Positions 1 to 64,000 of a stretch of 64,000 nucleotides of DNA are shown here, in pieces (positions within the stretch are counted from its first letter, which is position 1; every line of letters begins with the position of its first letter). Source of the DNA: Cordylochernes scorpioides (taxonomy: Eukaryota > Arthropoda > Arachnida > Pseudoscorpiones > Chernetidae); NCBI GenBank assembly GCA_030710605.1, contig CP092872.1, positions 93,956,627-94,020,626 of the forward strand, read 5' to 3'. Both the position numbers and the translations under genes were made by a program. Below the pieces are notes generated by a model. That model made no database searches and was not told the DNA's origin. It saw only the letters and a list, made by a program, of their open reading frames with translations.

Positions 1-39
1 TAAAAATTAAACCATTCAGGAATGGGTTTCTTTTGAGCA

Positions 40-95
40 ATCGTATTTACTTTCTCTAGGCTTCAAAAAGGCTCTCTCTTCTACAGGAGAACTAT
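40..95 (-). repeat. Degenerate hammerhead-like repeat, family f
   Basis: On the minus strand TTCTC precedes CTGTAGA, followed by a stem-like stretch and GAAGCCTAGAGAA. This is the layout of the family seen best at 29095-29315. It is too decayed to call a ribozyme. Confidence 0.35.
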
Positions 96-96
96 T

Positions 97-295
97 TACA
101 CTCGTAGACAAAACTTAAGGAAGTGAAAAATCTTTAATGTCGCCAGTAGTCTTTTTTTTTTAAGAGACAGAGTCAATTTTGTTCACACTTGGTTATCGTG
201 TGTCTTCAATAAAGATCACTGTAATATCTTTGAGAGTTATTGTCTCAATCCCGATATACATACTAAAAGGTACAACTTCCTTAAGTTTTGAGTGT
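97..295. mobile_element. MITE-A copy 1 (TIR element)
   Basis: MITE-A is the commonest short DNA element here. A full copy is about 234 bp with ends like TACACTCATGGACAAAAC and its reverse complement, a poly-A/T run near the middle, and flanking TA. This copy begins TACACTCGTAGAC and ends in TTAAGTTTTGAGTGT, where the right end has lost a few bases. The ends suggest a Tc1/mariner-type MITE; the source transposase is not visible. Confidence 0.75.
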
Positions 296-299
296 GATC

Positions 300-540
300 A
301 TCCGCTCAAGCTCATCTGGGGACTTTTTTCGGCTTCAGCAGCTGAATCGGGGAAGATTTGCGGCGAAGAGGCTCCATGGGCTTTAGAAGGATGAAGGCGC
401 TGCAGCGCGGTGGTAGCCAGAGGAATTTCGAAGTCGAAATTTCGTAAGACCCAGAGGACTGTGATCATGCTTATGTTCAGTAGAAGAGGAAGGAACTGAG
501 GTTTCGAAGTCCTACAATTTCAAGACGTAATAGGTAAAAA
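300..540. other. No recognised feature
   Basis: Mixed-composition sequence with no convincing ORF or repeat match elsewhere in the window. Confidence 0.5.
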
Positions 541-559
541 TACATTACACACCTTTTAA

Positions 560-950
560 ACCCTAAATCTAGACAATTAATATAATTTTATTGACATCTT
601 GTCAATACATGCAAAAGTGCATAAATAGTATGCACCATTTTAAAATAATAATCAGATATATACACAGCTATGTACAATAAATATGTAGGCGGCGTTTCTA
701 CCACCGCTGCAGAGTTTGATGGAGAATCGCCAACGGGTCTCCAGCGACACCACGGATTTCGCGATCTACGAAGAATACGTAGACCGCGTACTTCGCCGCT
801 GAGGAGATGGCGATGGCGTGGTCCTCGAGACCAACTGGAAAGATCCAGGACTGCAGGTCCGGCGGCCGCCCTAAATCTAGAGATAAAATCTCAAAAGAAA
901 CTCATCCCTGAATGCAAGGTAATAAGACTAAATAAATAGTGTGCGACGTT
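560..950 (-). repeat. Dispersed retroposon-like repeat with 3' hairpin
   Basis: It shares blocks with 61190-61330, including the CTGCAGAGTTTG region and the stem-loop TTGACATCTTGTCAA (near 590-605). Read on the minus strand, the hairpin abuts AATAAA, as in the other retroposon 3' ends here. The short plus-strand ORF over 670-939 has no family resemblance and I do not call it a gene. Confidence 0.5.
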
Positions 951-986
951 TCGGTAACAGCATTGTTACCATTATCAGACAAAGGT
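941..986 (-). ncRNA. Degenerate hammerhead ribozyme, tandem member
   Basis: On the minus strand the order is CTGATAA, a long perfect stem GGTAACA/TGTTACC, GAAA, then CGTC. The conserved G8 of the CUGAUGA box is A, so activity is doubtful. It lies opposite the better copy at 1064-1110, and another decayed copy (CTGTAGA, then GGTAAC) lies between them. Confidence 0.5.
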
Positions 987-1063
987 ACTGAAATTAATTT
1001 AGTACTTTTGTCTGTAGATGGTAACAACGCTGTTTTGAACTGAACACTGAATTGATTCAGTAC

Positions 1064-1110
1064 TTTTGTCTGAAGATGGTAACAACGCTGTTACCGAAAC
1101 GTCACACACT
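1064..1110 (+). ncRNA. Hammerhead ribozyme candidate
   Basis: The box CTGAAGA (1070-1076) fits C-U-G-A-N-G-A. Stem II has arms GGTAACA and TGTTACC, followed by GAAA (1096-1099) and then CGTC. A15.1 through U16.1 reads ACGU, a self-complementary minimal helix III, and GTC is the cleavage triplet. Stem I is short (TGT/ACA). Penelope-like elements of many animals carry minimal hammerheads of this kind; in-line activity here is inferred. Confidence 0.6.
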
Positions 1111-1253
1111 AATTATTTATTTGATCTTATTACCTTGTGTTTCTAATCTATAATCCAAATTGTGTCTTATCATTCCTATATGGTTTAATCACCACTTTAA
1201 CTCGAGATAAGGGATTCCTGATCTCGTCAAGATAACTATCATACAATCTAATC

Positions 1254-1487
1254 CTATGGCATGCTGCAGAAATACCTCAGCCAGCCCAGCAAGAGTTCAT
1301 GGAGCCACCCATGGTGTGGATTGTATGGATCAAGGTCATCTTGAGCTGGGTTCAGCCCTAGCCGATAAATTCTGCTAACAGCTCCAACAATGAACCCGTC
1401 AACCGCCGTACAATGGGGTGTTTCCAAGAGGACGCCCTCCTTGTGTCGAAAGAAGAACTGACCCATTTTGATTACATTGTCTTCCAA
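1254..1487 (-). other. Possible coding fragment, unidentified
   Basis: An open minus-strand frame of 77 codons with fairly balanced protein-like composition (NPAQDDLDPYNPHHGWLHEL) and local GC above the surroundings. The first codon is TTG, so it has no proper start; it could be an exon or a transposon remnant. I do not recognise the family. Confidence 0.2.
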
Positions 1488-1489
1488 TT

Positions 1490-2600
1490 AATAAATCACT
1501 TTCAGAGATAATTCTAGTAGGTATAATGGTGAAGACTTTCAGCTCCACGTGTCCATCTTGGAACAGTAAAGTCGGTAGCTGTGAGGTGGAGAAACTGTTA
1601 TGTAATTAAAGTAAGTAAGAAGGATGAATCCAATTTAACTCTTTACATATTATTTATTTTTATTTATTAATAGCAATTATACAAAACAAATCTTGGTATA
1701 TATGTTTTACATTAAAACAAAAGAAAAACAATACTGAACATTATATACATACAAGTTCCTTTTCAAACTCAGTCTCATCTATAGCCATTGTTACTCTGTA
1801 ATATTCCAACAGAAACATCATTACCCTCCGAATATGAAAGCCTTCTATTAAAAGAGATCTAGTAATTCGTTTTTCGATCGAACATACCTCTAGTGTGTAT
1901 GTCCGTCATGTTTAGATCACTGGTGTAGAGAATCAACTCTTCGTCTTTACTAATATGGTAGATACAGGTATACTTGTATATAGGAAGATGTAGGATTCAT
2001 CCCTCCCTATCTTCCACCCAATCATTCAGGTAAAAACGTTCACTTCTTATTAGTTTACTAGCCGAATGATTTGCAACGCAAATTTGCAAATAACTCGACG
2101 AATATTCGGTATAGAGACCTGAAATTTTCACTATAAGTTTTTACAGATTCTACTCTATATACTGTTAAAATTTCAGTCAGATTAGTTACGTAATGTGTGG
2201 ACGTGTATAGCCGAAAAACATACATACATACATATACAGCATCGATACTTAGAATGTGAATACACGAAGAAAAAAAGAAGCTATGGAAGCATGCTCGATC
2301 GTCGACCCGGTTTTTAGCTTCAGTCCAGCCAACTACGTTCTTGACCGTGACAAGCCGGCGGAAATACGTCATATTTTAAACAAGATGAAATACGAAATCT
2401 ACAAGTATTTTATTGATATCGATTTTAATTGTACCCCTCCTCCACTAACAATAGATATGTAACGACGTTTTGACCGAATAAATATTGTTTTTGCTGTTTA
2501 CATACATATATACATACATACACTGACTTTTATATATATAGGGATATTCTTTCCTGCTTTTACACTTTAACCAATAAGGAATCAAGGGTTTCTTATTTCT
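1490..2600. other. AT-rich, no recognised gene
   Basis: Short opposing ORFs overlap at 2058-2462 but lack family resemblance, codon signal or ATG context. Simple CATA repeats occur near 2218-2240 and 2500-2525. Confidence 0.5.
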
Positions 2601-2604
2601 TTTA

Positions 2605-2645
2605 TTTCTCAAGCTTTCGGGCCAACATGCCCTTCAACATGGAGA
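2605..2645 (-). repeat. Hammerhead-like remnant, family f
   Basis: On the minus strand a hairpin GGGC...GCCC is followed by GAAAGCTTGAG, where AGCT would be a palindromic helix III. The first box is TTGAAGG rather than CTGATGA, so this is a remnant. Confidence 0.35.
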
Positions 2646-3007
2646 TCCTGAATTACAACTTCACGCCGAATTTATATATAATTTATATGTGCTAAAATCT
2701 ATTTTACATATTTTTAAAATCGTATATATAATTCTATTGCTTATATCTCGTTAACTGTAAGCGATTAGGGGGCCGCGTATTATACGCCCATTTTCTAAGC
2801 GATAAATAACATTTTGGCTTAAAAGTGAAAAAAATCAAGACCAAATCCAAAACACTCTAAGCATGATGGAAAGCGTTTCTATAACCACCAAGAATAACGT
2901 ACTAGAGAGTGGTGTGTACGACAGTATATGCATGTGTGTATATATGCTTTTTTTTTGCCTAGGTATATATGCATGGGTATATGTATTTAAATATGTGTAT
3001 TTGCATA

Positions 3008-3171
3008 TACACTCATGAACAAAACTTAAGGAGTGGAAAAAGTCTTTGATATTTGAAGGAAACAATGTGTGTCTTCAATAAAGATCACTGTAATATCTTT
3101 CAGAGTTATTGTATAAATCCCTATATACATGATAAAAGGTACAACTTCCTTAAGTTTTGTCCATGAGTGTA
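3008..3171. mobile_element. MITE-A copy 2, internally deleted
   Basis: Both ends are present (TACACTCATGAACAAAAC and the inverted GTCCATGAGTGTA), but the copy is about 70 bp shorter than the complete ones. Confidence 0.8.
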
Positions 3172-3424
3172 TATATTTGTAGTCCTCAGGTCATGTCGGT
3201 GGATACACGGTAGAAAGGTAAGTGAGACTTACCCGTCCAGTCGAGGAACGGATCTCCTGAAACATTCCCCAGTTAGAAAAATTCCTTCATGGACCTCAAC
3301 AGAAATCAACAAACAGCTTTAGCAAGACTAAGAAGTTGCCATATAAAAACTTTAAAATTTCAAAATGGACAAAAAAACTTCAATAACTGCTTCTTCTTCT
3401 TTCTTATCTCCTCATGATTGGGTA

Positions 3425-3525
3425 AAGTAAAATGCGTCTGCCTTTGTCATTAAGACTGGGAGCACTACTCAGTGGCAGGCCGACTTAGCTCCACAATAAT
3501 TGCTTGAAATGCAATAGTGAGGAAG
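3425..3525 (+). repeat. Dispersed repeat D, fragment
   Basis: It shares the stretch reading GCCTTTGTCATTAAG...CAGTGGCAGGCCGACTTAG with minus-strand copies at 19480-19830 and 38480-38800. Confidence 0.6.
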
Positions 3526-3908
3526 CTTCTCCGGAACATATCATGCTCAGAACTGACAATAGAGGACCAATTTTCTAGGCCTATAACTACCATCACAAAA
3601 TTGGAGAGGAGTGGACTTCAGGAATTGGTTTAACCATGGAGATAAACACTACTACCTTCATGGCCAACAATAAAGCTGTTTGAATATTTTGGTTGACATC
3701 TCCCCTGCTTGGATATATTTAACTATTTCTCCATATAAATTGAATAATGCAACAGGTTTCCTGAGATGAGCTTCTTTTAAAAAGAAAATGAAAAAATAAA
3801 CTCTCATCTCCAGATGTTCCAGATCATCTCTGTTGTATTATTTGATTCATATCCAGTAGATTTAAATCAATCGATATTTATCCATATACAAACGTATATT
3901 TAATTAAA

Positions 3909-4102
3909 AAGACATATATTGGATCAAAATATCATTTATTTTGCCAATATTTCAGTTAGCTGAACGCCAACCTTTATCAAGGTGTTATAACATTTTAAAG
4001 TATGTCACACATATTAATGTGTGTCAACAACAGACATTCAGTCAACTGAAATATTGGTAAAATAAATTATTTTTAATCCAATATATGCCTTTTTAATTAA
4101 AG
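3909..4102. repeat. Foldback repeat b (hammerhead-like inverted pair)
   Basis: Two inverted arms begin at ATATATTGGATCAAAAT and read through ACCAATATTTCAGTT towards a centre containing CCTTTATCAAGG. Five copies occur in the window. Within each arm a stem such as GTTGGC...GCCAAC precedes GAAATATTGG, which mimics a hammerhead whose CUGAUGA box has decayed to UUGAUAA. Confidence 0.7.
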
Positions 4103-4182
4103 ATTTATTTATGGATTGCTCTATTTTCAAAACAAACGTATATGTGTAAACAGTTTAACTGTAAGAATGGTTTTTAATCACA

Positions 4183-4340
4183 TATTTGAATAGCAACAAC
4201 AAAAGCATTTTATTTAGACATTTCGTCTTACATACATTCATCCTGGAGTCCAAGGTAGTAAAAAAAGGTAGACAGTATGTAAATAGGTAACCACAGTTAT
4301 ATACAGTCTTGGTGGAGATATAACAACTACTGGGTGTGTG
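4183..4340 (-). repeat. Retroposon 3'-tail unit, reverse copy
   Basis: It is the reverse complement of the unit tandemly repeated at 52303-52700, including a decayed AAGACGAAATGTCT hairpin and the block AACTGTGGTTACCTATTTAC. Confidence 0.65.
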
Positions 4341-4344
4341 TCTT

Positions 4345-4930
4345 CTTGTTATCTTATTTAACATTGTTTAACAATATTCTCAACTTTTCTGACAAACTGT
4401 AGAACTGGTAGTACAAAGCTCTCATTGGTCAATTAATCAGAGAAAATATTGTAAATTTTTGACTTGTTACGTTGATAGCTATGTTAAACTGACAATGTCT
4501 TTCTCCTTGAAGTCAAGAACAACAAAGAATCCTATGGGCCATCCTATCTTGTAACTTTATCACCACATAAATCTTGCATTTTAAGAAAGTCTTACATATA
4601 TTGTTGCAAGCTTTAATTCAAGATGGCGTAAAAACGTATTATGATATATTTTTACATCACTTCAATAACATTTTTTTTTGCTCTAAAAATAATTCGAAAG
4701 TATTTATCAAGATAGAGAATTACCTCGTTATTGTACGTAAGCTAACACGTGACGTCTTAAAAGTATGTTGTTTATAATTATATATTTGTAACTCTTTATG
4801 TTAAATAAAACACAGGAATAAATATTAAAACATTACAAGAATTCTACCCTATCACAATATGTATCAGCCGACCTACCTGGATATCTTCTTTAATAATCCG
4901 CTTCTATGTAAATATGTTTTTAATTTTGAG
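4345..4930. other. AT-rich, no recognised feature
   Basis: No ORF or repeat match that I can support. Confidence 0.5.
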
Positions 4931-5460
4931 GTGGAATATAATTTGCATATGCGCGCGCCACTAAATGTTTGTCATTATTGAAAAGCGCCACCGCTAGCTA
5001 CCTTATATAGTTACATTCTTCACGTATAGATGGCGTGCTCAGCGAGGACAATTTGCATATATTCCCCTCGCTATGCAAATGAATTTCCGTATCGCGGATA
5101 ACTAGACCGGCACCAAGAAAGCTAAATTCACCACAAACGTGGAGCAACTGTGTCGTTCTCCCAAACTACCCGTTTGATCCCACCCCTGTCCAGTGCGGGG
5201 TATATAAGCCGAATCCGACCCTAGTAGTTTACCCGAAAGGGGATCTGGTCGTTGGCGTCCGCTCCACGTTGGGTTGACTCCAGGCTCAGAACTTAGGGCC
5301 GCCTTCAACGTCGTCTCACAAATTCTGCCGCCTGGGTAACGGCTTTATTTGGGGGACATCTCGTTGTCGTGTCGGCCCTTTGTTTTGTCCTGTTTAGTCC
5401 CCCTCGCGGAGGGGGCGTCATGGCGACCTCTTCCTCTTTCGGGGTGTAGTGTAATCCGCC
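4930..5460 (+). promoter_or_regulatory. GC-rich TATA/octamer promoter-like region
   Basis: Three octamer-type sites (ATTTGCAT near 4940 and 5051, ATGCAAAT near 5075) lie upstream of GGGGTATATAAGCC, with TATATAAG at 5201-5208. The stretch from about 5100 to 5460 is GC- and CpG-rich in an otherwise AT-rich window. Octamers plus TATA occur in animal histone and snRNA promoters. No histone or snRNA sequence follows, so this may drive a spliced transcript, a noncoding RNA or a lost element. Confidence 0.35.
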
Positions 5461-5639
5461 TCCACGTGGTGCACTCTGGGTAATGCTAAATGGATTACAA
5501 CATGACTTCCTGTCTGTATAGGGGCCATTTTACATCGTGCCAGGTCGGCCTGGACTTACGGTCTGGTGACAAATAGCAGTACTGGCAAGTTGAACGACAC
5601 GGCCTACGTGGAATCAACTCTAAAATCTGATTGGCTGGG

Positions 5640-5730
5640 ACTCACTATTATAGCAGCAACAACAAAAGCCCTTTTTATACAAAGAATGACCGTCATCCTA
5701 CTCGGTATTTATTAAAACAAATACAGTAGG
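5640..5730 (-). repeat. Fragment of (TTG)n-tailed retroposon end
   Basis: GCAGCAACAACAAAAGCC matches the terminal block of the 3'-tail family best defined at 17790-17906. Confidence 0.45.
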
Positions 5731-5820
5731 TCGTTGGACAAAACTTGAATTTTTTATTGTAGAAAGAAGACGCAAGGTTTTCTGGGCTCAACGTTCTAGT
5801 AAACGGATTCCTTGAGGGTG

Positions 5821-6600
5821 TTTTGGTGGAAGAGTGGTATAAACAATCGATTTTCGACAGTCATGACCTAGGATCGAATCCCCGCATTGGACACTTTTTT
5901 TCGGAAGAAATGTTTGCTTTAATGACACCCCCCGATTCTTGCAGAAGTCCAACCCCACCAGTGAGTACAAGTAACCAAACGGGAGACACACTTGTAAGTG
6001 TAAAATACGAACTTATTTCTACCTATGTAGATATATTAAAATAGGAAGGATACAGAGAAGATTAACATGCTCTCATGTGCAAGGATGACACGCTAAATCG
6101 TGAAGCGTTCTACATGTGTAGATATATTAAAATAGGAAGGATACAGAGAAGATTAACATGCTCTCATGTGCAAGGATGACACGCTAAATCGTGAAGCGTT
6201 CTACATGTGTAGATATATTAAAATAGGAAGGATACAGAGAAGATTAACATGCTCCCATGTGCAAGGATGACACGCTAAATAGTGAAGCGTTCTACATGTG
6301 TAGATATATTAAAATAGAAAGGATACAGAGAAGATTAGCATGCTCTCATGTGCAAGGATGACACGCTAAATAGTGAAGCGTTCTACATGTGTAGATATAT
6401 AAAAATAGGAAGGATACAGAGAAGATTAACATGCTCTCATGTGCAAGGATGACACGCTAAAACGTGAAGCATTCTACATGTGTAGATATGTGGTGTACTT
6501 ACAGTAAAAGCAATTTCTAACTACCAACCTTGAGTATCATAGCCTGTATAACGTGAATTTGGAATTTAAATAAAAAGTTGATGAAGGTCACGGACGCTCC
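5821..6600 (+). mobile_element. tRNA-derived SINE (SINE1) split by U6 array
   Basis: The head has a pol III B-box-like GGATCGAATCC (5871-5881), then CATTGGACAC and a T run. The body has CCAACCCCACCAG and AAGTAACCAAACGGG, in the same order as the complete copy at 63285-63570. The body stops at 6026 and resumes after the U6 array at about 6482 with TGTGGTGTACTTACAGT. It is noncoding. Confidence 0.7.
6027..6481 (+). repeat. Tandem array of five U6 snRNA-derived units
   Basis: Five 91-bp units start at 6027, 6118, 6209, 6300 and 6391. Each carries the hallmark U6 core: ATTAAAATAGGAAGGATACAG, the ACAGAGA box (first at 6052), GAAGATTA, CAAGGATGACACGC of the intramolecular stem-loop, and GTGAAGCGTTC. 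The U6 5' stem and the pol III T-run are missing, and the AGC triad is altered in most units (AAC; AGC remains in the fourth), so these are not functional spliceosomal genes. The joints reuse ACATGTGTAGA, a SINE1 sequence. Units differ at only a few positions, so expansion is fairly recent. Confidence 0.85.
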
Positions 6601-6959
6601 TGACCTAACTTCATCTAACCTAACTTCATCTAACCTGCTTCATTAACTGTAACCAAATGAATCTAAAACCTATTTTTAGATACCTCCCAAATTGACTTAT
6701 TAACCGACAAATTATATTTTAAAATTCCATCTATTGAATAAATTTGAAGATTTTTTTCGAATAAATCAGCAAAATTTAATTCTGCGGAAATTACTGCAAT
6801 GTTGGCGAAACCGTTGAAAGTGTTCTCTAATGATGAGCAATGCCCTCTAATTTAATTCTCCAATCATCAAAGGAAGGTTTACCGATGTAGGCTCTGATGA
6901 TATAATCGTAAAAAAAAACATTAAAACTACATATTAATAAAACATTCTATTTAAAATTG

Positions 6960-7065
6960 GGAAGTCGAACTGCTTTCTATATGTGTAAACCAATGGCGCA
7001 TTTACTGTTAAAATAGTCGCTAACTACCATCCACCATGATTATCATGGCTTGTTTTTCTATAGGA
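6960..7065 (+). mobile_element. SINE1 3' body fragment
   Basis: GAAGTCGAACTGCTTT, a gapped stretch, and CACCATGATTATCATGGCTT match the 3' half of the copy at 63285-63570. The tRNA head is absent. Confidence 0.6.
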
Positions 7066-7084
7066 TCATTCAAATAATAATCTG

Positions 7085-7440
7085 TATATATTTACCATCT
7101 ACTTATATAATTGCCTTATTCTGTCTGTGTGAAGTTCATTGTGTGAAGTTCACGGATAGATTTTGGTCAGAATGGATAAAATAAAAAAAGTGTCAAGGGA
7201 TGGGAATCGAACCCACGACCTTCCGCTTACCGGGCAGATGCCATGACCACTAGGCTACCCTGGACATATTTTTCCGTTCATAAAGTTAATATATGAAGTT
7301 TGGAACGGGACGTTTCACAAGAATGACATCCATGGCGCCAATTTATAATTGTAACGAATAGTATTTGAATTAAAACGTTTTTAAAATATATACGCACTCG
7401 GGTAAAACCCGGGCGTTGCCCGAGCCATTCGTCTAGTGTG
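7085..7440 (-). mobile_element. RTE-like short element with GC-rich terminal hairpin
   Basis: The right edge CCCGGGCGTTGCCCGAGCC matches the inverted hairpin at the window end (63965-64000) and resembles the one at 60838. The interior includes a tRNA-like fold at 7193-7264. I take it as a short nonautonomous retroposon; the exact family is uncertain. Confidence 0.4.
7193..7264 (-). tRNA. tRNA-Thr(GGU)-like fold, pseudo or SINE head
   Basis: A 72-nt minus-strand stretch fits the cloverleaf. The acceptor TCCAGGG/CCCTTGA has one mismatch and the D stem is GCC/GGC. The anticodon stem is TCTGC/GCGGA with loop CCGGTAA. The T arm is GTGGG-TTCGATT-CCCAT, and a T7 run follows as a pol III terminator. 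The anticodon would be GGU. Position 33 is C instead of the nearly invariant U, so it is more likely a tRNA pseudogene or SINE head than a working tRNA. Confidence 0.5.
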
Positions 7441-7570
7441 TATATAATCTTTCTTCATTTTTACCCCTTTGTATATTTCCCACTTTCATAGGTTTCTCCG
7501 TCTTGTAACCCCAAGGAAAATCCTATGTAAGACCTGTGTGTCTTAATAAAGGTCTTTGTGGTGTGTGATT
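7440..7570 (+). repeat. Retroposon 3' end with stem-loop
   Basis: Hairpin AAGACCTGTGTGTCTT (7529-7544) runs straight into AATAAAGG and a GT-rich tail. It is nearly identical to 16585-16735. Confidence 0.7.
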
Positions 7571-7734
7571 ATCATGGCTTGTACAATATGTACCTGGGGT
7601 ATTTAAAGATAAAATCCATATTAGAGAGAAGAACTTCAATATTGAGTTCACTAATTCTTCATTGTTCTTTATTTTACTATTGTATATAGCAAAGTATTTT
7701 TTAAATATTTTATGTACAGGTTATTATTATTTTT

Positions 7735-8060
7735 TTGACATTTATATTATTTTGATACTCTGTAAACTTCCTTCATTGCTTAACTTGTATCTTATAAATG
7801 TTGATTTATGCCCTAAATATCCGGCCTAACCTGGCTCTTCCCTAACGGTGATCCTGTCCCTAGCCTCCCCAGCTTGGTCATAGTGGTTTTATATATTCTG
7901 CTTTACACGGCATTTGGGGCTCAAAAATCATTTTATTTTGGTTAGCAGTCCAGTAGATAAAGATATTTCCGTGCCTTAAATAAATTGTTGTATTATGCTG
8001 AAGTTTGTCTTTCCTGAATTTCTACGTTACAATATCAACATGTTGAAAAAGATAGCAGAT
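7735..8060 (+). repeat. Dispersed repeat, LINE-UTR-like
   Basis: Blocks such as TTCCTTCATTGCTTA, TAAATGTTGATTTATGCCC and TCTACGTTACAATAT recur at 17990-18150 and partly at 22555-22605. Confidence 0.5.
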
Positions 8061-8420
8061 ATGCATCCACCAATCTTTCTTTATTCTCTTCCTGACGTTT
8101 CAGTAATTCCCTGTCACTCTCCTCATGGGAATGGTCACCATTCCCTAGTGACAGAGTCACTGAAACGTCACGACGAGAATAAAGAAAGATTATTTGATGT
8201 AGCTGTATCTTTTTTGACAAACTTCGAACAAGAAAATGACGTTTAAAAAATCCACAAAGCTCCAGTGACTCTCTGTCATTTTTTTTTCTGAATTAGAAAT
8301 AATCACATTCCCCTGAGGGGAAGGATAGAAATTCACTAAAACATCGTTAAGAAAATAAAGAAATATTAGTTTTATTTGATGTGTATGGCTGTATTTTTTT
8401 TTTCTCAAACAAATATCCAA
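8035..8420. repeat. Inverted repeats with CTGAAACGTCA motif
   Basis: Arms with CTTTCTTTATTCTC and CTGACGTTTCAGT on one side are mirrored by CACTGAAACGTCA and GAGAATAAAGAAAG on the other. A third related arm lies around 8310-8370. The opposing ORFs here come from the palindrome and are not genes. The motif resembles decayed hammerhead repeats. Confidence 0.5.
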
Positions 8421-8669
8421 TCAGCAAATGGCGTTTAAATCAATGTTTGGTTACCTTTAACAGAGACAAATAACAAAGCGTAATAAATGGTTTCGATATG
8501 AAATCTTCCTTTTACAAATTACAATGTGTAATCAAAACACCAAAATAGATTTTTCTCAGAACTCCCTTGTTAGATAAATTCATTGGTACAGTCCAGGGTC
8601 AACATAGGCTGTATGTAGGTCCACAATGGAAGATGAACGATCCACTTTGCATTGAATGGTTCCATAGGA

Positions 8670-8676
8670 TATAAAA
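8670..8676 (+). promoter_or_regulatory. TATA box of the 8710 gene
   Basis: TATAAAA lies 40 bp before the ATG. A TCACTC initiator-like sequence about 27 bp downstream would give a leader of roughly ten bases. Confidence 0.65.
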
Positions 8677-8709
8677 CTGGAGTGTTCGCTCTGTCTCACT
8701 CACTACGCT

Positions 8710-9291
8710 ATGAAGTTGCTGGGAGCGGTGCTGATCTGTGGAATCCTGGCTTTGCCCACCCAGGCCAGTAGCCATAGGGCCAAGCGGTTCGTGTCCGCTC
8801 AAGAGGCTGGGGCGGCCTTCGATGCAGCTCAAGCCTCGAAAGAAAGCGAGACACAATCCATGTCAATGTCACAGACGAAGAAGAAAGAACAGTCAGCTGC
8901 GATGAGTGGAGCGTATGGAGCTGGAAGTTACTTAGGGATGGGACCATATGCACCTTATCCTATGGGACGGTTACCAGTTTCGCCCTATGGACAAGGACCG
9001 ATGCCTGGTGTAGCCACGCCTTACATGCCGCAGCCTCCTGTAGCGGCTCCTCCCCCTATCCCCAGTCCACCTGTCCAAGCCCCTCCCAGTCCGCCAGCTC
9101 CCTATGCTCCTCCTCTCCCGGCGTACGCCCCGCCTCCCCCGCAATACGCTCCTCCCACCATGCCCTACGTGCCCAGCCCAGCTGGTCCATTCGGCCCCTC
9201 CCCCTATCCCCCAGTAGGCTACTCCCTATTGGCTCCAGGCTACCCTCTACCTCCCGCGGGCTACACCATCTACCCTGGTCTACCCTATTAG
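8710..9291 (+). CDS. Secreted Pro/Tyr-rich structural-type protein
   Basis: A single-exon gene for 193 residues, starting at ATG. A hydrophobic signal peptide (residues 1-20) is followed by HRAKR, a furin-like site, then FVSAQ and an Ala-rich stretch. Next comes the polar core ESETQSMSMSQTKKKEQS (about residues 50-67). The C-terminal two thirds is low-complexity Pro/Tyr/Ala/Gly with PPxPxYAPP-type repeats. It should be cut from a pro-form and exported. Composition suggests an extracellular matrix, cuticle, silk, glue or eggshell-type material, but no named family is recognised. Its paralog lies 12 kb away on the other strand. There are no introns, and an AATAAA sits 27 bp after the stop. Confidence 0.85.
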   Translation: MKLLGAVLICGILALPTQASSHRAKRFVSAQEAGAAFDAAQASKESETQSMSMSQTKKKEQSAAMSGAYGAGSYLGMGPYAPYPMGRLPVSPYGQGPMPGVATPYMPQPPVAAPPPIPSPPVQAPPSPPAPYAPPLPAYAPPPPQYAPPTMPYVPSPAGPFGPSPYPPVGYSLLAPGYPLPPAGYTIYPGLPY

Positions 9292-9317
9292 GAGCTTATG
9301 GCATTCTAGAAGTGTTT

Positions 9318-9323
9318 AATAAA
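9318..9323 (+). terminator. Poly(A) signal of the 8710 gene
   Basis: AATAAA 27 bp downstream of the TAG stop, followed by a T-rich stretch. Confidence 0.75.
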
Positions 9324-9459
9324 AATTTTATTTAAACTCTTGCCTTACCTTTGTTTTAGACCTATACACAACAAATCTAGAATTAAGACAACGGCAATCT
9401 ACCTATTAGCTATAGAAGATACACAGGTCAGGGAGAAGATATTCTTTATATAAGAGGAT

Positions 9460-9505
9460 GATGTACAAGCTTTCGGGCAAGACGTCCTTTTACGGTTACA
9501 GAATG
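9460..9505 (-). repeat. Hammerhead-like remnant, family f
   Basis: On the minus strand GGACGTCTTGCCC is followed by GAAAGCTTGTA. The CUGAUGA box is not preserved. Confidence 0.35.
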
Positions 9506-9614
9506 ACACGAGTGGCAATGGTTTATCTACCATACTTTTTCATGACAATTTTTTCACATAATTCTAATTTTTTCTATACTCTTTATATACTACTAAACCT
9601 TTATACTACTCACA

Positions 9615-9775
9615 TATTCTCATGTCCAGCAATGGCCGCAGCCTTGCAGAAAATTGACATAGACCCAGAGCAGCAGCTTTACACACCCAAGATAGTGGAT
9701 ATTGCTGCTGCTGTGATGGAAATGCATGGAGACATCTGAGACTCTTCTTTGGACACAACAACAACAACTACTAAA
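9615..9775 (+). mobile_element. Non-LTR LINE 3' end (CPAMAALQKI tail)
   Basis: The frame reads CPAMAAALQKIDIDPEQQ, then LYTPKIVDIAAAVMEMHGDI and a stop, followed by an (ACA)n tail. A longer copy at 29715-29945 adds the upstream CNNCPG...IFSCPA cysteine motif typical of the C-terminus of some non-LTR reverse transcriptase proteins. Only the tail remains, which fits 5' truncation during target-primed insertion. Confidence 0.7.
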
Positions 9776-9832
9776 CCGTTTAGACTACTTTACCGTTTAT
9801 ACTTCTTTATACTACTAAACCGTTTACAAAGC

Positions 9833-9991
9833 GTTTTTTTTTTTTGTAAGGAGACAGAGGCAATTTCGTTCAGACTTGATTATCTCGTGTGTCTTCAATA
9901 AAGGTCACTGTAATATCTTTCAGAGTTATTGTCTGAATCCCAATATACATGCTAAAAGATAAAACTTCCTTAAGTTTTGTCAATGAGTGTA
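9833..9991. mobile_element. MITE-A copy 3, left end missing
   Basis: It starts in the central T run and ends with the right TIR TTGTCAATGAGTGTA. Confidence 0.7.
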
Positions 9992-9999
9992 CAATGTTT

Positions 10000-10285
10000 T
10001 TGGTGATGGCGGTGTCGTGTCCATGGAGTAGGTGTAATCAGACCATGTCCTCTGTAGACAATCTTTGCTCCATGGAATGAGAAAGTACCATGGGCCCTCT
10101 AGTCAGCCACATTTCCCGGCAGGACTTGAAAGTTACCGTAGCGGCCCGTGTCACCACCGTACTTCACCCTATAGGACAGTCCCCTACTGTGATGCTCTTC
10201 CCACCCACCATATAGAGAAGGGGTTAAAATGTTTTTTAGAAGCATTCTATCAAAATTTACCATTTAGAGAGCGTATGTAAATATG
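10000..10285 (+). repeat. Dispersed repeat E
   Basis: Blocks such as CAGCCACATTTC, TTACCGTAGCGGC and GGACAGTCCC are found in reverse at 15690-15920. The function is unknown; the small ORF over it is not conserved between the copies. Confidence 0.5.
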
Positions 10286-10289
10286 TCAC

Positions 10290-11280
10290 CGAGATCTGGA
10301 TTCTTAGAAAGGCACAAATGGTAAAACTATAGAGATTCCAGATGTAGTTCTGTCACCAAATGATGGGAATACCATGAACTGACAGACTGAGTAATTAAGA
10401 AATCCTAAAACATACTCAGTTGAGTGACTAGAAGTTATCGTAATAAATAAATACTGTCATGATATTGAACCTCCCAAGAGAGGCCATAATCCAATACATA
10501 GATCTGGTCTCTCCTGGAGGTGGGTGTTTATAGAAGGGTGGATTAGATCAAATCATTTTGAAGTTTAAAAAAAAAGGGGGCGTTCATCAGATCGGTCACC
10601 CCCATTATGAAGAATTCTTCTGTTAAACCGTCAAATTTTGGAGATCCCATTGTATCCGAGGAAAAAAATAACTAAAAATGTAAATAAAAATATTGCATTA
10701 AATAGTTTTAAAAAAAAGGGGGGGGGGAATAGAAAGAAAGAAAAGAATCATAATATATAAAAGAGCAGACGCCCCGGGTGGTCCCTCTAAGCCTATTTTT
10801 AGGCGGGAAAAAGAAGACAAAGAAACCGGCCGTACACAAAGAGTAAAGTTATGGAGTGGAACGAAGATTAAACCATGACAGAAACAATATTTCTACAATA
10901 AACATGGACGGCAGTATATAGAAATAAAAAAAAACGAGAAATACTGGTTTCCAGTCGCCTCGCTAACCCTAATTAGAATTTAGCTTGAATACTTCATGGT
11001 GGGGAGATTTGGAATGCGATTATGGTATAGACCCTCGTACTACACAACCTGTTGGCTTTTCTTAAACTTTTTAAAGAAACTGATTCCAAGAATATTAATC
11101 AAACATTATTGATTTACAAATAATTGTATTTGAGAGGATTTCTCAGGACCCCCCGTTTCTGTATAAGTCTTCATCCTTGTCTCCTCAGATCCAATTTTGT
11201 AATCCAGAATTAATGTAATCCCACATACAATAGTCTGTCCCAATTTTCATTTCTTCTGATAAATTCACTACTTTATTCTT
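10290..11280. other. No recognised gene
   Basis: Contains homopolymer runs (A then G10 near 10720). I see no ORF or repeat of note. Confidence 0.5.
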
Positions 11281-11454
11281 AACAGGCAAAGGACCCTTCT
11301 TAAGTTTCCTATTCAAACTGAATGTTATCAATGATCCAACATGTGAATGCCGCTTAGATGTTGAATCACCAGAGCATCTTCTTTTAACTTGCCCTCTGAC
11401 TAATCAAATTGTATGTAGATACTTTGAAACATTACCAAATTCTCTTTGTGTATA

Positions 11455-12740
11455 CCAGGTCTATTAGTATGAAACGCGAAAATTTTCAGTGAATTCAAAA
11501 GTTCACCAATTCCATACAACAAAAGATTTTTTAATCAAAGTAACTGCCCTGATTAACTATACACTCGGACCACTTTTCAGGTAATTTTCGAATTCCTTGT
11601 CTGAAAATTTCTATTCCTTTTGAGTCGAACCAGTCAACAAGTCATTTTCGGAGTATGTCTGAGTTCGAAAATTCCTGTTTTTTTAGGGCGTGTCCTAAAG
11701 ATGTGAAAAGGTGGTAGCTTGACGGCGCTAAGTCTGGTGAGTACGGCGGGTGGGGTTAGAGTCCCCAGCCCAAGTCATTTATGGTGTTTTTGACCACCGT
11801 AGCGTTGTGGGCTGGAGCGTTGTCATGCTACAGTATCAGCTTGTTGTGCTTTTCACGCCACTCCGGTATTTTTTCATTCAACGCCTCTCTCAAACTGTGC
11901 ATTTGTTGTTCGTAGCGACTAGTATTGACCGTTTCGCCAGGTTTCAGGAGCTCGAAATATACTACGCCGATCTGGTCCCACCATACGCAAAGCATTGCCT
12001 TTTTTCCGAAGCGATTAGGCCTAGGCGTCTGTTTTGGAAATTGGCCGGGCAGGCCCCACGTCTTTTGGCACGTAGGATTGCTGAAGTGGATCCATTTCTC
12101 ATCAGAAGTTACGATTCGGTGCAAAAATGACTTTTTTTAATGCCTGGTGAGCAGCCCTTCGCAGGTTACCAGACGCCGTTATTGCTGCCTTTCGCTTAAC
12201 TCGTGGGAGACCCATCTGGAAAGCTTTTGGGTCATTCCGAGGCTGTTTAAACGTAGAGAAACAGCACCTTGAGACACCTGGAGCTGTTTTGCGAGTTTCT
12301 CCTGCATTTGGGTACTGTCCTCATCCAACAAAGCTTGCAGTTCAGCGTCCTCGAACTTTTGGGGCGGTTTCCTATGTGGTTCATTATTAAGTTCAAAATC
12401 GCCACTTTGGAATTTTTTAAACCACCTGTAACACTGCGATTTGCTCAGAGCGTGGTCGCTGTAAACTTCCTCGAGCATTCGGTGGGCTTCAGTGGCACCT
12501 TTCTTCCAGTTGAAGGCGAACAACAAAACTTCCCGCAAATGGGCACTTTTTGGCTCGGAAATCGCCATTTTCCACGGGCTCCAGAAATTTTTCACGATTT
12601 GAATTTTTCTAAAACTGCACGCATGCTAATGCCACGTGAGTCAAAGAACAAAACGCCTACAACAGCGCCACCGTCGGCTCAAATAAAGTTGCACAGCGGC
12701 CTCTGGCGCCCATTTTCGCGTTTCATACTAATAGACCTGG
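11455..12740 (-). mobile_element. Mariner element A, complete but dead
   Basis: A 1,286-bp element with terminal inverted repeats of about 28 bp (CCAGGTCTATTAGTATGAAA inward) and TA target duplications at 11453-11454 and 12741-12742. The length is canonical for mariner. It is inserted in a LINE tail. Confidence 0.92.
11500..12568 (-). pseudogene. Mariner A transposase pseudogene (cecropia/Hsmar1-like)
   Basis: The N-terminal part (12568 down to 12179) has the helix-turn-helix region with GATEAHRMLEEVYSDHALS and the KFEDAELQALLDEDS linker, as in the Hsmar1/cecropia group. A frameshift near 12130-12179 leads to the catalytic part, which starts IVTSDEKWIHF and includes WWDQIGVVYFELLKPGET. Beyond 11828 the frame has several stop codons, although HDNAPAH and YSPDLAP are still readable. 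The third catalytic Asp of the DD34D triad is Ser (APSSYH in place of APSDYH). It cannot encode an active transposase. Confidence 0.88.
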
Positions 12741-13129
12741 TATACTCTATCTTATGAGAAATTTGTTAAGTTTAGAACTATTTGTACAATAATTTACAAA
12801 ACACTACTAATCCAACGTGTAAATAATTAATCATATATATGTAAATAATACTAGCACAGCACAATAGTCCTTTGGACTTCGTGCTTTTGTAACAATAAAT
12901 AAAATAAATAAAATAAAATACAATAGTCCCACATCAACCACTTTTTGCTACCCATAGAAAGACATCTTGCCAGAAAACTTGTACCATCATCCTCTTATAA
13001 AAGAGCTCTTCACCCCGACTTGTGTTTCTTCTACAAGGTTGTCCATTTTGACAAAACTTATAACATAGTAAACAAAGAGAAACTTGTCTTCTTACAGTTA
13101 GCACCAATTTACTTGTGATCGTACACATA

Positions 13130-14452
13130 CTACTCTGATCAAAAAGTTTTGACACTTTGCTCATAAAATCCTGAAAACTCAATATATTTTCTCCCGGTTT
13201 GTGGCAAACGCAAGCGTCGCCCTTGGCTTGGAGACCTGCCAATTTTCAAAAATCACGCTCCACAACAGCGCGAGCAGCGGCTGTTCGAAGTGAAGCCATT
13301 TTGCTCGTGCTTCGATTTCGTTAGGCACCGAAATGGAGGATCAAAGAATTTGCATCAAGTTCTGTGTGAAAAACGGATTCAAGGGTGCCGAAATTTTTTG
13401 GATGTTGACGGGGATGCCGTCATGAGCCGAAGACGAGTTTTCGAGTGGTACAAGCGCTTCAAGGAGGGTCGGGAAGAGACCGCTGACAACGAACATTCCG
13501 GGAGACCGTCCACTTCAACCACGCCTGAAAAAGTGGACAAGGTGTTGGAACTTGTGCGTGAAGACCGGTGAATAACTGTCAGGGAGGTCGCCGAAGAAGC
13601 AGGGATATCATTCGGGTCGACTCAATCGATAATGAAGGACATTTTGGGAGTGAGAAGACTCAACACCGTTCTCGTTCCCAAAGATTTGACTTTTGATCAA
13701 AAGAACGCCCGGAAAGAAACGGCCAGTCTCAATCTCGAAGCGACAACCGACGACCCCGAATTGCTGAAGAGGGTCATTACTGGAGACGAAACATGGATTT
13801 ACGGCTTTGATTCGGAAACTACCCAACAGGCATCGGAGTGGCGCTTCAAAAACGAGCCGAGACCAAAGAAAGCGAGGAAGGCTCCCAGCAAAGTCAAGGT
13901 CATGTTGACGGTGTTCTTCGACTACCAGGGCATCGTTCATCATGAATTTCAACAACAAGGCTCTACAATAACTGCTGACTCCTACCTGGGAGTTTTGAGG
14001 CGATTGAGGGAAGCGATCAGGCAGAAACGGCCGGAGCTGTGGAGGAGCAAGTCGTGGATCCTCCACCACGATAACGCGCCGGCGCACACAGCCCTCAAAA
14101 TCTCGAAGTTCCTGCAGGACCACCCAACCTCTATGTTCCCCTAAACCCCCTCCCCCTACAGTCCCGATTTGGCCCCCTGCGAATTCTTCCTTTTTGGAAA
14201 GCTCAAAAAAAAAATTTAAAGGGTCGGAAATTTCAGAGCATAGAAGAGATCAAAGTGGAATCGAAGAAGGCCATGAAGGCGATCCCGAAAACAGACTACC
14301 AGAGGTGTTTTGCCGACTGGAAAAAAATGTGGCTGAAGTGCATCGCGGCCAACGGGAACTACTTTGAAGGGGACAATTTGAATTTGGAATAATAATAATT
14401 TTTTTTTTTTTTAACTTATGAGCAAAGTGTCGAAACTTTTTGATCAGAGTAG
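13130..14452 (+). mobile_element. Mariner element B
   Basis: 1,323 bp with inverted ends of about 35 bp (CTACTCTGATCAAAAAGTTT inward, ending TTTGCTCATAA) and TA duplications at 13128-13129 and 14453-14454. The boundaries are confirmed by the empty paralogous site at 52965-53075. Confidence 0.92.
13290..14392 (+). pseudogene. Mariner B transposase pseudogene
   Basis: In order: a helix-turn-helix part with RRVFEWYKRFKEGREET and SGRPSTS; one TGA at 13569-13571; then VITGDETWIYGF, VFFDYQGIVHHEF and ILHHDNAPAH. A TAA lies just before YSPDLAPCEFF. A frameshift occurs at the A10 run near 14206, and a tail WLKCIAANGNYFEGDN ends at a TAA (14390-14392). This resembles the SETMAR-annotated mariner clade common in invertebrates. 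The residue aligned with the third catalytic Asp is Glu, and the spacing from the second Asp is two longer than usual. Only two stops and one frameshift separate it from a full ORF, so it is younger than mariner A. The true start is unclear. Confidence 0.85.
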
Positions 14453-14509
14453 TAAACTCTGTGAGAACAATTAATTAATTAAACTTAAAATTTTGAGTAA
14501 AATATATCA

Positions 14510-14670
14510 GGGAAAATTGTTCTATTGGCGAATTATTATACCATGTTTTCTCTTGTAGAAAGACGTCCGTTCCCGAAAGAATAAAAATGTTTTGAAAAGA
14601 TACTTTTCCCTGGAGGTCTGATATTTTGACCCAGTGTTGACACAAAGGATTATTTTATTGAATCTTAAAA
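14510..14670 (+). repeat. Family f repeat, single copy
   Basis: It shares AAAAATGTTTTGAAAAGATAC and TTTTCCCTGGAGG with the palindromic copy at 29095-29315, including the GACGTCCGTTCCCGAAAG stem and GAAA block. Confidence 0.6.
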
Positions 14671-14681
14671 TATATATACAA

Positions 14682-14760
14682 CAACAAAAACCTTTATTAA
14701 GACACTATTGTCTTAAAAGGGGATTCCCCTAAAAGGTTATATATGTACATGAGTGAGAAG
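14682..14760 (-). repeat. Retroposon 3' end with stem-loop
   Basis: (CAA)n, then CCTTTATT, then the hairpin AAGACACTATTGTCTT (14699-14714). Confidence 0.65.
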
Positions 14761-14829
14761 GAAAAGCAATTTAGAGGGGAGGGGGAGCAATCAGCCGTTA
14801 TCTGTGGAGTTGAGCATAAAATATATATA

Positions 14830-15133
14830 TGTCATAATGTATGTTCTTCCAGGAATAATAAAGTAAGCCTTGCAGTCAGCCAGAGAGAGACGTGGATAGA
14901 GGGTAGCTAAAGTACGGACATTTTTGGGCCACTGGCCACATTCCGGAGGGGGGCCTTTTCTTGGAACCCTCAGGACTATTTTTGGACAGTTGGGGGGTGG
15001 TGTGCGAGACGAACGGTCGTTCAGCGGTGGCAGCCCCTCGCGCTACCTCTCTCTCGCTGGTTGCCTGGAATTCCTTTTCCAAACTTGTGGTTTCCTTATT
15101 TCTCTCTCCCCACATTATTATCATATTGCCACA
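14830..15133. mobile_element. Solo-LTR-like unit 1
   Basis: A 304-bp unit from TGTCATAATGTATG to CATATTGCCACA. The same ends and interior blocks (ACCTCTCTCTCG, GTCGTTCAGCGG) occur at 20437-20749. The TG...CA termini and length fit a solo LTR; no internal region or clear TSD is seen, and orientation is unknown. Confidence 0.55.
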
Positions 15134-15134
15134 T

Positions 15135-15400
15135 TGAAAGTCGACAGGATCATATCACATATATACAACACAAAACCAAATATTTGTTTTAAACGTAAAC
15201 CTTTACATAGAATCATGACAATATGTGTAATAGAGAAGAATTTTCGTCTTTTTAAAAAATTCAAAAAAAGATATTTTGCTCTCTTAATCTCCTTTTTCAG
15301 AACAAAACGTAAAGCGAGCTGATAAATGTCGCAATACAGGCTTTAGAGATTTCGGTAAAAAAAACTTTCAATCTTGGTTTGGAGAGGCCTTCATCAATAC
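15135..15400. other. No recognised feature
   Basis: AT-rich sequence; nothing supported. Confidence 0.5.
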
Positions 15401-15404
15401 ACAC

Positions 15405-15530
15405 ACACAAAGCCTTTATTAAGACACGTTAGTCTTATACAGATTCTCCGTACAAGGTGAAATAACAGGAAAAGAGCAGCACAGGAAACCAGTAGTTCCG
15501 CAACTATATACAATTATTAGTAATAAGGAA
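15405..15530 (-). repeat. Retroposon 3' end with stem-loop
   Basis: An (AC)n tail, AAAGCCTTTATT, then hairpin AAGACACGTTAGTCTT (15421-15436). Confidence 0.65.
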
Positions 15531-15689
15531 AAGTAAGATTTAATATGAAAGGTCGACGCTATCGCCCCAAGTCTTCAATTTCATAAGCGCGGAGCAGAAA
15601 TAGGGACTAAGTTATTTAGTTCGCCATAAATATAGCATCCAGACACAAAAAGGAGGTCTACTCCAGCACAGCCATCCATGCCTTCATCA

Positions 15690-15920
15690 ATACATATAAA
15701 ACTACAACTAAATAAGGTCTATATAAAAAAGGGTCCTGCACAGAAGTCCTCCTCTACGTAGCGGGCGGGAGAAGCAGCACAAGTAAGGGACTGCCCTGTA
15801 GTACGGTGTCGTGAGCCGCTACGGTAACCGTGAAAAGGGAACTCTGAAATGTGGCTGACTAACGGGGCAATGGGACCCCCCATCATGGTTTCGGGCCCTT
15901 ATCAGTATAGGGGAAACTTT
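15690..15920 (-). repeat. Dispersed repeat E, reverse copy
   Basis: Matches 10000-10285 in reverse. At its right edge the minus strand reads CTGATAAGGGCCCGAAACC, a decayed hammerhead-like motif of the 19214 type. Confidence 0.5.
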
Positions 15921-16073
15921 GATGTCATAACATTTTACGATAAAAGTAATGAAATCTGTCTTTATCATCACTTTAAGTGTTTTTAATTGTGTTAAACAAA
16001 GTTAAGTGTTTATTGTGAATATTGTTATGAATGTTATGTATAAGTTGTTATAATTGTATAAGTGTATATTGTG

Positions 16074-16205
16074 CTGAACGCCAACCTTTTTCAAGGTATT
16101 ATAACATATCAATCATGTAATAATATCTTGAAAAAGGTTGGTGTTCAGCCAACTGAAATATTGGTAAAATATATGATATTTTGATCCAATATATGTTTTT
16201 TTAAT
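16074..16205. repeat. Foldback repeat b, copy 2
   Basis: Inverted GCTGAACGCCAACC / GGTTGGTGTTCAGC around a short centre, with the right arm ending at GATCCAATATATG. Confidence 0.7.
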
Positions 16206-16584
16206 TAAACAGTTTTAAGTGTTTACAATTATTGTGCATATGAAAATGTTGTGTATATTGACATATATTACTACAGTTTTCTGTTTGATGAGAAAGACAG
16301 AACCAACATCCAATTATTTGTTTAGGCAGATACGATAAGTTAACCCCCACACTGATAAAACGGTGTTTACCTTACAACCCTGAACACGCGGATTTTCCTG
16401 GGAAATCTCTTAAAGATTTCTTAAAAAATACATGGCCCACCTGTGCTGTGTGAGAGCTTAAATTGTCTTGTTCCATATGTAAATACCTGTTTTCTTTCCT
16501 CTTTTCGCTCTCCACTTCTCCCATCCATATTTCCAATTTTTTTTTTCTTTTTTTGATTTTTTTTATTCTTCTTATTTTTTTATT

Positions 16585-16735
16585 CTTTTTATAATCTGTA
16601 TATATTTACCAAATGTATATAATCTTTCTCCATTTTTTATTTCCCACTTTCATAGGTTTCTCCGTTTTGTAACCCCAAGGAGAATCCTCTGTAAGACCTG
16701 TGTGTCTTAATAAAGGCTTTTGTGTGTGTGTGTGT
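16585..16735 (+). repeat. Retroposon 3' end with (GT)n tail
   Basis: Hairpin AAGACCTGTGTGTCTT (16693-16708), AATAAAGGC, then TTTTGTGTGTGTGTG. Confidence 0.7.
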
Positions 16736-16739
16736 ATAT

Positions 16740-17230
16740 TACTACAGTTTATGTTCCAGGTGATAAAAATTAGCATATGTTGAGTGAAGATGAAAGCATA
16801 AGGGAATTACAATGGGGAGAAAATTTTGTGTACAAATTGGATTGAAATGATGGTTATCTAGTAACATATGGGGTTTCAGAATAATGATGTTGGGTATGAT
16901 TTGATCTAACTTATAATAATGATTAATAATGAAAAGGAGGTGTAAACTGGAGTTGGCAACAAAATGAATTGTTTTAATGTATATTTAAAGGAAGAGGTGC
17001 CTCATTCGGTAAATGAATACCATCCTCTCGTAACTTTATATTGTAGCGCAAAGTATTTATTGTAGTTTTCATACAGAGTATTAATTCTTCATCTTTATTT
17101 CAGCACACAAAACGCGATATCCCGGCTAAGGATAATTGCGTCGATTTACATTTTTTTTTTTAAAACAGAAACAGTTATAAACATGTGAAAAAATATCACA
17201 AATGTAATATTGTACTGTGATAAGGTGCAT
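16740..17230. other. No recognised feature
   Basis: AT-rich; no supported gene or repeat. Confidence 0.5.
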
Positions 17231-17231
17231 A

Positions 17232-17453
17232 AATTAAGAAAAAGGCTTCTTCTTACACCTTACACCACGCTGATGAGGGCCAACAGCCCGAAACGCGTCC
17301 GTGGTTAGCTTTTCTTGATTAATCAAGAATGGGTATTTGGCCAATTCTGGAATAATTAAAAATCAACCAGAATAGTTGATATTTATTCCGATAGATGGCG
17401 CAAGCCATCAGCAACTTTCAGTTGCTCGATAAGAAGAAGCCTTTTTCTTAAGT
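17232..17453 (+). mobile_element. Hammerhead repeat c, TIR-bounded copy
   Basis: Bounded by TTAAGAAAAAGGCTTCTTCT and its reverse complement. The interior holds the ribozyme at 17264-17305, then TTGATTAATCAAGAATGGG and CCGATAGATGGCGCAAGCC. The best parallel is Penelope-like elements, which carry hammerheads and often insert as inverted partial copies. Confidence 0.6.
17264..17305 (+). ncRNA. Hammerhead ribozyme, family c
   Basis: Stem I is ACCACG/CGTGGT. The box CTGATGA is at 17270-17276, stem II is GGGC/GCCC with loop CAACA, then GAAA, helix III as palindromic ACGCGT, and cleavage triplet GTC (17297-17299). All core positions are canonical. Confidence 0.8.
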
Positions 17454-17512
17454 TATAAACATATTATACAGGAAAAAGTAATCAAAAATAAAAAGAGAAA
17501 CAATAATATATA

Positions 17513-17789
17513 TTAGGAACCTGAACCTTTCAGGTTTGAAAGATAATCATAAATATATTTACAAAAATAGTTAAATCTATGATAATTCTCTCTGGTATTT
17601 ACAAATTGATATAGATCTACAACATTATTTATTGTCTGTTGTCTAGCGGTGAAGAAGAGTAGGCATTCCAGCAGTAGATGTCTTGAGTCCTGGAATTCGT
17701 TGCCACAATGACAGCTAGAGTCTTCAATCACGCCAATTTTTGATAAAAATCCCTTAAAATTTCCATGGTTCATTATAAACTGGGTATTA
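17513..17789 (-). pseudogene. LINE ORF2 C-terminal fragment
   Basis: The minus-strand frame reads NHGNFKGFLSKIGVIEDSS, CHCGNEFQDSRHLLLEC and onward to a stop at 17513. This is the same CxC...HLLLEC module as at 11282, from a different LINE. Its upstream part is displaced by the retroposon at 17790-17906 and continues at 17922. Only about 90 codons remain. Confidence 0.7.
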
Positions 17790-17906
17790 CAACAACAACA
17801 AAAAGCCTTTATTCAGGGTCACTGACCCTATACAGGATTCACCAGAGGTATGCATAAGAACAAAGCAGTGAGACAAGGGAAATAACGATATATACAGAAG
17901 AAAAGG
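17790..17906 (-). mobile_element. Complete short retroposon with 15-bp TSD
   Basis: A 117-bp insert flanked by ATAAACTGGGTATTA at 17775-17789 and 17907-17921. On the minus strand it ends with a GGGTCAGTGACCC hairpin, AATAAAGGC and a (TTG)n tail. The TSD and tail show L1-type target-primed insertion. It defines the edges of the 3'-tail family. Confidence 0.85.
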
Positions 17907-17989
17907 ATAAACTGGGTATTATAAAAATTGGAAATGTTGGAATTCCAAACGGGAAAAAGCTTTGGAATGTTTCATTTGTTTTTATAGTT

Positions 17990-18150
17990 TTAATTCTGAT
18001 ATTTATATTATTTATATTTTGCTACTTTGGATACTTCCCTCATTGCTTATCTTGTATCATATAAATGTTGATTTTTGCCCTTATATAGATAAATAGCTGT
18101 GTCATCCTGAAGTTTGCCTTTCCTAATTTTATACGTTACAATATTTTTTT
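17990..18150 (+). repeat. Second copy of the 7735 repeat
   Basis: Shares TTCCCTCATTGCTTA and TAAATGTTGATTTTTGCCC with 7735-8060. Confidence 0.5.
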
Positions 18151-18644
18151 TTTTTACATCGTGCACATATTTGTAGTCTATGCCAGTTATTTATAGAACA
18201 CCCTTTGTGTATATATTTGACAATTTCTGCATTGTATTTGCACCATAGAAAATTACAAGGAAAAAAAAAAGAGCACCTTGTTGATATTTTTATTATCTTT
18301 CCTTACACGTCACTTCCTCCTAACGCTATTTAGGATTGCAAACGATTTCCGGGAAATTTTGGCGGGAAGAAGAATAAGCAAGCAGACGAATGTGTACTAA
18401 CATACAAGCTTCCGGTTTAATTCAATCGGGTTTTGAACTCCGTGTTTGACCATTTCTTTGTTTAGTTCAAACATGGCTTTTGTCTTATAGGAATTTATGG
18501 TTTGTTGGAGAAGCTTTTGTGGATAGGCCTAAAACCTGAATATCTTTTTTTTTTTCATGGAATTTTGTAGAGATGCAGGGGTTATTTGGTGTGTATTGTC
18601 TTCGTGGAAGTCTACTAATAGAAACCACTATATATAGTGATTTA

Positions 18645-19075
18645 GTGGATGTCCGTTTATTTCAGGTGACCCATCTGGGATATCTTGAAGATAGAGCTTG
18701 ACTGAGCTAATATTCAAAGTTCTTTAAAAAAAGAGACACTTTGACCATAATATGTTTTATTTTCTCAACGTTTCGACAGAAAAACTTTATCCTCGTTCGG
18801 AAAAGAACTTGAAATAAATAAAGCATATAGCAATACGTTATAAACATGTGTCGATGTATTTATAATTCCTTGATAAATACTTTATTTTTAATTTTTTTTC
18901 CTGACGTGGACAAAATATTTTTGTCGACATTTTGAGAAAATAAAAACTTTTATAACAGAAGTGTCTAATTTTTAAAAGAACTTTGAATATTAGCCTAGTC
19001 AACTTCTATCTTAAAGATAACACCCCAGTCTTAGGATGGGTCACCTGAAATAAACGGGCATTCACTAAGTCAGTT
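18645..19075. repeat. Large inverted repeat with hammerhead-like arms
   Basis: Arms with GGTGACCCATCTGG and ATATTCAAAGTTCTTT on the left mirror AGAACTTTGAATATT and GGATGGGTCACC on the right. Each arm ends in a hairpin of the type GACAAAA...TTTTGTC next to GAAACGTTGAG-like sequence. Inverted partial copies are typical of Penelope-like insertions. Confidence 0.55.
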
Positions 19076-19079
19076 TAAA

Positions 19080-19290
19080 AACTATATACTTTATTTATAC
19101 TACTCCCGTCAAAATAAACGTCAAAGACACCATCTATTGACTGTCGCTGCAAACTAGCGGCCTCGGGTCGGTGACAAAGCCAACAATAACAGCTTTGGTA
19201 AACTGAGAAGCGTCCACCTAGAGACCATGGTTTCGGGCTAATGGCCCTCGTCAGTCGAGAGAACGTTAAAATTATGTTCAAGTTATTTCT
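19080..19290 (-). repeat. Penelope-like repeat with ACCATGGT hammerhead
   Basis: Blocks such as TGGCTTTGTCACCGACCCGAG and AGTTTACCAAAGCTGTTATTG (minus sense) recur at 25560-25680, 37040-37260 and 38395-38470. Confidence 0.55.
19214..19262 (-). ncRNA. Hammerhead ribozyme candidate, ACCATGGT type
   Basis: On the minus strand: CTGACGA, stem GGGC/GCCC (loop CATTA), GAAA, then CCATGGTC. ACCATGGT is a palindromic helix III and GTC the cleavage site. Stem I is imperfect here; the sister copy at 37075 has a perfect CCTAGA/TCTAGG. Confidence 0.65.
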
Positions 19291-19479
19291 AAGCTCCCCA
19301 AATTAATGATGATATTTGAAATGCCAACAACCTGTATACCATATGGCTTCAAGCTAAAGACTCTCATCACAGAGTAGAGGACGATTAAAGAAAAAAATCT
19401 TTTTGGACCTCAAGCAAACAGTTCGAGTAAAGAAAAATAGAATAAAAAAAAAAGATAAATGATGTTAAATCAAATTTAC

Positions 19480-19830
19480 ATATTTACAACTTCAGCCTGT
19501 GGGGTTCCTCCATCTTGAGAGTGTCTTCCTCATCAGAAAAAGGAGGAGGGGGAGCAGTAACAAACTCACTAAAAAACCTGGGCTCAGCTGGCCCGGCTGA
19601 TAGTACCCTGTAAGGGCTCCTAATCCAGGGATACAGGATGAGCAGCGTTTGTACTCCATGTTAGGAGCGGCTGCACATGGCATCTGTTCCTCATGTCAGA
19701 GGCGGCCATTTCTTTTGGAGCTAAGTCGGCCTGCCACTGAGTAGTGCTCCCAGACTTAATGACAAAGGCAGACGTATTCTAGTTCATCCAGATATGATTG
19801 AGTGGAGATAAGGAAGAAGAGTATAGGTGC
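19480..19830 (-). repeat. Dispersed repeat D, long copy
   Basis: Minus-strand blocks GGAGTACAAACGCTGCTCATC and TACTATCAGCCGGGCC are shared with 38480-38800 and, in part, 25300-25420 and 3425-3525. Both long copies can be read as CSSCIPGxGALTxYYQPG followed by a Leu-rich run, so this may be decayed coding sequence of an unidentified element. Confidence 0.55.
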
Positions 19831-19979
19831 AGTATCAAATTCCTAACATCCTACATTTCATCGTAACATCAGAATTCTATAGTTTTAAATCTCTATTGTG
19901 TTTTATACATGTTTTTAATATAAGATATTTGAACGATTTTTGACGTGTATGATTTTTTAAAAAATAAATCAAATTTCTA

Positions 19980-20170
19980 CTGCCCTTACTGCAATGATAA
20001 AAATAATGGGAGGGCCTGGCTCATCAGTGGTGAACCCTCCCAGCGGTTTCGCCAGTTTACCATTTAAGTTTACCAATGGTAGATTAAACTGGTGAAACCA
20101 TTGGAAGGGTTCACCACTGATGAGCCAGGCTCTTCCATTATTTTTATCACATTGCAGTAAGGGCAGTAGA
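19980..20170. repeat. Foldback repeat d, palindromic copy
   Basis: Inverted arms share ATAATGG, CCTGGCTCATCAGTGGTGAA, CCTCCCA and TTTCGCCAGTTTA. The outer ends share TACTGCCCTTACTGC. Other copies lie at 26435, 27095, 30225, 60160 and 62100. Confidence 0.7.
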
Positions 20171-20436
20171 AAATTGATTTATTTTTAAAAAGAATCATAC
20201 GCGTCAAAAATCGTTCAATTTTTTTATACCAGATGGCCCGCTAATGCATCGTATTATAATTATGTTTCTAATAACACAACAAGGTTCTAACATCAATTCT
20301 AACAGCTATCCTGGCGTTTGCCAAGACACACATCTATAGGTACTTCCTCGGTGTGGAACTGACGAGTGAAGACCTTGTCTGGAGGAGAACTCTCTCAATA
20401 TGGGGAAACCTTTCTTGCTGAAGACAACTATATATA

Positions 20437-20749
20437 TGTCATAATATATGCTCTTCCAGGATTAATAAAACAAACCAACAGCCAACGAGAGAGAAATGGG
20501 CAGCTAAAGCGAGACACTTTAGACAACTAACTTACGACCATTTTTTGGCCACATTCCTGAGGGGGGCGTCACCACCTGGCGACTATCCTGGTTAGCCCCC
20601 CGGTTGTGTACACAGGGAAAACAGTCGTTCAGCGGATAACGTCTCGCTCGCTACCTCTTTCTCTCTCGGCTGGCTGCCTGGATTATTGCTCTAACAACTC
20701 GTCGTGTGATTATTTCTCTCCTCACCACATTTACCACTATATTGCCACA
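20437..20749. mobile_element. Solo-LTR-like unit 2
   Basis: 313 bp, TGTCATAATATATG to TATATTGCCACA, paralogous to 14830-15133. It sits inside a TA-rich microsatellite, so the target duplication cannot be read. Confidence 0.55.
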
Positions 20750-20939
20750 TATATATATATATATATATATTCCCCTACACTTTATATACCCTTTTACTAT
20801 ATTTTCCCACCTTTATAAAATTTGATTAAAAGAATCAATACAATTGTTTAAATTGTCAATTGTCATATTGAAGTAATGACGTTGATCGACAGTATAAATG
20901 GCACAGAAATATTTAGAAAAAACTTCAATTTAGAAATAT

Positions 20940-20945
20940 TTTATT
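20940..20945 (-). terminator. Poly(A) signal of the 20962 gene
   Basis: AATAAA on the minus strand, 16 bp past the stop codon. Confidence 0.7.
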
Positions 20946-20961
20946 TAAAAAACCTAGTCCG

Positions 20962-21342
20962 TTAATACGAAGGCGGTGGGGCATATGCAGGGATGGCTCC
21001 TGGTAGAGGAAGGTAGGGAGATGGGTAGCTGGGATAGCCGGGGTAGGTAGCAGGGTACGCTAGAGGATAGGCCCCTAGTGGAGGGAGAGCGTAGGGACCA
21101 GCAGCTGCGGCTAGTCCTCCGTAGGCCGCACCGCCAGCAAATCTCGAGGACTGGGCACTCTTCCTGGACTGAGACATCGACATGGTCTGGGACTCTGCCT
21201 GTGAGGATTGTCCAGCGTAGCCTGCTGCCGCCGCTCCAGCTGCCCCCGCGATAAACCTCCTGGACCTCTCCAGGGTCTCCTCCCCTTGAGTCCCTACTGC
21301 TAAGACCACTAGGAGAACTGCTGTAGCCGTCACAGGAGACAT
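20962..21342 (-). CDS. Secreted Tyr/Pro/Ala-rich structural-type protein, paralog
   Basis: 126 residues from the ATG at 21342; an upstream in-frame GTG is not used because the signal peptide starts at this Met. A hydrophobic leader (residues 1-19) is followed by a furin-like RSRR and FIAGAAGAAAAGYAG. The core is AESQTMSMSQSRKSAQSS, and the tail is YPxYPxPY-rich, ending PAYAPPPSY. Layout and core match the 8710-9291 protein, with a shorter tail. Like that gene it is intronless, with a TATA-like box about 40 bp before the ATG and AATAAA just after the stop. It is probably secreted and processed; the tissue and exact role are unknown. Confidence 0.82.
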   Translation of the reverse strand: MSPVTATAVLLVVLAVGTQGEETLERSRRFIAGAAGAAAAGYAGQSSQAESQTMSMSQSRKSAQSSRFAGGAAYGGLAAAAGPYALPPLGAYPLAYPATYPGYPSYPSPYLPLPGAIPAYAPPPSY

Positions 21343-21378
21343 GGTCCGTTCAAATTGGATGATACTCGATCTGTTTGC

Positions 21379-21389
21379 CCTTTTTATCT
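21379..21389 (-). promoter_or_regulatory. TATA-like box of the 20962 gene
   Basis: GATAAAAAGGG on the minus strand, about 40 bp before the ATG, the same spacing as in the 8710 gene. Confidence 0.5.
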
Positions 21390-21399
21390 TCACTTTCTC

Positions 21400-21720
21400 T
21401 ATTCAATGGAAATATCGTGGATTTATTTGGTGTTTGTTCGCCGTGAGTTGTGATGTTTTATTGGATTGTTGCGTGGCTCTCCCTGAGTCTATTTACACCC
21501 TTTCTATCGTACGATACATCCCTATTTACATATTTACGTAGAAATGAAATATGTAAATGGATCTTTGTTTTACTCTTCTCCAGTAAACTACTGAATCCAT
21601 CTTCTCTCTCTTGTGTTAGATAGCCGAAGAGTTCACATAAAGTTCAAAGTCAAATTTAGCTCCAATAACAAACTAATTTGCATACTTTGCGGTCGGTAAA
21701 AGGATTATGATGATGCTACT
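21400..21720. other. Upstream region of the 20962 gene
   Basis: No repeat recognised; it may hold upstream regulatory sequence. Confidence 0.35.
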
Positions 21721-21723
21721 ATA

Positions 21724-22540
21724 CTACACTCATGGACAAAAATTAAGGAAGTTGTACCTTTTACCATGTATATTGGGATTCAGACAACAACTCTGAAAGA
21801 TATTACAGTGACCTTTATTGAAGACACACGAGATAACCAAGTGTGTATACACTCATGGACAAAACTTAAGGAAGTTGTACCTTTTACCATGTATATCGGG
21901 ATTCAGACAACAACTATGAAAGATATTACAGTGACCTTTATTGAAGACACACGAGATAACCAATATACACTCATGGATAAAACTTAAGGAAGTTGTACCT
22001 TTTAGCATGTATATCGGGATTCAGACAACAACTCTGAAAGATATTACAGTGACCTTTATTGAAGACATACGAGATAACCAATATACAATCATGGACAAAA
22101 CTTAAGGAAGTTGTACCTTTCAGCATGTATATCGGGATTCAGACAATAACTCTGAAAGATATTACAGCGACCTTTATTGAAGACACACGAGATAACCAAT
22201 ATACACTCATGGATAAAACTTAAGAAAGTTGTACCTTTCAGCATGTATATCGGGATTCAGACAATAACTCTGAAAGATATTACAGCGACCTTTATTGAAG
22301 ACACACGAGATAACCAATATACACTCATGGATAAAAAAACTTAAGAAAGTTGTACCTTTCAGCATGTATATCGGGATTCAGACAATAACTCTGAAAGATA
22401 TTACAGCGACCTTTATTGAAGACACACGAGATAACCAAGTGTAAACGAAATTGTCTCTGTCTCCTTAAAAAAAAAAAAAAATAGACGACCGGCGATATCA
22501 TAGACTTTCCACTTCCATAAGTTTTTGTCTGTGAGTGTAA
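21724..22540. repeat. MITE-A with its left half amplified six-fold
   Basis: Six tandem units of about 120 bp each start with a TACACTCATGGACAAAA-type end and finish ACACGAGATAACCAA. After the last unit the element continues normally through the poly-A run and GACGACCGGCGATATC to a right end GTCTGTGAGTGTA. The first units carry variants (CAACAACTCTGA) and later ones share TACAGCGACC, so expansion was stepwise. The ORF over 21766-21987 is an artefact. Confidence 0.8.
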
Positions 22541-22604
22541 ATAGGCCCATTAAAGAGCTTCGGATCGAAAGTTTGTCTTTCCTAAATTTCTACGTTACAA
22601 TATA

Positions 22605-22778
22605 TAAAATAGTTAAAAAGACATATATTGGATCAAAATATAATTTATTTTACCAATATTTCAGTTAGCTGAACGCCAACCTTTATTATAATCCCTTGAT
22701 AAAGGTTGGCGTTCAGCCAAATGAAATATTGGTAAAATAAATTATATTTTGATCCAATATATGTCTTTTTAATTCTAG
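22605..22778. repeat. Foldback repeat b, copy 3
   Basis: Inverted GCTGAACGCCAACC / GGTTGGCGTTCAGCC, and both outer ends ATATATTGGATCAAAAT. Confidence 0.75.
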
Positions 22779-22799
22779 GTCTATTTATGGATTGCTCTA

Positions 22800-23120
22800 T
22801 TTAAAAAAGTATATATATAAAATATAAATCCTTTCTCAATAGGTTGATTTATTTTAACCGCGAGCTTACGATATCTAGTTCTTCAACTGGTAAAAGATTA
22901 TGTTAAGAGAGAAGGTGAGAGGGATCGATATATGGTATTCATATTATTGTTGTAAAAGATTATATATAATAATTATTCTTTACAAGAATTGCTTTAAAAA
23001 ATATCAGCAAACATATCTATAGCAATAGCTTACTATAATTTTTTTAGATCATCATTATGTAAGGACCAGTCAACAAGTGAATGACTTTGAGATGAAGAGT
23101 AAAGCCAGTTCAATTTCTAT
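22800..23120. other. AT-rich, no recognised feature
   Basis: Nothing supported. Confidence 0.5.
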
Positions 23121-23129
23121 GTAAATAAC

Positions 23130-23222
23130 ACAAGATGATTATTACCTTACCCAATTGGGAGAATTTGTATGGGGCAAGTCCCTAATAAAGGCTTTCGTGT
23201 GTGCGTGTGTGTGTGTGTGCAT
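23130..23222 (+). repeat. Retroposon 3' end, GGG/CCC hairpin variant
   Basis: TGGGGCAAGTCCCTAATAAAGGC followed by (GT)n, a further stem variant of the 3'-tail family. Confidence 0.55.
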
Positions 23223-23280
23223 TCTTTACAAGAGTAAAAAAAAACTTTTACACGAAAATGTACTAAAAAGGAGAAAATAA

Positions 23281-23635
23281 ATACACTCATAGACAAAAGG
23301 AAATTTCATATTTTAACCATAAACCACTCCTTATTTGCTTATATAACGGCGGATTTCTCATATATGTAAATTGGAACGTTCTTCTTAAAAAAAAAAAAAT
23401 AAATAAAGAGAATAATAAAATAAAATAAAAATAAAAATATAAACATGTGCTAAAAAGTACAATTTCCTTAAGTTTTGTCCATGAGTCTATTTCAGCTACC
23501 GCCTTTGAACAATTAGATTTATAAAAGTCAAAATAAAAACGGCGGGGGACGATCAGCATATATTGAGTGAAGAGATAAAATATATAGTGAGACATATAAC
23601 TTCCACTTCCTTAAGTTTTGTCTATGAGTGTAAAT
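23281..23635. mobile_element. MITE-A copies 4-5, overlapping fragments
   Basis: A left end at 23281 (TACACTCATAGACAAAAG), an internal right end near 23490 (GTCCATGAGTCTA) and another right end at 23631. This suggests one MITE inserted in, or recombined with, another. Confidence 0.55.
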
Positions 23636-23799
23636 AGGCCCATTAAAGAGCTTTGTATTGAAAGCTTGGGGAGAGGAGAAGTCCGACCACACTTCCCTGC
23701 GGTCCCCCCCCTGGACCCTTGGAATATTTGAACAAATTCTGGCTCGTTTCCAAGGTGACTAACGTGGCAACGGCACCCATTTTCCAATGAAGAGTACAC

Positions 23800-23960
23800 A
23801 TATTCTCATGTCCAACAATGGCCGCAGCCTTGCAGAAAATTGACATTGACCCAGAGCAGAAGCTTTACACACCCAAGATAGTGGATATTGCTGCTGCTGT
23901 GATAGAGATGTATGGAGACATATGAAACTCTTCTTTGGACACAACAACAACAACATCGAA
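23800..23960 (+). mobile_element. LINE 3' end (CPTMAALQKI tail)
   Basis: The same C-terminal frame as at 9615 (LQKIDIDPEQKLYTPKIVDI), followed by (ACA)n. Several changes relative to 9615 make it an older copy. Confidence 0.65.
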
Positions 23961-24060
23961 AGCTTGCTTTTTTTTTTAAGTGCAAAATAATGATAGAGGC
24001 TGCCTGGCCTGTATTCATATTTCTTGAAAATAAAGATACTTCGGCCATTAAATCTTTTGT

Positions 24061-24106
24061 TTGCTCCTGACGAGGACAAAAGCTTTTTGTCGAAACGTCG
24101 AGGTAA
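24061..24106 (+). ncRNA. Hammerhead ribozyme candidate, ACGT type
   Basis: CTGACGA (24067-24073), hairpin GACAAAAG/CTTTTTGTC, GAAA (24092-24095), then CGTC. Helix III would be palindromic ACGU, with GTC as the cleavage triplet (24097-24099). Stem I is short (CTC/GAG). Decayed relatives lie at 18769, 29635, 39045 and 53140. Confidence 0.6.
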
Positions 24107-24439
24107 TAAAAAGATTTACTGGCTGAAGTATCCAAGAAAAAATAATGATAGTTATTGTGGAAATACTTTTGGAACTCTAATAGATCAAGTATGGGGGCGT
24201 GAATCATCAGTACAGGGAAGTACTTCATGGAGGACAATGTGACAATAATCTTATAAGAAATAAAGATGAATTATTACATACTTCCCCTAGAGGGCGTGGT
24301 GTCGCACGAGACCTGTCTTCATCCATCTCCATGACGTTTCTGACAATAACTGTCCTAGTGATGCACTAATCCAACCTCATCATGGTTGACAACCAAACAG
24401 GCATCTGCTACCTACAAACTCGAAACTACATTCCATCAT

Positions 24440-24735
24440 TCAAATTTTAAAATAATAATGGAGGTGATACACTTAACAATGAATGAAGATATGCTGTAAA
24501 TACTCCAATGGTTTTATTATCTATCAGAATTTGGTGAGCTTTCAGAAAATAACGGTCTTCTTCAGCTGAAAAAAATTGAGAAAGGGCGAAACCATTAAAA
24601 AAAAATAATAATAATAATAAATAAAAATCAAGATTCAAGCTAAAAAAAAAAACAAAAAAAAAACGGATTAAAATAAAATAATTAGGTTTGAAGAAGAGTT
24701 AAGGGTCGAAAGCTTCCTGAATATTTAATAAAGAA
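24440..24735 (-). repeat. Hammerhead-like remnants near 24510 and 24700
   Basis: CTGAAGAAGACC...GAAAGCTC on the minus strand near 24505-24560, and GAAGAAG...TCGAAAGCTTCC on the plus strand near 24690-24720. Both keep the GAAAGCT block, but their stems are weak. Confidence 0.3.
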
Positions 24736-24769
24736 GTACTTTGATATTGGTCGTTTTCTTTACTTTTAT

Positions 24770-25290
24770 GACAGATTTGCAATCTTTATTGCATTTTTGT
24801 ACCATTTTTTTTTTACATAGTTGCAATCTTTGTTGCATTTTTGTGCTATTTTTTCACATAGTTACAATCTTTGTTGTATTTTGTTATTATTTTTTTCATA
24901 GTTGCAAGCTTTGTTGCATTTTTGTAATATTTTTCCACATAGTTGCAATCTTTGTTGCATTTTTATATTATTTTTTCACATAGTTGCAATCTTTGTTGCA
25001 TTTTTGTATTATTTTTTTACATAGTTGCAATCTTTGTTGCATTTTTGTGCTATTTTTTCACATAGTTACAATTTTTGTTGTATTTTGTTATTATTTTTTT
25101 CATAGTTGCAAGCTTTGTTGCATTTTTGTATTATTTTTTCACATAGTTGCAAGCTTTGTTGCATTTTTGTACTATTTTTTCACATAGTTGCAAGCTTTGT
25201 TGCATTTTTGTATTATTTTTTCACATAGTTACAATCTTTGTTGCACTTTTGTATTATTTTTCACATAGTTGCAAGCTTTGTTTCACTTTT
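24770..25290 (+). repeat. Minisatellite, ~40-50 bp T-rich units
   Basis: About eleven copies of TTGCAATCTTTGTTGCATTT plus a T-rich spacer and CACATAG. The long hydrophobic ORFs over it arise from the repeat and are not genes. Confidence 0.85.
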
Positions 25291-25299
25291 GGATCAGGA

Positions 25300-25420
25300 G
25301 TCCTTACAGGGTACTATCAGCCGGTCAAGCTGAGCCTAGGTTTTCAAGCAAGCTTGTTACTGCTCCTCCTTTTTCACCCGAGCTTGGGACCATCAAAGGC
25401 GGAGTTATCTGTGAACATGA
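25300..25420 (+). repeat. Dispersed repeat D, fragment
   Basis: Shares ACAGGGTACTATCAGCCGG and TTGTTACTGCTCC with 19480-19830 in opposite orientation. Confidence 0.55.
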
Positions 25421-25559
25421 TGAATTAAGGCCACTCTCGTCTTGATAACATTCAGCATTTTTTAAAAGCTTTTTTTTAAGCTATAAAAAAATATATATTG
25501 TATGGTCTAGCCCTACTTCCAGCTAAACACCTCTTTGGTAAATTCTAAAGATTTTACAA

Positions 25560-25680
25560 AACCCTGGTGGATCTCATGACGAGGGCCATTAGTCCAAAAC
25601 CATAATCTCCAGGTAGACGTTCGGAATTTTCCAAATCTGGTGTTGTGGCTTTGTTATATTTCATCTCAATTTGCAGGTGT
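25560..25680 (+). repeat. Penelope-like repeat fragment
   Basis: CATGACGAGGGCCATTAGTCC then AAAACCATAATCTCCAGG is a decayed copy of the 37075/19214 hammerhead, followed by GGTAGACG and TGTTGTGGCTTTGT. Confidence 0.5.
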
Positions 25681-25793
25681 TACATTCGAGCACAGCTCGC
25701 GAGTCACCTTGTCCAGATTATTTACACATGGCGAGTTGTAATGCTGGAGTGGCCCCCGGAACCTTACAGGAGGGCAGTTGTTGGGTATTTGGC

Positions 25794-26115
25794 TGTCAGC
25801 TAGCCATTGGGTCCAGGTCGTCGGATTCGGTGGCTCTGAGGTCGCCTTGATTTTGAACAATTTCTTGTATAGTTGGATTTGATGATTTTTGAAATTGCGA
25901 GAATAGTCTTGTCGCAGAGTCTTGATAAATCTCTTCTATATTAGGCTGGTTGAGATCTTCTTTGAGAATTTTGTTTGAAAGATTGAATGGGGCTCCTATA
26001 GTGATTCGTAAGCAAATCTTCATGAAGGCATCTATTCTTTTTTTATCCGTAGGTGTGATATATTTGCCCCAGACTGGTAGTGCGTACGTGATGATGGGTA
26101 GAATACAGGTTTTGT
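25794..26115 (-). pseudogene. LINE reverse-transcriptase C-terminal fragment
   Basis: The minus-strand frame runs from ILPIITYALPVWGKYITPTD through KRIDAFMKICLRITIGAPF to DDLDPMAS and a stop. YALPVWG and the R-I-T-I-G-A-P block are typical of jockey-type ORF2 downstream of the RT domain. Further codons after the stop look related but are broken. Confidence 0.65.
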
Positions 26116-26434
26116 GACTTTGTTACCGAGCTGATTCTGCAAAATTTGCAGAGACGGTTAATAAATGGCGTATAGTTTTTAACATCAATTTTGACAAGAG
26201 TTAACCTTACTTTTTACAGAGTTTATTCATTGACACCTTATTGATTAGGTCTCTTTGAATATAAAATATTGAGTCATTCAAGAAGTTCATTGAGTCATTT
26301 CCGAAGAGCATTGCTCGAAGCAAATATTTGAATGTAATTCTACTGTCCTATAAGCTTATGTCCATAGTTTACTTGAAAACCATTTCTAAGATTCCATCCT
26401 TCAGTGTAGCATATAAAAGCAGAATGATCCAATA

Positions 26435-26560
26435 CAGTATTAGAGCTCTGAGAAGCGGTCTGGTGGATTTAATTGGCGAAACCGCTGGGAGGGTTCACCA
26501 CTGATGAGCCAAGCCCTCCCAATATATTTTTTTCATCGCAGTAAGGGCAGTAGAAGTTCG
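26435..26560 (+). repeat. Foldback repeat d, half copy
   Basis: TTGGCGAAACCGCTGGGAGG and TTCACCACTGATGAGCCAA, then CAGTAAGGGCAGTAGAA. It is nearly an inverted copy of 30225-30360, including the 60 bp upstream. Confidence 0.65.
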
Positions 26561-26757
26561 TTTTATGTATAAAATAAACATTCGCGCTTTTAAATCCTTT
26601 TATTTTATATGTATAGATGGCGCGTTATTGCTTTGTGTTAATCATTCAATTCTTGTTTATATTAAATCTATAATTACTCGGGTTAAGCATCCAATATATG
26701 AGGATTTTAATTTGACTACAGGAAGAAATATATATATATATTTGCATCTTACATATA

Positions 26758-26991
26758 TACACTCATGGACAAAACTTAAGGAAGTTGTACCTTTTAGCAT
26801 GTATATCGGGATTCAGACACCAACTCTGAAAGATATTTGATACACAATGACTTTTATTGAAGACATACGAGATAACCAAGTGTGAACAAAATTGCTTCTG
26901 TCTCCTTAAAAAAAAAAAATAATAATAATAAATAGGCGACTGGCGATATCAAAGACTTTCCACTTCTCCAAGTTTTGTTCATGAGTGCATA
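26758..26991. mobile_element. MITE-A copy 6, full length
   Basis: 234 bp, TACACTCATGGACAAAAC to TTTTGTTCATGAGTGCA, with the central poly-A and GGCGATATCAAAGACTTTCC. This is the best reference copy. Confidence 0.85.
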
Positions 26992-27094
26992 TTTACATCC
27001 TTGTGCTTTTTATTTGTGTTCTTGGTTCAAATAAAATATGATTCAATTCCAGCAGCCAATGAGAATAGAATATGATGAATGCTTACGAACTCCC

Positions 27095-27365
27095 TAGCTC
27101 ATCAGTTGCAAACCCTCCCAACAGTTTGGGAAAAAAAGGAACAATTTAATGCGATTTTTTTTTTTCTTTTTCAAATAAAACAATTTTCTACTGTCCTTAG
27201 TGAGATAGAAAATATTTGGAGGGTCTCTAAGTGCCGGATATGTAACTAGAATATCCTAATGCAAAATTAGAGAGGTTTGGTAGATTAAACTGGCGAAACC
27301 GCTGGGAGGGTTCACCACTGATGAGCCAGGCTCTTCCAATATTTTCCAGTACAGTTAGGATACTA
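27095..27365. repeat. Foldback repeat d, diverged palindrome
   Basis: The left arm CTAGCTCATCAGTTGCAAACC is decayed. The right arm CTGGCGAAACCGCTGGGAGG, CACTGATGAGCCAGG is intact. Confidence 0.6.
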
Positions 27366-27439
27366 GGGAGTGGTTTATTTGAAGAATTAATGTATAAAAT
27401 AGTTTCTTATATATAATTTTGGTTTGTTTATATCTTGGA

Positions 27440-27611
27440 AGTGTATCTGTCCAGACAGCAGTAAGCACGGCTAGCTAGAGTGAGGTTCGGCCTCTCCCCA
27501 CAAGTTGAACGCAGCGGTGGCGGTATGGTTCAAAGGCGGGGCGTAGTTCAGTCGGCGGCCGGTAGGCGGCGGTAAGGGTGTCAGTCGGTGCCATGTGGAT
27601 AACGTGAGAGC
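27440..27611 (+). promoter_or_regulatory. GC-rich 5' region of the NHS-like gene
   Basis: A CpG-rich block (GGCGGGGCG, CGGCGGCCGG, GGCGGCGG) in an AT-rich window, immediately before the first coding exon. It probably holds the 5' UTR and core promoter; no clear TATA is seen. Confidence 0.5.
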
Positions 27612-27885
27612 ATGCCGTTCCCTCGATGGACGGTAGAGCCGGTGTTTCTGTCGCGGGAGACATTGCCGCCGGACAAACCGCGGGATGACCTGGACGCTAA
27701 GACTAACGCTGCACTTGCACGGGCCATGCGACAGCTCGCCTGTATCGCCCACATCGCTGACCAGGTCTTCGCCGAGGTGGTGCAGGCCTGCAGTGAACTC
27801 AGTGCTCGGGCTCATGCAGCCACTAAGAGGGTTCAGACTTGTGAGGCGATGGTGGCTACGTTCAACGCCAAGAAATGTAAAATAC
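27612..27885 (+). CDS. First coding exon, NHS/GUK-holder-like protein
   Basis: An ATG opens 91 codons (starting MPFPRWTVEPVFLSRETLP) with an Ala/Leu-rich helical stretch NAALARAMRQLACIAHIADQ, and ends at C|GTAAGT, a strong donor with phase-1 splicing. The N-terminal MPF..R.VEP..LSR and the NAALAR..RQL block fit the WAVE-homology region of Nance-Horan syndrome proteins and fly GUK-holder. That region interacts with the WAVE/Abi actin-regulatory machinery at junctions and synapses in the known family members. Downstream exons should lie beyond a long repeat-filled intron to the right; I cannot place them. WASF/WAVE itself is the alternative, but the MPF start and NAALAR favour NHS. Confidence 0.65.
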
Positions 27886-27934
27886 GTAAGTACATCTTAC
27901 TCTGTACTTTAGTTATGTTGCCGTCGTCATACTA

Positions 27935-28375
27935 GCGGTACAACCTAAACTGGCAGATAAACTGAATCCGGACCTCCTATTTGTTTACTGACAAAATACA
28001 ACCTAACCAGAACTTGATCTAACTTGAACCCAACTTAACCTGAACCTAAAGTTACCTAACAATAAGCTAACACGAACCTATAAACTAACCTGTACCTCTA
28101 TATATAACCTAATCTAACTTTAATCTGAACCAAACCTAAGTTAAACTTAACCTGAACCTAATCTAACCTAACAACAACCTAAGCTAACCTGAACCTAATC
28201 GAACTTAGCTTAAACCAAAAACGAACATACAAACTGAACCTAACATTAACCTAACCTTTTAACCCAACCTAATCTTAACCCGTACTAACCTAAACTTAGC
28301 GTCAAAGTAACCTAACTTGAACCCAATTAAACCTGAAACTAACGTAACCTAACCTAACCTGAACCTATCCTAGCA
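27935..28375 (+). repeat. Degenerate CCTAA (TTAGG-type) tract
   Basis: About 440 bp of imperfect AACCT/AACCTAA/AACCTGAACCTAA words without a fixed period. CCTAA is the complement of the ancestral arthropod telomere word TTAGG. It lies just inside the presumed first intron of the NHS-like gene. Confidence 0.7.
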
Positions 28376-28734
28376 ACAAAATCAGCGGTAACATCAGCGA
28401 GACGTAAACAATGAGAGGACCGGAGAGTAACGGTTCTACCACTTCCACTGTATGACCAGTATTTGCGTAAGAGCCAACACCGACACGTTGAAATTTCTTC
28501 CATATTCAAAACCTAAAACTTCACAACTCCCCTGTAAATGTCGCTATACCTGCAATAGTCCACACAATCAGGATCCTATCCGCATATCGGTATAGGTTCC
28601 AATACATCGCCACACTTTCTTCCCTTCTCCTCCTCTATTTACATATTTACCTGAAAATGTATACATCCGGAATACAGAGTTTTATAGCATTATAGTTCGT
28701 CTCTCAACATAGATAAGTCAGTAAGTAGTTAAAA

Positions 28735-29046
28735 TAACAACAACAAAAAGTCTTTATTAAGGACACTAGTCCCATACAGGATTCTCCCAGATACAGAAGT
28801 AAACATAGCAGTTATCTATAGAAGTGGAGATTAACATCGACCTTTCTTCAAGTTGGATCCATCATCTGTGTTACACCTATTGTCTATGCTGTTTTCTCCA
28901 GAATTTGTGAAAAGATAATGGATTGGGTTACCATTAGAACATATGGCGAATTGTTCCATAACCAATCTTTTGACGGGGAATTTCTCTCTCCTTCTACAGT
29001 AACGGACAATAAAACATGTAGTGTGGAAAGTCCTGACTGAATTCAC
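28735..29046 (-). repeat. Retroposon 3' end with GGAC/GTCC hairpin and upstream ORF
   Basis: (CAA)n, AAAGTCTTTATTAA, hairpin GGACACTAGTCC (28761-28772). Directly upstream on the minus strand is an open frame (28831-29046) of protein-like composition (GNPIHYLFTNSGENSIDNRC). It may be the end of the element's own protein; I do not recognise it. Confidence 0.5.
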
Positions 29047-29094
29047 TATTACACAGAGTTCCCTTTAAGTTCTTAGATTTCAATAATAAAACGT

Positions 29095-29315
29095 AATTAT
29101 TGAGTAAAATCAATCATTCCTCCAGGGAAAAGTGTCTTTTCGAAAACCTTTTTATTGTTCTCTAGCTTTCGGGCACGGACGTCCTTCTACAGGAGAAAAC
29201 ATGGTATAATGATATAAGCTAGAGAACAATAAAAATGTTTTCAAAAAGACACTTTTCCCTGGAGGAATGATTGATTTTACTCAATATTTATGCAAGGGAT
29301 TATTTTATAGAAAAC
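29095..29315. repeat. Foldback repeat f, palindromic copy
   Basis: Inverted arms share CAATCATTCCTCCAGGGAAA, GTGTCTTTT and TTTTTATTGTTCTCTAGCTT. The minus strand reads TTCTC-CTGTAGA, a stem GGAC.GTCC.GTGCCC, GAAA, GCTA, GAGAA. The outer TTCTC/GAGAA fits stem I of a hammerhead. Confidence 0.65.
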
Positions 29316-29329
29316 GTAATTATGTTTAA

Positions 29330-29690
29330 ATAGTGAAAAAATGATTCTCACTTAGACAACACATCGCTTTACAGATATGGGAATATCATCATTGAGGTAA
29401 GACTCCATAGTAGCTGATGTATGGAAATACTTATAGTGAGAATAAAGTAGTAAGTAGTTCAAATACGGCAATGTCTTCCAATATCATAGGATCATATGGC
29501 TCACCTAGATCTTTCGATCCACATGCCAGAAATGTCTTTAAACAGAAGATAAACAAGAATATGCTTTATGTTGAAGATATATGTTGCCTGGCCGTAATTC
29601 ATAGCTATTTAAAATAAAAAAAAAATCTTAAGCCAGAAAATTAATATCTCAACGTTTCGACAAAAATCTTTGTCCTCGTTAATAAAAATT
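29330..29690. other. Unidentified sequence ending in a hammerhead-like remnant
   Basis: No gene is supported in 29330-29630. At 29640-29690 the minus strand reads GAGGACAAAG, ATTTTTGTCGAAACGTTGAG, a decayed copy of the 24061 type. Confidence 0.35.
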
Positions 29691-29714
29691 AAAGAATTTG
29701 GCAAGGCGTTATGT

Positions 29715-29945
29715 TGTTGTTGTCGTGTCCAAAGAAGAGTCTCAGATGTCTCCATGCATCTCCATCCCAGCAGCAGCAATATCCACTATCTTGGGTGTGT
29801 AAAGCTGCTGCTCTGGGTATAAGTCAATTTTCTGCAAGGCTGCGGCCATTGCTGGGCATGAGAATATGTATATAGGTGTTAGTTCCACACCAGGACAGTT
29901 GTTGCATGCTTTATAGGTTCTTGTGCCATCTGGATGTATTGCCAT
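29715..29945 (-). pseudogene. LINE ORF2 C-terminus, longest CPAMAA copy
   Basis: The minus-strand frame reads HPDGTRTYKACNNCPGVELT, PIYIFSCPAMAAALQKI and then YTPKIVDIAAAGMEMHGDI. The C-x2-C...C pattern near the end and the (TTG)n-complementary tail mark the end of a non-LTR retrotransposon protein. It is 5'-truncated. Confidence 0.7.
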
Positions 29946-30224
29946 TCCTTTATAGTGTTTTTGTTCTAAGTCTTGTTGGCAAGGCGTTATGAATATATAT
30001 TAAGAAGATGTTTTTTCAATCCTATAATCCCTCCTATACACATTTCCCCATTCCGTCCCCATGTTAAATGCTTATTTCTGATTGTCTGATGGAAGAATTT
30101 ACCAATCAGAATGACCTCGCGGTATCTTCAAGATTTCGAATGAAATATTGCCTTTCAGATATCATATTCATAAAATGAAAGTATTTAAAAGCACAAATGT
30201 TTCTTTTATACATAATACAAACTT

Positions 30225-30480
30225 CTACTGTCCTTACTGCGATGAAAAAATATATTGGGAGGGCTTGGCTCATCAGTGGTGAACCCTCCCAGCGGTTTCG
30301 CCAATTTAATCCACCAGACCGCTTCTAAGAGCTCTAATACTGTATTGGACGATTCTGTTTATATACGCAGCACTGAAGGATGGAATCTCAGAAATGGTTT
30401 TCAAGAAAACTATGGACATGAGCTTATAGGACTTTCATTTTATGTGTATAGATGGCGCGTTATTGCCTTGTGTTAAGATA
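30225..30480. repeat. Repeat d plus downstream block
   Basis: Mirrors 26340-26640 almost completely, including AGAGCTCTAATACTGTATTGG and ATAGATGGCGCGTTATTGC. The ORF 30255-30476 is not conserved in frame. Confidence 0.65.
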
Positions 30481-30611
30481 TCCTATTAATCAGGTAGTCA
30501 TGTCTGTGGATATTGAGTATTTCGGTGGCGTTTGAATGATATTTGGCCAACTCATGCTTGTTCCATGATATTTGACCAATTCATTTTCTTGATAAATAAA
30601 GAAAAGCTAGT

Positions 30612-30649
30612 CACGAACGCGTTTCGGGCTGTTGGCCCTCATCAGCGTG
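30612..30649 (-). ncRNA. Hammerhead ribozyme, family c (GUU variant)
   Basis: On the minus strand: CACG, CTGATGA, GGGC-CAACA-GCCC, GAAA, CGCGTT, CGTG. The cleavage triplet is GUU instead of GUC, which is usually slower. Stem I is four base pairs. Confidence 0.65.
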
Positions 30650-30823
30650 CTGCAGACTGTACCTCAACGATCAAAAATGCTTTCCAAGAATGTTCATGTG
30701 AGCAATGAGAATATGCCTCTTCTGTTTATAATATCAACTCCTGATCTTGTTTGAATGTTTTCCTTATTTTTATCACACACAATAGTTTTGAAAATAGAGC
30801 AATCCATAAATAAATCTTTAATT

Positions 30824-31010
30824 AAAAAAGACATATATTGGATCAAAATATCATTTATTTTACCAATATTTCAGTTGGTTGAACGTCAACCTTTATCAAG
30901 GTTTTTAAAATGACTTTAAAATGTTATAATACCTTGATAAAGGTTGGTGTTCAGCCAACTGAAATATTGGTAAAATAAATGATATTTTGATCCAATATAT
31001 GTCTTTCAAA
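30824..31010. repeat. Foldback repeat b, copy 4
   Basis: Outer ends ATATATTGGATCAAAATATC in both orientations; inner GGTTGAACGTCAACC / GGTTGGTGTTCAGCC. Confidence 0.75.
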
Positions 31011-31319
31011 TTGACCACAATAGTTTGTATTGATGTATATACAAGTGGATATATATAACGTTGTGACTTTCCCACGCAGTGCTATATTGCATGTGTTATT
31101 TGATTTGCATAGGCTTGCGTGACGGGGGTTGTCGGCTGCTACTAGGTCACGTGATAGTTCTGCTGATCCATATTTACATAATGTCTACGAATTCTTCTCT
31201 AATATATGCTTCTATGGTATCGAGTAAGTACAGGCAGCTATGATAGTCATGGTGAGGATTTAGCGATTGCTTTTTATACTGTAAAAACATCATATGGGTG
31301 CACATGTAGAAGGCAGCGT

Positions 31320-31500
31320 ACTTTCTCTCTATTGAACTTTGAGATCTCCCTTTTTAAAGTAAATAAAATGGAAATATTTAGTAATCGTCTGGTATCTTAT
31401 TTCCAACCAAATTTTCTACCGTCTACTTTTACTTAGATCTAGTTTAAATGTTATTTACCCATATTAGCATATAACCATATTATTAACAAGTTATATACAA
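31320..31500 (+). repeat. Inverted partner of 33040-33080 and 33505-33690
   Basis: Blocks AAATTTTCTACCGTCTACTTTTACTTAGATCTAG, GTTATTTACCCATAT and TTATTAACAAGTTATAT are found in reverse order and strand about 2 kb downstream, where foldback F interrupts them. Confidence 0.6.
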
Positions 31501-31756
31501 TGTGAAAAAAATAGTACAAATGTAATATTGTACTGGGATAAGGTGCATAGATTAATACAGCTTGCACCACGCTGATGAAGACCAACAGCCAGAAACGCGT
31601 CCGTGGTTAGATTTTCTTGAATAATCAAGAATGGGTATTTGGCCAATTCTGGAATAATTAAAAATCAACGAGAATAGTTTATATTTATTCCGATAGATGA
31701 CGTAAGCCTTCAGCAAATTTCAGTTACACGATGAGGAGATGCCTTTTTTCATAAGT
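31500..31756 (+). mobile_element. Hammerhead repeat c, copy 2
   Basis: GTGAAAAAAATAGTACAAATG upstream and GATAGATGACGTAAGCC, ATGAGGAGATGCC downstream follow the same order as 17210-17450. Confidence 0.6.
31566..31607 (+). ncRNA. Hammerhead remnant, family c, broken stem II
   Basis: ACCACG, CTGATGA, GAAA, CGCGTC and CGTGGT are intact, but stem II (AGAC/GCCA) has lost pairing. Probably inactive. Confidence 0.55.
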
Positions 31757-31760
31757 TATA

Positions 31761-32108
31761 TACACTCACGGACAAAATTTAAGTAAGTGGAAAATCTTTG
31801 ATGTTTGCACTTACAATGTGGCAGAGCTACGTTTGGTTATTTGTACTCTCTGGTGGATTTGTACAATAATCTCTCTCGGAGAGTCATTAAAATACTTTTT
31901 CTTCATAAAAAAAAGTACATAATGCTGGATTCTATCCCGGTTTATAATTGATGCAAATCAACGGTATTTTACAATACCAATCCCCATTCTATATCTAAAT
32001 ATTTAAAATACTTTCTACTTAAAGAAAAAGACATCTCCTGACCGTACAACAATAGACGACCGGTGATATCAAAGACTTTCCACTTCCTTAAGTTTTGCGC
32101 ATGAATGT
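31761..32108. mobile_element. MITE-A variant with foreign centre
   Basis: The ends (ACACTCACGGACAAAATTTAAG; TTTTGCGCATGAATGTA) and GACGACCGGTGATATC are MITE-A, but the middle 200 bp is unrelated to other copies. Confidence 0.6.
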
Positions 32109-32159
32109 ATATATATATATATGTATATATATTTTTTTGGTCGCAGTGGTTCAGCCTAC

Positions 32160-32201
32160 TCCACGCTGACGAGCGCCAAAAGCGCGAAACGCGTTCGTGG
32201 A
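32160..32201 (+). ncRNA. Hammerhead ribozyme, family c2, covarying stem II
   Basis: Stem I TCCACG/CGTGGA, CTGACGA (32166-32172), stem II GCGC-CAAAA-GCGC, GAAA, palindromic ACGCGT, triplet GTT (32193-32195). Relative to family c, stem II changed from GGGC/GCCC to GCGC/GCGC and the outermost stem I pair changed from A-T to T-A, in each case keeping pairing. Confidence 0.75.
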
Positions 32202-32204
32202 TGG

Positions 32205-32345
32205 CTTTTCTTGATTTATCAAGAAATTGGGTTGGCCAAATATCAGGGAACAGGCTAAATCAATGTTTAGTTGATTTCTGTTCCACCAGATGGCGCTCTG
32301 CCTTCTGTAAAGCACTTATGCTCCTGGTCAGGATATGCCATTTTT
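32205..32345 (+). mobile_element. Repeat c2 body
   Basis: Follows the ribozyme with TTGATTTATCAAG, TTGGCCAAATATC, CACCAGATGGCGCTCTGCC and TGGTCAGGATATGCC; related to the palindrome at 62238-62395. Confidence 0.55.
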
Positions 32346-32847
32346 AATATTGATTTCAAAACCTGATCTTTTTATCTTTTTTATCTTTTATTTTTTTTCT
32401 TTCGTTTTTTAATATATATATGTGTGTAACACATACGTTTTGTTATGTAAATTTATGATTCTATATGCATATATATATAAATAGAACGCGTATATGCCCA
32501 TATAAAGAAATCACGTGACTATACCGATATAAAATAGGAAGGAGGGAAGTAGCAGAAGAAAGAAAAGAGAGGGGAGGTTACCCAACTTTCGTTTGGCGAC
32601 CTTCAGGTTTATTTGCACCTGAGGCCTCCTACAGAGGGCCCGTGTGTTCTCTCAGTCTGCTGAAAACCCAACCTCCAAATGGGATTATAAGTTTTGCAAA
32701 CCATTTTCTATTTAAAATTTTCGAAACCCTTATCACCCTAAAAATAGTCTTTGATACGCTGGTATATGTTATTGTAGATGTGTATCATCATCCTTTCTTC
32801 AGAAGAAATTGTTGTGAATGAAATTTATCGTTTAGGGACCTTATATT

Positions 32848-33045
32848 GCACTCATGGACAAAACTTAAGGAAGTTGTATCTTTCAGTATGTATATCGGGA
32901 TTCGAACAATAACTCTGAAAGATATTACAGTGACCTTTATTGAAGATACACGAGATAACAAAGTGTAAACCAAATTGCCACTGTCTCCTTAAAAAAAAAA
33001 GACGACCGGCGATATCAAAGACTTTCCATTTCCTTAAAGTATATA
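32848..33045. mobile_element. MITE-A copy 7, right tip missing
   Basis: Starts TGCACTCATGGACAAAAC and runs through the poly-A and CCGGCGATATCAAAGAC, then stops at TTTCCTTAAAG. Confidence 0.75.
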
Positions 33046-33224
33046 TAACTTGTTAATAATATGGCTATATTAGAATAGAAAATTGATATAAAGTATAAAA
33101 TAAGAATATAAATAGTAGCAATGTGTTTCTTTATTTGTGCAAAGTGCAAGTTTTCGTATCTTTATAATCCTTCCATTATAAAGATCCGAAAGCAATTGCG
33201 CAATTGTTATTGTTTTATAATACA

Positions 33225-33505
33225 ATATAATGCGGCTTATAATTGTATAACGACATTTGAAAATTATCCCGCATGTGTTTCTTTTGAACGAAAAATCGCA
33301 ATTATTTTAAGGGGGGAGAAATAACGTTTATTTCTAACCTTAGGGATGAAGTATGAAAGGATGAATTGTGAAGAGTAATGATAAACGGAAAAATAAAAGT
33401 GTCCAGGGATGGGTTCTCAGAAATAAACGTTATTTCTCCTTAAAATAAATTGCGATTTTTCGTTCAAAAGAAACACATGCGGGATAATTTTCAAATGTCG
33501 TTCTA
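33225..33505. repeat. Long foldback F, copy 1
   Basis: A hairpin with arms of about 110 bp: CGACATTTGAAAATTATCCC, GCATGTGTTTCTTTTGAACG on the left and their inverse on the right. The loop holds GTATGAAAGGATGAATTGTG. The same family as 50005-50330. The ORF 33121-33324 overlaps the arm and is not a gene. Confidence 0.75.
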
Positions 33506-33699
33506 CTGTTTATATTCTTATTTGAATATATGCAAATATGGGTAAATAACACTCAATCTAGATCTAAGTAAAAGCAGACGGTAGAAAATTTGATTGAAAA
33601 TAAGATTCTAGCCGATTTACTAGAAATTTTCATTTTCTTTACCTTAAAAAAGGAGATCTCAAAAAGTTGAATGAAAAGGAAGTCTAACAAAAAAGTCAA

Positions 33700-34440
33700 T
33701 TTCCTAGGTATTACAGAAGGAAGAAAAAGCTATATCTAGATGACGTTATATGTCATTGGATCAATTGGCCAGGAATTCCCATTAACTTTCTCTGAATTCA
33801 ACTTTTTTTTCTGTATCAGACGATGGTTAGTTATTACCCCCCATTGTCAGCAACGTGCCCAAACGATACCCATAATTCCATTATGGTAACAATTTAGGTT
33901 GTTCGTTTGGTCTGTATGTAATACAATGCAGACGACGACTTCTTATCAGACGCAGGTGCGTTGGGCGGGAAGTCTTTGTTAAGAAGGGCTATTGCATCAC
34001 CATCTTATTGTTGGTCGTCCCCTATACTTCCTTGCCTTCTTCTATGATTATTATTTTTAACCTTTTGACCCATGACTACACCCTTTTTTTTCTGTAGTTG
34101 ATTATTTTTATTACTAGACGAATGATAGAAGCAATACCCAGGTTTTCACAAAGTGCTTTTTTTTTACCTGAATGAATATTTAAAAATAAAAGTTCTTTTT
34201 TTTTTTTTTCAAACTCAAATTTTAAAGAGACTAATTGGATTTTTAAAGAATGAGTTAAATAATTAGCAAAAACCTTTCATTAAAGGATTTCTGTCTTACA
34301 TAAATTCTTGTTCGCTAAAAATTTGCAGTGAAAACAGTAAAAAAAAAAGTTTTGTTTGAAAAAGAAACATACACGTGCGCTTTAAATAGTTTACATTTTG
34401 AATAAAAGATGGCGCGGTATATAAAGCATCATATTTAAAT
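33700..34440. other. No recognised feature
   Basis: AT-rich with long T runs; nothing supported. Confidence 0.5.
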
Positions 34441-34444
34441 TACA

Positions 34445-34565
34445 TAACAACAACAAAAAGCTTTATTAAGACCTTTTGATCTTATACAGATTATCCGAGT
34501 AGAAGAGGGTATATACAGGAACAACAGTAACAGTAACAATAATCAGCAATGTTATTTACAATGTA
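34445..34565 (-). repeat. Retroposon 3' end with GATC-type stem
   Basis: (CAA)n, AAGCTTTATT, hairpin AAGACCTTTTGATCTT (34468-34483). Confidence 0.6.
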
Positions 34566-34569
34566 TCAA

Positions 34570-35110
34570 ATAAGGAGAAAGAAGAAAGAAAGGGCTTGGT
34601 ATAAACTTGTATACAAGCAATCAAGAACAAACAGTTACTTTTCTTAAATAACAATACTCAGTTGTATTGATAGAAATTTAGATAAGTACAAGTAAAAAAG
34701 GAATATACAACACAATGTATTATACATAATTATCAGACATCTATACAGCAGTTTTATACATGGATGGATCAAGGGTGGGTAGAGGAAATCTATAGTCGGG
34801 ATATAAAATATTTTGTTATACGAAAAATTGCGATTTACTTTTAGAAAATATTAGGGATAACTAAATGTTTATATAAGTTAGTTTTGAAAATAGAGCAATC
34901 CATAAATAAATCTTTAATTAAAAAAAACAATGGTTGCCTGTAAAGTCGGTTTTACGGGCGAAGATTTTACGTGACAACGGTAGAATATTTATTGATATGA
35001 ATATAATTAAATTGCACAATAGGAACAAGGAATTGAATGAAAATAAGAATTGCACAAATTTTAACTATAGAAATATATTTTGTTTACTAAAACATTGTAC
35101 ATGTAAACTT
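34570..35110. other. No recognised gene
   Basis: AT-rich; the 62-codon ORF near 34934 has low-complexity Asn/Lys composition only. Confidence 0.45.
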
Positions 35111-35114
35111 AAAC

Positions 35115-35655
35115 TTAACTAATTCCTATTTGAGTGATTTTGTTGAGGATAGGACGATGATAGGAGAAATATGAAATGAAAGGAAGTGTTTCCTCTGTAA
35201 TGTGTCTTGCGAAAGTCAAGTCGATAGTTGTTCCTTTTAACGTAGTTGACTTAGAAACGTTTGATACGCAATCAAGATTATACGTATTTTTCATGAATTT
35301 AAGAAACGAGTTGTCAGGCTTTACGTTTTTGTTAAAATCACCACACAGAAGAATCGGTATACTAGAATCAACTTGCACGAACGGTGGCACGTACTGGCTG
35401 TTGTGAATGTACGGACCGAGTCCTTGCCATAGTAACATTCCAATATCCTGCATACTAGCTCCTGGATGAATATATACAGCACCGAGTATAAACTTGAAGC
35501 TAGTATTAGCGGCGAAGCAAGTAACTTCAGTCATGCACATGTCACCCTTGGTTTTAATGACACGAGTTACGTCTGTAATCGCAACTTGGAACACTTCCGC
35601 CGTAGATGTCGATGATAATTTACGATAGATCGCCACTCCACCAGCCGCGTTGGTA
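35115..35655 (-). pseudogene. Endonuclease (EEP) domain fragment, Helentron-like
   Basis: The minus-strand frame includes NAAGGVAIYRKLSST, FKFILGAVYIHPGAS, ILLCGDFNKNV with the GDFN catalytic motif of exonuclease-endonuclease-phosphatase enzymes, KGTTIDLTFARHI, and FISYFSYHRPIL. The TTIDxxF...YxSYFSYHxP ending resembles the endonuclease module attached to arthropod Helentron (Helitron-like) proteins; a LINE endonuclease is the alternative. It is cut at both ends: no methionine in context upstream, and a stop right after the domain. It cannot work alone. Confidence 0.6.
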
Positions 35656-35657
35656 TT

Positions 35658-35945
35658 TGAAAATCAAAACACTTATTCAGATCGAAGGTTCAAATTTTTG
35701 CTAAATAAATTTGAAATTAAATAAAATTTGTAATTGTAAATGATGAAGTTGAAAATTAAAACATTTACTTAAATTAGATGTTAAAATTCTTGCTCAACAC
35801 AGTTTAAATAAAGTTTTCTTATATCTGCCACTTTTTCTTAATATTTGTAATTTTAAAGAATCAATTCGAAAATCAAAACATTTATTCAGATCGAAGGTTC
35901 AAATTTTTGCTAAATAAATTTGAAACTATTTAAAATTTGTAAAAT
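35658..35945. repeat. Direct duplication of ~75 bp
   Basis: TCAGATCGAAGGTTCAAATTTTTGCTAAATAAATTTGAAA-type sequence occurs at about 35662-35740 and 35873-35945 with few differences, at the edge of the endonuclease fragment. Confidence 0.7.
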
Positions 35946-36119
35946 AATAATTAATTAATTAATTAATTTTAAACTAATAATTTACTTAACACTATCAACA
36001 TTTATCAATAGTATGACATAACCTATAAACTCAGTTTCTCAACTTTTGTGTCAATCTAACAATTAATCAATCAATCATAGTTTACGATAATGAAATATCA
36101 GTGTACAATTATTTACCTT

Positions 36120-36415
36120 TATTGTTGTAGTTGTTGTAAATGACGAATCTAAGCACTCCACATTTTCACTACAGACACAGCTGACGATACTTTAACCACA
36201 CGTGTGAACTTGTATTATGACGCTTTCTTGTTTTTCCAACGCCAAGAACGTTCGAGAAAGACAAAGACAGAGACAAGCATGCGCCGATTCAATGCGCCTA
36301 ATTCTCTAGCGCTGCGCGCGCAGCACTCTCGTTCGATGACTCATCGTAACGTTACCGGGCGTTACACTTTTTCATAAGTGACTCCCAGCCGCAACCTAAT
36401 TTAAGACGTTGTCAC
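36120..36415. other. Locally GC-rich, palindromic stretch
   Basis: Contains GCGCTGCGCGCGCAGC and CACACGTGTG. It could be a promoter or LTR piece; no ORF. Confidence 0.25.
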
Positions 36416-36419
36416 GTCA

Positions 36420-36600
36420 AAAGCATATATTGGATCAAAATATCATTTATTTTACCAATATTTCAGTTGGCTGAACGCAAACCTTTATCAATGTATTATA
36501 ACATATATGTATGTCAACAACCTTTGATTTTGGCGTTAAGCCAACTGAAATATTGGTAAAATAAATTATATTTTGATCCAATATATGCCTTTTTATTTAA
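36420..36600. repeat. Foldback repeat b, copy 5
   Basis: ATATATTGGATCAAAATATC left end and GATCCAATATATGCC right end; the central arm TTTGGCGTTAAGCC has decayed. Confidence 0.7.
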
Positions 36601-36907
36601 ATATAAGTTAGTGTGTGTCACAGCGAGGTATGCTGTGAGGTATATATAGGTAGATACTGTGGAACAGAAGAAGATAAGAAACAACAACAGATACTGTGGA
36701 ATCTTCAGACGACGCCAAAGACATCCAATCAATAGATGACCGTCGTGCTGGAGGAAGTCTTATAGAATAAGCCAAGTTCTCCTTATCTTGACCCCATAGC
36801 CGCCGGCAATCCTATCGACTGGGGGACACTAAAGACTTGTTTGGTTTCCAAACCGCGGTCAGTTTTTGCCCATCAAATCCATCTTAAATATTGGTTAACA
36901 ATGCTCC

Positions 36908-37010
36908 ATTTACACTCATTGACAAAACTTATTGAAGTAGAAAGTCTTTGATGTTACCAGTCGTCTGTTTTTTATGAAGGAGATAGAGACAATTTTGTTC
37001 GCAGTAACAC
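36908..37010. mobile_element. MITE-A copy 8, half
   Basis: TACACTCATTGACAAAAC through GTCTTTGATGTTACCAG to ACAATTTTGTTCGCA, then lost. Confidence 0.65.
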
Positions 37011-37039
37011 AACTCTTTGTCAGATTGTGAAGATTCCAT

Positions 37040-37260
37040 TTGATCCCTTGTGAATCTCATGGAATAAAGTCCACCCTAGACTGACGAAGGCAAATTTCCC
37101 GAAACCATATTCTCTAGGTGGACGCTTCTCAGTTTGCCAAAGCTGTTATTGTGGCTTTGTCACCGACCCGAGGTCTTTAGTTTTCGGCGACGGTAAATAG
37201 ATGGAGTCTAGTTTTGATGTCTATTTTGACGGGAAAGGCAACCTTTGCTTTTATAGTTTA
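37040..37260 (+). repeat. Penelope-like repeat, ACCATGGT-type family
   Basis: The best copy of the family at 19080 and 25560, with TGTGGCTTTGTCACCGACCC downstream of the ribozyme motif. Confidence 0.6.
37075..37118 (+). ncRNA. Hammerhead ribozyme candidate with perfect stem I
   Basis: Stem I CCTAGA/TCTAGG (37075-37080, 37113-37118), CTGACGA (37081-37087) and GAAA (37101-37104). Stem II (AGG...CCC) is partly decayed and helix III reads ACCATATT instead of ACCATGGT. Together with 19214-19262 it shows the ancestral fold. Confidence 0.6.
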
Positions 37261-37264
37261 ATAT

Positions 37265-38070
37265 CCTCCTGGTAACATATCCATCTATATCTCACCTAGG
37301 TAATTAGCAGCAGTAAATTATGGATGGAATCCAGCTAAGATTGTCTATGTCTATCCTGGAACAGAACTGAAGACCATACCGAGGAGCCATCGCGTCGGCC
37401 ATATCAGCTGAGGTCACGGTTGATGGCCTCTCCATCAAGTTTATAGATCGGCGTGTCGTCACCAAGATAATTAGTTACGTCTTCTAGCTGGATATATGCA
37501 AATATCACTCTATATGCAAATTTTGACTTACCCTTATGAAGATCCTATTGAACATCTTGTTCGGCACTTTAAGCCGTCAATAATGGGCTTGGAGTGATGA
37601 TCCAGGAAGAAGGCCGAGAATGGAGTTTATTGAGAATTTCAGGGGTATAGGTCTTCTATAATAGCATCAAATCTACAACTTACTTCATTTTATACATCGG
37701 CTAGTTAAAGTTTTCTTAAATTTTCAACAAAAAACTTTTGTCAAGATGTATTTGATAAGCAAAACTAACTGCGGTTTGGAAACTAAGTTTTTATTATCAA
37801 CTAGTCAATACTACCTCCAGCGCATGAACTATTTCTTAACCACACAGATACAGTAACAAAACACTAAAGAAAGTTACATAAAGGTCTAAGACGTCTCAAC
37901 TATTTTTAATTAATTGCATAAAGAAGTTTTCGGACAAGCTCTTCCTCAGCAAACTGAAACATAAAAAAAGGTAACGGAGAAAGATTATATAGAATTTTAA
38001 AGATATATATATCTATGCAAATATAGGATATAAAAATTTACATAATTGAAAATTTTTGAAGAACATACTA
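37265..38070. other. No recognised gene
   Basis: Mixed sequence; near 37726 a weak hairpin CAACAAAAAACTTTTGTC resembles the 24061-type remnants. Confidence 0.4.
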
Positions 38071-38079
38071 TGAAAAGCG

Positions 38080-38235
38080 TCCGTGGTTAGCTTTTCTTGA
38101 TTAATAAAGAATGGGTATTTGGCCAATTCTGGAATAATTAGAAATCAACGAGAATAGTTGATATTTATTCCGATAGATGGCGCAAGCCATCAGCAACTTT
38201 CAGTTGCACAATAAGGAGATGCCTTTTTCATAATA
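38080..38235 (+). mobile_element. Hammerhead repeat c, 5'-truncated
   Basis: Starts inside the ribozyme (GCGTCCGTGGTTAGC) and keeps the rest of the body to AAGGAGATGCC. The truncation point lies near the predicted self-cleavage site. Confidence 0.65.
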
Positions 38236-38394
38236 CTATGAAAAGGTTGATGGGAACTTAGTAAATAGAGAAATGGACATTGTTATTGATATGAATGGTA
38301 ATATACATATATACATATATCAAAAGAGTAAATATTAATGTAATTTTTCGAAATTCTCAAACCTGTGATAATGAAAGTAAAGTTATTTCTCTAC

Positions 38395-38800
38395 TTGAAA
38401 TAGTACTAGCGGACTTGGGTCGGTGATAAATCCAACAACGCCAGCGTTTCGAAATTCGGAAGGATTGAAGTGGTGTGTTAGTGCTGGGCAACAAGGAATT
38501 ACCTGATTCCACGTAACACCCGGATGAAAAAGGAGGAGGGGGAGCAGTAACAAGCTCACTAAAAAACCTGGGTTCAGCCGGCCCGGCTGATAGTACTCTG
38601 TAAGGGCTCCTGATCCAGGTATACAGGATGAGCAGCGTTTGTTCTCCATGTTAGAAGCAGCTGTACATGGTGTCTGTTCCTCATATCAGGTGCGGCCATT
38701 TATTTTGGAGCTAAGTCGGCCTGCTACTGAGTAGTGCTTCCAGTCTTGATGACAAAGGCAGACGCATTCTACTTCACCCAGTGTGGAGATAAGGAAGAAG
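38395..38800 (-). repeat. Penelope-like edge plus dispersed repeat D
   Basis: 38395-38470 matches 19130-19200 (GGTCGGTGATAAATCCAAC); 38480-38800 matches 19480-19830 with the same CSSCIPG-type frame. Confidence 0.55.
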
Positions 38801-39059
38801 AAGACGTAACACCCCTGGACAGCAGTGAACTGTGAATTTGTCCTCCGGGAAAATCTTGTCGTCAACCGGTTTGTGATTTATGTCAACTTCCTTCGTCTCT
38901 TTCAACCCATTGGGACACTTCCAACAAAATAAAAGACATTTCGGCCAGAAATTGTTTTTAAATTAAAATAATACACAAAGTTTCTGGAGATGAATTTTTT
39001 TTTCTGTAAAAAAATAGACACTTACGCCAGTTTTATATTCTCAACTTTTCAACAAAAAT

Positions 39060-39250
39060 CTTTTGTCTTCGTCCGGTTCCAAAATCACTTTATTAGGTAC
39101 CGCTCAACAAGAGCAACCTAGTTTATGATAATTGAAACAATGAATAATATATGAAGGTTATTCACATATTAAACAAAATGTTAACGCGGGATTCAATCTC
39201 GGTTCATGACTGTCGGGAATCGAGCGTGTTACCCTCTCATCCACCGACTT
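39060..39250 (-). mobile_element. tRNA-derived SINE2, copy 1
   Basis: On the minus strand a tRNA-like head (GGTGGATGAG, TGAACCGAGATTGAATCC) is followed by an AT-rich body and a 3' stem-loop AGGTTGCTCTTGTTGAGCGG with TACC, AATAAAG. It matches 55199-55375 over its whole length. Confidence 0.7.
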
Positions 39251-39419
39251 GTTTGGCCGAAGTATTTCTTAATTTAAGATGCCGGCAACCTCTATCTACA
39301 AGGGGTTTCTTTCTATTAATGTAATCTACAGTTTTCGGGAAATATTTGCCCTTCTACCGGAGTACATCAAACTAATAATAATAAAAACACAGGTTTTTAA
39401 AATTATTATTCGTTATTAT

Positions 39420-39720
39420 ATTTTAATCTATATTTCGACAACTAGGACTCAGGTTCGAATCCTGGATTGGACACTTTTTTTTTTTAAATAAAAAGAAGAA
39501 ATTGCTCCAATGGCTACCGATTCTTGCATTTTCTCTACTCCTAACCCGCATTCAAATCCTTGCTAGGGGATGGTGGACGAATGGTATAGACCGTCGATTT
39601 TCGACAACTAGGACCCGGGTTCGAATCCTGGATTGGACACTTTTTTTTTTTAATAATAAAAAAATGCTTTAATGGCATCCTAATTCTTACATTTTTTGTA
39701 CTCCTAACCCACATTCAAAT
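39420..39720 (+). mobile_element. SINE1 heads, two copies in tandem
   Basis: B boxes AGGTTCGAATCC at 39451-39462 and GGTTCGAATCC at 39618-39628, each followed by GGATTGGACAC and a T run; the second copy has the A-box-like GACGAATGGTATAGACC. Confidence 0.65.
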
Positions 39721-39724
39721 TCTG

Positions 39725-40625
39725 TCTAATCTTTTTTTGTTTGTTGTTTACCTTGCATTAACCGCTAAGGAATAAGGTCACTAAATGACAGAGAGCAATT
39801 AGTAAAATCCCATTTGACCTTCAAACAAAGATAATCCTATGTTTTACCAAGCGTGTGTCATATGTCAAGTATGTTAAAAAAAAAAAAAACAGAGAAACAA
39901 TGTTCAACTTCAGCCCAATTCCATTCCAGGTCAGAGGAATCACCATTAGAGCTATTGACTTAAAAGATTCCCATGCTGATGGTCATTTAAAAAAATTAAC
40001 AAAATTGACCCGGCACCATTGTTGACCATTTTTATCTCGGCAGACGAACTTTAGAGAAACTGCCGCCATTTTGTTTTTGTAAACAATGTTTAATTTTTTT
40101 ATCCCCATTTTTTTTTTAATCTCGCATCTCCCAAATTATAACTGTTTTTTTGTGTTGTTGCTGTTGTTAAAGTTAATTATTTAATGTAGAGTGTTTATTC
40201 AATTAAATAATATTATTTAAAGGATAATAGCTTTTACTGTATTAAAATGTATTTTTTAATTTAATATTTGTACATTATGCAGGCCACCACCATTTAAAAA
40301 AAAAAAAAAAAGAAACTGGTAATTTTAAAAAACTTTTGTAACTTTTGACATTACTTTATTATTATTTTATTTTGTATTATTATTATATTTGACGTTACTT
40401 TTTTTATTTCTCTTTTCTTTAACTTGCAATTTTATTTTTAAAAAACAGTTTAGAATACGAAAATCTCCACCTATTACGTTGAAAGTTTGACATTTTAAAC
40501 TAGTAATTATTTAATATTAATCTCAATTTAAGAGCGCAAAAAAAAAAAAAAAAAGTTTTATTATTATTGACTGGAGCCCTCTTGCCAAAAATTCTTGTAA
40601 CAAATTATCATCGTATAGTACAGCA
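39725..40625. other. Very AT-rich, no recognised gene
   Basis: Long homopolymer and ATT runs; nothing supported. Confidence 0.5.
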
Positions 40626-40633
40626 ATATGCAT

Positions 40634-40850
40634 ATACACTCATGAACCAAACTTAAAAGGAAGTTGTATCTTTACCATGTATATCAGGATTCAAACAATA
40701 ACTCTGAAAGATATTTGATACAGACTGACCTTTATTAAAGACACACGAGATAACCACTATACACTCATGGACAAAACTTAATGAAGTTATACCTTTTAGC
40801 ATGTATATCGGGATTGAGACAATAACTCTGAAAAATATTTTATTATGATT
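40634..40850. mobile_element. MITE-A, two tandem left halves
   Basis: Two left-half units joined head to tail, as in the 21724-22540 array but only two copies; the right half is missing. Confidence 0.7.
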
Positions 40851-41404
40851 TAAATTGTGATTATAAGAATCAATAAAATTGTTTAAAATGTCAATTTTCG
40901 TCTATAAGTATGAACTTGTCAGAATCTAACTGGTCACTTCACACAACAGACCGTTCAAGGTTCATTTTTATTCCGCACACTCGACGTGAAACGCTTTGTT
41001 CTTACGATGGCTGTCATTGATACCCTGTGCGCGTGCGCCAACAAAAGAATGATGATAATGATGAGTAGTGGCTAAATAATGCAGAAAGAGAGAGAAGCCA
41101 TTATCACACCTCCCCCTCTATTAATTGTAGGGATAGTCCCTTAACTTCGAGGTCCCTCTACTGTGCGTGTGTACATCATTGAAAAACTTCTTTTTTTCTT
41201 GAATTCTTTTTTTTTTTCAAGCTTCGTTGAATACCACTTTCTTTCTATGGCTTTTGTATTCTCTAAATGGGAGAATGGTCTTCAAAGGATCGTAGTATAA
41301 GAGAGGGAGGGAAAAAAAAGAGAATATTTTTGTAAAATGGAATTTTGAGCTCTTTGTAAAAGCTCTTAGGTTTTCGTAGAATGTTTGGAAAAAAAAGTAA
41401 TATA

Positions 41405-42060
41405 GTTGTATCGTAGAAATCAGGTCTTTGTATATCTGAAGGTGTGAAAGTACACCCATACCTCGCTTTGCGTCGGGGTTACGTTCCAAAAAAAAAAACA
41501 CGACGCAAATTGAAAATATGTGAAGGCGCAATCAAAACCAAAGGTATTGCCATATTTTAGGAAAAAAAAAAATTAAAGACTCGAATCCAAAACAACGCAA
41601 CTTCGAAAATCTAACGACGCACAGTGAAAATTAGTAAAAATTAAGCAGCGACGCAACTTCGAAAAAACGCAAAACGAAACGACGCAAAGCGAGGTATTGG
41701 TGTATTTATTGATGACGTCACCACGACCAGTCGACAATTATTAACAAATTAACCAAACTATCTACAGCTAGAGAATATCGAGCAAGCAAGCTAGGTAACT
41801 AAATGATGATTTTACAAATATAAATTATACTTCTTCACCACAATATTTACAAATAGCAGTAATATTGTAGCGTAGAAATCAAGTCTTGGAATATCTGAAG
41901 ATGTAAAAGTATTTATTGATGAATAAGTACGACTAGTCGACAATTATCAAACAACCATCTACAGTTAGAGAATATTGAACAAGCAAGCTAAATACCATGT
42001 ATGATTATTTCACATATTCATAGTAACAATCTGTGTTAAATGTTTTCATTGAGTAATTAA
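41405..42060. repeat. Tandem duplication split by MITE-B
   Basis: 41405-41450 plus 41705-41830 is repeated at about 41865-42010 (CGTAGAAATCAAGTCTTGG, TATTTATTGATGA, GTCGACAATTAT). The second copy lacks the MITE and is an empty site. Confidence 0.75.
41453..41702. mobile_element. MITE-B1, 250 bp
   Basis: TIRs CACCCATACCTCGCTTTGCG and inverse, TA duplications at 41451-41452 and 41703-41704, confirmed by the empty duplicate downstream. The TIR start resembles that of MITE-B2 at 61372. Confidence 0.85.
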
Positions 42061-42061
42061 A

Positions 42062-42660
42062 TTAAATACTTGCAGAAAATTGACACAGACCCAGAGCAGC
42101 AACTTTACACACCAAAGATAGAAAACATTGCGACTGCTGTGATAGAGATGCGTGGAGACATATGAGGCTCTTCATTGGACACGACAACAACAACAGAAAA
42201 TTGACATGGACCCAGTATTTTACACACCCAAGATAGAGGACATTACGACTGCTGTGATAGAAATGTATGGAGATATCTGAGGCTATTCTTTGGACATAAC
42301 AACAACAGAAAATTGACATGTGGACCCAGAACTTTACACACCCAAGATAGAGAACATTGCGACTGCTGTGATAGAGATGTATGGAGACATCTGAGGCTCT
42401 TCATTGGAAACGACAACAACAGAAAATTGACACAGACCCAGAGCAGCAGTTTTACACACCCAAGATAAAGAACATTGCGAATGCTGTGATAGAGATGTAC
42501 AGAGATATCCGAGGCTCTTCATTTGGCACGACAACAACAACAGAAAATTGACACAGACCCAGAGCAGCAGTTTTACATACCCAAGATAGAGGACATTGCT
42601 GTGATAGAGATGTACAGAGATATCTGAGGCTCTTCATTGGACAAGACAACAACAACCAAT
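42062..42660 (+). repeat. Tandem array of five LINE tails
   Basis: Five units of 112-121 bp each begin CAGAAAATTGACA and end in GACAACAACAAC. The unit is the last ~100 bp of the CPAMAA LINE, including its stop and (ACA)n tail. The short ORFs on the minus strand are artefacts. Confidence 0.8.
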
Positions 42661-42664
42661 CAAA

Positions 42665-43540
42665 TGTATTATACCAACTTGTAGCATAAGTTCAATCAAT
42701 AATGTGAGAAGAGGGGCGTGTGCAAAAAGCGGTAATGATGTCAATGAAAGGGGGTACGTAGACCTCGGGATCTATAACCTGACGTTGGGTCCAGCGTCTA
42801 AACCAAGGCCGCTCTATTGACTGATGACCCGGCTTTCTGGCTGCTGCACGTTTTTGCCTTCCTTTCTCTCTCTTATTATCCATTGGCTCGTTAACTTTTA
42901 TTGGTGGCTTCACATTCCGATCTCATCACGTGACCAGCCTCCTCCATTGTGATTGATTGATTCGCATCACGTGATGTTTTTGTTGATGTTTTGATCCCCT
43001 CCCTTGTATTCGTCTGTCTTGATTGAAGAGGTATTAATATGAAATTACTTTAAGATAATTAACTTAGTTTTTTTGTGTGTAATTAGATAGCAAGTATTTA
43101 AGTCATTATGATGATCACTCCTATCTTTATAATAATAATAATGGGGAAGGGGGATTCTTTCAACGATTTTTCTTTCTTCATTCAAACTTTAAAATGATGA
43201 TTGACTACTATATATGTAGGGTTATGCAAATTAATCTGGGAAATATATCTTTTTTATTATATACAGAGTGTGGTATGAGTGGAAAACAATGCCTTTGTAA
43301 AGAAATAGCGCGCCATCTGCATTCACGAAAATAAACTTTTTTAAGCACGAATTTTTCTTTTGAAATGGAATACATCTTAATCGTGATAAATAATTATTGG
43401 GATTTTAGACTTATAATAATATTTTAAGTATGTGTCAAAATGCTTAAATTAGGTTGCTCTAATTGTTATTACTTTATAAAAATTCCAATATAAAGTAATT
43501 TTGTATATATACATACATCAAAAGGAAAATTATCTATAAA
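42665..43540. other. No recognised gene
   Basis: Includes the palindromic CATCACGTGATG near 42966; otherwise AT-rich and apparently low-copy. Confidence 0.4.
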
Positions 43541-43541
43541 A

Positions 43542-43733
43542 TCACATTTTTAAAACGTTAAATACGCCTTTTAGAAGGCTACCAATATTTAAAAAATAAT
43601 TCTCAGAAAAACCACAGTAATAATAGAGAGCATAAGACAAAAATATTCCCGCCAAAACAAAAAAAAATCTCGTCTGCCACGGCACATTAGGCCTAATGGG
43701 GAGGCTTGTTACAAAGTGAGGTATCTGCTGCAA
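43542..43733 (-). other. Possible exon with one membrane segment
   Basis: The minus-strand frame has VPWQTRFFFVLAGIFLSYAL, a plausible transmembrane helix, in a repeat-poor stretch. There is no ATG at the start; an AG acceptor-like GTAATTGCAG lies at the upstream edge. I do not recognise it, and it may be chance. Confidence 0.15.
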
Positions 43734-43984
43734 TTACTTTCATTTTCTTGTCTCTGCCACTAATAATGGCGTGATTCCCACTAATTTCGACTAGCTTCAT
43801 TACTATTCTTGTAGAATACCATAGATAATATTATAATCTATAGCTATCTAGTAATCCGTTTAACAATACTATTTCTGCAATATCAGAGAGTATGATTTTG
43901 ATAGATTCAGCTATGAGTATGCAGCGTTAAATCATGCTATTAGAGGTATCTAGTATCTCCATTTTAAACATTTTTCTCCTCTTC

Positions 43985-44621
43985 CTCCTTCAGTGGCTTC
44001 CTCTACTGAGGGTGGGCCACATGGTCTCTCCATATCTCCCTCCTTCAATGCCTTCCTCTACTGAGGGTGGACCACATGGTCTCTCCATATCTCCCTCCTT
44101 CAATACCTTCCTCTACTGAGGGTGGGCCACATGGTCTCGCCATATCTCCCTCCTTCAATGCCTTCCTCTACTGAGGGTGGGCCACATGGTCTCTCCATAT
44201 CTCCCTCCTCCAATGCCTTCCTCTACTGAGGGTGGGCCACATGGTCACTCCATATCTCCCTCCTTCAATGCCTTCCTCTACTGAGGGTGGACCACATGGT
44301 CTCTCCATATCTCCCTCCTTCAATACCTTCCTCTACTGAGGGTGGGCCACATGGTCTCGCCATATCTCCCTCCTTCAATACCTTCCTCTACTGAGGGTGG
44401 GCCACATGGTCTCGCCATATCTCCCTCCTTCAATACCTTCCTCTACTGAGGGTGGGCCACATGGTCTCTCCATATCTCCCTCCTTCAATACCTTCCTCTA
44501 CTGAGGGTGGGCCACATGGTCTCGCCATATCTCCCTCCTTCAATGCCTTCCTCTACTGAGGGTGGGCCACATGGTCTCTCCATATCTCCCTCCTTCAATG
44601 CTTTCCTCTACTAAGGGTGGG
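43985..44621. repeat. 55-bp minisatellite, ~11 copies
   Basis: Exact 55-bp period (starts at 44003, 44058, 44113, 44168, 44223 and so on) built on GGGTGGGCCACATGGTCTC and TCCCTCCTTCAATGCCTTCC. The BEL/Pao element is inserted in it at GTGGG, and 49709 resumes with GTGGGCCACATGGTCAC. Confidence 0.9.
44617..44621 (+). repeat. Target-site duplication, left (GTGGG)
   Basis: Identical to 49709-49713; five bases is the usual BEL/Pao length. Confidence 0.85.
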
Positions 44622-45014
44622 TGTTCCAGCCTTAAATATGCAAAATTGATAGAATTTACTTTTGTTAATTATTGTTAAATTATGTAAATTTTAGAAATGT
44701 ATATAATCTTGATTTTAGAAAATAAAGATAGTTATTGAGTTATTAAGTATACGTGGTTGAGTCATTAGAGTTGGTGAGACAAGAGTTATTAAGTGTACGT
44801 GGTTGAGTCATTAGAGTTGGTGAGACAAGAGTTATAAAAGTATACGTGGTTGAGTCATTAGAGTTAGTGAGACGAGACAATAGCAGTTATTCAAGTTTGA
44901 ATGAGTTATAGTTAGCTCGCTGAGTCAAGAAGCATATAATTAAAACCAGCGTTAAAATAAGAATTAGGCGGTGATTCCTCCTTAGTGCCAGGAGGCCAAA
45001 GCCAGTTCGATTCA
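44622..45014 (+). mobile_element. 5' LTR of the BEL/Pao element
   Basis: 393 bp, TGTTCCAGCC to CGATTCA. It holds three copies of a 46-bp internal repeat containing ACGTGGTTGAGTCATTAGAG. The 3' LTR has seven copies, and the 185-bp length difference equals those four extra units. Confidence 0.88.
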
Positions 45015-45032
45015 TGGTCCCTCGATATCTGG
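45015..45032 (+). other. Primer-binding-site candidate
   Basis: TGGTCCCTCGATATCTGG starts directly after the LTR with the TGG that pairs with a tRNA CCA end. The priming tRNA is not identified. Confidence 0.4.
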
Positions 45033-45088
45033 ATTAGGATTTGAAACAGAAGAAATTTAGCAAAAACTCAGCGAGAATACAATTGCAA

Positions 45089-48000
45089 ATGTCTCGAGAC
45101 GAAAGGATCCTCCAAAGAAAGTTAAGTTACCAGAAAAGGAGAATTGATGGATTTATTGAAAGTGTGGATTCAATTATTGAGGCAGGTGAAACAATACGCT
45201 TAGAAATAATGGGTGAAGAATTAAAGGAGATCAAAGAAAAAATTGAGAAACTCTACGACGAGCTGTTTTCTTTGGATGAAGTTGATATAGATAAAGAAAG
45301 TGAGGCATGTGATAGTTCAATGAACAAGATTGGAAGCTTGAGGGTAAAAATAGAAAATGAAAGAAAACTCAAAGACAAACTGGCGGACATAAAGCCAAAT
45401 GGCTCTCAGGCAAATATAAAATTGCCTCAATTTGACTTACCGATATATGATGGAGATATGGGCAATTGGATCAACTTCAAAGAGCTATTCCTCACCACCA
45501 TCGATGCACATCCAGGGTTAACTAATATACAGAAGTTACAATATTTGAATTCTGCAGTAAAAGGCGAAGCGGCCAGATTAATAAGGGGTTTCCCTTTACT
45601 AAGTGAAAATTATGGCCAAGCATGGAGTACACTGTTATCAAGATATGATAACCCGAGAGAGCTAGCTTATGCCCAGGTGTCAAAAATCTTTTCTCTCCGG
45701 GCAATTAAGAATCCATCGGCTAAGTGTCTCCATGAATTCATGGATGTTTGTAATGAAGCCATAAGAAACTTAGAAACGCTGGAATTGAAAAGAAATCAAT
45801 TTGTGGATGTGATCCTGGTGCACTTCCTCCAGCAGAAGTTGAGTGAAAATCTAAGGTTGGATTGGGAACTGTCAATGGACAATACTCTTCCATCTTATGA
45901 CAAGTTCATAGCATTCATTTCCAGACATGCGAGAAGCATGTCTTGTGCTGTCAAGGAATGTTCAAAAAGGGAAGAAACCACCGGATCGAGATTTCCCAAA
46001 TGCCAAAGCTACGGGATGCTAATTGAGAAATCGGACACTTGCATATTATGCAAATCTAAGCATCATCCACTATACATGTGCAACTTATTTTGCAAAATGC
46101 CTTTAAAAGAAAAATTAAATGTAGTGGAGAGTCATAAATTATGCTTCAATTGCTTGAGGAAAGGCCATTTCTCATGGAATTGTAGGCTGAACCAACGATG
46201 CAAAGTATGCAAGGGGAAGCACCACACGATGATTCATTATGATAAACCGAGCACGGAAGGCGCTTCGGCCCAAGTTGAGAACACAACTCCGAAGGAACAT
46301 GAAAGTGCTATCAATTTAACTAATACTCAACAGGCAAACTGCAATGATAGCCACGTACTACTCGCAACAGCTAGAATCAAGATAAAAAATGGACTCGGAA
46401 AGTTATGCACCTGCAGAGCCCTACTGGACAGCGGTTCCCAAGTCACCATGATAACAAAAGGATGCTGCGAAAGATTGGGACTTGTCCAAAGGAAATCAGA
46501 TCGGATGATTATAGGGGTTGGAAACACACCAGTGCAGCATTCTTCATCAACAGTAAGTGTGACATTTTGTCCACTGAATAATTCTGAGGAATTCTCGGTG
46601 GAGGCAGTAGTCACGGGAGTGCTCACTTCAGAAATTCCGAACTTCAGGTTGAAAGACCCTAATTGGCCAACTTTGAAGAACCTCAAATTGGCAGACCCAG
46701 AGTTCTACATACAAGCCCCAATAGATATGATATTGGGAGCAGATATATACACTGAACTTATGTTGAATGGCTCTATATCTCTCGGAGAAGGATTGCCAAT
46801 GGCTATTAATACAAGACTAGGTTGGGTACTTCTAGGAAAACTCATGGGAACATCGGAGAGTAATACAGAAGTCTGTAACCTGAGTTTACAATCTGAACCA
46901 GAACTAGAATTCGTAATGAAAAGATTCTGGGAAATTGAATCTGTGCCGTCACCGGATCTTTGTACACAGGACGAAGATTGTGAAAGGTTATTTTCGAATA
47001 ACCATGGCAGAGATAGCCATGGAAGGTATTGGGTAAAATTGCCATTCAGACAACATCGACCGCTTCTGGGTGAATCAAGAGAAAAAGCTTTAGGAAGGTT
47101 CCTTTCGTTGGAAAGAAAATTGTGTAAGAATGTGAAATTATATGACCAATACCGGGGATTCATGAAGGAATATGAACACTTAAACCACATGGAAAGGGTC
47201 CCAATTGCAGATGTGAAGCGAGAATTGTGCAGATGCTATTACATGCCTCATCATCCAGTAATTAGAGAGCAATCCACTACAACAAAAATGAGAGTTGTGT
47301 TTGATGCATCAGCTAAATCTGAAAAAAATGTTTCTTTAAATCAATTTTTGCACAAGGGACCAAAAATTCAACAGGATGTATTTTTCATTCTCCTCAGATT
47401 CAGAACGTATCCTGTCGCCATAACTGCTGATATAGAAAAGATGTACCGCCAGATAAGAATTCATCCAGAAGATGCGGACTATCAGAGGATATTGTGGAGA
47501 CCATCGCCAGAAGAGCCTGTGGTGGACTATCGACTGCTGACTGTTACCTATGGTACAACTTCGGCTCCATTTTTGGCAATGAGAACATTACAACAGTTAG
47601 CAGAAGATGAAGGCCATAATTATCCTGAGGCTTCTAGGGTGACCTTGAATGATTTCTATGTCGATGATTTGCTAACAGGAGCTCAAACGATTGCTGACAC
47701 CAAAGAACTAATAGACCAATTAAAGGACTTAATGAAAAAGGGAGGGTTTCACTTAAGAAAGTGGAATTCAAATTGCCACGAGATAGTGTCTCATGACGAG
47801 GAAATGAACGAAGAGAAGAAAATTAACTTGGAGAAAGGAGCCATATCCAAGATTTTAGGAATTGTATGGGATCATGTACAAGATACGTTTAGAGTTAATA
47901 TAACTCTTCCTGAGGAAGTTGTTACCAAAAGAGATCTTCTCTCCAATATTGCGAGGATTTTCGATCCAATTGGTTTCCTCTCACCTACTACAGTGGCAAT

Positions 48001-48463
48001 GGCGAATCTCCAGAGGCAGACCGCGGTCAAAGAAGTCGAGGATTTAGAAGGGCTACCAGTCTACCACCGCGCCATATTGAAGGAAAATGGAGAGTGGCCA
48101 GAAGTTACCAAAGCCATCCAATGTAGCTACCCGAAGGTCTTTGTCGGCGACGGAACTCATCTTTACCTCCTCATAGAAGATGTGGAATCTCTAGATGGCC
48201 CGAATGTCCGCTCGGTATTGTACCAATACCACATCCCTCACAAAAAATGGATCTGGAGAAAAGTGAATGGTTTCGCTCCAATAGTTATTTCCAAGTCTAT
48301 CGTTTATGCCTCTCACGATAAAAGGGTGTACTTTGTAGGAGGGAGAATACACTCTAGAGGGAATAAGGTAACTTGCACCGACAATATTGTCCGAGTGAAA
48401 CTTAAAGAGGGTCGGGCTTCTGTTCTAGTGAAAAGCAGGAAGTCGCCCCTAACTGACCTCTAG
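45089..48463 (+). CDS. BEL/Pao gag-protease-RT fused to kelch-like N-part
   Basis: The first ATG of the long frame is at 45089; the frame is open from 45038. Order: a coiled-coil-rich N-terminus; a DUF1759-type gag region from about 45419; three Cys/His knuckles (46040, 46143, 46199); a retropepsin-like DSG (about 46427); and reverse transcriptase with YVDD (47657-47668). The post-RT block KRDLLSNIARIFDPIGFLSP is typical of Pao. At about 48000-48020, where Pao proteins go on to RNase H and integrase, the sequence switches in frame to an unrelated part. That part includes KVFVGDGTHLYLLIEDV and KRVYFVGGRIHSRGN, a kelch-type blade. It ends at TAG 48461-48463, and the same frame is open again right after. 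The protein lacks the enzymes needed for complete replication. Confidence 0.85.
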   Translation: MSRDERILQRKLSYQKRRIDGFIESVDSIIEAGETIRLEIMGEELKEIKEKIEKLYDELFSLDEVDIDKESEACDSSMNKIGSLRVKIENERKLKDKLADIKPNGSQANIKLPQFDLPIYDGDMGNWINFKELFLTTIDAHPGLTNIQKLQYLNSAVKGEAARLIRGFPLLSENYGQAWSTLLSRYDNPRELAYAQVSKIFSLRAIKNPSAKCLHEFMDVCNEAIRNLETLELKRNQFVDVILVHFLQQKLSENLRLDWELSMDNTLPSYDKFIAFISRHARSMSCAVKECSKREETTGSRFPKCQSYGMLIEKSDTCILCKSKHHPLYMCNLFCKMPLKEKLNVVESHKLCFNCLRKGHFSWNCRLNQRCKVCKGKHHTMIHYDKPSTEGASAQVENTTPKEHESAINLTNTQQANCNDSHVLLATARIKIKNGLGKLCTCRALLDSGSQVTMITKGCCERLGLVQRKSDRMIIGVGNTPVQHSSSTVSVTFCPLNNSEEFSVEAVVTGVLTSEIPNFRLKDPNWPTLKNLKLADPEFYIQAPIDMILGADIYTELMLNGSISLGEGLPMAINTRLGWVLLGKLMGTSESNTEVCNLSLQSEPELEFVMKRFWEIESVPSPDLCTQDEDCERLFSNNHGRDSHGRYWVKLPFRQHRPLLGESREKALGRFLSLERKLCKNVKLYDQYRGFMKEYEHLNHMERVPIADVKRELCRCYYMPHHPVIREQSTTTKMRVVFDASAKSEKNVSLNQFLHKGPKIQQDVFFILLRFRTYPVAITADIEKMYRQIRIHPEDADYQRILWRPSPEEPVVDYRLLTVTYGTTSAPFLAMRTLQQLAEDEGHNYPEASRVTLNDFYVDDLLTGAQTIADTKELIDQLKDLMKKGGFHLRKWNSNCHEIVSHDEEMNEEKKINLEKGAISKILGIVWDHVQDTFRVNITLPEEVVTKRDLLSNIARIFDPIGFLSPTTVAMANLQRQTAVKEVEDLEGLPVYHRAILKENGEWPEVTKAIQCSYPKVFVGDGTHLYLLIEDVESLDGPNVRSVLYQYHIPHKKWIWRKVNGFAPIVISKSIVYASHDKRVYFVGGRIHSRGNKVTCTDNIVRVKLKEGRASVLVKSRKSPLTDL

Positions 48464-49100
48464 GTCCTGGCAATGACATTTGCACCATCGGCGTTCTTGT
48501 TTATGCTTGCAGAGACCCGCGACCACTCTACTTACAAGGTTTTCTCCTATCATCTCCTAAACAAAGATTGGCATCTGATTGGATCAGACAAAATATTTTG
48601 GAAAGAGAAATTTCTCTCTCTTCAGATTTGCTATACCAACAAGAAACTTTTACTATTCCCTCGAATGCAGTGGGAACAACACTTCTGTAATCTGTATAAC
48701 TACCGACTTCAAACAGATTCCTGGGGGTGTTATACAACTATTCCGATTCTTGGTGAGAAAGAGGGCTATCCAAAAAATATCAATCACTTTACTATTGTGC
48801 AGGATTGGGTAAGAGCTGTATTTGTTCACGCCGGGAAGGAGTCGAAATATTTATGGAAGTTGAACCTGAAGTCTAAACAATGGACTGAACTACCAACCTA
48901 TGTCAAATACAGAGATAGTCAATACACTGCTGTAGCTTTGGACCTGGTGTTCATATTGGGACCAGCTGATAAAGAACACGAGACTGCAGAGAAGTATTTG
49001 TCGTTCTTCAAGACCAGAAGGTGCGAGTTGCCCAAGTTCGGGCTGCTACCGGAGTCTACCTACGACCTATTACGAAGTTGGCTCCGCTTCCCTTCAAATC
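48000..49100 (+). other. Captured kelch-like insert
   Basis: About 1.1 kb in one frame, interrupted only by TAG at 48461. Several motifs of the form xYxxxxxxWxxL (FSYHLLNKDWHLI, LYNYRLQTDSWGCY, LWKLNLKSKQWTELP) and the YFVGGR strand fit successive beta-propeller blades. It is unrelated to retroelement proteins and has no introns, so it was probably copied from a spliced host mRNA by template switching. The donor gene is not identified, and the edges are approximate. Confidence 0.6.
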
Positions 49101-49144
49101 TGAACCAGGGTTCAGCGGCCGGGGGGAGTATGTTCCAGCCTTAA
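48473..49144 (+). CDS. Second half of the kelch-like frame
   Basis: 223 codons in the same frame as the upstream ORF, starting at an ATG four codons after the TAG. It continues the propeller-like sequence and ends in QGSAAGGSMFQP, where the last codons run through the polypurine tract into the 3' LTR. It could be made by stop-codon readthrough, by internal initiation, or not at all. Confidence 0.55.
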   Translation: MTFAPSAFLFMLAETRDHSTYKVFSYHLLNKDWHLIGSDKIFWKEKFLSLQICYTNKKLLLFPRMQWEQHFCNLYNYRLQTDSWGCYTTIPILGEKEGYPKNINHFTIVQDWVRAVFVHAGKESKYLWKLNLKSKQWTELPTYVKYRDSQYTAVALDLVFILGPADKEHETAEKYLSFFKTRRCELPKFGLLPESTYDLLRSWLRFPSNLNQGSAAGGSMFQP

Positions 49145-49708
49145 ATATGCAAAATTGTTAGAATTTACTTTTGTTAATTATTGTTAAATTATGTAAATTT
49201 TAGAAATGTATATAATCTTGATTTTAGAAAATAAAGATAGTTATTGAGTTATTAAGTATACGTGGTTGAGTCATTAGAGTTGGTGAGACAAGAGTTATTA
49301 AGTATACGTGGTTGAGTCATTAGAGTTGGTGAGACAAGAGTTATTAGGTGTACGTGGTTGAGTCATTAGAGTTGGTGAGACAAGAGTTATAAAAGTATAC
49401 GTGGTTGAGTCATTAGAGTTGGTGAGACAAGAGTTATTAAGTATACGTGGTTGAGTCATTAGAGTTGGTGAGACAAGAGTTATTAAGTGTACGTGGTTGA
49501 GTCATTAGAGTTGGTGAGACAAGAGTTATAAAAGTATACGTGGTTGAGTCATTAGAGTTAGTGAGACGAGACAATAGCAGTTATTCAAGTTTGAATGAGT
49601 TATAGTTAGCTCGCTGAGTCAAGAAGCATATAATTAAAACCAGCGTTAAAATAAGAATTAGGCGGTGATTCCTCCTTAGTGCCAGGAGGCCAAAGCCAGT
49701 TCGATTCA
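49131..49708 (+). mobile_element. 3' LTR of the BEL/Pao element
   Basis: 578 bp with the same termini as the 5' LTR and seven internal 46-47-bp repeats. At least one substitution (AATTGTTAG versus AATTGATAG) separates the two LTRs. Confidence 0.88.
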
Positions 49709-49870
49709 GTGGGCCACATGGTCACTCCATACTTCCTCCGCCATCCTCTTCATCTCCTCGTAGGTGTGTGGTCCAGTCCATTGTTTTAGATCTTCTGTGT
49801 ATCCCCGACGTCTCCTTCCCCGGAGCTTTCCCTCCAACACTGTCAGCAATCTTAGCGCTGGTAATAATTT
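49709..49870 (-). pseudogene. RTE-like LINE C-terminal fragment
   Basis: The minus-strand frame reads EGKLRGRRRRGYTEDLKQW, TGPHTYEEMKRMAEEVWSDH. The GKRGRG..W.DD.K.WTG....E..R.A.....W pattern is the usual end of RTE-type LINE proteins. Its last codons run into the 55-bp minisatellite, which is now split off by the BEL insertion. Confidence 0.65.
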
Positions 49871-49879
49871 TTTATCAGC

Positions 49880-51800
49880 TAGATGCAGCTCTACTACCTA
49901 GGCCAATTGTAGTTTTTCCTACTTCGGAGACATTAGAGAATATGTGAGAATGAAAAAGTTCAAGCTAGTAGGGCAACAGTTCAATATCTCCACAAAGTTT
50001 CAGGTATAAAAGGTACTATATAATACACTGCGGCATGTAATTGTAAAACGACACTTGAAGTTTCACCGCATGAGTTTCTTTTCAACGACAAATTAAAATT
50101 TTATTTTAAGGAGAAATATCGACTATTTCTAACCTTTTTGGATGAGGTATGAAAGGATGAATTATGAAGAGTAATGACGAATTATTTCATAATTCATCCT
50201 TTCATACCTCATCCAAAAAGGTTAGAAATAGTCGATATTTCACCTTGAAATAAAATTTTAATTTGTCGTTGAAAAGAAACTCATGCGGTGAAACTTCAAG
50301 TGTCGTTTTATAAAAGGTACTAGCTGTCTTCCAGTAGTGGCAGATTGGCTTTACCACTTACACCATATGCCATTAGTGGTTTTTCTACTTCAGAGACAAC
50401 AGGGAATCTGTGAGATAAGAGAGTATAAGCCAATATGGCCAAAAGCCATGATGTCCACACAGAGAAAGGCCGAGATAAAAGCTTGCCATCTGTTGTAGCA
50501 GATTGGCCACGCCATTTAAACCATTCATGATTTTTCCCCTAGAGATATCAGTAAATCTGTGAGATAAGCGATTCCAATGTTTTTGGTCATATCGACCAAC
50601 AAGCTATTATCTTCACAAAGAGAAAGGCTTAAGCACAGGAGATTGCTACCAGTAGTGGCTGATTGTGCCATTTAAGCCATATGCCATTTGTGGTTTTTAT
50701 ACTTCAGAGATATCAGTTAACCTGTCGGATGAGCCATTTCAAAGAGCCAGTACGGCCAAATATCTACGGATTCCACACAGAGAAAGTCCTAGGTAAGAGC
50801 TATCAGTGGCAGATGTGAAACAACACTTAAACAATATACCATTTTAGGTTTTCCTACTTCAGAGATATCAGTAAATCTGTGAGATGAGATAGTTCAAGAC
50901 AGTACGGCTAACTAGCTATGAATTCCACACAGACAATTTTCAAAATAAGAGCTAGCTATCAGCACCAGTGGAAGATGGAAAACACCACTTAACCCATATG
51001 CCGTTTATGATTTTACTACCTAAGAGATATCAGTTAACCTGTCAGATAAGAGATTACAAGCCAGTACGGCTAACTAGCTATGAATTCCACACAGAGAAAG
51101 TCCAAAGTAAGAGCTAGCAATAGCAGTGACAAATTGAAAATACCACTCAGACTATGTCATTTTGTGGTTTATCTACTTCAAAGATATCAGTAAACCTATC
51201 AGATAAGCCATTTCAAGCCAGTATAGCCTACTAGCTATGGATTCCACACAAAATCTAAAGTAAGAGCTAGCAGTAGCAGTAGCAGTGGCAAATTGGAAAT
51301 ACCACTCAGACTATGTCATTTTGTGGTTTATCTACTTCAAAGATATCAGTAAACCTATCAGATAAGCCATTTCAAGCCAGTATAGCCTACTAGCTATGGA
51401 TTCCACACAAAATCTAAAGTAAGAGCTAGCAGTAGCAGTAGCAGTGGCAAATTGGAAATACCACTCAGACTATGTCATTTTGTGGTTTATCTACTTCAGA
51501 GATATCAGTAAACCTATCAGATAAGCAATTTCAAGCCAGTATAGCCTACTAGCTATGGATTCCACACAAAATCTAAAGTAAGAGCTAGCAGTAGCAGTGG
51601 CAAATTGGAAATACCACTCAGACTATGTCATTTTGTGGTTTATCTACTTCAAAGACATCAGTTAACTTGTCAGATGAGAGATTCCAAGCCAGTACGGCTA
51701 ACTAGCTATGATCTCCACGCAGACAAAGTCCAAGAGCTAGCTAGCAGTAGCAGATGGGCGATACCACTTAAACCATATGCCGCCACGTGTGGTTTTTCTA
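49880..51800. repeat. Satellite array, ~140-160-bp units
   Basis: About eleven units with TATCAGTAAACCTATCAGAT, CAAGCCAGTATAGCCTACTAGCTATGG-type and TTCCACACA blocks. Units are diverged on the left and nearly identical at 51150-51650, which suggests recent local amplification. Confidence 0.85.
50005..50330. repeat. Long foldback F, copy 2, inserted in the satellite
   Basis: An almost perfect hairpin with arms of about 125 bp (GACACTTGAAGTTTCACCGC outward; TTTTTGGATGAGGTATGAAA inward). TATAAAAGGTACTA on both sides looks like a target duplication. Confidence 0.8.
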
Positions 51801-51839
51801 CGGCAGCTGGCTAGAGATCGTTACAACAATCGGCCTTAT

Positions 51840-52135
51840 TATACCTCCCCCCCCCCCTTACCTACCGTACTTCTACCGGACCCCCTAGTCCCCCTACTAT
51901 AGGATTTCTATGGGAGGGAACTTCATTCATAGACAATGGTGATACCAGGGGGTCGAGTATCGCTACCCATAATCTAGAGCAGTCAAACAGCTGGACTGGT
52001 CCGTGGAAATTTTGGACCGGTACCCCCCGAAAATATTTACCTCTATTTGCGTTAAATAAAATTCTCTGTAAAGGGTAAGGATGAGAGCTTTGTCTACTTA
52101 TATACAACCAGTTCTATAGCTCAGTAGAAAAGTTG
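51840..52135. other. Unidentified, C-run then mixed sequence
   Basis: A C11 run precedes a GC-balanced stretch with an open minus-strand frame (51862-52107) I do not recognise. Confidence 0.3.
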
Positions 52136-52139
52136 AGAA

Positions 52140-52260
52140 TATTCAAACACACAGCTTTATTAAGACCACCGGTCTTGAACAGATTCACCGCAGGAAGCAT
52201 AGATAGTTCCTATATTCCATACAGCACAGAACCCAACAACAGTCTCCAGGTCCGAAAAGT
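52140..52260 (-). repeat. Retroposon 3' end with stem-loop
   Basis: ACACAGCTTTATT then hairpin AAGACCACCGGTCTT (52162-52176) and CAGATTCACCGCAGGAAG. The same subfamily as 62480-62600. Confidence 0.65.
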
Positions 52261-52302
52261 TGAGACTATTGTTTTAAAATAAAAAAGATAACTATAAAAC
52301 AC

Positions 52303-52700
52303 ACAATAGTAGTTATATCTCTCCACCAAGACTGTATATAACTGTGGTTACCTATTTACATATTGTCTACCTTTGTTTACTTTTTTCTTTCTTCGGCTCC
52401 TGGACGAGTCTATGTAAGACGAAATGTCTTAATAAAAACAGTAGTAGTTATCTCTCTCCACCAAGACTGTCTTTAACTGTGGTTACCTATTTACATATTG
52501 TCTACCTTTGTTTATCTTTTTTCTTTGGACTGCGGGACGAGTCTATGTAAGACGAAATGTCTTAATAAAAACAGTAGTTGTTATATCTCTCCACCAAGAC
52601 TGTATATAACTGTGGTTACCTATTTACATATTGTCTACCTTTGTTTACCTTTTTTCTTTGGACTGCGGGACGAGTCTATGTAAGACGAAATGTAATAAAA
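52303..52700 (+). repeat. Triplicated retroposon 3' end
   Basis: Three units of about 127 bp, each with ATCTCTCCACCAAGACTGT, AACTGTGGTTACCTATTTAC and the hairpin AAGACGAAATGTCTT followed by AATAAAAA; the last unit lacks the second stem arm. Confidence 0.8.
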
Positions 52701-52964
52701 AGGCTTTTATCGTTTTCTCTCAGTGGGCAACATTCGATCTATACGAAGTCTATACGACAAATACGCTTATATACGTGTCAAACAAAGGCTAAATAGATAG
52801 TTACAATGATGAATGCGAACGCGACCCGCCCCTAGAACCGCCAATCAACGACCTCGCTCCAATTTTCTGACAGGACTCCCACATCGAATTTCACTGAGCT
52901 CCCCGTCTCAATAGGAATTAGCCCCCCTGAGGAAATCTAGGATAAAGGACGATTGAAAGATTAT

Positions 52965-53075
52965 AAAGCTTATAACAATAGTAAACAAAGAGAAACTTAT
53001 CTTCTTACAGTTAGCGCATTATTTCTTGCGATCTTACACATATATTCTGTGTGAACAATTAATTAATTAAGCTTA
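52965..53075. repeat. Dispersed repeat R, uninterrupted
   Basis: Matches the flanks of mariner B (13040-13127 and 14455-14495) across the intact target CACATATATTCTGTG. Confidence 0.7.
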
Positions 53076-53499
53076 AAAAAATACATACAACAATAGTTCT
53101 TAGAATTAAGAGACCCTTCGGTCAGAGAAATGTTTTTTATTTATTTTCTCGACGTTTTGGCAAAAGATTTACTGGACGAAATTTCTCTTGATTTAAAGAA
53201 CTATAAATATTAAGATTAATTTAAATAATCCTTCAAAATATTTTTAAAATGTTGATTTAATGTTTTTTTAAAGATGTATTTTTACGATTGTCCCCTCTAC
53301 ATAATTATATATGGCTATCTCGTAATATTTTTATGATGGCAATTTCCCTTAGAACTTTCGAGGAAAATAATTATCTTTCTCATAAAACGTTAAAAAAAAA
53401 CGTACAAAAAACTATCTACAAAGTAATCATTTCGAATTTATATGTTTGCTGTGGATTCAAAGCTATTTTACATTAAATATATTTATTTTTATTATATAT

Positions 53500-53590
53500 A
53501 CAATAGAACTACCTCCCTGTAAAGGACCTAATTTCAGAGCCAAAGTGTCCTTTAGGATCAGAACTACAAGGTACTAAAGACCAAATCCTA
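53500..53590. mobile_element. MITE-C fragment
   Basis: AATAGAACTACCTCCCTGTA and CAAAGTGTCCTTTAGGA only; the right side is lost. Confidence 0.6.
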
Positions 53591-53681
53591 ATAAATAAAC
53601 AGTGTGTGACATTTCTGTAACAGTGCTGTTACCATCTCACACACTATATATATATATAAATACATATACACTATATATATA

Positions 53682-53855
53682 CAGTAGAACTACCTCCCTG
53701 TATAAAGAGAAGGACACCTAATTACAGAGTCAAAGTGTCCTTTAGGAAGATATATCCTCTTACCGGAGAGTTACTAAATAGTAAAAAATGGTAATTTTGT
53801 AAATGAAAAACTGTCTTTTGTAGAGAGGTGTCCTCTCATGGAGTATGTTCTATTG
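53682..53855. mobile_element. MITE-C copy 1, complete
   Basis: 174 bp, CAGTAGAACTACCTCCCTGT to the decayed inverse GTATGTTCTATTG, flanked by TA. The interior has CAAAGTGTCCTTTAGG and GAGAGGTGTCCTCTC. Confidence 0.75.
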
Positions 53856-53944
53856 TATTAGGGAAAATATATATAAAAAGTTTATTTATTGTGTTCAAAA
53901 TGTGGGATTGATGTAAGAGTGATATAAACTGTCAATTTTTGACT

Positions 53945-54130
53945 GCCATGACCCGGGATTGAATTGGGTACTTTTTATGAAAAGAAAAAAAAAATTGCTT
54001 CATTGAAAAAAAAAATCATTTGTGTGATTTTATCCTAATATTAATATGAAGAGATTTGACCAAAAAAAAAATCAATGTATCATTATCATTTGGAGCTCAA
54101 ATTCTACCTCATTGTGGAGAGAGAGAAAGT
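53945..54130. repeat. Dispersed repeat shared with 55370-55510
   Basis: Blocks TCCTAATATTAAT, GAAGAGATTTGAC and CTCATTGTGGAGAGA occur in both, next to SINE-like heads. Confidence 0.55.
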
Positions 54131-54420
54131 TTCTCTAGATTTGTGAAAAAATAGTACAAATGTAATATTGTACTGGGATAAGGTACATAAATTAAGAAAA
54201 AGGCATCTTCTTATCGTGCAACTGAAAGTTGCTAATGGCTTGCGTTATCTATCGGAATAAATATCAACTATTCTTGATTAATCAAGAATGGGTATTTGAC
54301 CAATTCTGGAATAATTAAAAATCAACGAGAATAGTTAATATTTATTCCGATAGATGGCGCAAGCCATTAGCAACTTTCAGTTGCACGATAAGGAGATGAC
54401 TTTTTCTTAATTTCTCTAGA
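54130..54420. mobile_element. Hammerhead repeat c, fully palindromic copy
   Basis: Inverted arms TTAAGAAAAAGGCATCTTCT, ATCGTGCAACTGAAAGTTGC and GCGTTATCTATCGGAATAAA meet their mirror. The ribozyme itself is lost from the centre. Confidence 0.65.
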
Positions 54421-54459
54421 TTGTTGTAAAAATCTAACCTCATCAGTGAGTGTAATTAA

Positions 54460-54600
54460 ATAAACGGGGCTATGGCATACTTGTTATATGCAAAAGTCGA
54501 ACATGTGTTGAACAAGTTTCGACATGTTTAGACATGTGGTGTACTTACAGTAAAAGCAGTCGCCTTCTTCTATCCACCATAGTTTTACCTTATAGATGAT
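54460..54600 (+). mobile_element. SINE1 body fragment
   Basis: AACGGGGCTATGGCA, AAAGTCGAAC and GACATGTGGTGTACTTACAG in SINE1 order; no head. Nearby at 54862 the minus strand has a GACGACAGTGGGTCGTCGAAA hairpin of hammerhead-like layout. Confidence 0.6.
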
Positions 54601-55198
54601 GTTTATAAATATCGTTTCTAAATACTTTTAAAAGTGTAAACACAACAAAGCAACAATTGAAATCTTCTTATAAATGTTATTCAAACTTGGCCAATTATCA
54701 GAGAAGTTATTCTTCAGGGGTCATATATAAAAAAAATGAAATAAGGCAAAAAATTGATTGGCCTTCTTTTTTGGAGAGAATATTTATCATTATTGAATTA
54801 AGGAACAATTAATGATAGAAATACATAAACCATGACAACTTTATTTCTTTACATTTCGACGACCCACTGTCGTCCATTTTCAATTTAGATATTTTGACAA
54901 AGTATTAAACTTTCTACACTTCGAAAAGAAGTATTTCTTTCTCTAAATATTTTATCGGTTTCATTTCTCTAGGTATTTAATATTTAGTCTGAAGAAGGGG
55001 GTTCTTTTCTGAAAGCTCTCCGAATTCTACCAAAGAAAGTTATCAGAGGATGTTGATCCACTGTGTATAACATCACCTCCCAACTCAAAGTTGGAAAATA
55101 CGTCACACATTTAAAAAAAATACTATTTTAAAAAAGAACATGTGCTATTTGTATATTAAAACTGATTTTTTTACGCAATATATAAAAAAAAAATCATT

Positions 55199-55375
55199 CG
55201 GTTCAAAATCACTTTATTAGGTACCGCTCAACAAGAGCAACCTAGTTTATGATAATTGAAACAGTGAATAATATGTGAAGGTTATTCACATATTAAACAA
55301 AATTTTAACGCGGGATTCAATCCCGGTTCATGACTGTCGGGAATCGAGGGTGTTATCCACTCGTCCACCAAAAAA
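55199..55375 (-). mobile_element. tRNA-derived SINE2, copy 2
   Basis: About 95% like 39060-39250 by eye. The head has GGTGGACGAGTGGATAAC and the B-box-like GGGATTGAATCC, and the 3' stem-loop precedes AATAAAG. Confidence 0.7.
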
Positions 55376-55689
55376 TTCATTCGTGACGATTTCTTCTCCT
55401 AATATTAATTTGAAGAGATTTGACAAAAACAACAAAAAAAATCAATTTATCATTATCAATTGGATCTCAAATTCTCCCTCATTGTGGAGAGAAAGTTTCT
55501 CTAGGCCTAATTAATATACGACCTTGACGTAACAATGTAAACAAAAAAAACATGATTTGTGAAGGCAAACACGCGCAGAACCTTGAGGTGTTATATCTAA
55601 GGACGCGAGGATGTGTTTTAGATCGACTTCCGTGTTAAGGTCATCCTTTGTGGAGATAGATTTGAGAACAAATGGCAAGTAGGTTTATA

Positions 55690-56745
55690 GACTGGACCTC
55701 AGCATGGAACTTTCTGGTCAACTGGTTCTGTTTGGACTGACCCACCTCAATCCTACATCTATGGCCATCCTCCCAGACTAGACCTCAGCATGGAACTTTC
55801 TGGTCAACTGGTTCTGTTTGGACTGACCCACCTCAACCCTACATCTATGGCCAGCCTCCCAGACTAGACCTCAGCATGGAACTTTCTGGTCAACTGGTTC
55901 TGTTTGGACTGACCCACCTCAACCCTACATCTATGGCCAGCCTCCCAGACTAGACCTCAGCATGGAACTTCCTGGTCAACTGGTTCTGTTTGGACTGACC
56001 CACCTCAATCCTACATCTATGGCCATCCTCCCAGACTGGACCTCAGCATGGAACTTCCTGGTCAACTGGTTCTGTTTGGACTGACCCACCTCAATCCTAC
56101 ATCTATGGCCATCCTCCCAGACTAGACCTCAGCATGGAACTTTCTGGTTAACTGGTTCTGTTTGGACTGACCCACCTCAATCCTACATCTATGGCCATCC
56201 TCCCAGACTAGATCTCAGCATGGAACTTTCTGGTTAACTGGTTCTGTTTGGACTGACCCACCTCAATCCTACATCTATGGCCAGTCTCCCAGACTAGACC
56301 TTAGCATGGAACTTTCTGGTCAACTGGTTCTGTTTGGACTGACCCACCTCAATCCTACATCTATGGTCAACCTCCCAGACTAGACCTCAGCATGGAACTT
56401 TCTGGTTAACTGGTTCTGTTTGGACTGACCCACCTCAATCCTACATCTATGGCCAGTCTCCCAGACTAGACCTTAGCATGGAACTTTCTGGTCAACTGGT
56501 TCTGTTTGGACTGACCCACCTCAATCCTACATCTATGGTCAACCTCCCAGACTAGACCTCAGCATGGAACTTTCTGGTTAACTGGTTCTGTTTGGACTGA
56601 CCCACCTCAATCCTACATCTATGGCCATCCTCCCAGACTGGACCTCAGCATGGAACTTTCTGGTCAACTGGTTCTGTTTGGACTGACCTATCTCAACCCT
56701 ACATCTATGGTCAACCTCCCAGACTGGGCCTCAGAATGGTTCTGT
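55690..56745 (+). repeat. 86-bp minisatellite, ~12 copies
   Basis: Period 86 (starts near 55695, 55781, 55867) of GACCTCAGCATGGAACTTTC, TTCTGTTTGGACTGACCCAC and TACATCTATGGCCA. Units are over 90% alike by eye. Confidence 0.88.
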
Positions 56746-56749
56746 TTCA

Positions 56750-57165
56750 GCCGGTTCACTTCTGCAACTTTCGCAGGCCACGATTTGAAATAAAATACAC
56801 TGGACTTGACTTTAACTTGTCTTACAGTTAGTTCTGAAGGCCATTCTTTAAAATTACGAGAGATATCTAACATACACAAGAAAGTGAACTTCTAAGTTTT
56901 ACTCTTTCGAGTGTTACATCGTATAGTTGAAACGAAATAAATTGGAACTTCTAGACACAAATTTGTACATGTAAGCTGTCTGGATAACTGGCAGTCTACG
57001 CTCCAAGAACCCGGGTTATCTCTAACCACAGACCACTATTCCTTACAAAAAACATACAGAGATATCACAGTTGTACTATTTTTTAACATTGTGTAGCGTT
57101 CTCACGCAATTCTGGCTTTAACTATCCGTTTCATGATTTTTCAGGATGCCTGAATGACCAATTTT
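56750..57165. other. No recognised feature
   Basis: No supported ORF or repeat. Confidence 0.5.
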
Positions 57166-57169
57166 TTGG

Positions 57170-57375
57170 TCGTTGAGGTACAGCTTGCACCACGCTGATG
57201 AGGGCCAACAGCCCGAAACGCGTCCGTGGTTAGCTTTTCTTGATTAATCAAGAATGGGTATTTGGCCAATTCTGGAATAATTAAAAATCAACAAGAATAG
57301 TTGATATTTATTCCGATAGATGGCGCAAGCCATCAGCAACTTTTAGTTGCACGATAAGGAGATGCCCTTTTTCAT
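57170..57375 (+). mobile_element. Hammerhead repeat c, best copy
   Basis: Ribozyme, then TTGATTAATCAAGAATGGG, TAGATGGCGCAAGCCATCAG and AAGGAGATGCCC. About 200 bp in all. Confidence 0.7.
57189..57230 (+). ncRNA. Hammerhead ribozyme, family c, reference copy
   Basis: Stem I ACCACG (57189-57194) pairs with CGTGGT (57225-57230). CTGATGA is at 57195-57201, stem II GGGC/GCCC has loop CAACA, GAAA follows, then ACGCGT and GTC (57222-57224), with cleavage expected after 57224. The six-base palindrome in place of a looped helix III means an active core would form between two RNA copies, as reported for minimal hammerheads of Penelope-like elements. Identical in core to 17264-17305. Confidence 0.82.
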
Positions 57376-57379
57376 AATA

Positions 57380-57885
57380 CAGAGAAATGCTTTGATACAA
57401 AGAGACCAAGTAACCAAATATGGTTCTGGCATTTGTCAGGAGTGATCATCGATAAATCCAATTACAAGCTTTCTATTTATCTGTAAAAAAAATCATTAGA
57501 TGTAGCGATAGATGTCCCTTGAGATAAACGCCTCGAGATTAAAAATAAAAAAAAAGATTTAAAAAGTTACCGTGAAATCAGAGTTGCCAATCTATAACGT
57601 CACCCTCACTCGGAGACATTAGCAGCAGGAAGGGAGAGAAAAACTTTTTGTAAAAAAACGTAAGGAGGAAATGCAATCTCGCCCAGTTAATTGCGTAATG
57701 ACAATGAGTCTTTTAGATTCTCAAAGCCAAATGGTTTTTTTTTTCCTACAAGGTTAGCCTAGAGTGGTGTTTTTACTGAGTTTTGCTACCTAGTTTTTTT
57801 TTTTTCACGTAAAAAAAAAAAAGAAAAAAAACAGTCGTTTTGTGTATAATCACGACGTAAACATAGAAACCAAAAGATATATATC
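57380..57885. other. No recognised feature
   Basis: AT-rich with long A and T runs. Confidence 0.5.
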
Positions 57886-57889
57886 ATAA

Positions 57890-58330
57890 CAAGTATGGAA
57901 CAGTGTTACCAGATATATAAACCAAAATAAATAAACTCACAGAGAGACGCTATATGTCACAACAAATAGGGCAGTGTTGCCAGAAAAGAAACTAAAAAAG
58001 ATATAAATTCACAGAACACAATCACAACAAATAGAAGCAGTGTTACCAGATATATTTAAACCAAAAGATATAAATTTACAGATCACAACAACTAGAAGCA
58101 GTGTTGCCAGATATATATATATATATAAACCAAAAATATATATATATATATATAAACCAAAATATATAAATTCACAGATCACAACAAATCTAGCAGTGTT
58201 GCCTGAAAAGAAACCAAAATAAATAAACTCACAGAGTGACGGTGCAGATCACAACAAAAAGAAGCAGTGTTGCCAGATATATATATAAACCAAAAGATAT
58301 AAATTCACAGAGAGATAATCAGCCGATAAT
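57890..58330 (+). repeat. Irregular tandem repeat, ~60-80-bp units
   Basis: Six or so units with CAGTGTTGCCAGA, ATATATAAACCAAAA and AAATTCACAGA(T)CACAACAA, varying in TA length. Confidence 0.75.
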
Positions 58331-58499
58331 CCAAGCCGACTAAAACGGTCGTTTGGAAGCTCAGCTTGAAATTGATGGCAAGGATTATATTTAGAGGCTG
58401 GCTGATGAATTCACCCGATCCCTGAGGACTATTCTGGGACCCTGGGGACCCTGTGGGACCGCCATTTTAAAATCCTTCCTCGAATCCGTTCCTTGCACG

Positions 58500-58580
58500 A
58501 CGTCTCGATTTTAAGATACCCTGAGGTGGAGTTAGCACTCGAAAGCTTGCCGCCATTTCAATAAAGAAATACATTGCAAT
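58500..58580 (+). repeat. Hammerhead-like remnant, family f
   Basis: CCTGAGGTGGAGTTAGCACTC then GAAAGCTTGCC, followed by AATAAAG. The AGCT palindrome is present; the first box is broken. Confidence 0.35.
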
Positions 58581-58859
58581 TCTTCGTTCTACTTTTATAA
58601 CCAAACTGCAAGTATTTATTATAAGAAGTAAATAATTCTTGAGTTATATAACTTATCATTATTATCAATCAGTATTATTTTATCTACTTTGGTAGATATA
58701 TAAATAAAATGGGGCTATCTTGGTTTAACCGAAAAAAAAAAGTTTATAACAACAATAATGCGATATTTCAAGAAACTGAGAGTTTTATCTTTCTCAAACA
58801 GTTTACGAATTCCGTTAAAAATCCACGATTCGTCTTATTATTGCATACGGTAATTATGC

Positions 58860-59540
58860 AACTTAAGGATTTCACTATAATTAGCATATTTACATATATA
58901 GATAGAAATATGTACAGGCAAAGAGAAGGAATTAATCAGAGATTGTTAAGAAATTATTGGAAATGTTTCTGCAAGGATTGTAAAAGAGAAAAATAGATAT
59001 TATAATTAAATATATATTAAGAAAAAAGGATAATGGATTACACTAAATTTCGCGCGTATATTTACATATACAGCTAGAAATTTGTACGCAAAGAGAAGGG
59101 GGTTATCAGATATTGTTAAGAAATTATTGGAAATTTGCCTGTACAAGGATTGTAGAAGAAATCTCTATAATTATTATAAATATCTATAATATAATAATAG
59201 GAATTATAAGGATATACATAAATTTCACTATATTCGCATATTTACATATATAAATAGAGATTTATATGTGAAGAGGATATCAGATATTGTTAAGAAATTA
59301 TTGGAAATATCAGAGATTGTGGAAGACAGAACATATACAAGAGAGAATTATAAATTTCTATAAAAAAAAAAATTAAATATCTATAAAGAATAAGAGATAT
59401 GTATTTCACTATACTTTGCATATTTACATATATACAGATAGATATTTGTACGTAAAGAGAAGAGGATATCAGAGATTGTAAAGAAATTATTGGAAACGTC
59501 TCTACAGAGATTGTGGAAGACACATCTATAAGAATTAAGG
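58860..59540 (+). repeat. Tandem repeat, four ~130-180-bp units
   Basis: Each has ATATTTACATATATA, GTAC(A)GCAAAGAGAAG-like, ATCAGAGATTGTTAAGAAAT and TATTGGAAAT. The ORFs over 58709-58996 and 59290-59616 largely reflect this repeat. Confidence 0.75.
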
Positions 59541-59713
59541 TTAATCTCTCCAGTGACAGAGGCCGTTCATCTGTCACTGTTTGTCCACTGTCTGAGTGAC
59601 AATTGTCATTTGTCACACTCCCTAAATTAATAGAACCGGTTTTTTTTTACATGAAAAGGCTTTTTAAATCAGAATTTGGAGGCTTGGCCGATAATTGAAG
59701 TGTCGTGTCTTGT

Positions 59714-59961
59714 TGTGAGTGAATCAAAACTTAATGAAGTGGAAAGTCTTTGATGTCGCCGGTAGTCTCTTTTTCTCTCTCTATATATATAATATATTTA
59801 TTTTTTAAAGAAGAAGAAGAGAAAGAGGTAATTTTGTTCACACTTGGTTATCTCGTGTGTCTTCAATAAAGGTCACTGTAATATCTTTCAGAGTTATTGT
59901 CTGAATCCCGATATACATGGTAAAAGGTAAAACTTCCTTATGTTTTGTCCATGAGTGTATA
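59714..59961. mobile_element. MITE-A copy 9, near full length
   Basis: Left end decayed (GTGAATCAAAACTTAATG), GATGTCGCCGGTAGTC present, right end GTCCATGAGTGTA intact. Confidence 0.75.
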
Positions 59962-60159
59962 CCTCCATATAGATTGTACTATTTTGAACATTTTAACACA
60001 AAAATATTTCTGTTTGAAACTTTGCCATTTCAATATATTCCTGCTGTCCCCAATCCCGTGTCAATGATGTTCCTATAATACAAGTATATTTTGTATGTTA
60101 TTGTATATTTACCAATAAGTGTTTAAAATTTTCGGATAAATCAGCAGAAAAACCCAATA

Positions 60160-60290
60160 CAATAGTATAGCGGTATGGTAGATTAAACTGGCGAAACCGC
60201 TGCGAGGGTTCAACACTGATGAGCCAGGTTCCCTCATGATATTTTTAGCAACAGTGGTAGGAACAGTAAGGACAATATAAGAAAATAGTT
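60160..60290 (+). repeat. Repeat d, single arm
   Basis: CTGGCGAAACCGCTG, CACTGATGAGCCAGG, then CAGTAAGGACAATA. CTGGC (60188-60192) and GCCAG (60223-60227) bracket GAAA and CTGATGA in permuted hammerhead order. Confidence 0.6.
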
Positions 60291-60299
60291 CTATATTGA

Positions 60300-60835
60300 A
60301 AAAAAAAATCGCGTTAAATCGTTATTTTAAAAAAGAATTTAGTTAAAGAAGGGGATTATTCGTCCATAAGTGTATATGTGTGAAGAATGATGCGAAGTGT
60401 CCAGATAATGTAGATATACAAGTAACCCTTTGTCCTGTCACTTGTCTACACACATGTAGAGCAGAATTTAGAAAGGTTGTCTATATAGATAGATAGCTAT
60501 CTACAGCCCACAGAATGCGTGGGGAGATCTAACCATGGTCAGGTTTGTAGACCCAACCAGATATAACCCGCCTTTCAACTTTTTTTTTCCTTGATGGAAG
60601 CATGAATGGGAGTGTTCCATTCATCACACTTTGACAGCCGCGTGTCTCTCGTAATTGTAGGCGTGGGATGTCATTGACCATTTCTGTCTGCACACGTCAC
60701 TGCTTCTATAGTATAGGAATATAGGAATTGTAACCTATACATCATCATAAAAGTTATAAAATACGTTATAAGCGTATAGATAAAAAGACGAATATCGTAA
60801 CGTGTTTCTTTTTTTTAATAAACAACTAAGACAGG
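60300..60835. other. No recognised gene
   Basis: Short TAGA microsatellite near 60483; nothing else supported. Confidence 0.45.
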
Positions 60836-60837
60836 TA

Positions 60838-61187
60838 ACCCGGGCTTCGCCCCGGGATTGACCCGTGTGCATATCTACCCGAGTGATATATATTTAGATA
60901 AGATTTTTTTTTATAATTGTTTGTTATTAGCATTATCTATTTGTTTGCATCAGCATAATTTAATCTAATCTTTGATAGAGGGCGCTGTTCGTGAGCTAAG
61001 TAGAATAATTTGAATATATAGTTTTAATAATTTATTTATATATTTTTTAAAATAGCCTATCGTCTTCCCCGTATTTTTTTACCTATGTATGGAAATTTTG
61101 GTTTGAATTAGTGAACTACTGCGAATTTGTATACCGGACATATACAAACAAACAAACATACAAACATTGATTTTTATATATATAGAT
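60838..61187 (+). mobile_element. RTE-like short retroposon
   Basis: Begins TAACCCGGGCTTCGCCCCGG, a GC-rich hairpin, and ends ACAAACATTGATTTTTATAT with (CAAA)n/(CATA)n words and TATATATAG, as in RTE-clade 3' ends. About 350 bp, noncoding. Confidence 0.55.
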
Positions 61188-61189
61188 TA

Positions 61190-61330
61190 AAATAATTTTA
61201 TTGACATCTTGTCAATACATGCAAAGTACACAGTCTGTACTATTAAAAAAAAAAGATAATATGGATTATATACACTAGGTATAATGAATATGACGTCTCT
61301 GCCAGCGCTGCAGAGTTTGGTGGAGAAATT
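61190..61330 (-). repeat. Retroposon-like repeat with TTGACA hairpin
   Basis: Contains TTGACATCTTGTCAATACATG as at 590-612, and GCTGCAGAGTTTGGTGGAGAA. Confidence 0.55.
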
Positions 61331-61371
61331 ATAAAAGCTTTTAGTGATTAAAACACAATCTTTATAATATA

Positions 61372-61895
61372 CACCTATCCCCCGATTTACACGGTAGATA
61401 CGTTCCTGAGAAAAACGTGTAAATCGAAAATTAAAAATTTTCGCGAAATTTATATGCGAAGAAATACAGACACAATGTGCGTGTGCAGCAAGTCAGCACA
61501 TAAGCTCGGGATTCCTCGTGAGATGTGTACACAGCACATGTGTTCAATCACAGTAGCATTTAGTATAGTGCGATAAAAACAACAAAAAAAAAAATCTCAT
61601 TTGGAAAACCGTTTAAAAGCGAAAACGTGTGATACGTGCTGTAAACATCTCAAAATTATTATTCTCATATTTAATTTTTCATAGAACTTTATTCCAATAA
61701 TCATCATCACTTAGCTTTGTTTACATGACGACCTTATGCAAAAAAAAAATGCGACGTTGGTAAAAATAAAAAAACTAACGAGACATACATTCTTGATTAT
61801 TTATTTCCTTTACATTAAAAATAGCTATAAAAGAAAAACTTACATACATCCGCTACACGTGTAAAACAAGTACCGTGTAAATCGGGGGATAGGTG
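61372..61895. mobile_element. MITE-B2, 524 bp
   Basis: TIRs CACCTATCCCCCGATTTACA with inverse at the right end, flanked by TA (61370-61371, 61896-61897). The interior has no long ORF. The TIR head CACC.AT.CC.CG.TTT is shared with MITE-B1. Confidence 0.8.
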
Positions 61896-62099
61896 TACAT
61901 TCATGGACAAAATGGAGTAAAACTGGTAATTTTGGTGATGAAAAAACAGTTCCTTGAAGAGAGGTTTTCTCTCATCGAGGGTTTCTACCCTATATAGAAT
62001 GATCAAGAGATGCCATTTAATACGATGTATTCGCGCGCCATCTGTAATATGAAATCTAAACTATTTTTGACGCGTGTATTATTCCTTTTTTTAATTAAA

Positions 62100-62220
62100 A
62101 CAATTTTATATTGCTCTTACTGCAATATTAAAATAATGGGAGGGCCTGGCTCATCAGTGGTGAATCCTCTCAGAGGTTTCGCCAGTTTAATCTATCATAA
62201 CGCTGTAAATGTCTTACATA
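62100..62220. repeat. Repeat d, single arm
   Basis: CTTACTGCAATATTAAAATA, GGCCTGGCTCATCAGTGGTG and GTTTCGCCAGTTTAATC. Confidence 0.6.
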
Positions 62221-62237
62221 TATAATATGTAAAAATA

Positions 62238-62395
62238 AAGAAGGCATCTCCTGACCACGAGCACATGTGCTTTTTAGATGGCAGAGCGCCATCTAGTGGA
62301 GCAAGAATAAACTAAACGTTTATTTAGCTTGCTCCGTGATATTTGGCCAACCCAAAACACATGTGCTCGTGGTCAGGAGATGCCTTCTTTATTTT
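62238..62395. repeat. Palindrome of the c2 family
   Basis: Perfect outer arms AAGAAGGCATCTCCTGACCA and inverse, with CACGAGCACATGTG next; the centre has GATGGCAGAGCGCCATC. Related to 32205-32345. Confidence 0.7.
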
Positions 62396-62479
62396 TAATA
62401 TCAACACCTGACCCACTTATCTTTTATTTTTTCTATTGTTTTCTCATATATAATATGTGTAAAGAGAATCACACACACA

Positions 62480-62600
62480 CATAGCTTTATTAAGACCCAC
62501 GGTCTTATACAGATTCATCACAGGAAGAAAGGAATCATAGATGGAGCTTCTGTACTCCAGGCAGTACAGAACCCAACAACAGCCTCCAGGTCCGACACAT
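62480..62600 (-). repeat. Retroposon 3' end with stem-loop
   Basis: (CA)n, TAGCTTTATT, hairpin AAGACCCACGGTCTT (62492-62506), then CAGATTCATCACAGGAAG. Confidence 0.65.
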
Positions 62601-62789
62601 GTCCAGTGGCCACATCGTACATAGGTTAGCGTATCAATGAAAAAGCTAGTGTTGAATCAGCTGCGTTCTAGTCTTCAATTTCCTCATCCAAATGGACCAC
62701 GATATTCGGCGATTCTATTAATCTCCTCCGAACGGTGACTGCGTCCTTGTAGAATTTATATAAACAAAAAAGAAGACCTTGATCAAACA

Positions 62790-63010
62790 TCATTGCATTG
62801 TTGTTGTCGTGTCCAATGAAGAACCTCAGATTTCTCCATGCATCTCTATCACAGCAGTCGTTCTCTATCTTTGGTGTGTAAAGTTGCTGCTCTGGGTCCA
62901 TGTCAATTTTCTGTTGTTGTCGTGTCCAGTGAAGAGCCTCAGATGTCTCCATTACATCTCTATCACAGCAGTCGTTCTCTATCTTGGGTGTAAAACCATT
63001 GCATTCATCC
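62790..63010 (-). repeat. Two tandem LINE tails, minus strand
   Basis: Two units of the CPAMAA LINE tail (minus sense GACACGACAACAACA ends), like the array at 42062-42660. Confidence 0.7.
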
Positions 63011-63284
63011 AATTATATATTTGTTGACTATCATGTAAATAGAATCAGATGTATATCACCAAACAGGTGATAGGTCTGTGAACCTGAGACAAGAAAGTTT
63101 TTGTCACTCGGCAAGTTAATGACCTGGTGGAACGGTCTATCTATGCGTGAAATGAGACCTTTGTTGTCTTCGAGGATCCACCCTGTCTGGTCCTCTCTTG
63201 ATACATCGGTTGGTTTTCTTAATAGAACGTTTAGTTTCTCTCTCAGCTATACAGTATCACATTCTATCGTAAAACTCACCACGC

Positions 63285-63570
63285 GTCATGGGGGTCGGTG
63301 GAAGGCTGGTTAAACCGTTTGGTTTTCGACCGCTACGACCCGGGTTCGATTCCCGCATTGGACACTTTTTTTCTGTTAAAAAAAAAAAAAAGGCTCTAAT
63401 GGCCCCCCGATTCTTGCAAAAGTCCAACCCCACCAGCGAGTGCAAGTAACCAAACGGGGCTCTGGCACATTTGTAAGTGCAAAGTCGAACTGCTTTTCAC
63501 ATGTGTAGACATGTGGTACGTTTACAGTAAAAGCAGTCGCTAGCTACCCACCATGATTATCATGGCTTTG
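63285..63570 (+). mobile_element. SINE1, most complete copy
   Basis: tRNA-like head with GGTGGAAGGCTGGTTAAACC and B box GGTTCGATTCC (63343-63353), then CATTGGACAC, T run, CCAACCCCACCAG, GACATGTGGTACG and CACCATGATTATCATGGC. It shows the undisturbed site (CACATGTGTAGACATGTGG) where the U6 array sits in the 5821 copy. Confidence 0.75.
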
Positions 63571-63775
63571 AGATAAGAAAGAAGAAGACCACGCGTCACT
63601 TTGTCCTGGATTAAATTCTTTATCAATTGATTTAAATCTCCTGAATATCAATCAAACAAACGCCACAGGTTTCTGAAAATCAGTTTATTTTATCTTTATT
63701 TACGTAATCTCGAGCTTTAGGGAATCTCTGCCCTTAATTGATTTATAGATAGATTTAAATATTATTGTAATAATA

Positions 63776-63940
63776 CAGTAGAATCTCCCCCTTTAGCGGA
63801 CACCTCTCTACAAAGGACAGTTTTCATTTGCAAAATTACCATTTTTACTATTTAGCAACTCTACAGTAAGAGGAAATCTCTCCCTAAAGAACACTTTGGC
63901 TCTGCAATTAGGTGTCCTTTACAGGGAGGTAGTTCTACTG
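63776..63940. mobile_element. MITE-C copy 2, complete
   Basis: 165 bp, CAGTAGAATCTCCCCCTTTA to GGGAGGTAGTTCTACTG, TA on both sides (63774-63775, 63941-63942). Confidence 0.8.
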
Positions 63941-63964
63941 TATTTATCTAATATTTAAATATAT

Positions 63965-64000
63965 ATATAAACTAGCCGAATGGCCCGGGCAACGCCCGGG
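63965..64000 (-). mobile_element. RTE-like element edge, cut by window end
   Basis: AACTAGCCGAATGGCCCGGG and CAACGCCCGGG are the inverse of the 7400-7440 end. Confidence 0.5.

What the first reader, a model, noticed from the sequence alone, without database searches (positions are those of the whole stretch)
44617..49713. BEL/Pao retrotransposon that carries a kelch-like host gene in place of RNase H and integrase
The sequence shows two LTRs (393 and 578 bp), a perfect 5-bp GTGGG duplication, gag/protease/RT motifs, and an in-frame switch at about 48,000 to sequence with propeller-blade motifs and no retroelement character. The insert is intronless and sits before the polypurine tract, so the chimera itself was reverse transcribed and integrated. 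A cell-derived gene carried by an LTR element resembles oncogene capture by retroviruses; for BEL/Pao I know of no standard example. The missing enzymes imply mobilisation by a complete relative.
Basis: partly seen in the sequence, partly recalled or inferred. Interest (0 to 1): 0.93.

Follow-up and report, generated by a model that had tools for sequence, protein, structure and literature searches.

The report
Jumping element carrying a kelch gene
In a genome that is very probably a pseudoscorpion's, a virus-like jumping element has lost two of its own enzymes and carries instead a propeller-like protein domain that looks taken from a cell gene; the hybrid has spread to many chromosomes, apparently with help from complete relatives.

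Summary
The finding holds and can be sharpened. Window 44622-49708 is a BEL/Pao LTR element with a perfect 5-bp target duplication; its LTRs differ by one substitution in 393 aligned bases plus repeat number. Gag, protease and RT are present. At 47998/47999 the frame switches to a 1,013-nt kelch-like segment ending near 49011; the next 119 nt are the 3' end of normal pol in another frame. No RNase H or integrase match remains. The junction is neither unique nor a misassembly: 30 of 63 proteins found carry the insert, on 18 contigs of Cordylochernes scorpioides, 27 of 30 with the same left junction. Twenty-three close relatives continue with normal pol instead. In 18 of 30 chimeric models 210 bp of the RT core are also missing, which implies mobilisation in trans. 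The window copy has an in-frame stop in the kelch part; intact copies exist. Chimeras and normal copies share 12 amino-acid polymorphisms, suggesting recombination (formal tests mixed). No donor gene was found, so a host origin is inferred. Maize Bs1 and LTR-mediated retroposition are precedents: a new variant of a known kind.

The parts
44617..44621 (+). 5' target-site duplication GTGGG
44622..45014 (+). 5' LTR, 393 bp, starts TGTTCC, ends GATTCA; 46-bp array 44737-44877 (3.0 copies)
45015..45032 (+). Possible primer-binding site, starts TGG directly after the LTR (tRNA not identified)
   Evidence: sequence; role recalled, not tested
45038..48463 (+). Gag-protease-RT-kelch reading frame, 1,141 aa; first Met of related gene models at 45089; ends at TAG
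45446..45871 (+). Gag domain DUF1759 (PF03564), E 3.5e-33
46142..46225 (+). Two Cys-His stretches of gag (46142-46183, 46199-46225)
   Evidence: motif recalled
46391..46618 (+). Aspartyl protease (PF13650), DSG motif within 46421-46441
47402..47758 (+). Reverse transcriptase match (PF00078, partial, below cut-off); YVDD within 47654-47674
47251..47468 (+). TCATCCAG direct repeats (47251-47258, 47461-47468) that bound the 210-bp stretch missing in 18 of 30 chimeric gene models; the window copy keeps it
47924..48037 (+). Peptidase_A17 match (columns 1-38 of 162), breaking off just past the junction
47999..49011 (+). Captured kelch-like propeller segment, 1,013 nt (ends uncertain by a few bases), no intron visible
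48461..48463 (+). In-frame TAG in the kelch segment of this copy
49012..49130 (+). Remnant of the 3' end of normal pol, out of frame with the kelch segment, including a G-rich tract 49117-49130 next to the LTR
49131..49708 (+). 3' LTR, 578 bp; 46-bp array 49246-49571 (7.0 copies)
49709..49713 (+). 3' target-site duplication GTGGG

Best explanation
This is one recent copy of a non-autonomous, gene-transducing BEL/Pao family. An ancestral complete element exchanged its RNase H-integrase segment for about 1 kb of kelch-propeller coding sequence, most likely by two template switches during reverse transcription: RT began on element RNA at the 3' end, switched to a co-packaged kelch transcript (or to an element-kelch read-through transcript), then switched back within pol. 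The chimera keeps what it needs in cis (LTRs, primer site, G-rich tract, gag) and is packaged, reverse transcribed and integrated with enzymes supplied by complete relatives, with which it also recombines. Shown: structure, junctions, multiplicity, close normal relatives, absence of the enzymes, a sub-lineage of gene models without the RT core. Inferred: template switching, trans-supply, recombination, cellular origin of the segment, and any function of the fused protein.
For: Left junction identical in 27 of 30 chimeric proteins (the other 3 models skip across it), right junction in 19 of 30, both in 16 of 30. Of 23 relatives with normal pol at that place, 22 are 94-97% identical to the window over the RT tail and one 88%. 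One of them, P0037, matches Peptidase_A17 over its whole length, Integrase_H2C2 and DUF5641 above their cut-offs, and rve below it (23.1 bits against 32.6). The normal C-terminus is found out of frame right after the insert. A 210-bp loss between 8-bp repeats occurs in 18 of 30 chimeric models and 0 of 23 normal ones; by reading the flanks printed, no placement gives GT-AG ends, so it is not a canonical intron. TSD, empty site and near-identical LTRs show that the chimera itself integrated, and lately. Twelve shared polymorphisms, no near-fixed difference; AU p 0.027 against one chimera clade over 472 columns. Kelch: PF24681 E 3.9e-7, KLHDC10 E 1e-4, four motifs spaced 107, 51, 53 aa, 0 of 20,000 shuffles with as many.
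Against: No donor gene found: three protein searches gave only chimeras or element proteins. Other copies are known only as gene models, so their LTRs and DNA junctions were not seen, and some gaps may be annotation errors. Kelch matches lie below curated cut-offs, and the structure model failed (mean pLDDT 31.7). On recombination: the AU test first made, on the RT tail, does not reject one clade (p 0.108); the longer region was tried after that; and the classes differ slightly (between minus within 0.35%, 0 of 5,000 permutations as high), so mixing is incomplete.
Confidence: 0.8

Rival explanations
1. The kelch segment came from another mobile element or a virus (for example a DNA virus with kelch genes) rather than from a pseudoscorpion gene.
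For: No cellular homologue was found in three searches; BEL/Pao elements are known to take up viral genes (recalled).
Against: A scan of viral contigs, able to find close relatives only, gave none; the only solved-structure match up to E 10 is KLHDC10. A donor gene hidden by repeat masking would explain its absence from gene models (inference).
Confidence: 0.15
2. The chimera arose at the DNA level (nested insertion, deletion and joining inside an integrated copy) and only later was transcribed and spread.
For: Capture and pol loss could be two separate events; no donor DNA is available to check for introns or microhomology.
Against: The loss of pol and the gain of the kelch segment share both end points and the left fusion is in frame, which double template switching gives in one step; the 210-bp loss between direct repeats in the same family is a similar kind of error. 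None of this is decisive.
Confidence: 0.2
3. Assembly or annotation artefact at 48,000.
For: The other copies are gene models with many evident splicing errors.
Against: Same junction in 27 of 30 models on many contigs; contiguous window sequence with LTRs and matching TSD.
Confidence: 0.02
4. The kelch part is a mere passenger that spread with a shortened element and has no function.
For: The window copy has a stop inside the kelch frame although its LTRs are nearly identical; many gene models skip parts of the segment.
Against: Fourteen of 30 chimeric models read on without a break past the place of the window stop, and kelch residues differ less among 13 chimeras (1.7%) than gag (2.1%), RT (2.9%) or protease-RT (3.8%); but gene models are biased to open frames, and a younger common ancestor would give the same.
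Confidence: 0.5

Closest known systems
Bs1 retroelement of maize
   Same: LTR element carrying segments of cellular genes inside it (passages of the review PMC13317346)
   Different: Plant element with segments of three host genes; here an animal BEL/Pao element, one captured propeller, many copies, and close normal relatives in the same genome
LTR-mediated retroposition in metazoans (Tan et al. 2016; paper not held; seen only as cited in passages of PMC5408686)
   Same: Template switching between LTR-element RNA and an encapsulated cellular mRNA
   Different: Those cases are described as retrocopies; here the chimera became a replicating sub-family with at least 30 protein clusters
Transducing (oncogene-carrying) retroviruses with helper virus
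   Same: Cell-derived gene taken up by a retroelement (start of abstract of PMC13297096 in the listing); replacement of viral genes and helper dependence are recalled
   Different: Endogenous element; no effect on the cell known; donor not identified
ORF3-carrying LTR elements of bdelloid rotifers (Rodriguez et al. 2017)
   Same: LTR elements with extra non-envelope ORFs of enzyme origin (abstract and Discussion of PMC5408684 read)
   Different: There the ORF comes in addition to gag and pol; here it replaces RNase H and integrase

Membership tests
BEL/Pao LTR retrotransposon | LTRs and target-site duplication | tested here: met
BEL/Pao LTR retrotransposon | BEL/Pao-type gag and pol (DUF1759, Peptidase_A17) | tested here: met
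   Peptidase_A17 only columns 1-38 of 162 in the window, 1-162 in relatives P0043, P0050, P0042 and P0037, 1-115 in P0048
BEL/Pao LTR retrotransposon | RNase H and integrase in pol | tested here: not met
   in relative P0037 Integrase_H2C2 is above and rve below its cut-off. Hence a deletion derivative of a BEL/Pao element
Kelch beta-propeller | Match to kelch profiles | tested here: inconclusive
   E-values down to 3.9e-7 but all below curated cut-offs
Kelch beta-propeller | Repeats of about 50 aa with kelch strand motif | tested here: met
   Motifs at 74, 181, 232, 285, 0 of 20,000 shuffles with as many; 1 match in the 987-aa gag-RT control (pattern drawn up after reading the sequence)
Kelch beta-propeller | Propeller fold | tested here: inconclusive
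   Model mainly beta but mean pLDDT 31.7
Transducing LTR element (gene capture) | Chimera itself replicated | tested here: met
Transducing LTR element (gene capture) | Cellular donor identified | tested here: not met
Transducing LTR element (gene capture) | Insert lacks donor introns | not testable with these tools
   No donor; insert shows no intron over 1,013 nt
Helper-dependent element | Mobilised by complete relatives | not testable with these tools
   Inferred from missing enzymes and RT-core loss

The most novel reading that the evidence does not exclude
The kelch propeller is kept because it helps the element: a Gag-protease-RT-kelch polyprotein puts a substrate-binding propeller into particles or onto host targets, making a helper-dependent retroelement lineage with a selected cell-derived gene, the intragenomic counterpart of an acute transducing retrovirus.
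Probability: 0.25. Interest if true: 0.85.

Novelty: new variant of a known kind. Interest (0 to 1): 0.62.

Why it matters
Gene capture by LTR elements in animals is mostly known from single retrocopies (recalled). Here a captured segment, close normal relatives, marks of recombination and a still more defective sub-lineage sit in one genome, so the steps from capture to spread can be read directly. No BEL/Pao case was seen in the listings of the paper searches made (open-licence papers only, long listings cut at 10-20).

Tried and rejected
Assembly artefact: rejected by the repeated junction. Kelch as a normal Pao domain: rejected, 23 close relatives lack it at that place. P0054 as a donor: its match is RT (57.7% over residues 826-985), not kelch. 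Integrase match of P0042 as proof of a complete relative: dropped, it lies far downstream in a model that appears to run into another element; P0037 used instead. Candidate shared polymorphisms at residues 103-110 and 421-432 (19 of 31) were dropped as gene-model splice edges; stretches under 75% identity had been left out before the count, and sites needed at least 5 chimeras and 4 normal copies. Structure prediction failed for want of a deep alignment, so no fold search was made. Viral scan: one stretch matched a pattern, none encoded a relative. One-clade test: p 0.108 on 177 columns, then p 0.027 on 472 columns with no starred branch and an unsettled bootstrap; two rows there, P0014 and P0046, have long branches that look like annotation errors.

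Full report
What is in the window. The element runs from 44622 to 49708 between two GTGGG copies. The LTRs are 393 and 578 bp; aligned, they differ by one substitution in 393 bases and by 185 bp of a 46-bp internal array (3.0 against 7.0 copies). The insertion lies at the end of a 55-bp tandem array; the joined flanks continue an array unit (right flank 93% like a unit over 28 nt) and then leave it. Its main frame, 45038-48463, has DUF1759 (E 3.5e-33), an aspartyl protease (1.5e-5), a partial RT match (1.4e-5, below the curated cut-off) and only the first 38 of 162 columns of Peptidase_A17, the Pao-specific model; nothing matches RNase H, integrase or DUF5641. YVDD, RT motif A and Cys-His stretches are present (motif names recalled).

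The junctions. In normal relatives the frame runs ...FLSPTTVA-LKIIMQELWR...; in the window and other chimeras it runs ...FLSPTTVA-MANLQRQTAVKEV..., which puts the left junction at 47998/47999. Three normal models (P0040, P0046, P0048) show the C-terminus ...DQKVRVAQVRAATGVYLRPITKLAP... The window encodes this tail from about 49012, but in a frame different from the kelch frame. So the insert is 47999-49011 (1,013 nt, ends uncertain by a few bases), and the peptide after it in the kelch frame is out-of-frame pol. The window copy has a TAG at 48461-48463 inside the kelch frame. Fourteen of 30 chimeric models read on without a break past that place, so intact copies exist.

Is it kelch? With the stop read through, the segment matches PF24681 (KLHDC2/KLHL20 kelch) at 3.9e-7 and PF24981 (attractin/LZTR1 propeller) at 1.3e-5, with 30 and 25 bits against curated cut-offs of 50. 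Its only match in solved structures up to E 10 is KLHDC10, E 1e-4, over residues 68-301. A kelch strand motif occurs at 74, 181, 232 and 285 (spacings 107, 51, 53); 0 of 20,000 shuffles have as many, and the 987-aa gag-RT part has one match, though the pattern was drawn up after seeing the sequence. Five of the ten tryptophans (33, 84, 191, 242, 295) fit a blade period of about 52, i.e. about six blades with one lacking its Trp; this choice and reading are mine. A structure model was useless (mean pLDDT 31.7). I call it a divergent kelch-like propeller with good but not conclusive support.

Where it occurs. Three protein searches returned 63 distinct proteins. Thirty contain the insert, 23 contain the start of normal pol at that place, and 10 are neither. 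All 53 of the first two classes are named as Cordylochernes scorpioides, a pseudoscorpion, so the window is very probably from that species; this rests on the element's proteins alone. The left junction is present in 27 of 30; the remaining three models skip from RT into the insert. The right junction is present in 19 of 30, both in 16 of 30; the other models leave the frame near the junction or skip it. No search gave a kelch protein outside the element, even at E 10. By the tool's length rule the searches covered about 124-395 aa (3' part, E 0.01), 210-667 aa (whole segment, E 10) and 627-1,997 aa (RT tail with 5' part, E 0.001), and need shared exact words. A donor gene hidden by repeat masking would be missed; this is an inference.

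How it moves. The window copy lacks integrase and RNase H. P0037, 90.5% identical over residues 471-988 (gaps of the model included), matches Peptidase_A17 in full, Integrase_H2C2 and DUF5641 above their cut-offs, and rve below it, so relatives with the rest of pol exist. Eighteen of 30 chimeric models join the two sides of a 210-bp stretch between TCATCCAG copies (47251, 47461) that holds RT motif A. None of 23 normal models shows this. Seven of 30 chimeras keep motif A and 5 do not show the place; 19 of 23 normal models keep motif A or the start of the stretch and 4 do not show it by the exact motifs used. From the printed flanks, no placement of the gap gives GT-AG ends, so I read it as a real deletion. 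Copies with neither RT core nor integrase can only have spread with enzymes supplied in trans (inference).

Recombination. Between residues 18 and 987 no site is nearly fixed between the classes. Of 31 sites where two residues are each seen at least twice in both classes, 19 lie at gene-model splice edges and were dropped; 12 remain. One founder could not have carried both states, so recombination with normal elements (or parallel change) is needed. In RT 811-987 the mean difference is 3.4% among 27 chimeras, 2.2% among 20 normal copies and 3.2% between them; 13 of 27 chimeras and 6 of 20 normal copies have a member of the other class among their nearest. Yet the small excess between classes (0.35%) exceeds all 5,000 permutations, so mixing is not complete. 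In a smaller, hand-picked set of 13 chimeras and 11 normal copies the values were 2.9%, 2.4% and 2.8%. The tree of that region (48 rows, window included) needs 8 label changes but one clade is not rejected (AU p 0.108). I then tried 472 columns and 30 rows: 4 changes, none of 200 bootstrap trees with one, one clade rejected at p 0.027, but no starred branch. I take recombination as likely, not proven.

Function. Among those 13 chimeras, kelch residues differ by 1.7% on average, gag by 2.1%, RT by 2.9% and protease-RT by 3.8%. This fits constraint, but equally a younger ancestor of the insert, and gene models favour open frames and carry splice errors. Without DNA of other copies dN/dS cannot be measured.

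Precedents. Bs1 of maize carries parts of three host genes (passages of PMC13317346). LTR-mediated retroposition by template switching is described for metazoans (passages of PMC5408686; the original paper is not held). Bdelloid LTR elements carry extra enzyme ORFs (abstract and Discussion of PMC5408684). Six searches for BEL/Pao or LTR elements with kelch or captured genes showed no such case in titles and abstract starts (20 of 461, 12 of 98, 10 of 179 and 12 of 708 papers listed; no paper). The kind is therefore known; what is unusual is the superfamily, the replacement of RNase H-integrase, the copy number, and the close normal relatives in the same genome.

Noticed in passing
window 6017-6489: Tandem array of about five 91-bp units that resemble U6 snRNA; Rfam U6 reaches its gathering score at 6110-6210 and 6292-6392.
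   Followed up: partly
window 7190-7265: tRNA-Thr (GGT) gene on the minus strand.
   Followed up: no
window 43980-44621: 55-bp tandem array (11.7 copies) into whose end the element is inserted.
   Followed up: partly
window 50041-50313: 128-nt inverted repeat, 98% complementary, 17-nt loop, just downstream of the element.
   Followed up: no
window 13572-14144: Open frame that looks like a mariner transposase (read by eye).
   Followed up: no
window 55689-56739: 86-bp tandem array, 12.2 copies, 95% matches.
   Followed up: no
window 44737-44877 and 49246-49571: The 46-bp array inside the LTR differs in copy number between the two LTRs (3.0 against 7.0), although they are otherwise nearly identical.
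   Followed up: partly
window 47999: The insert begins with ATG directly at the junction; it might be the donor's own start codon, or chance.
   Followed up: no
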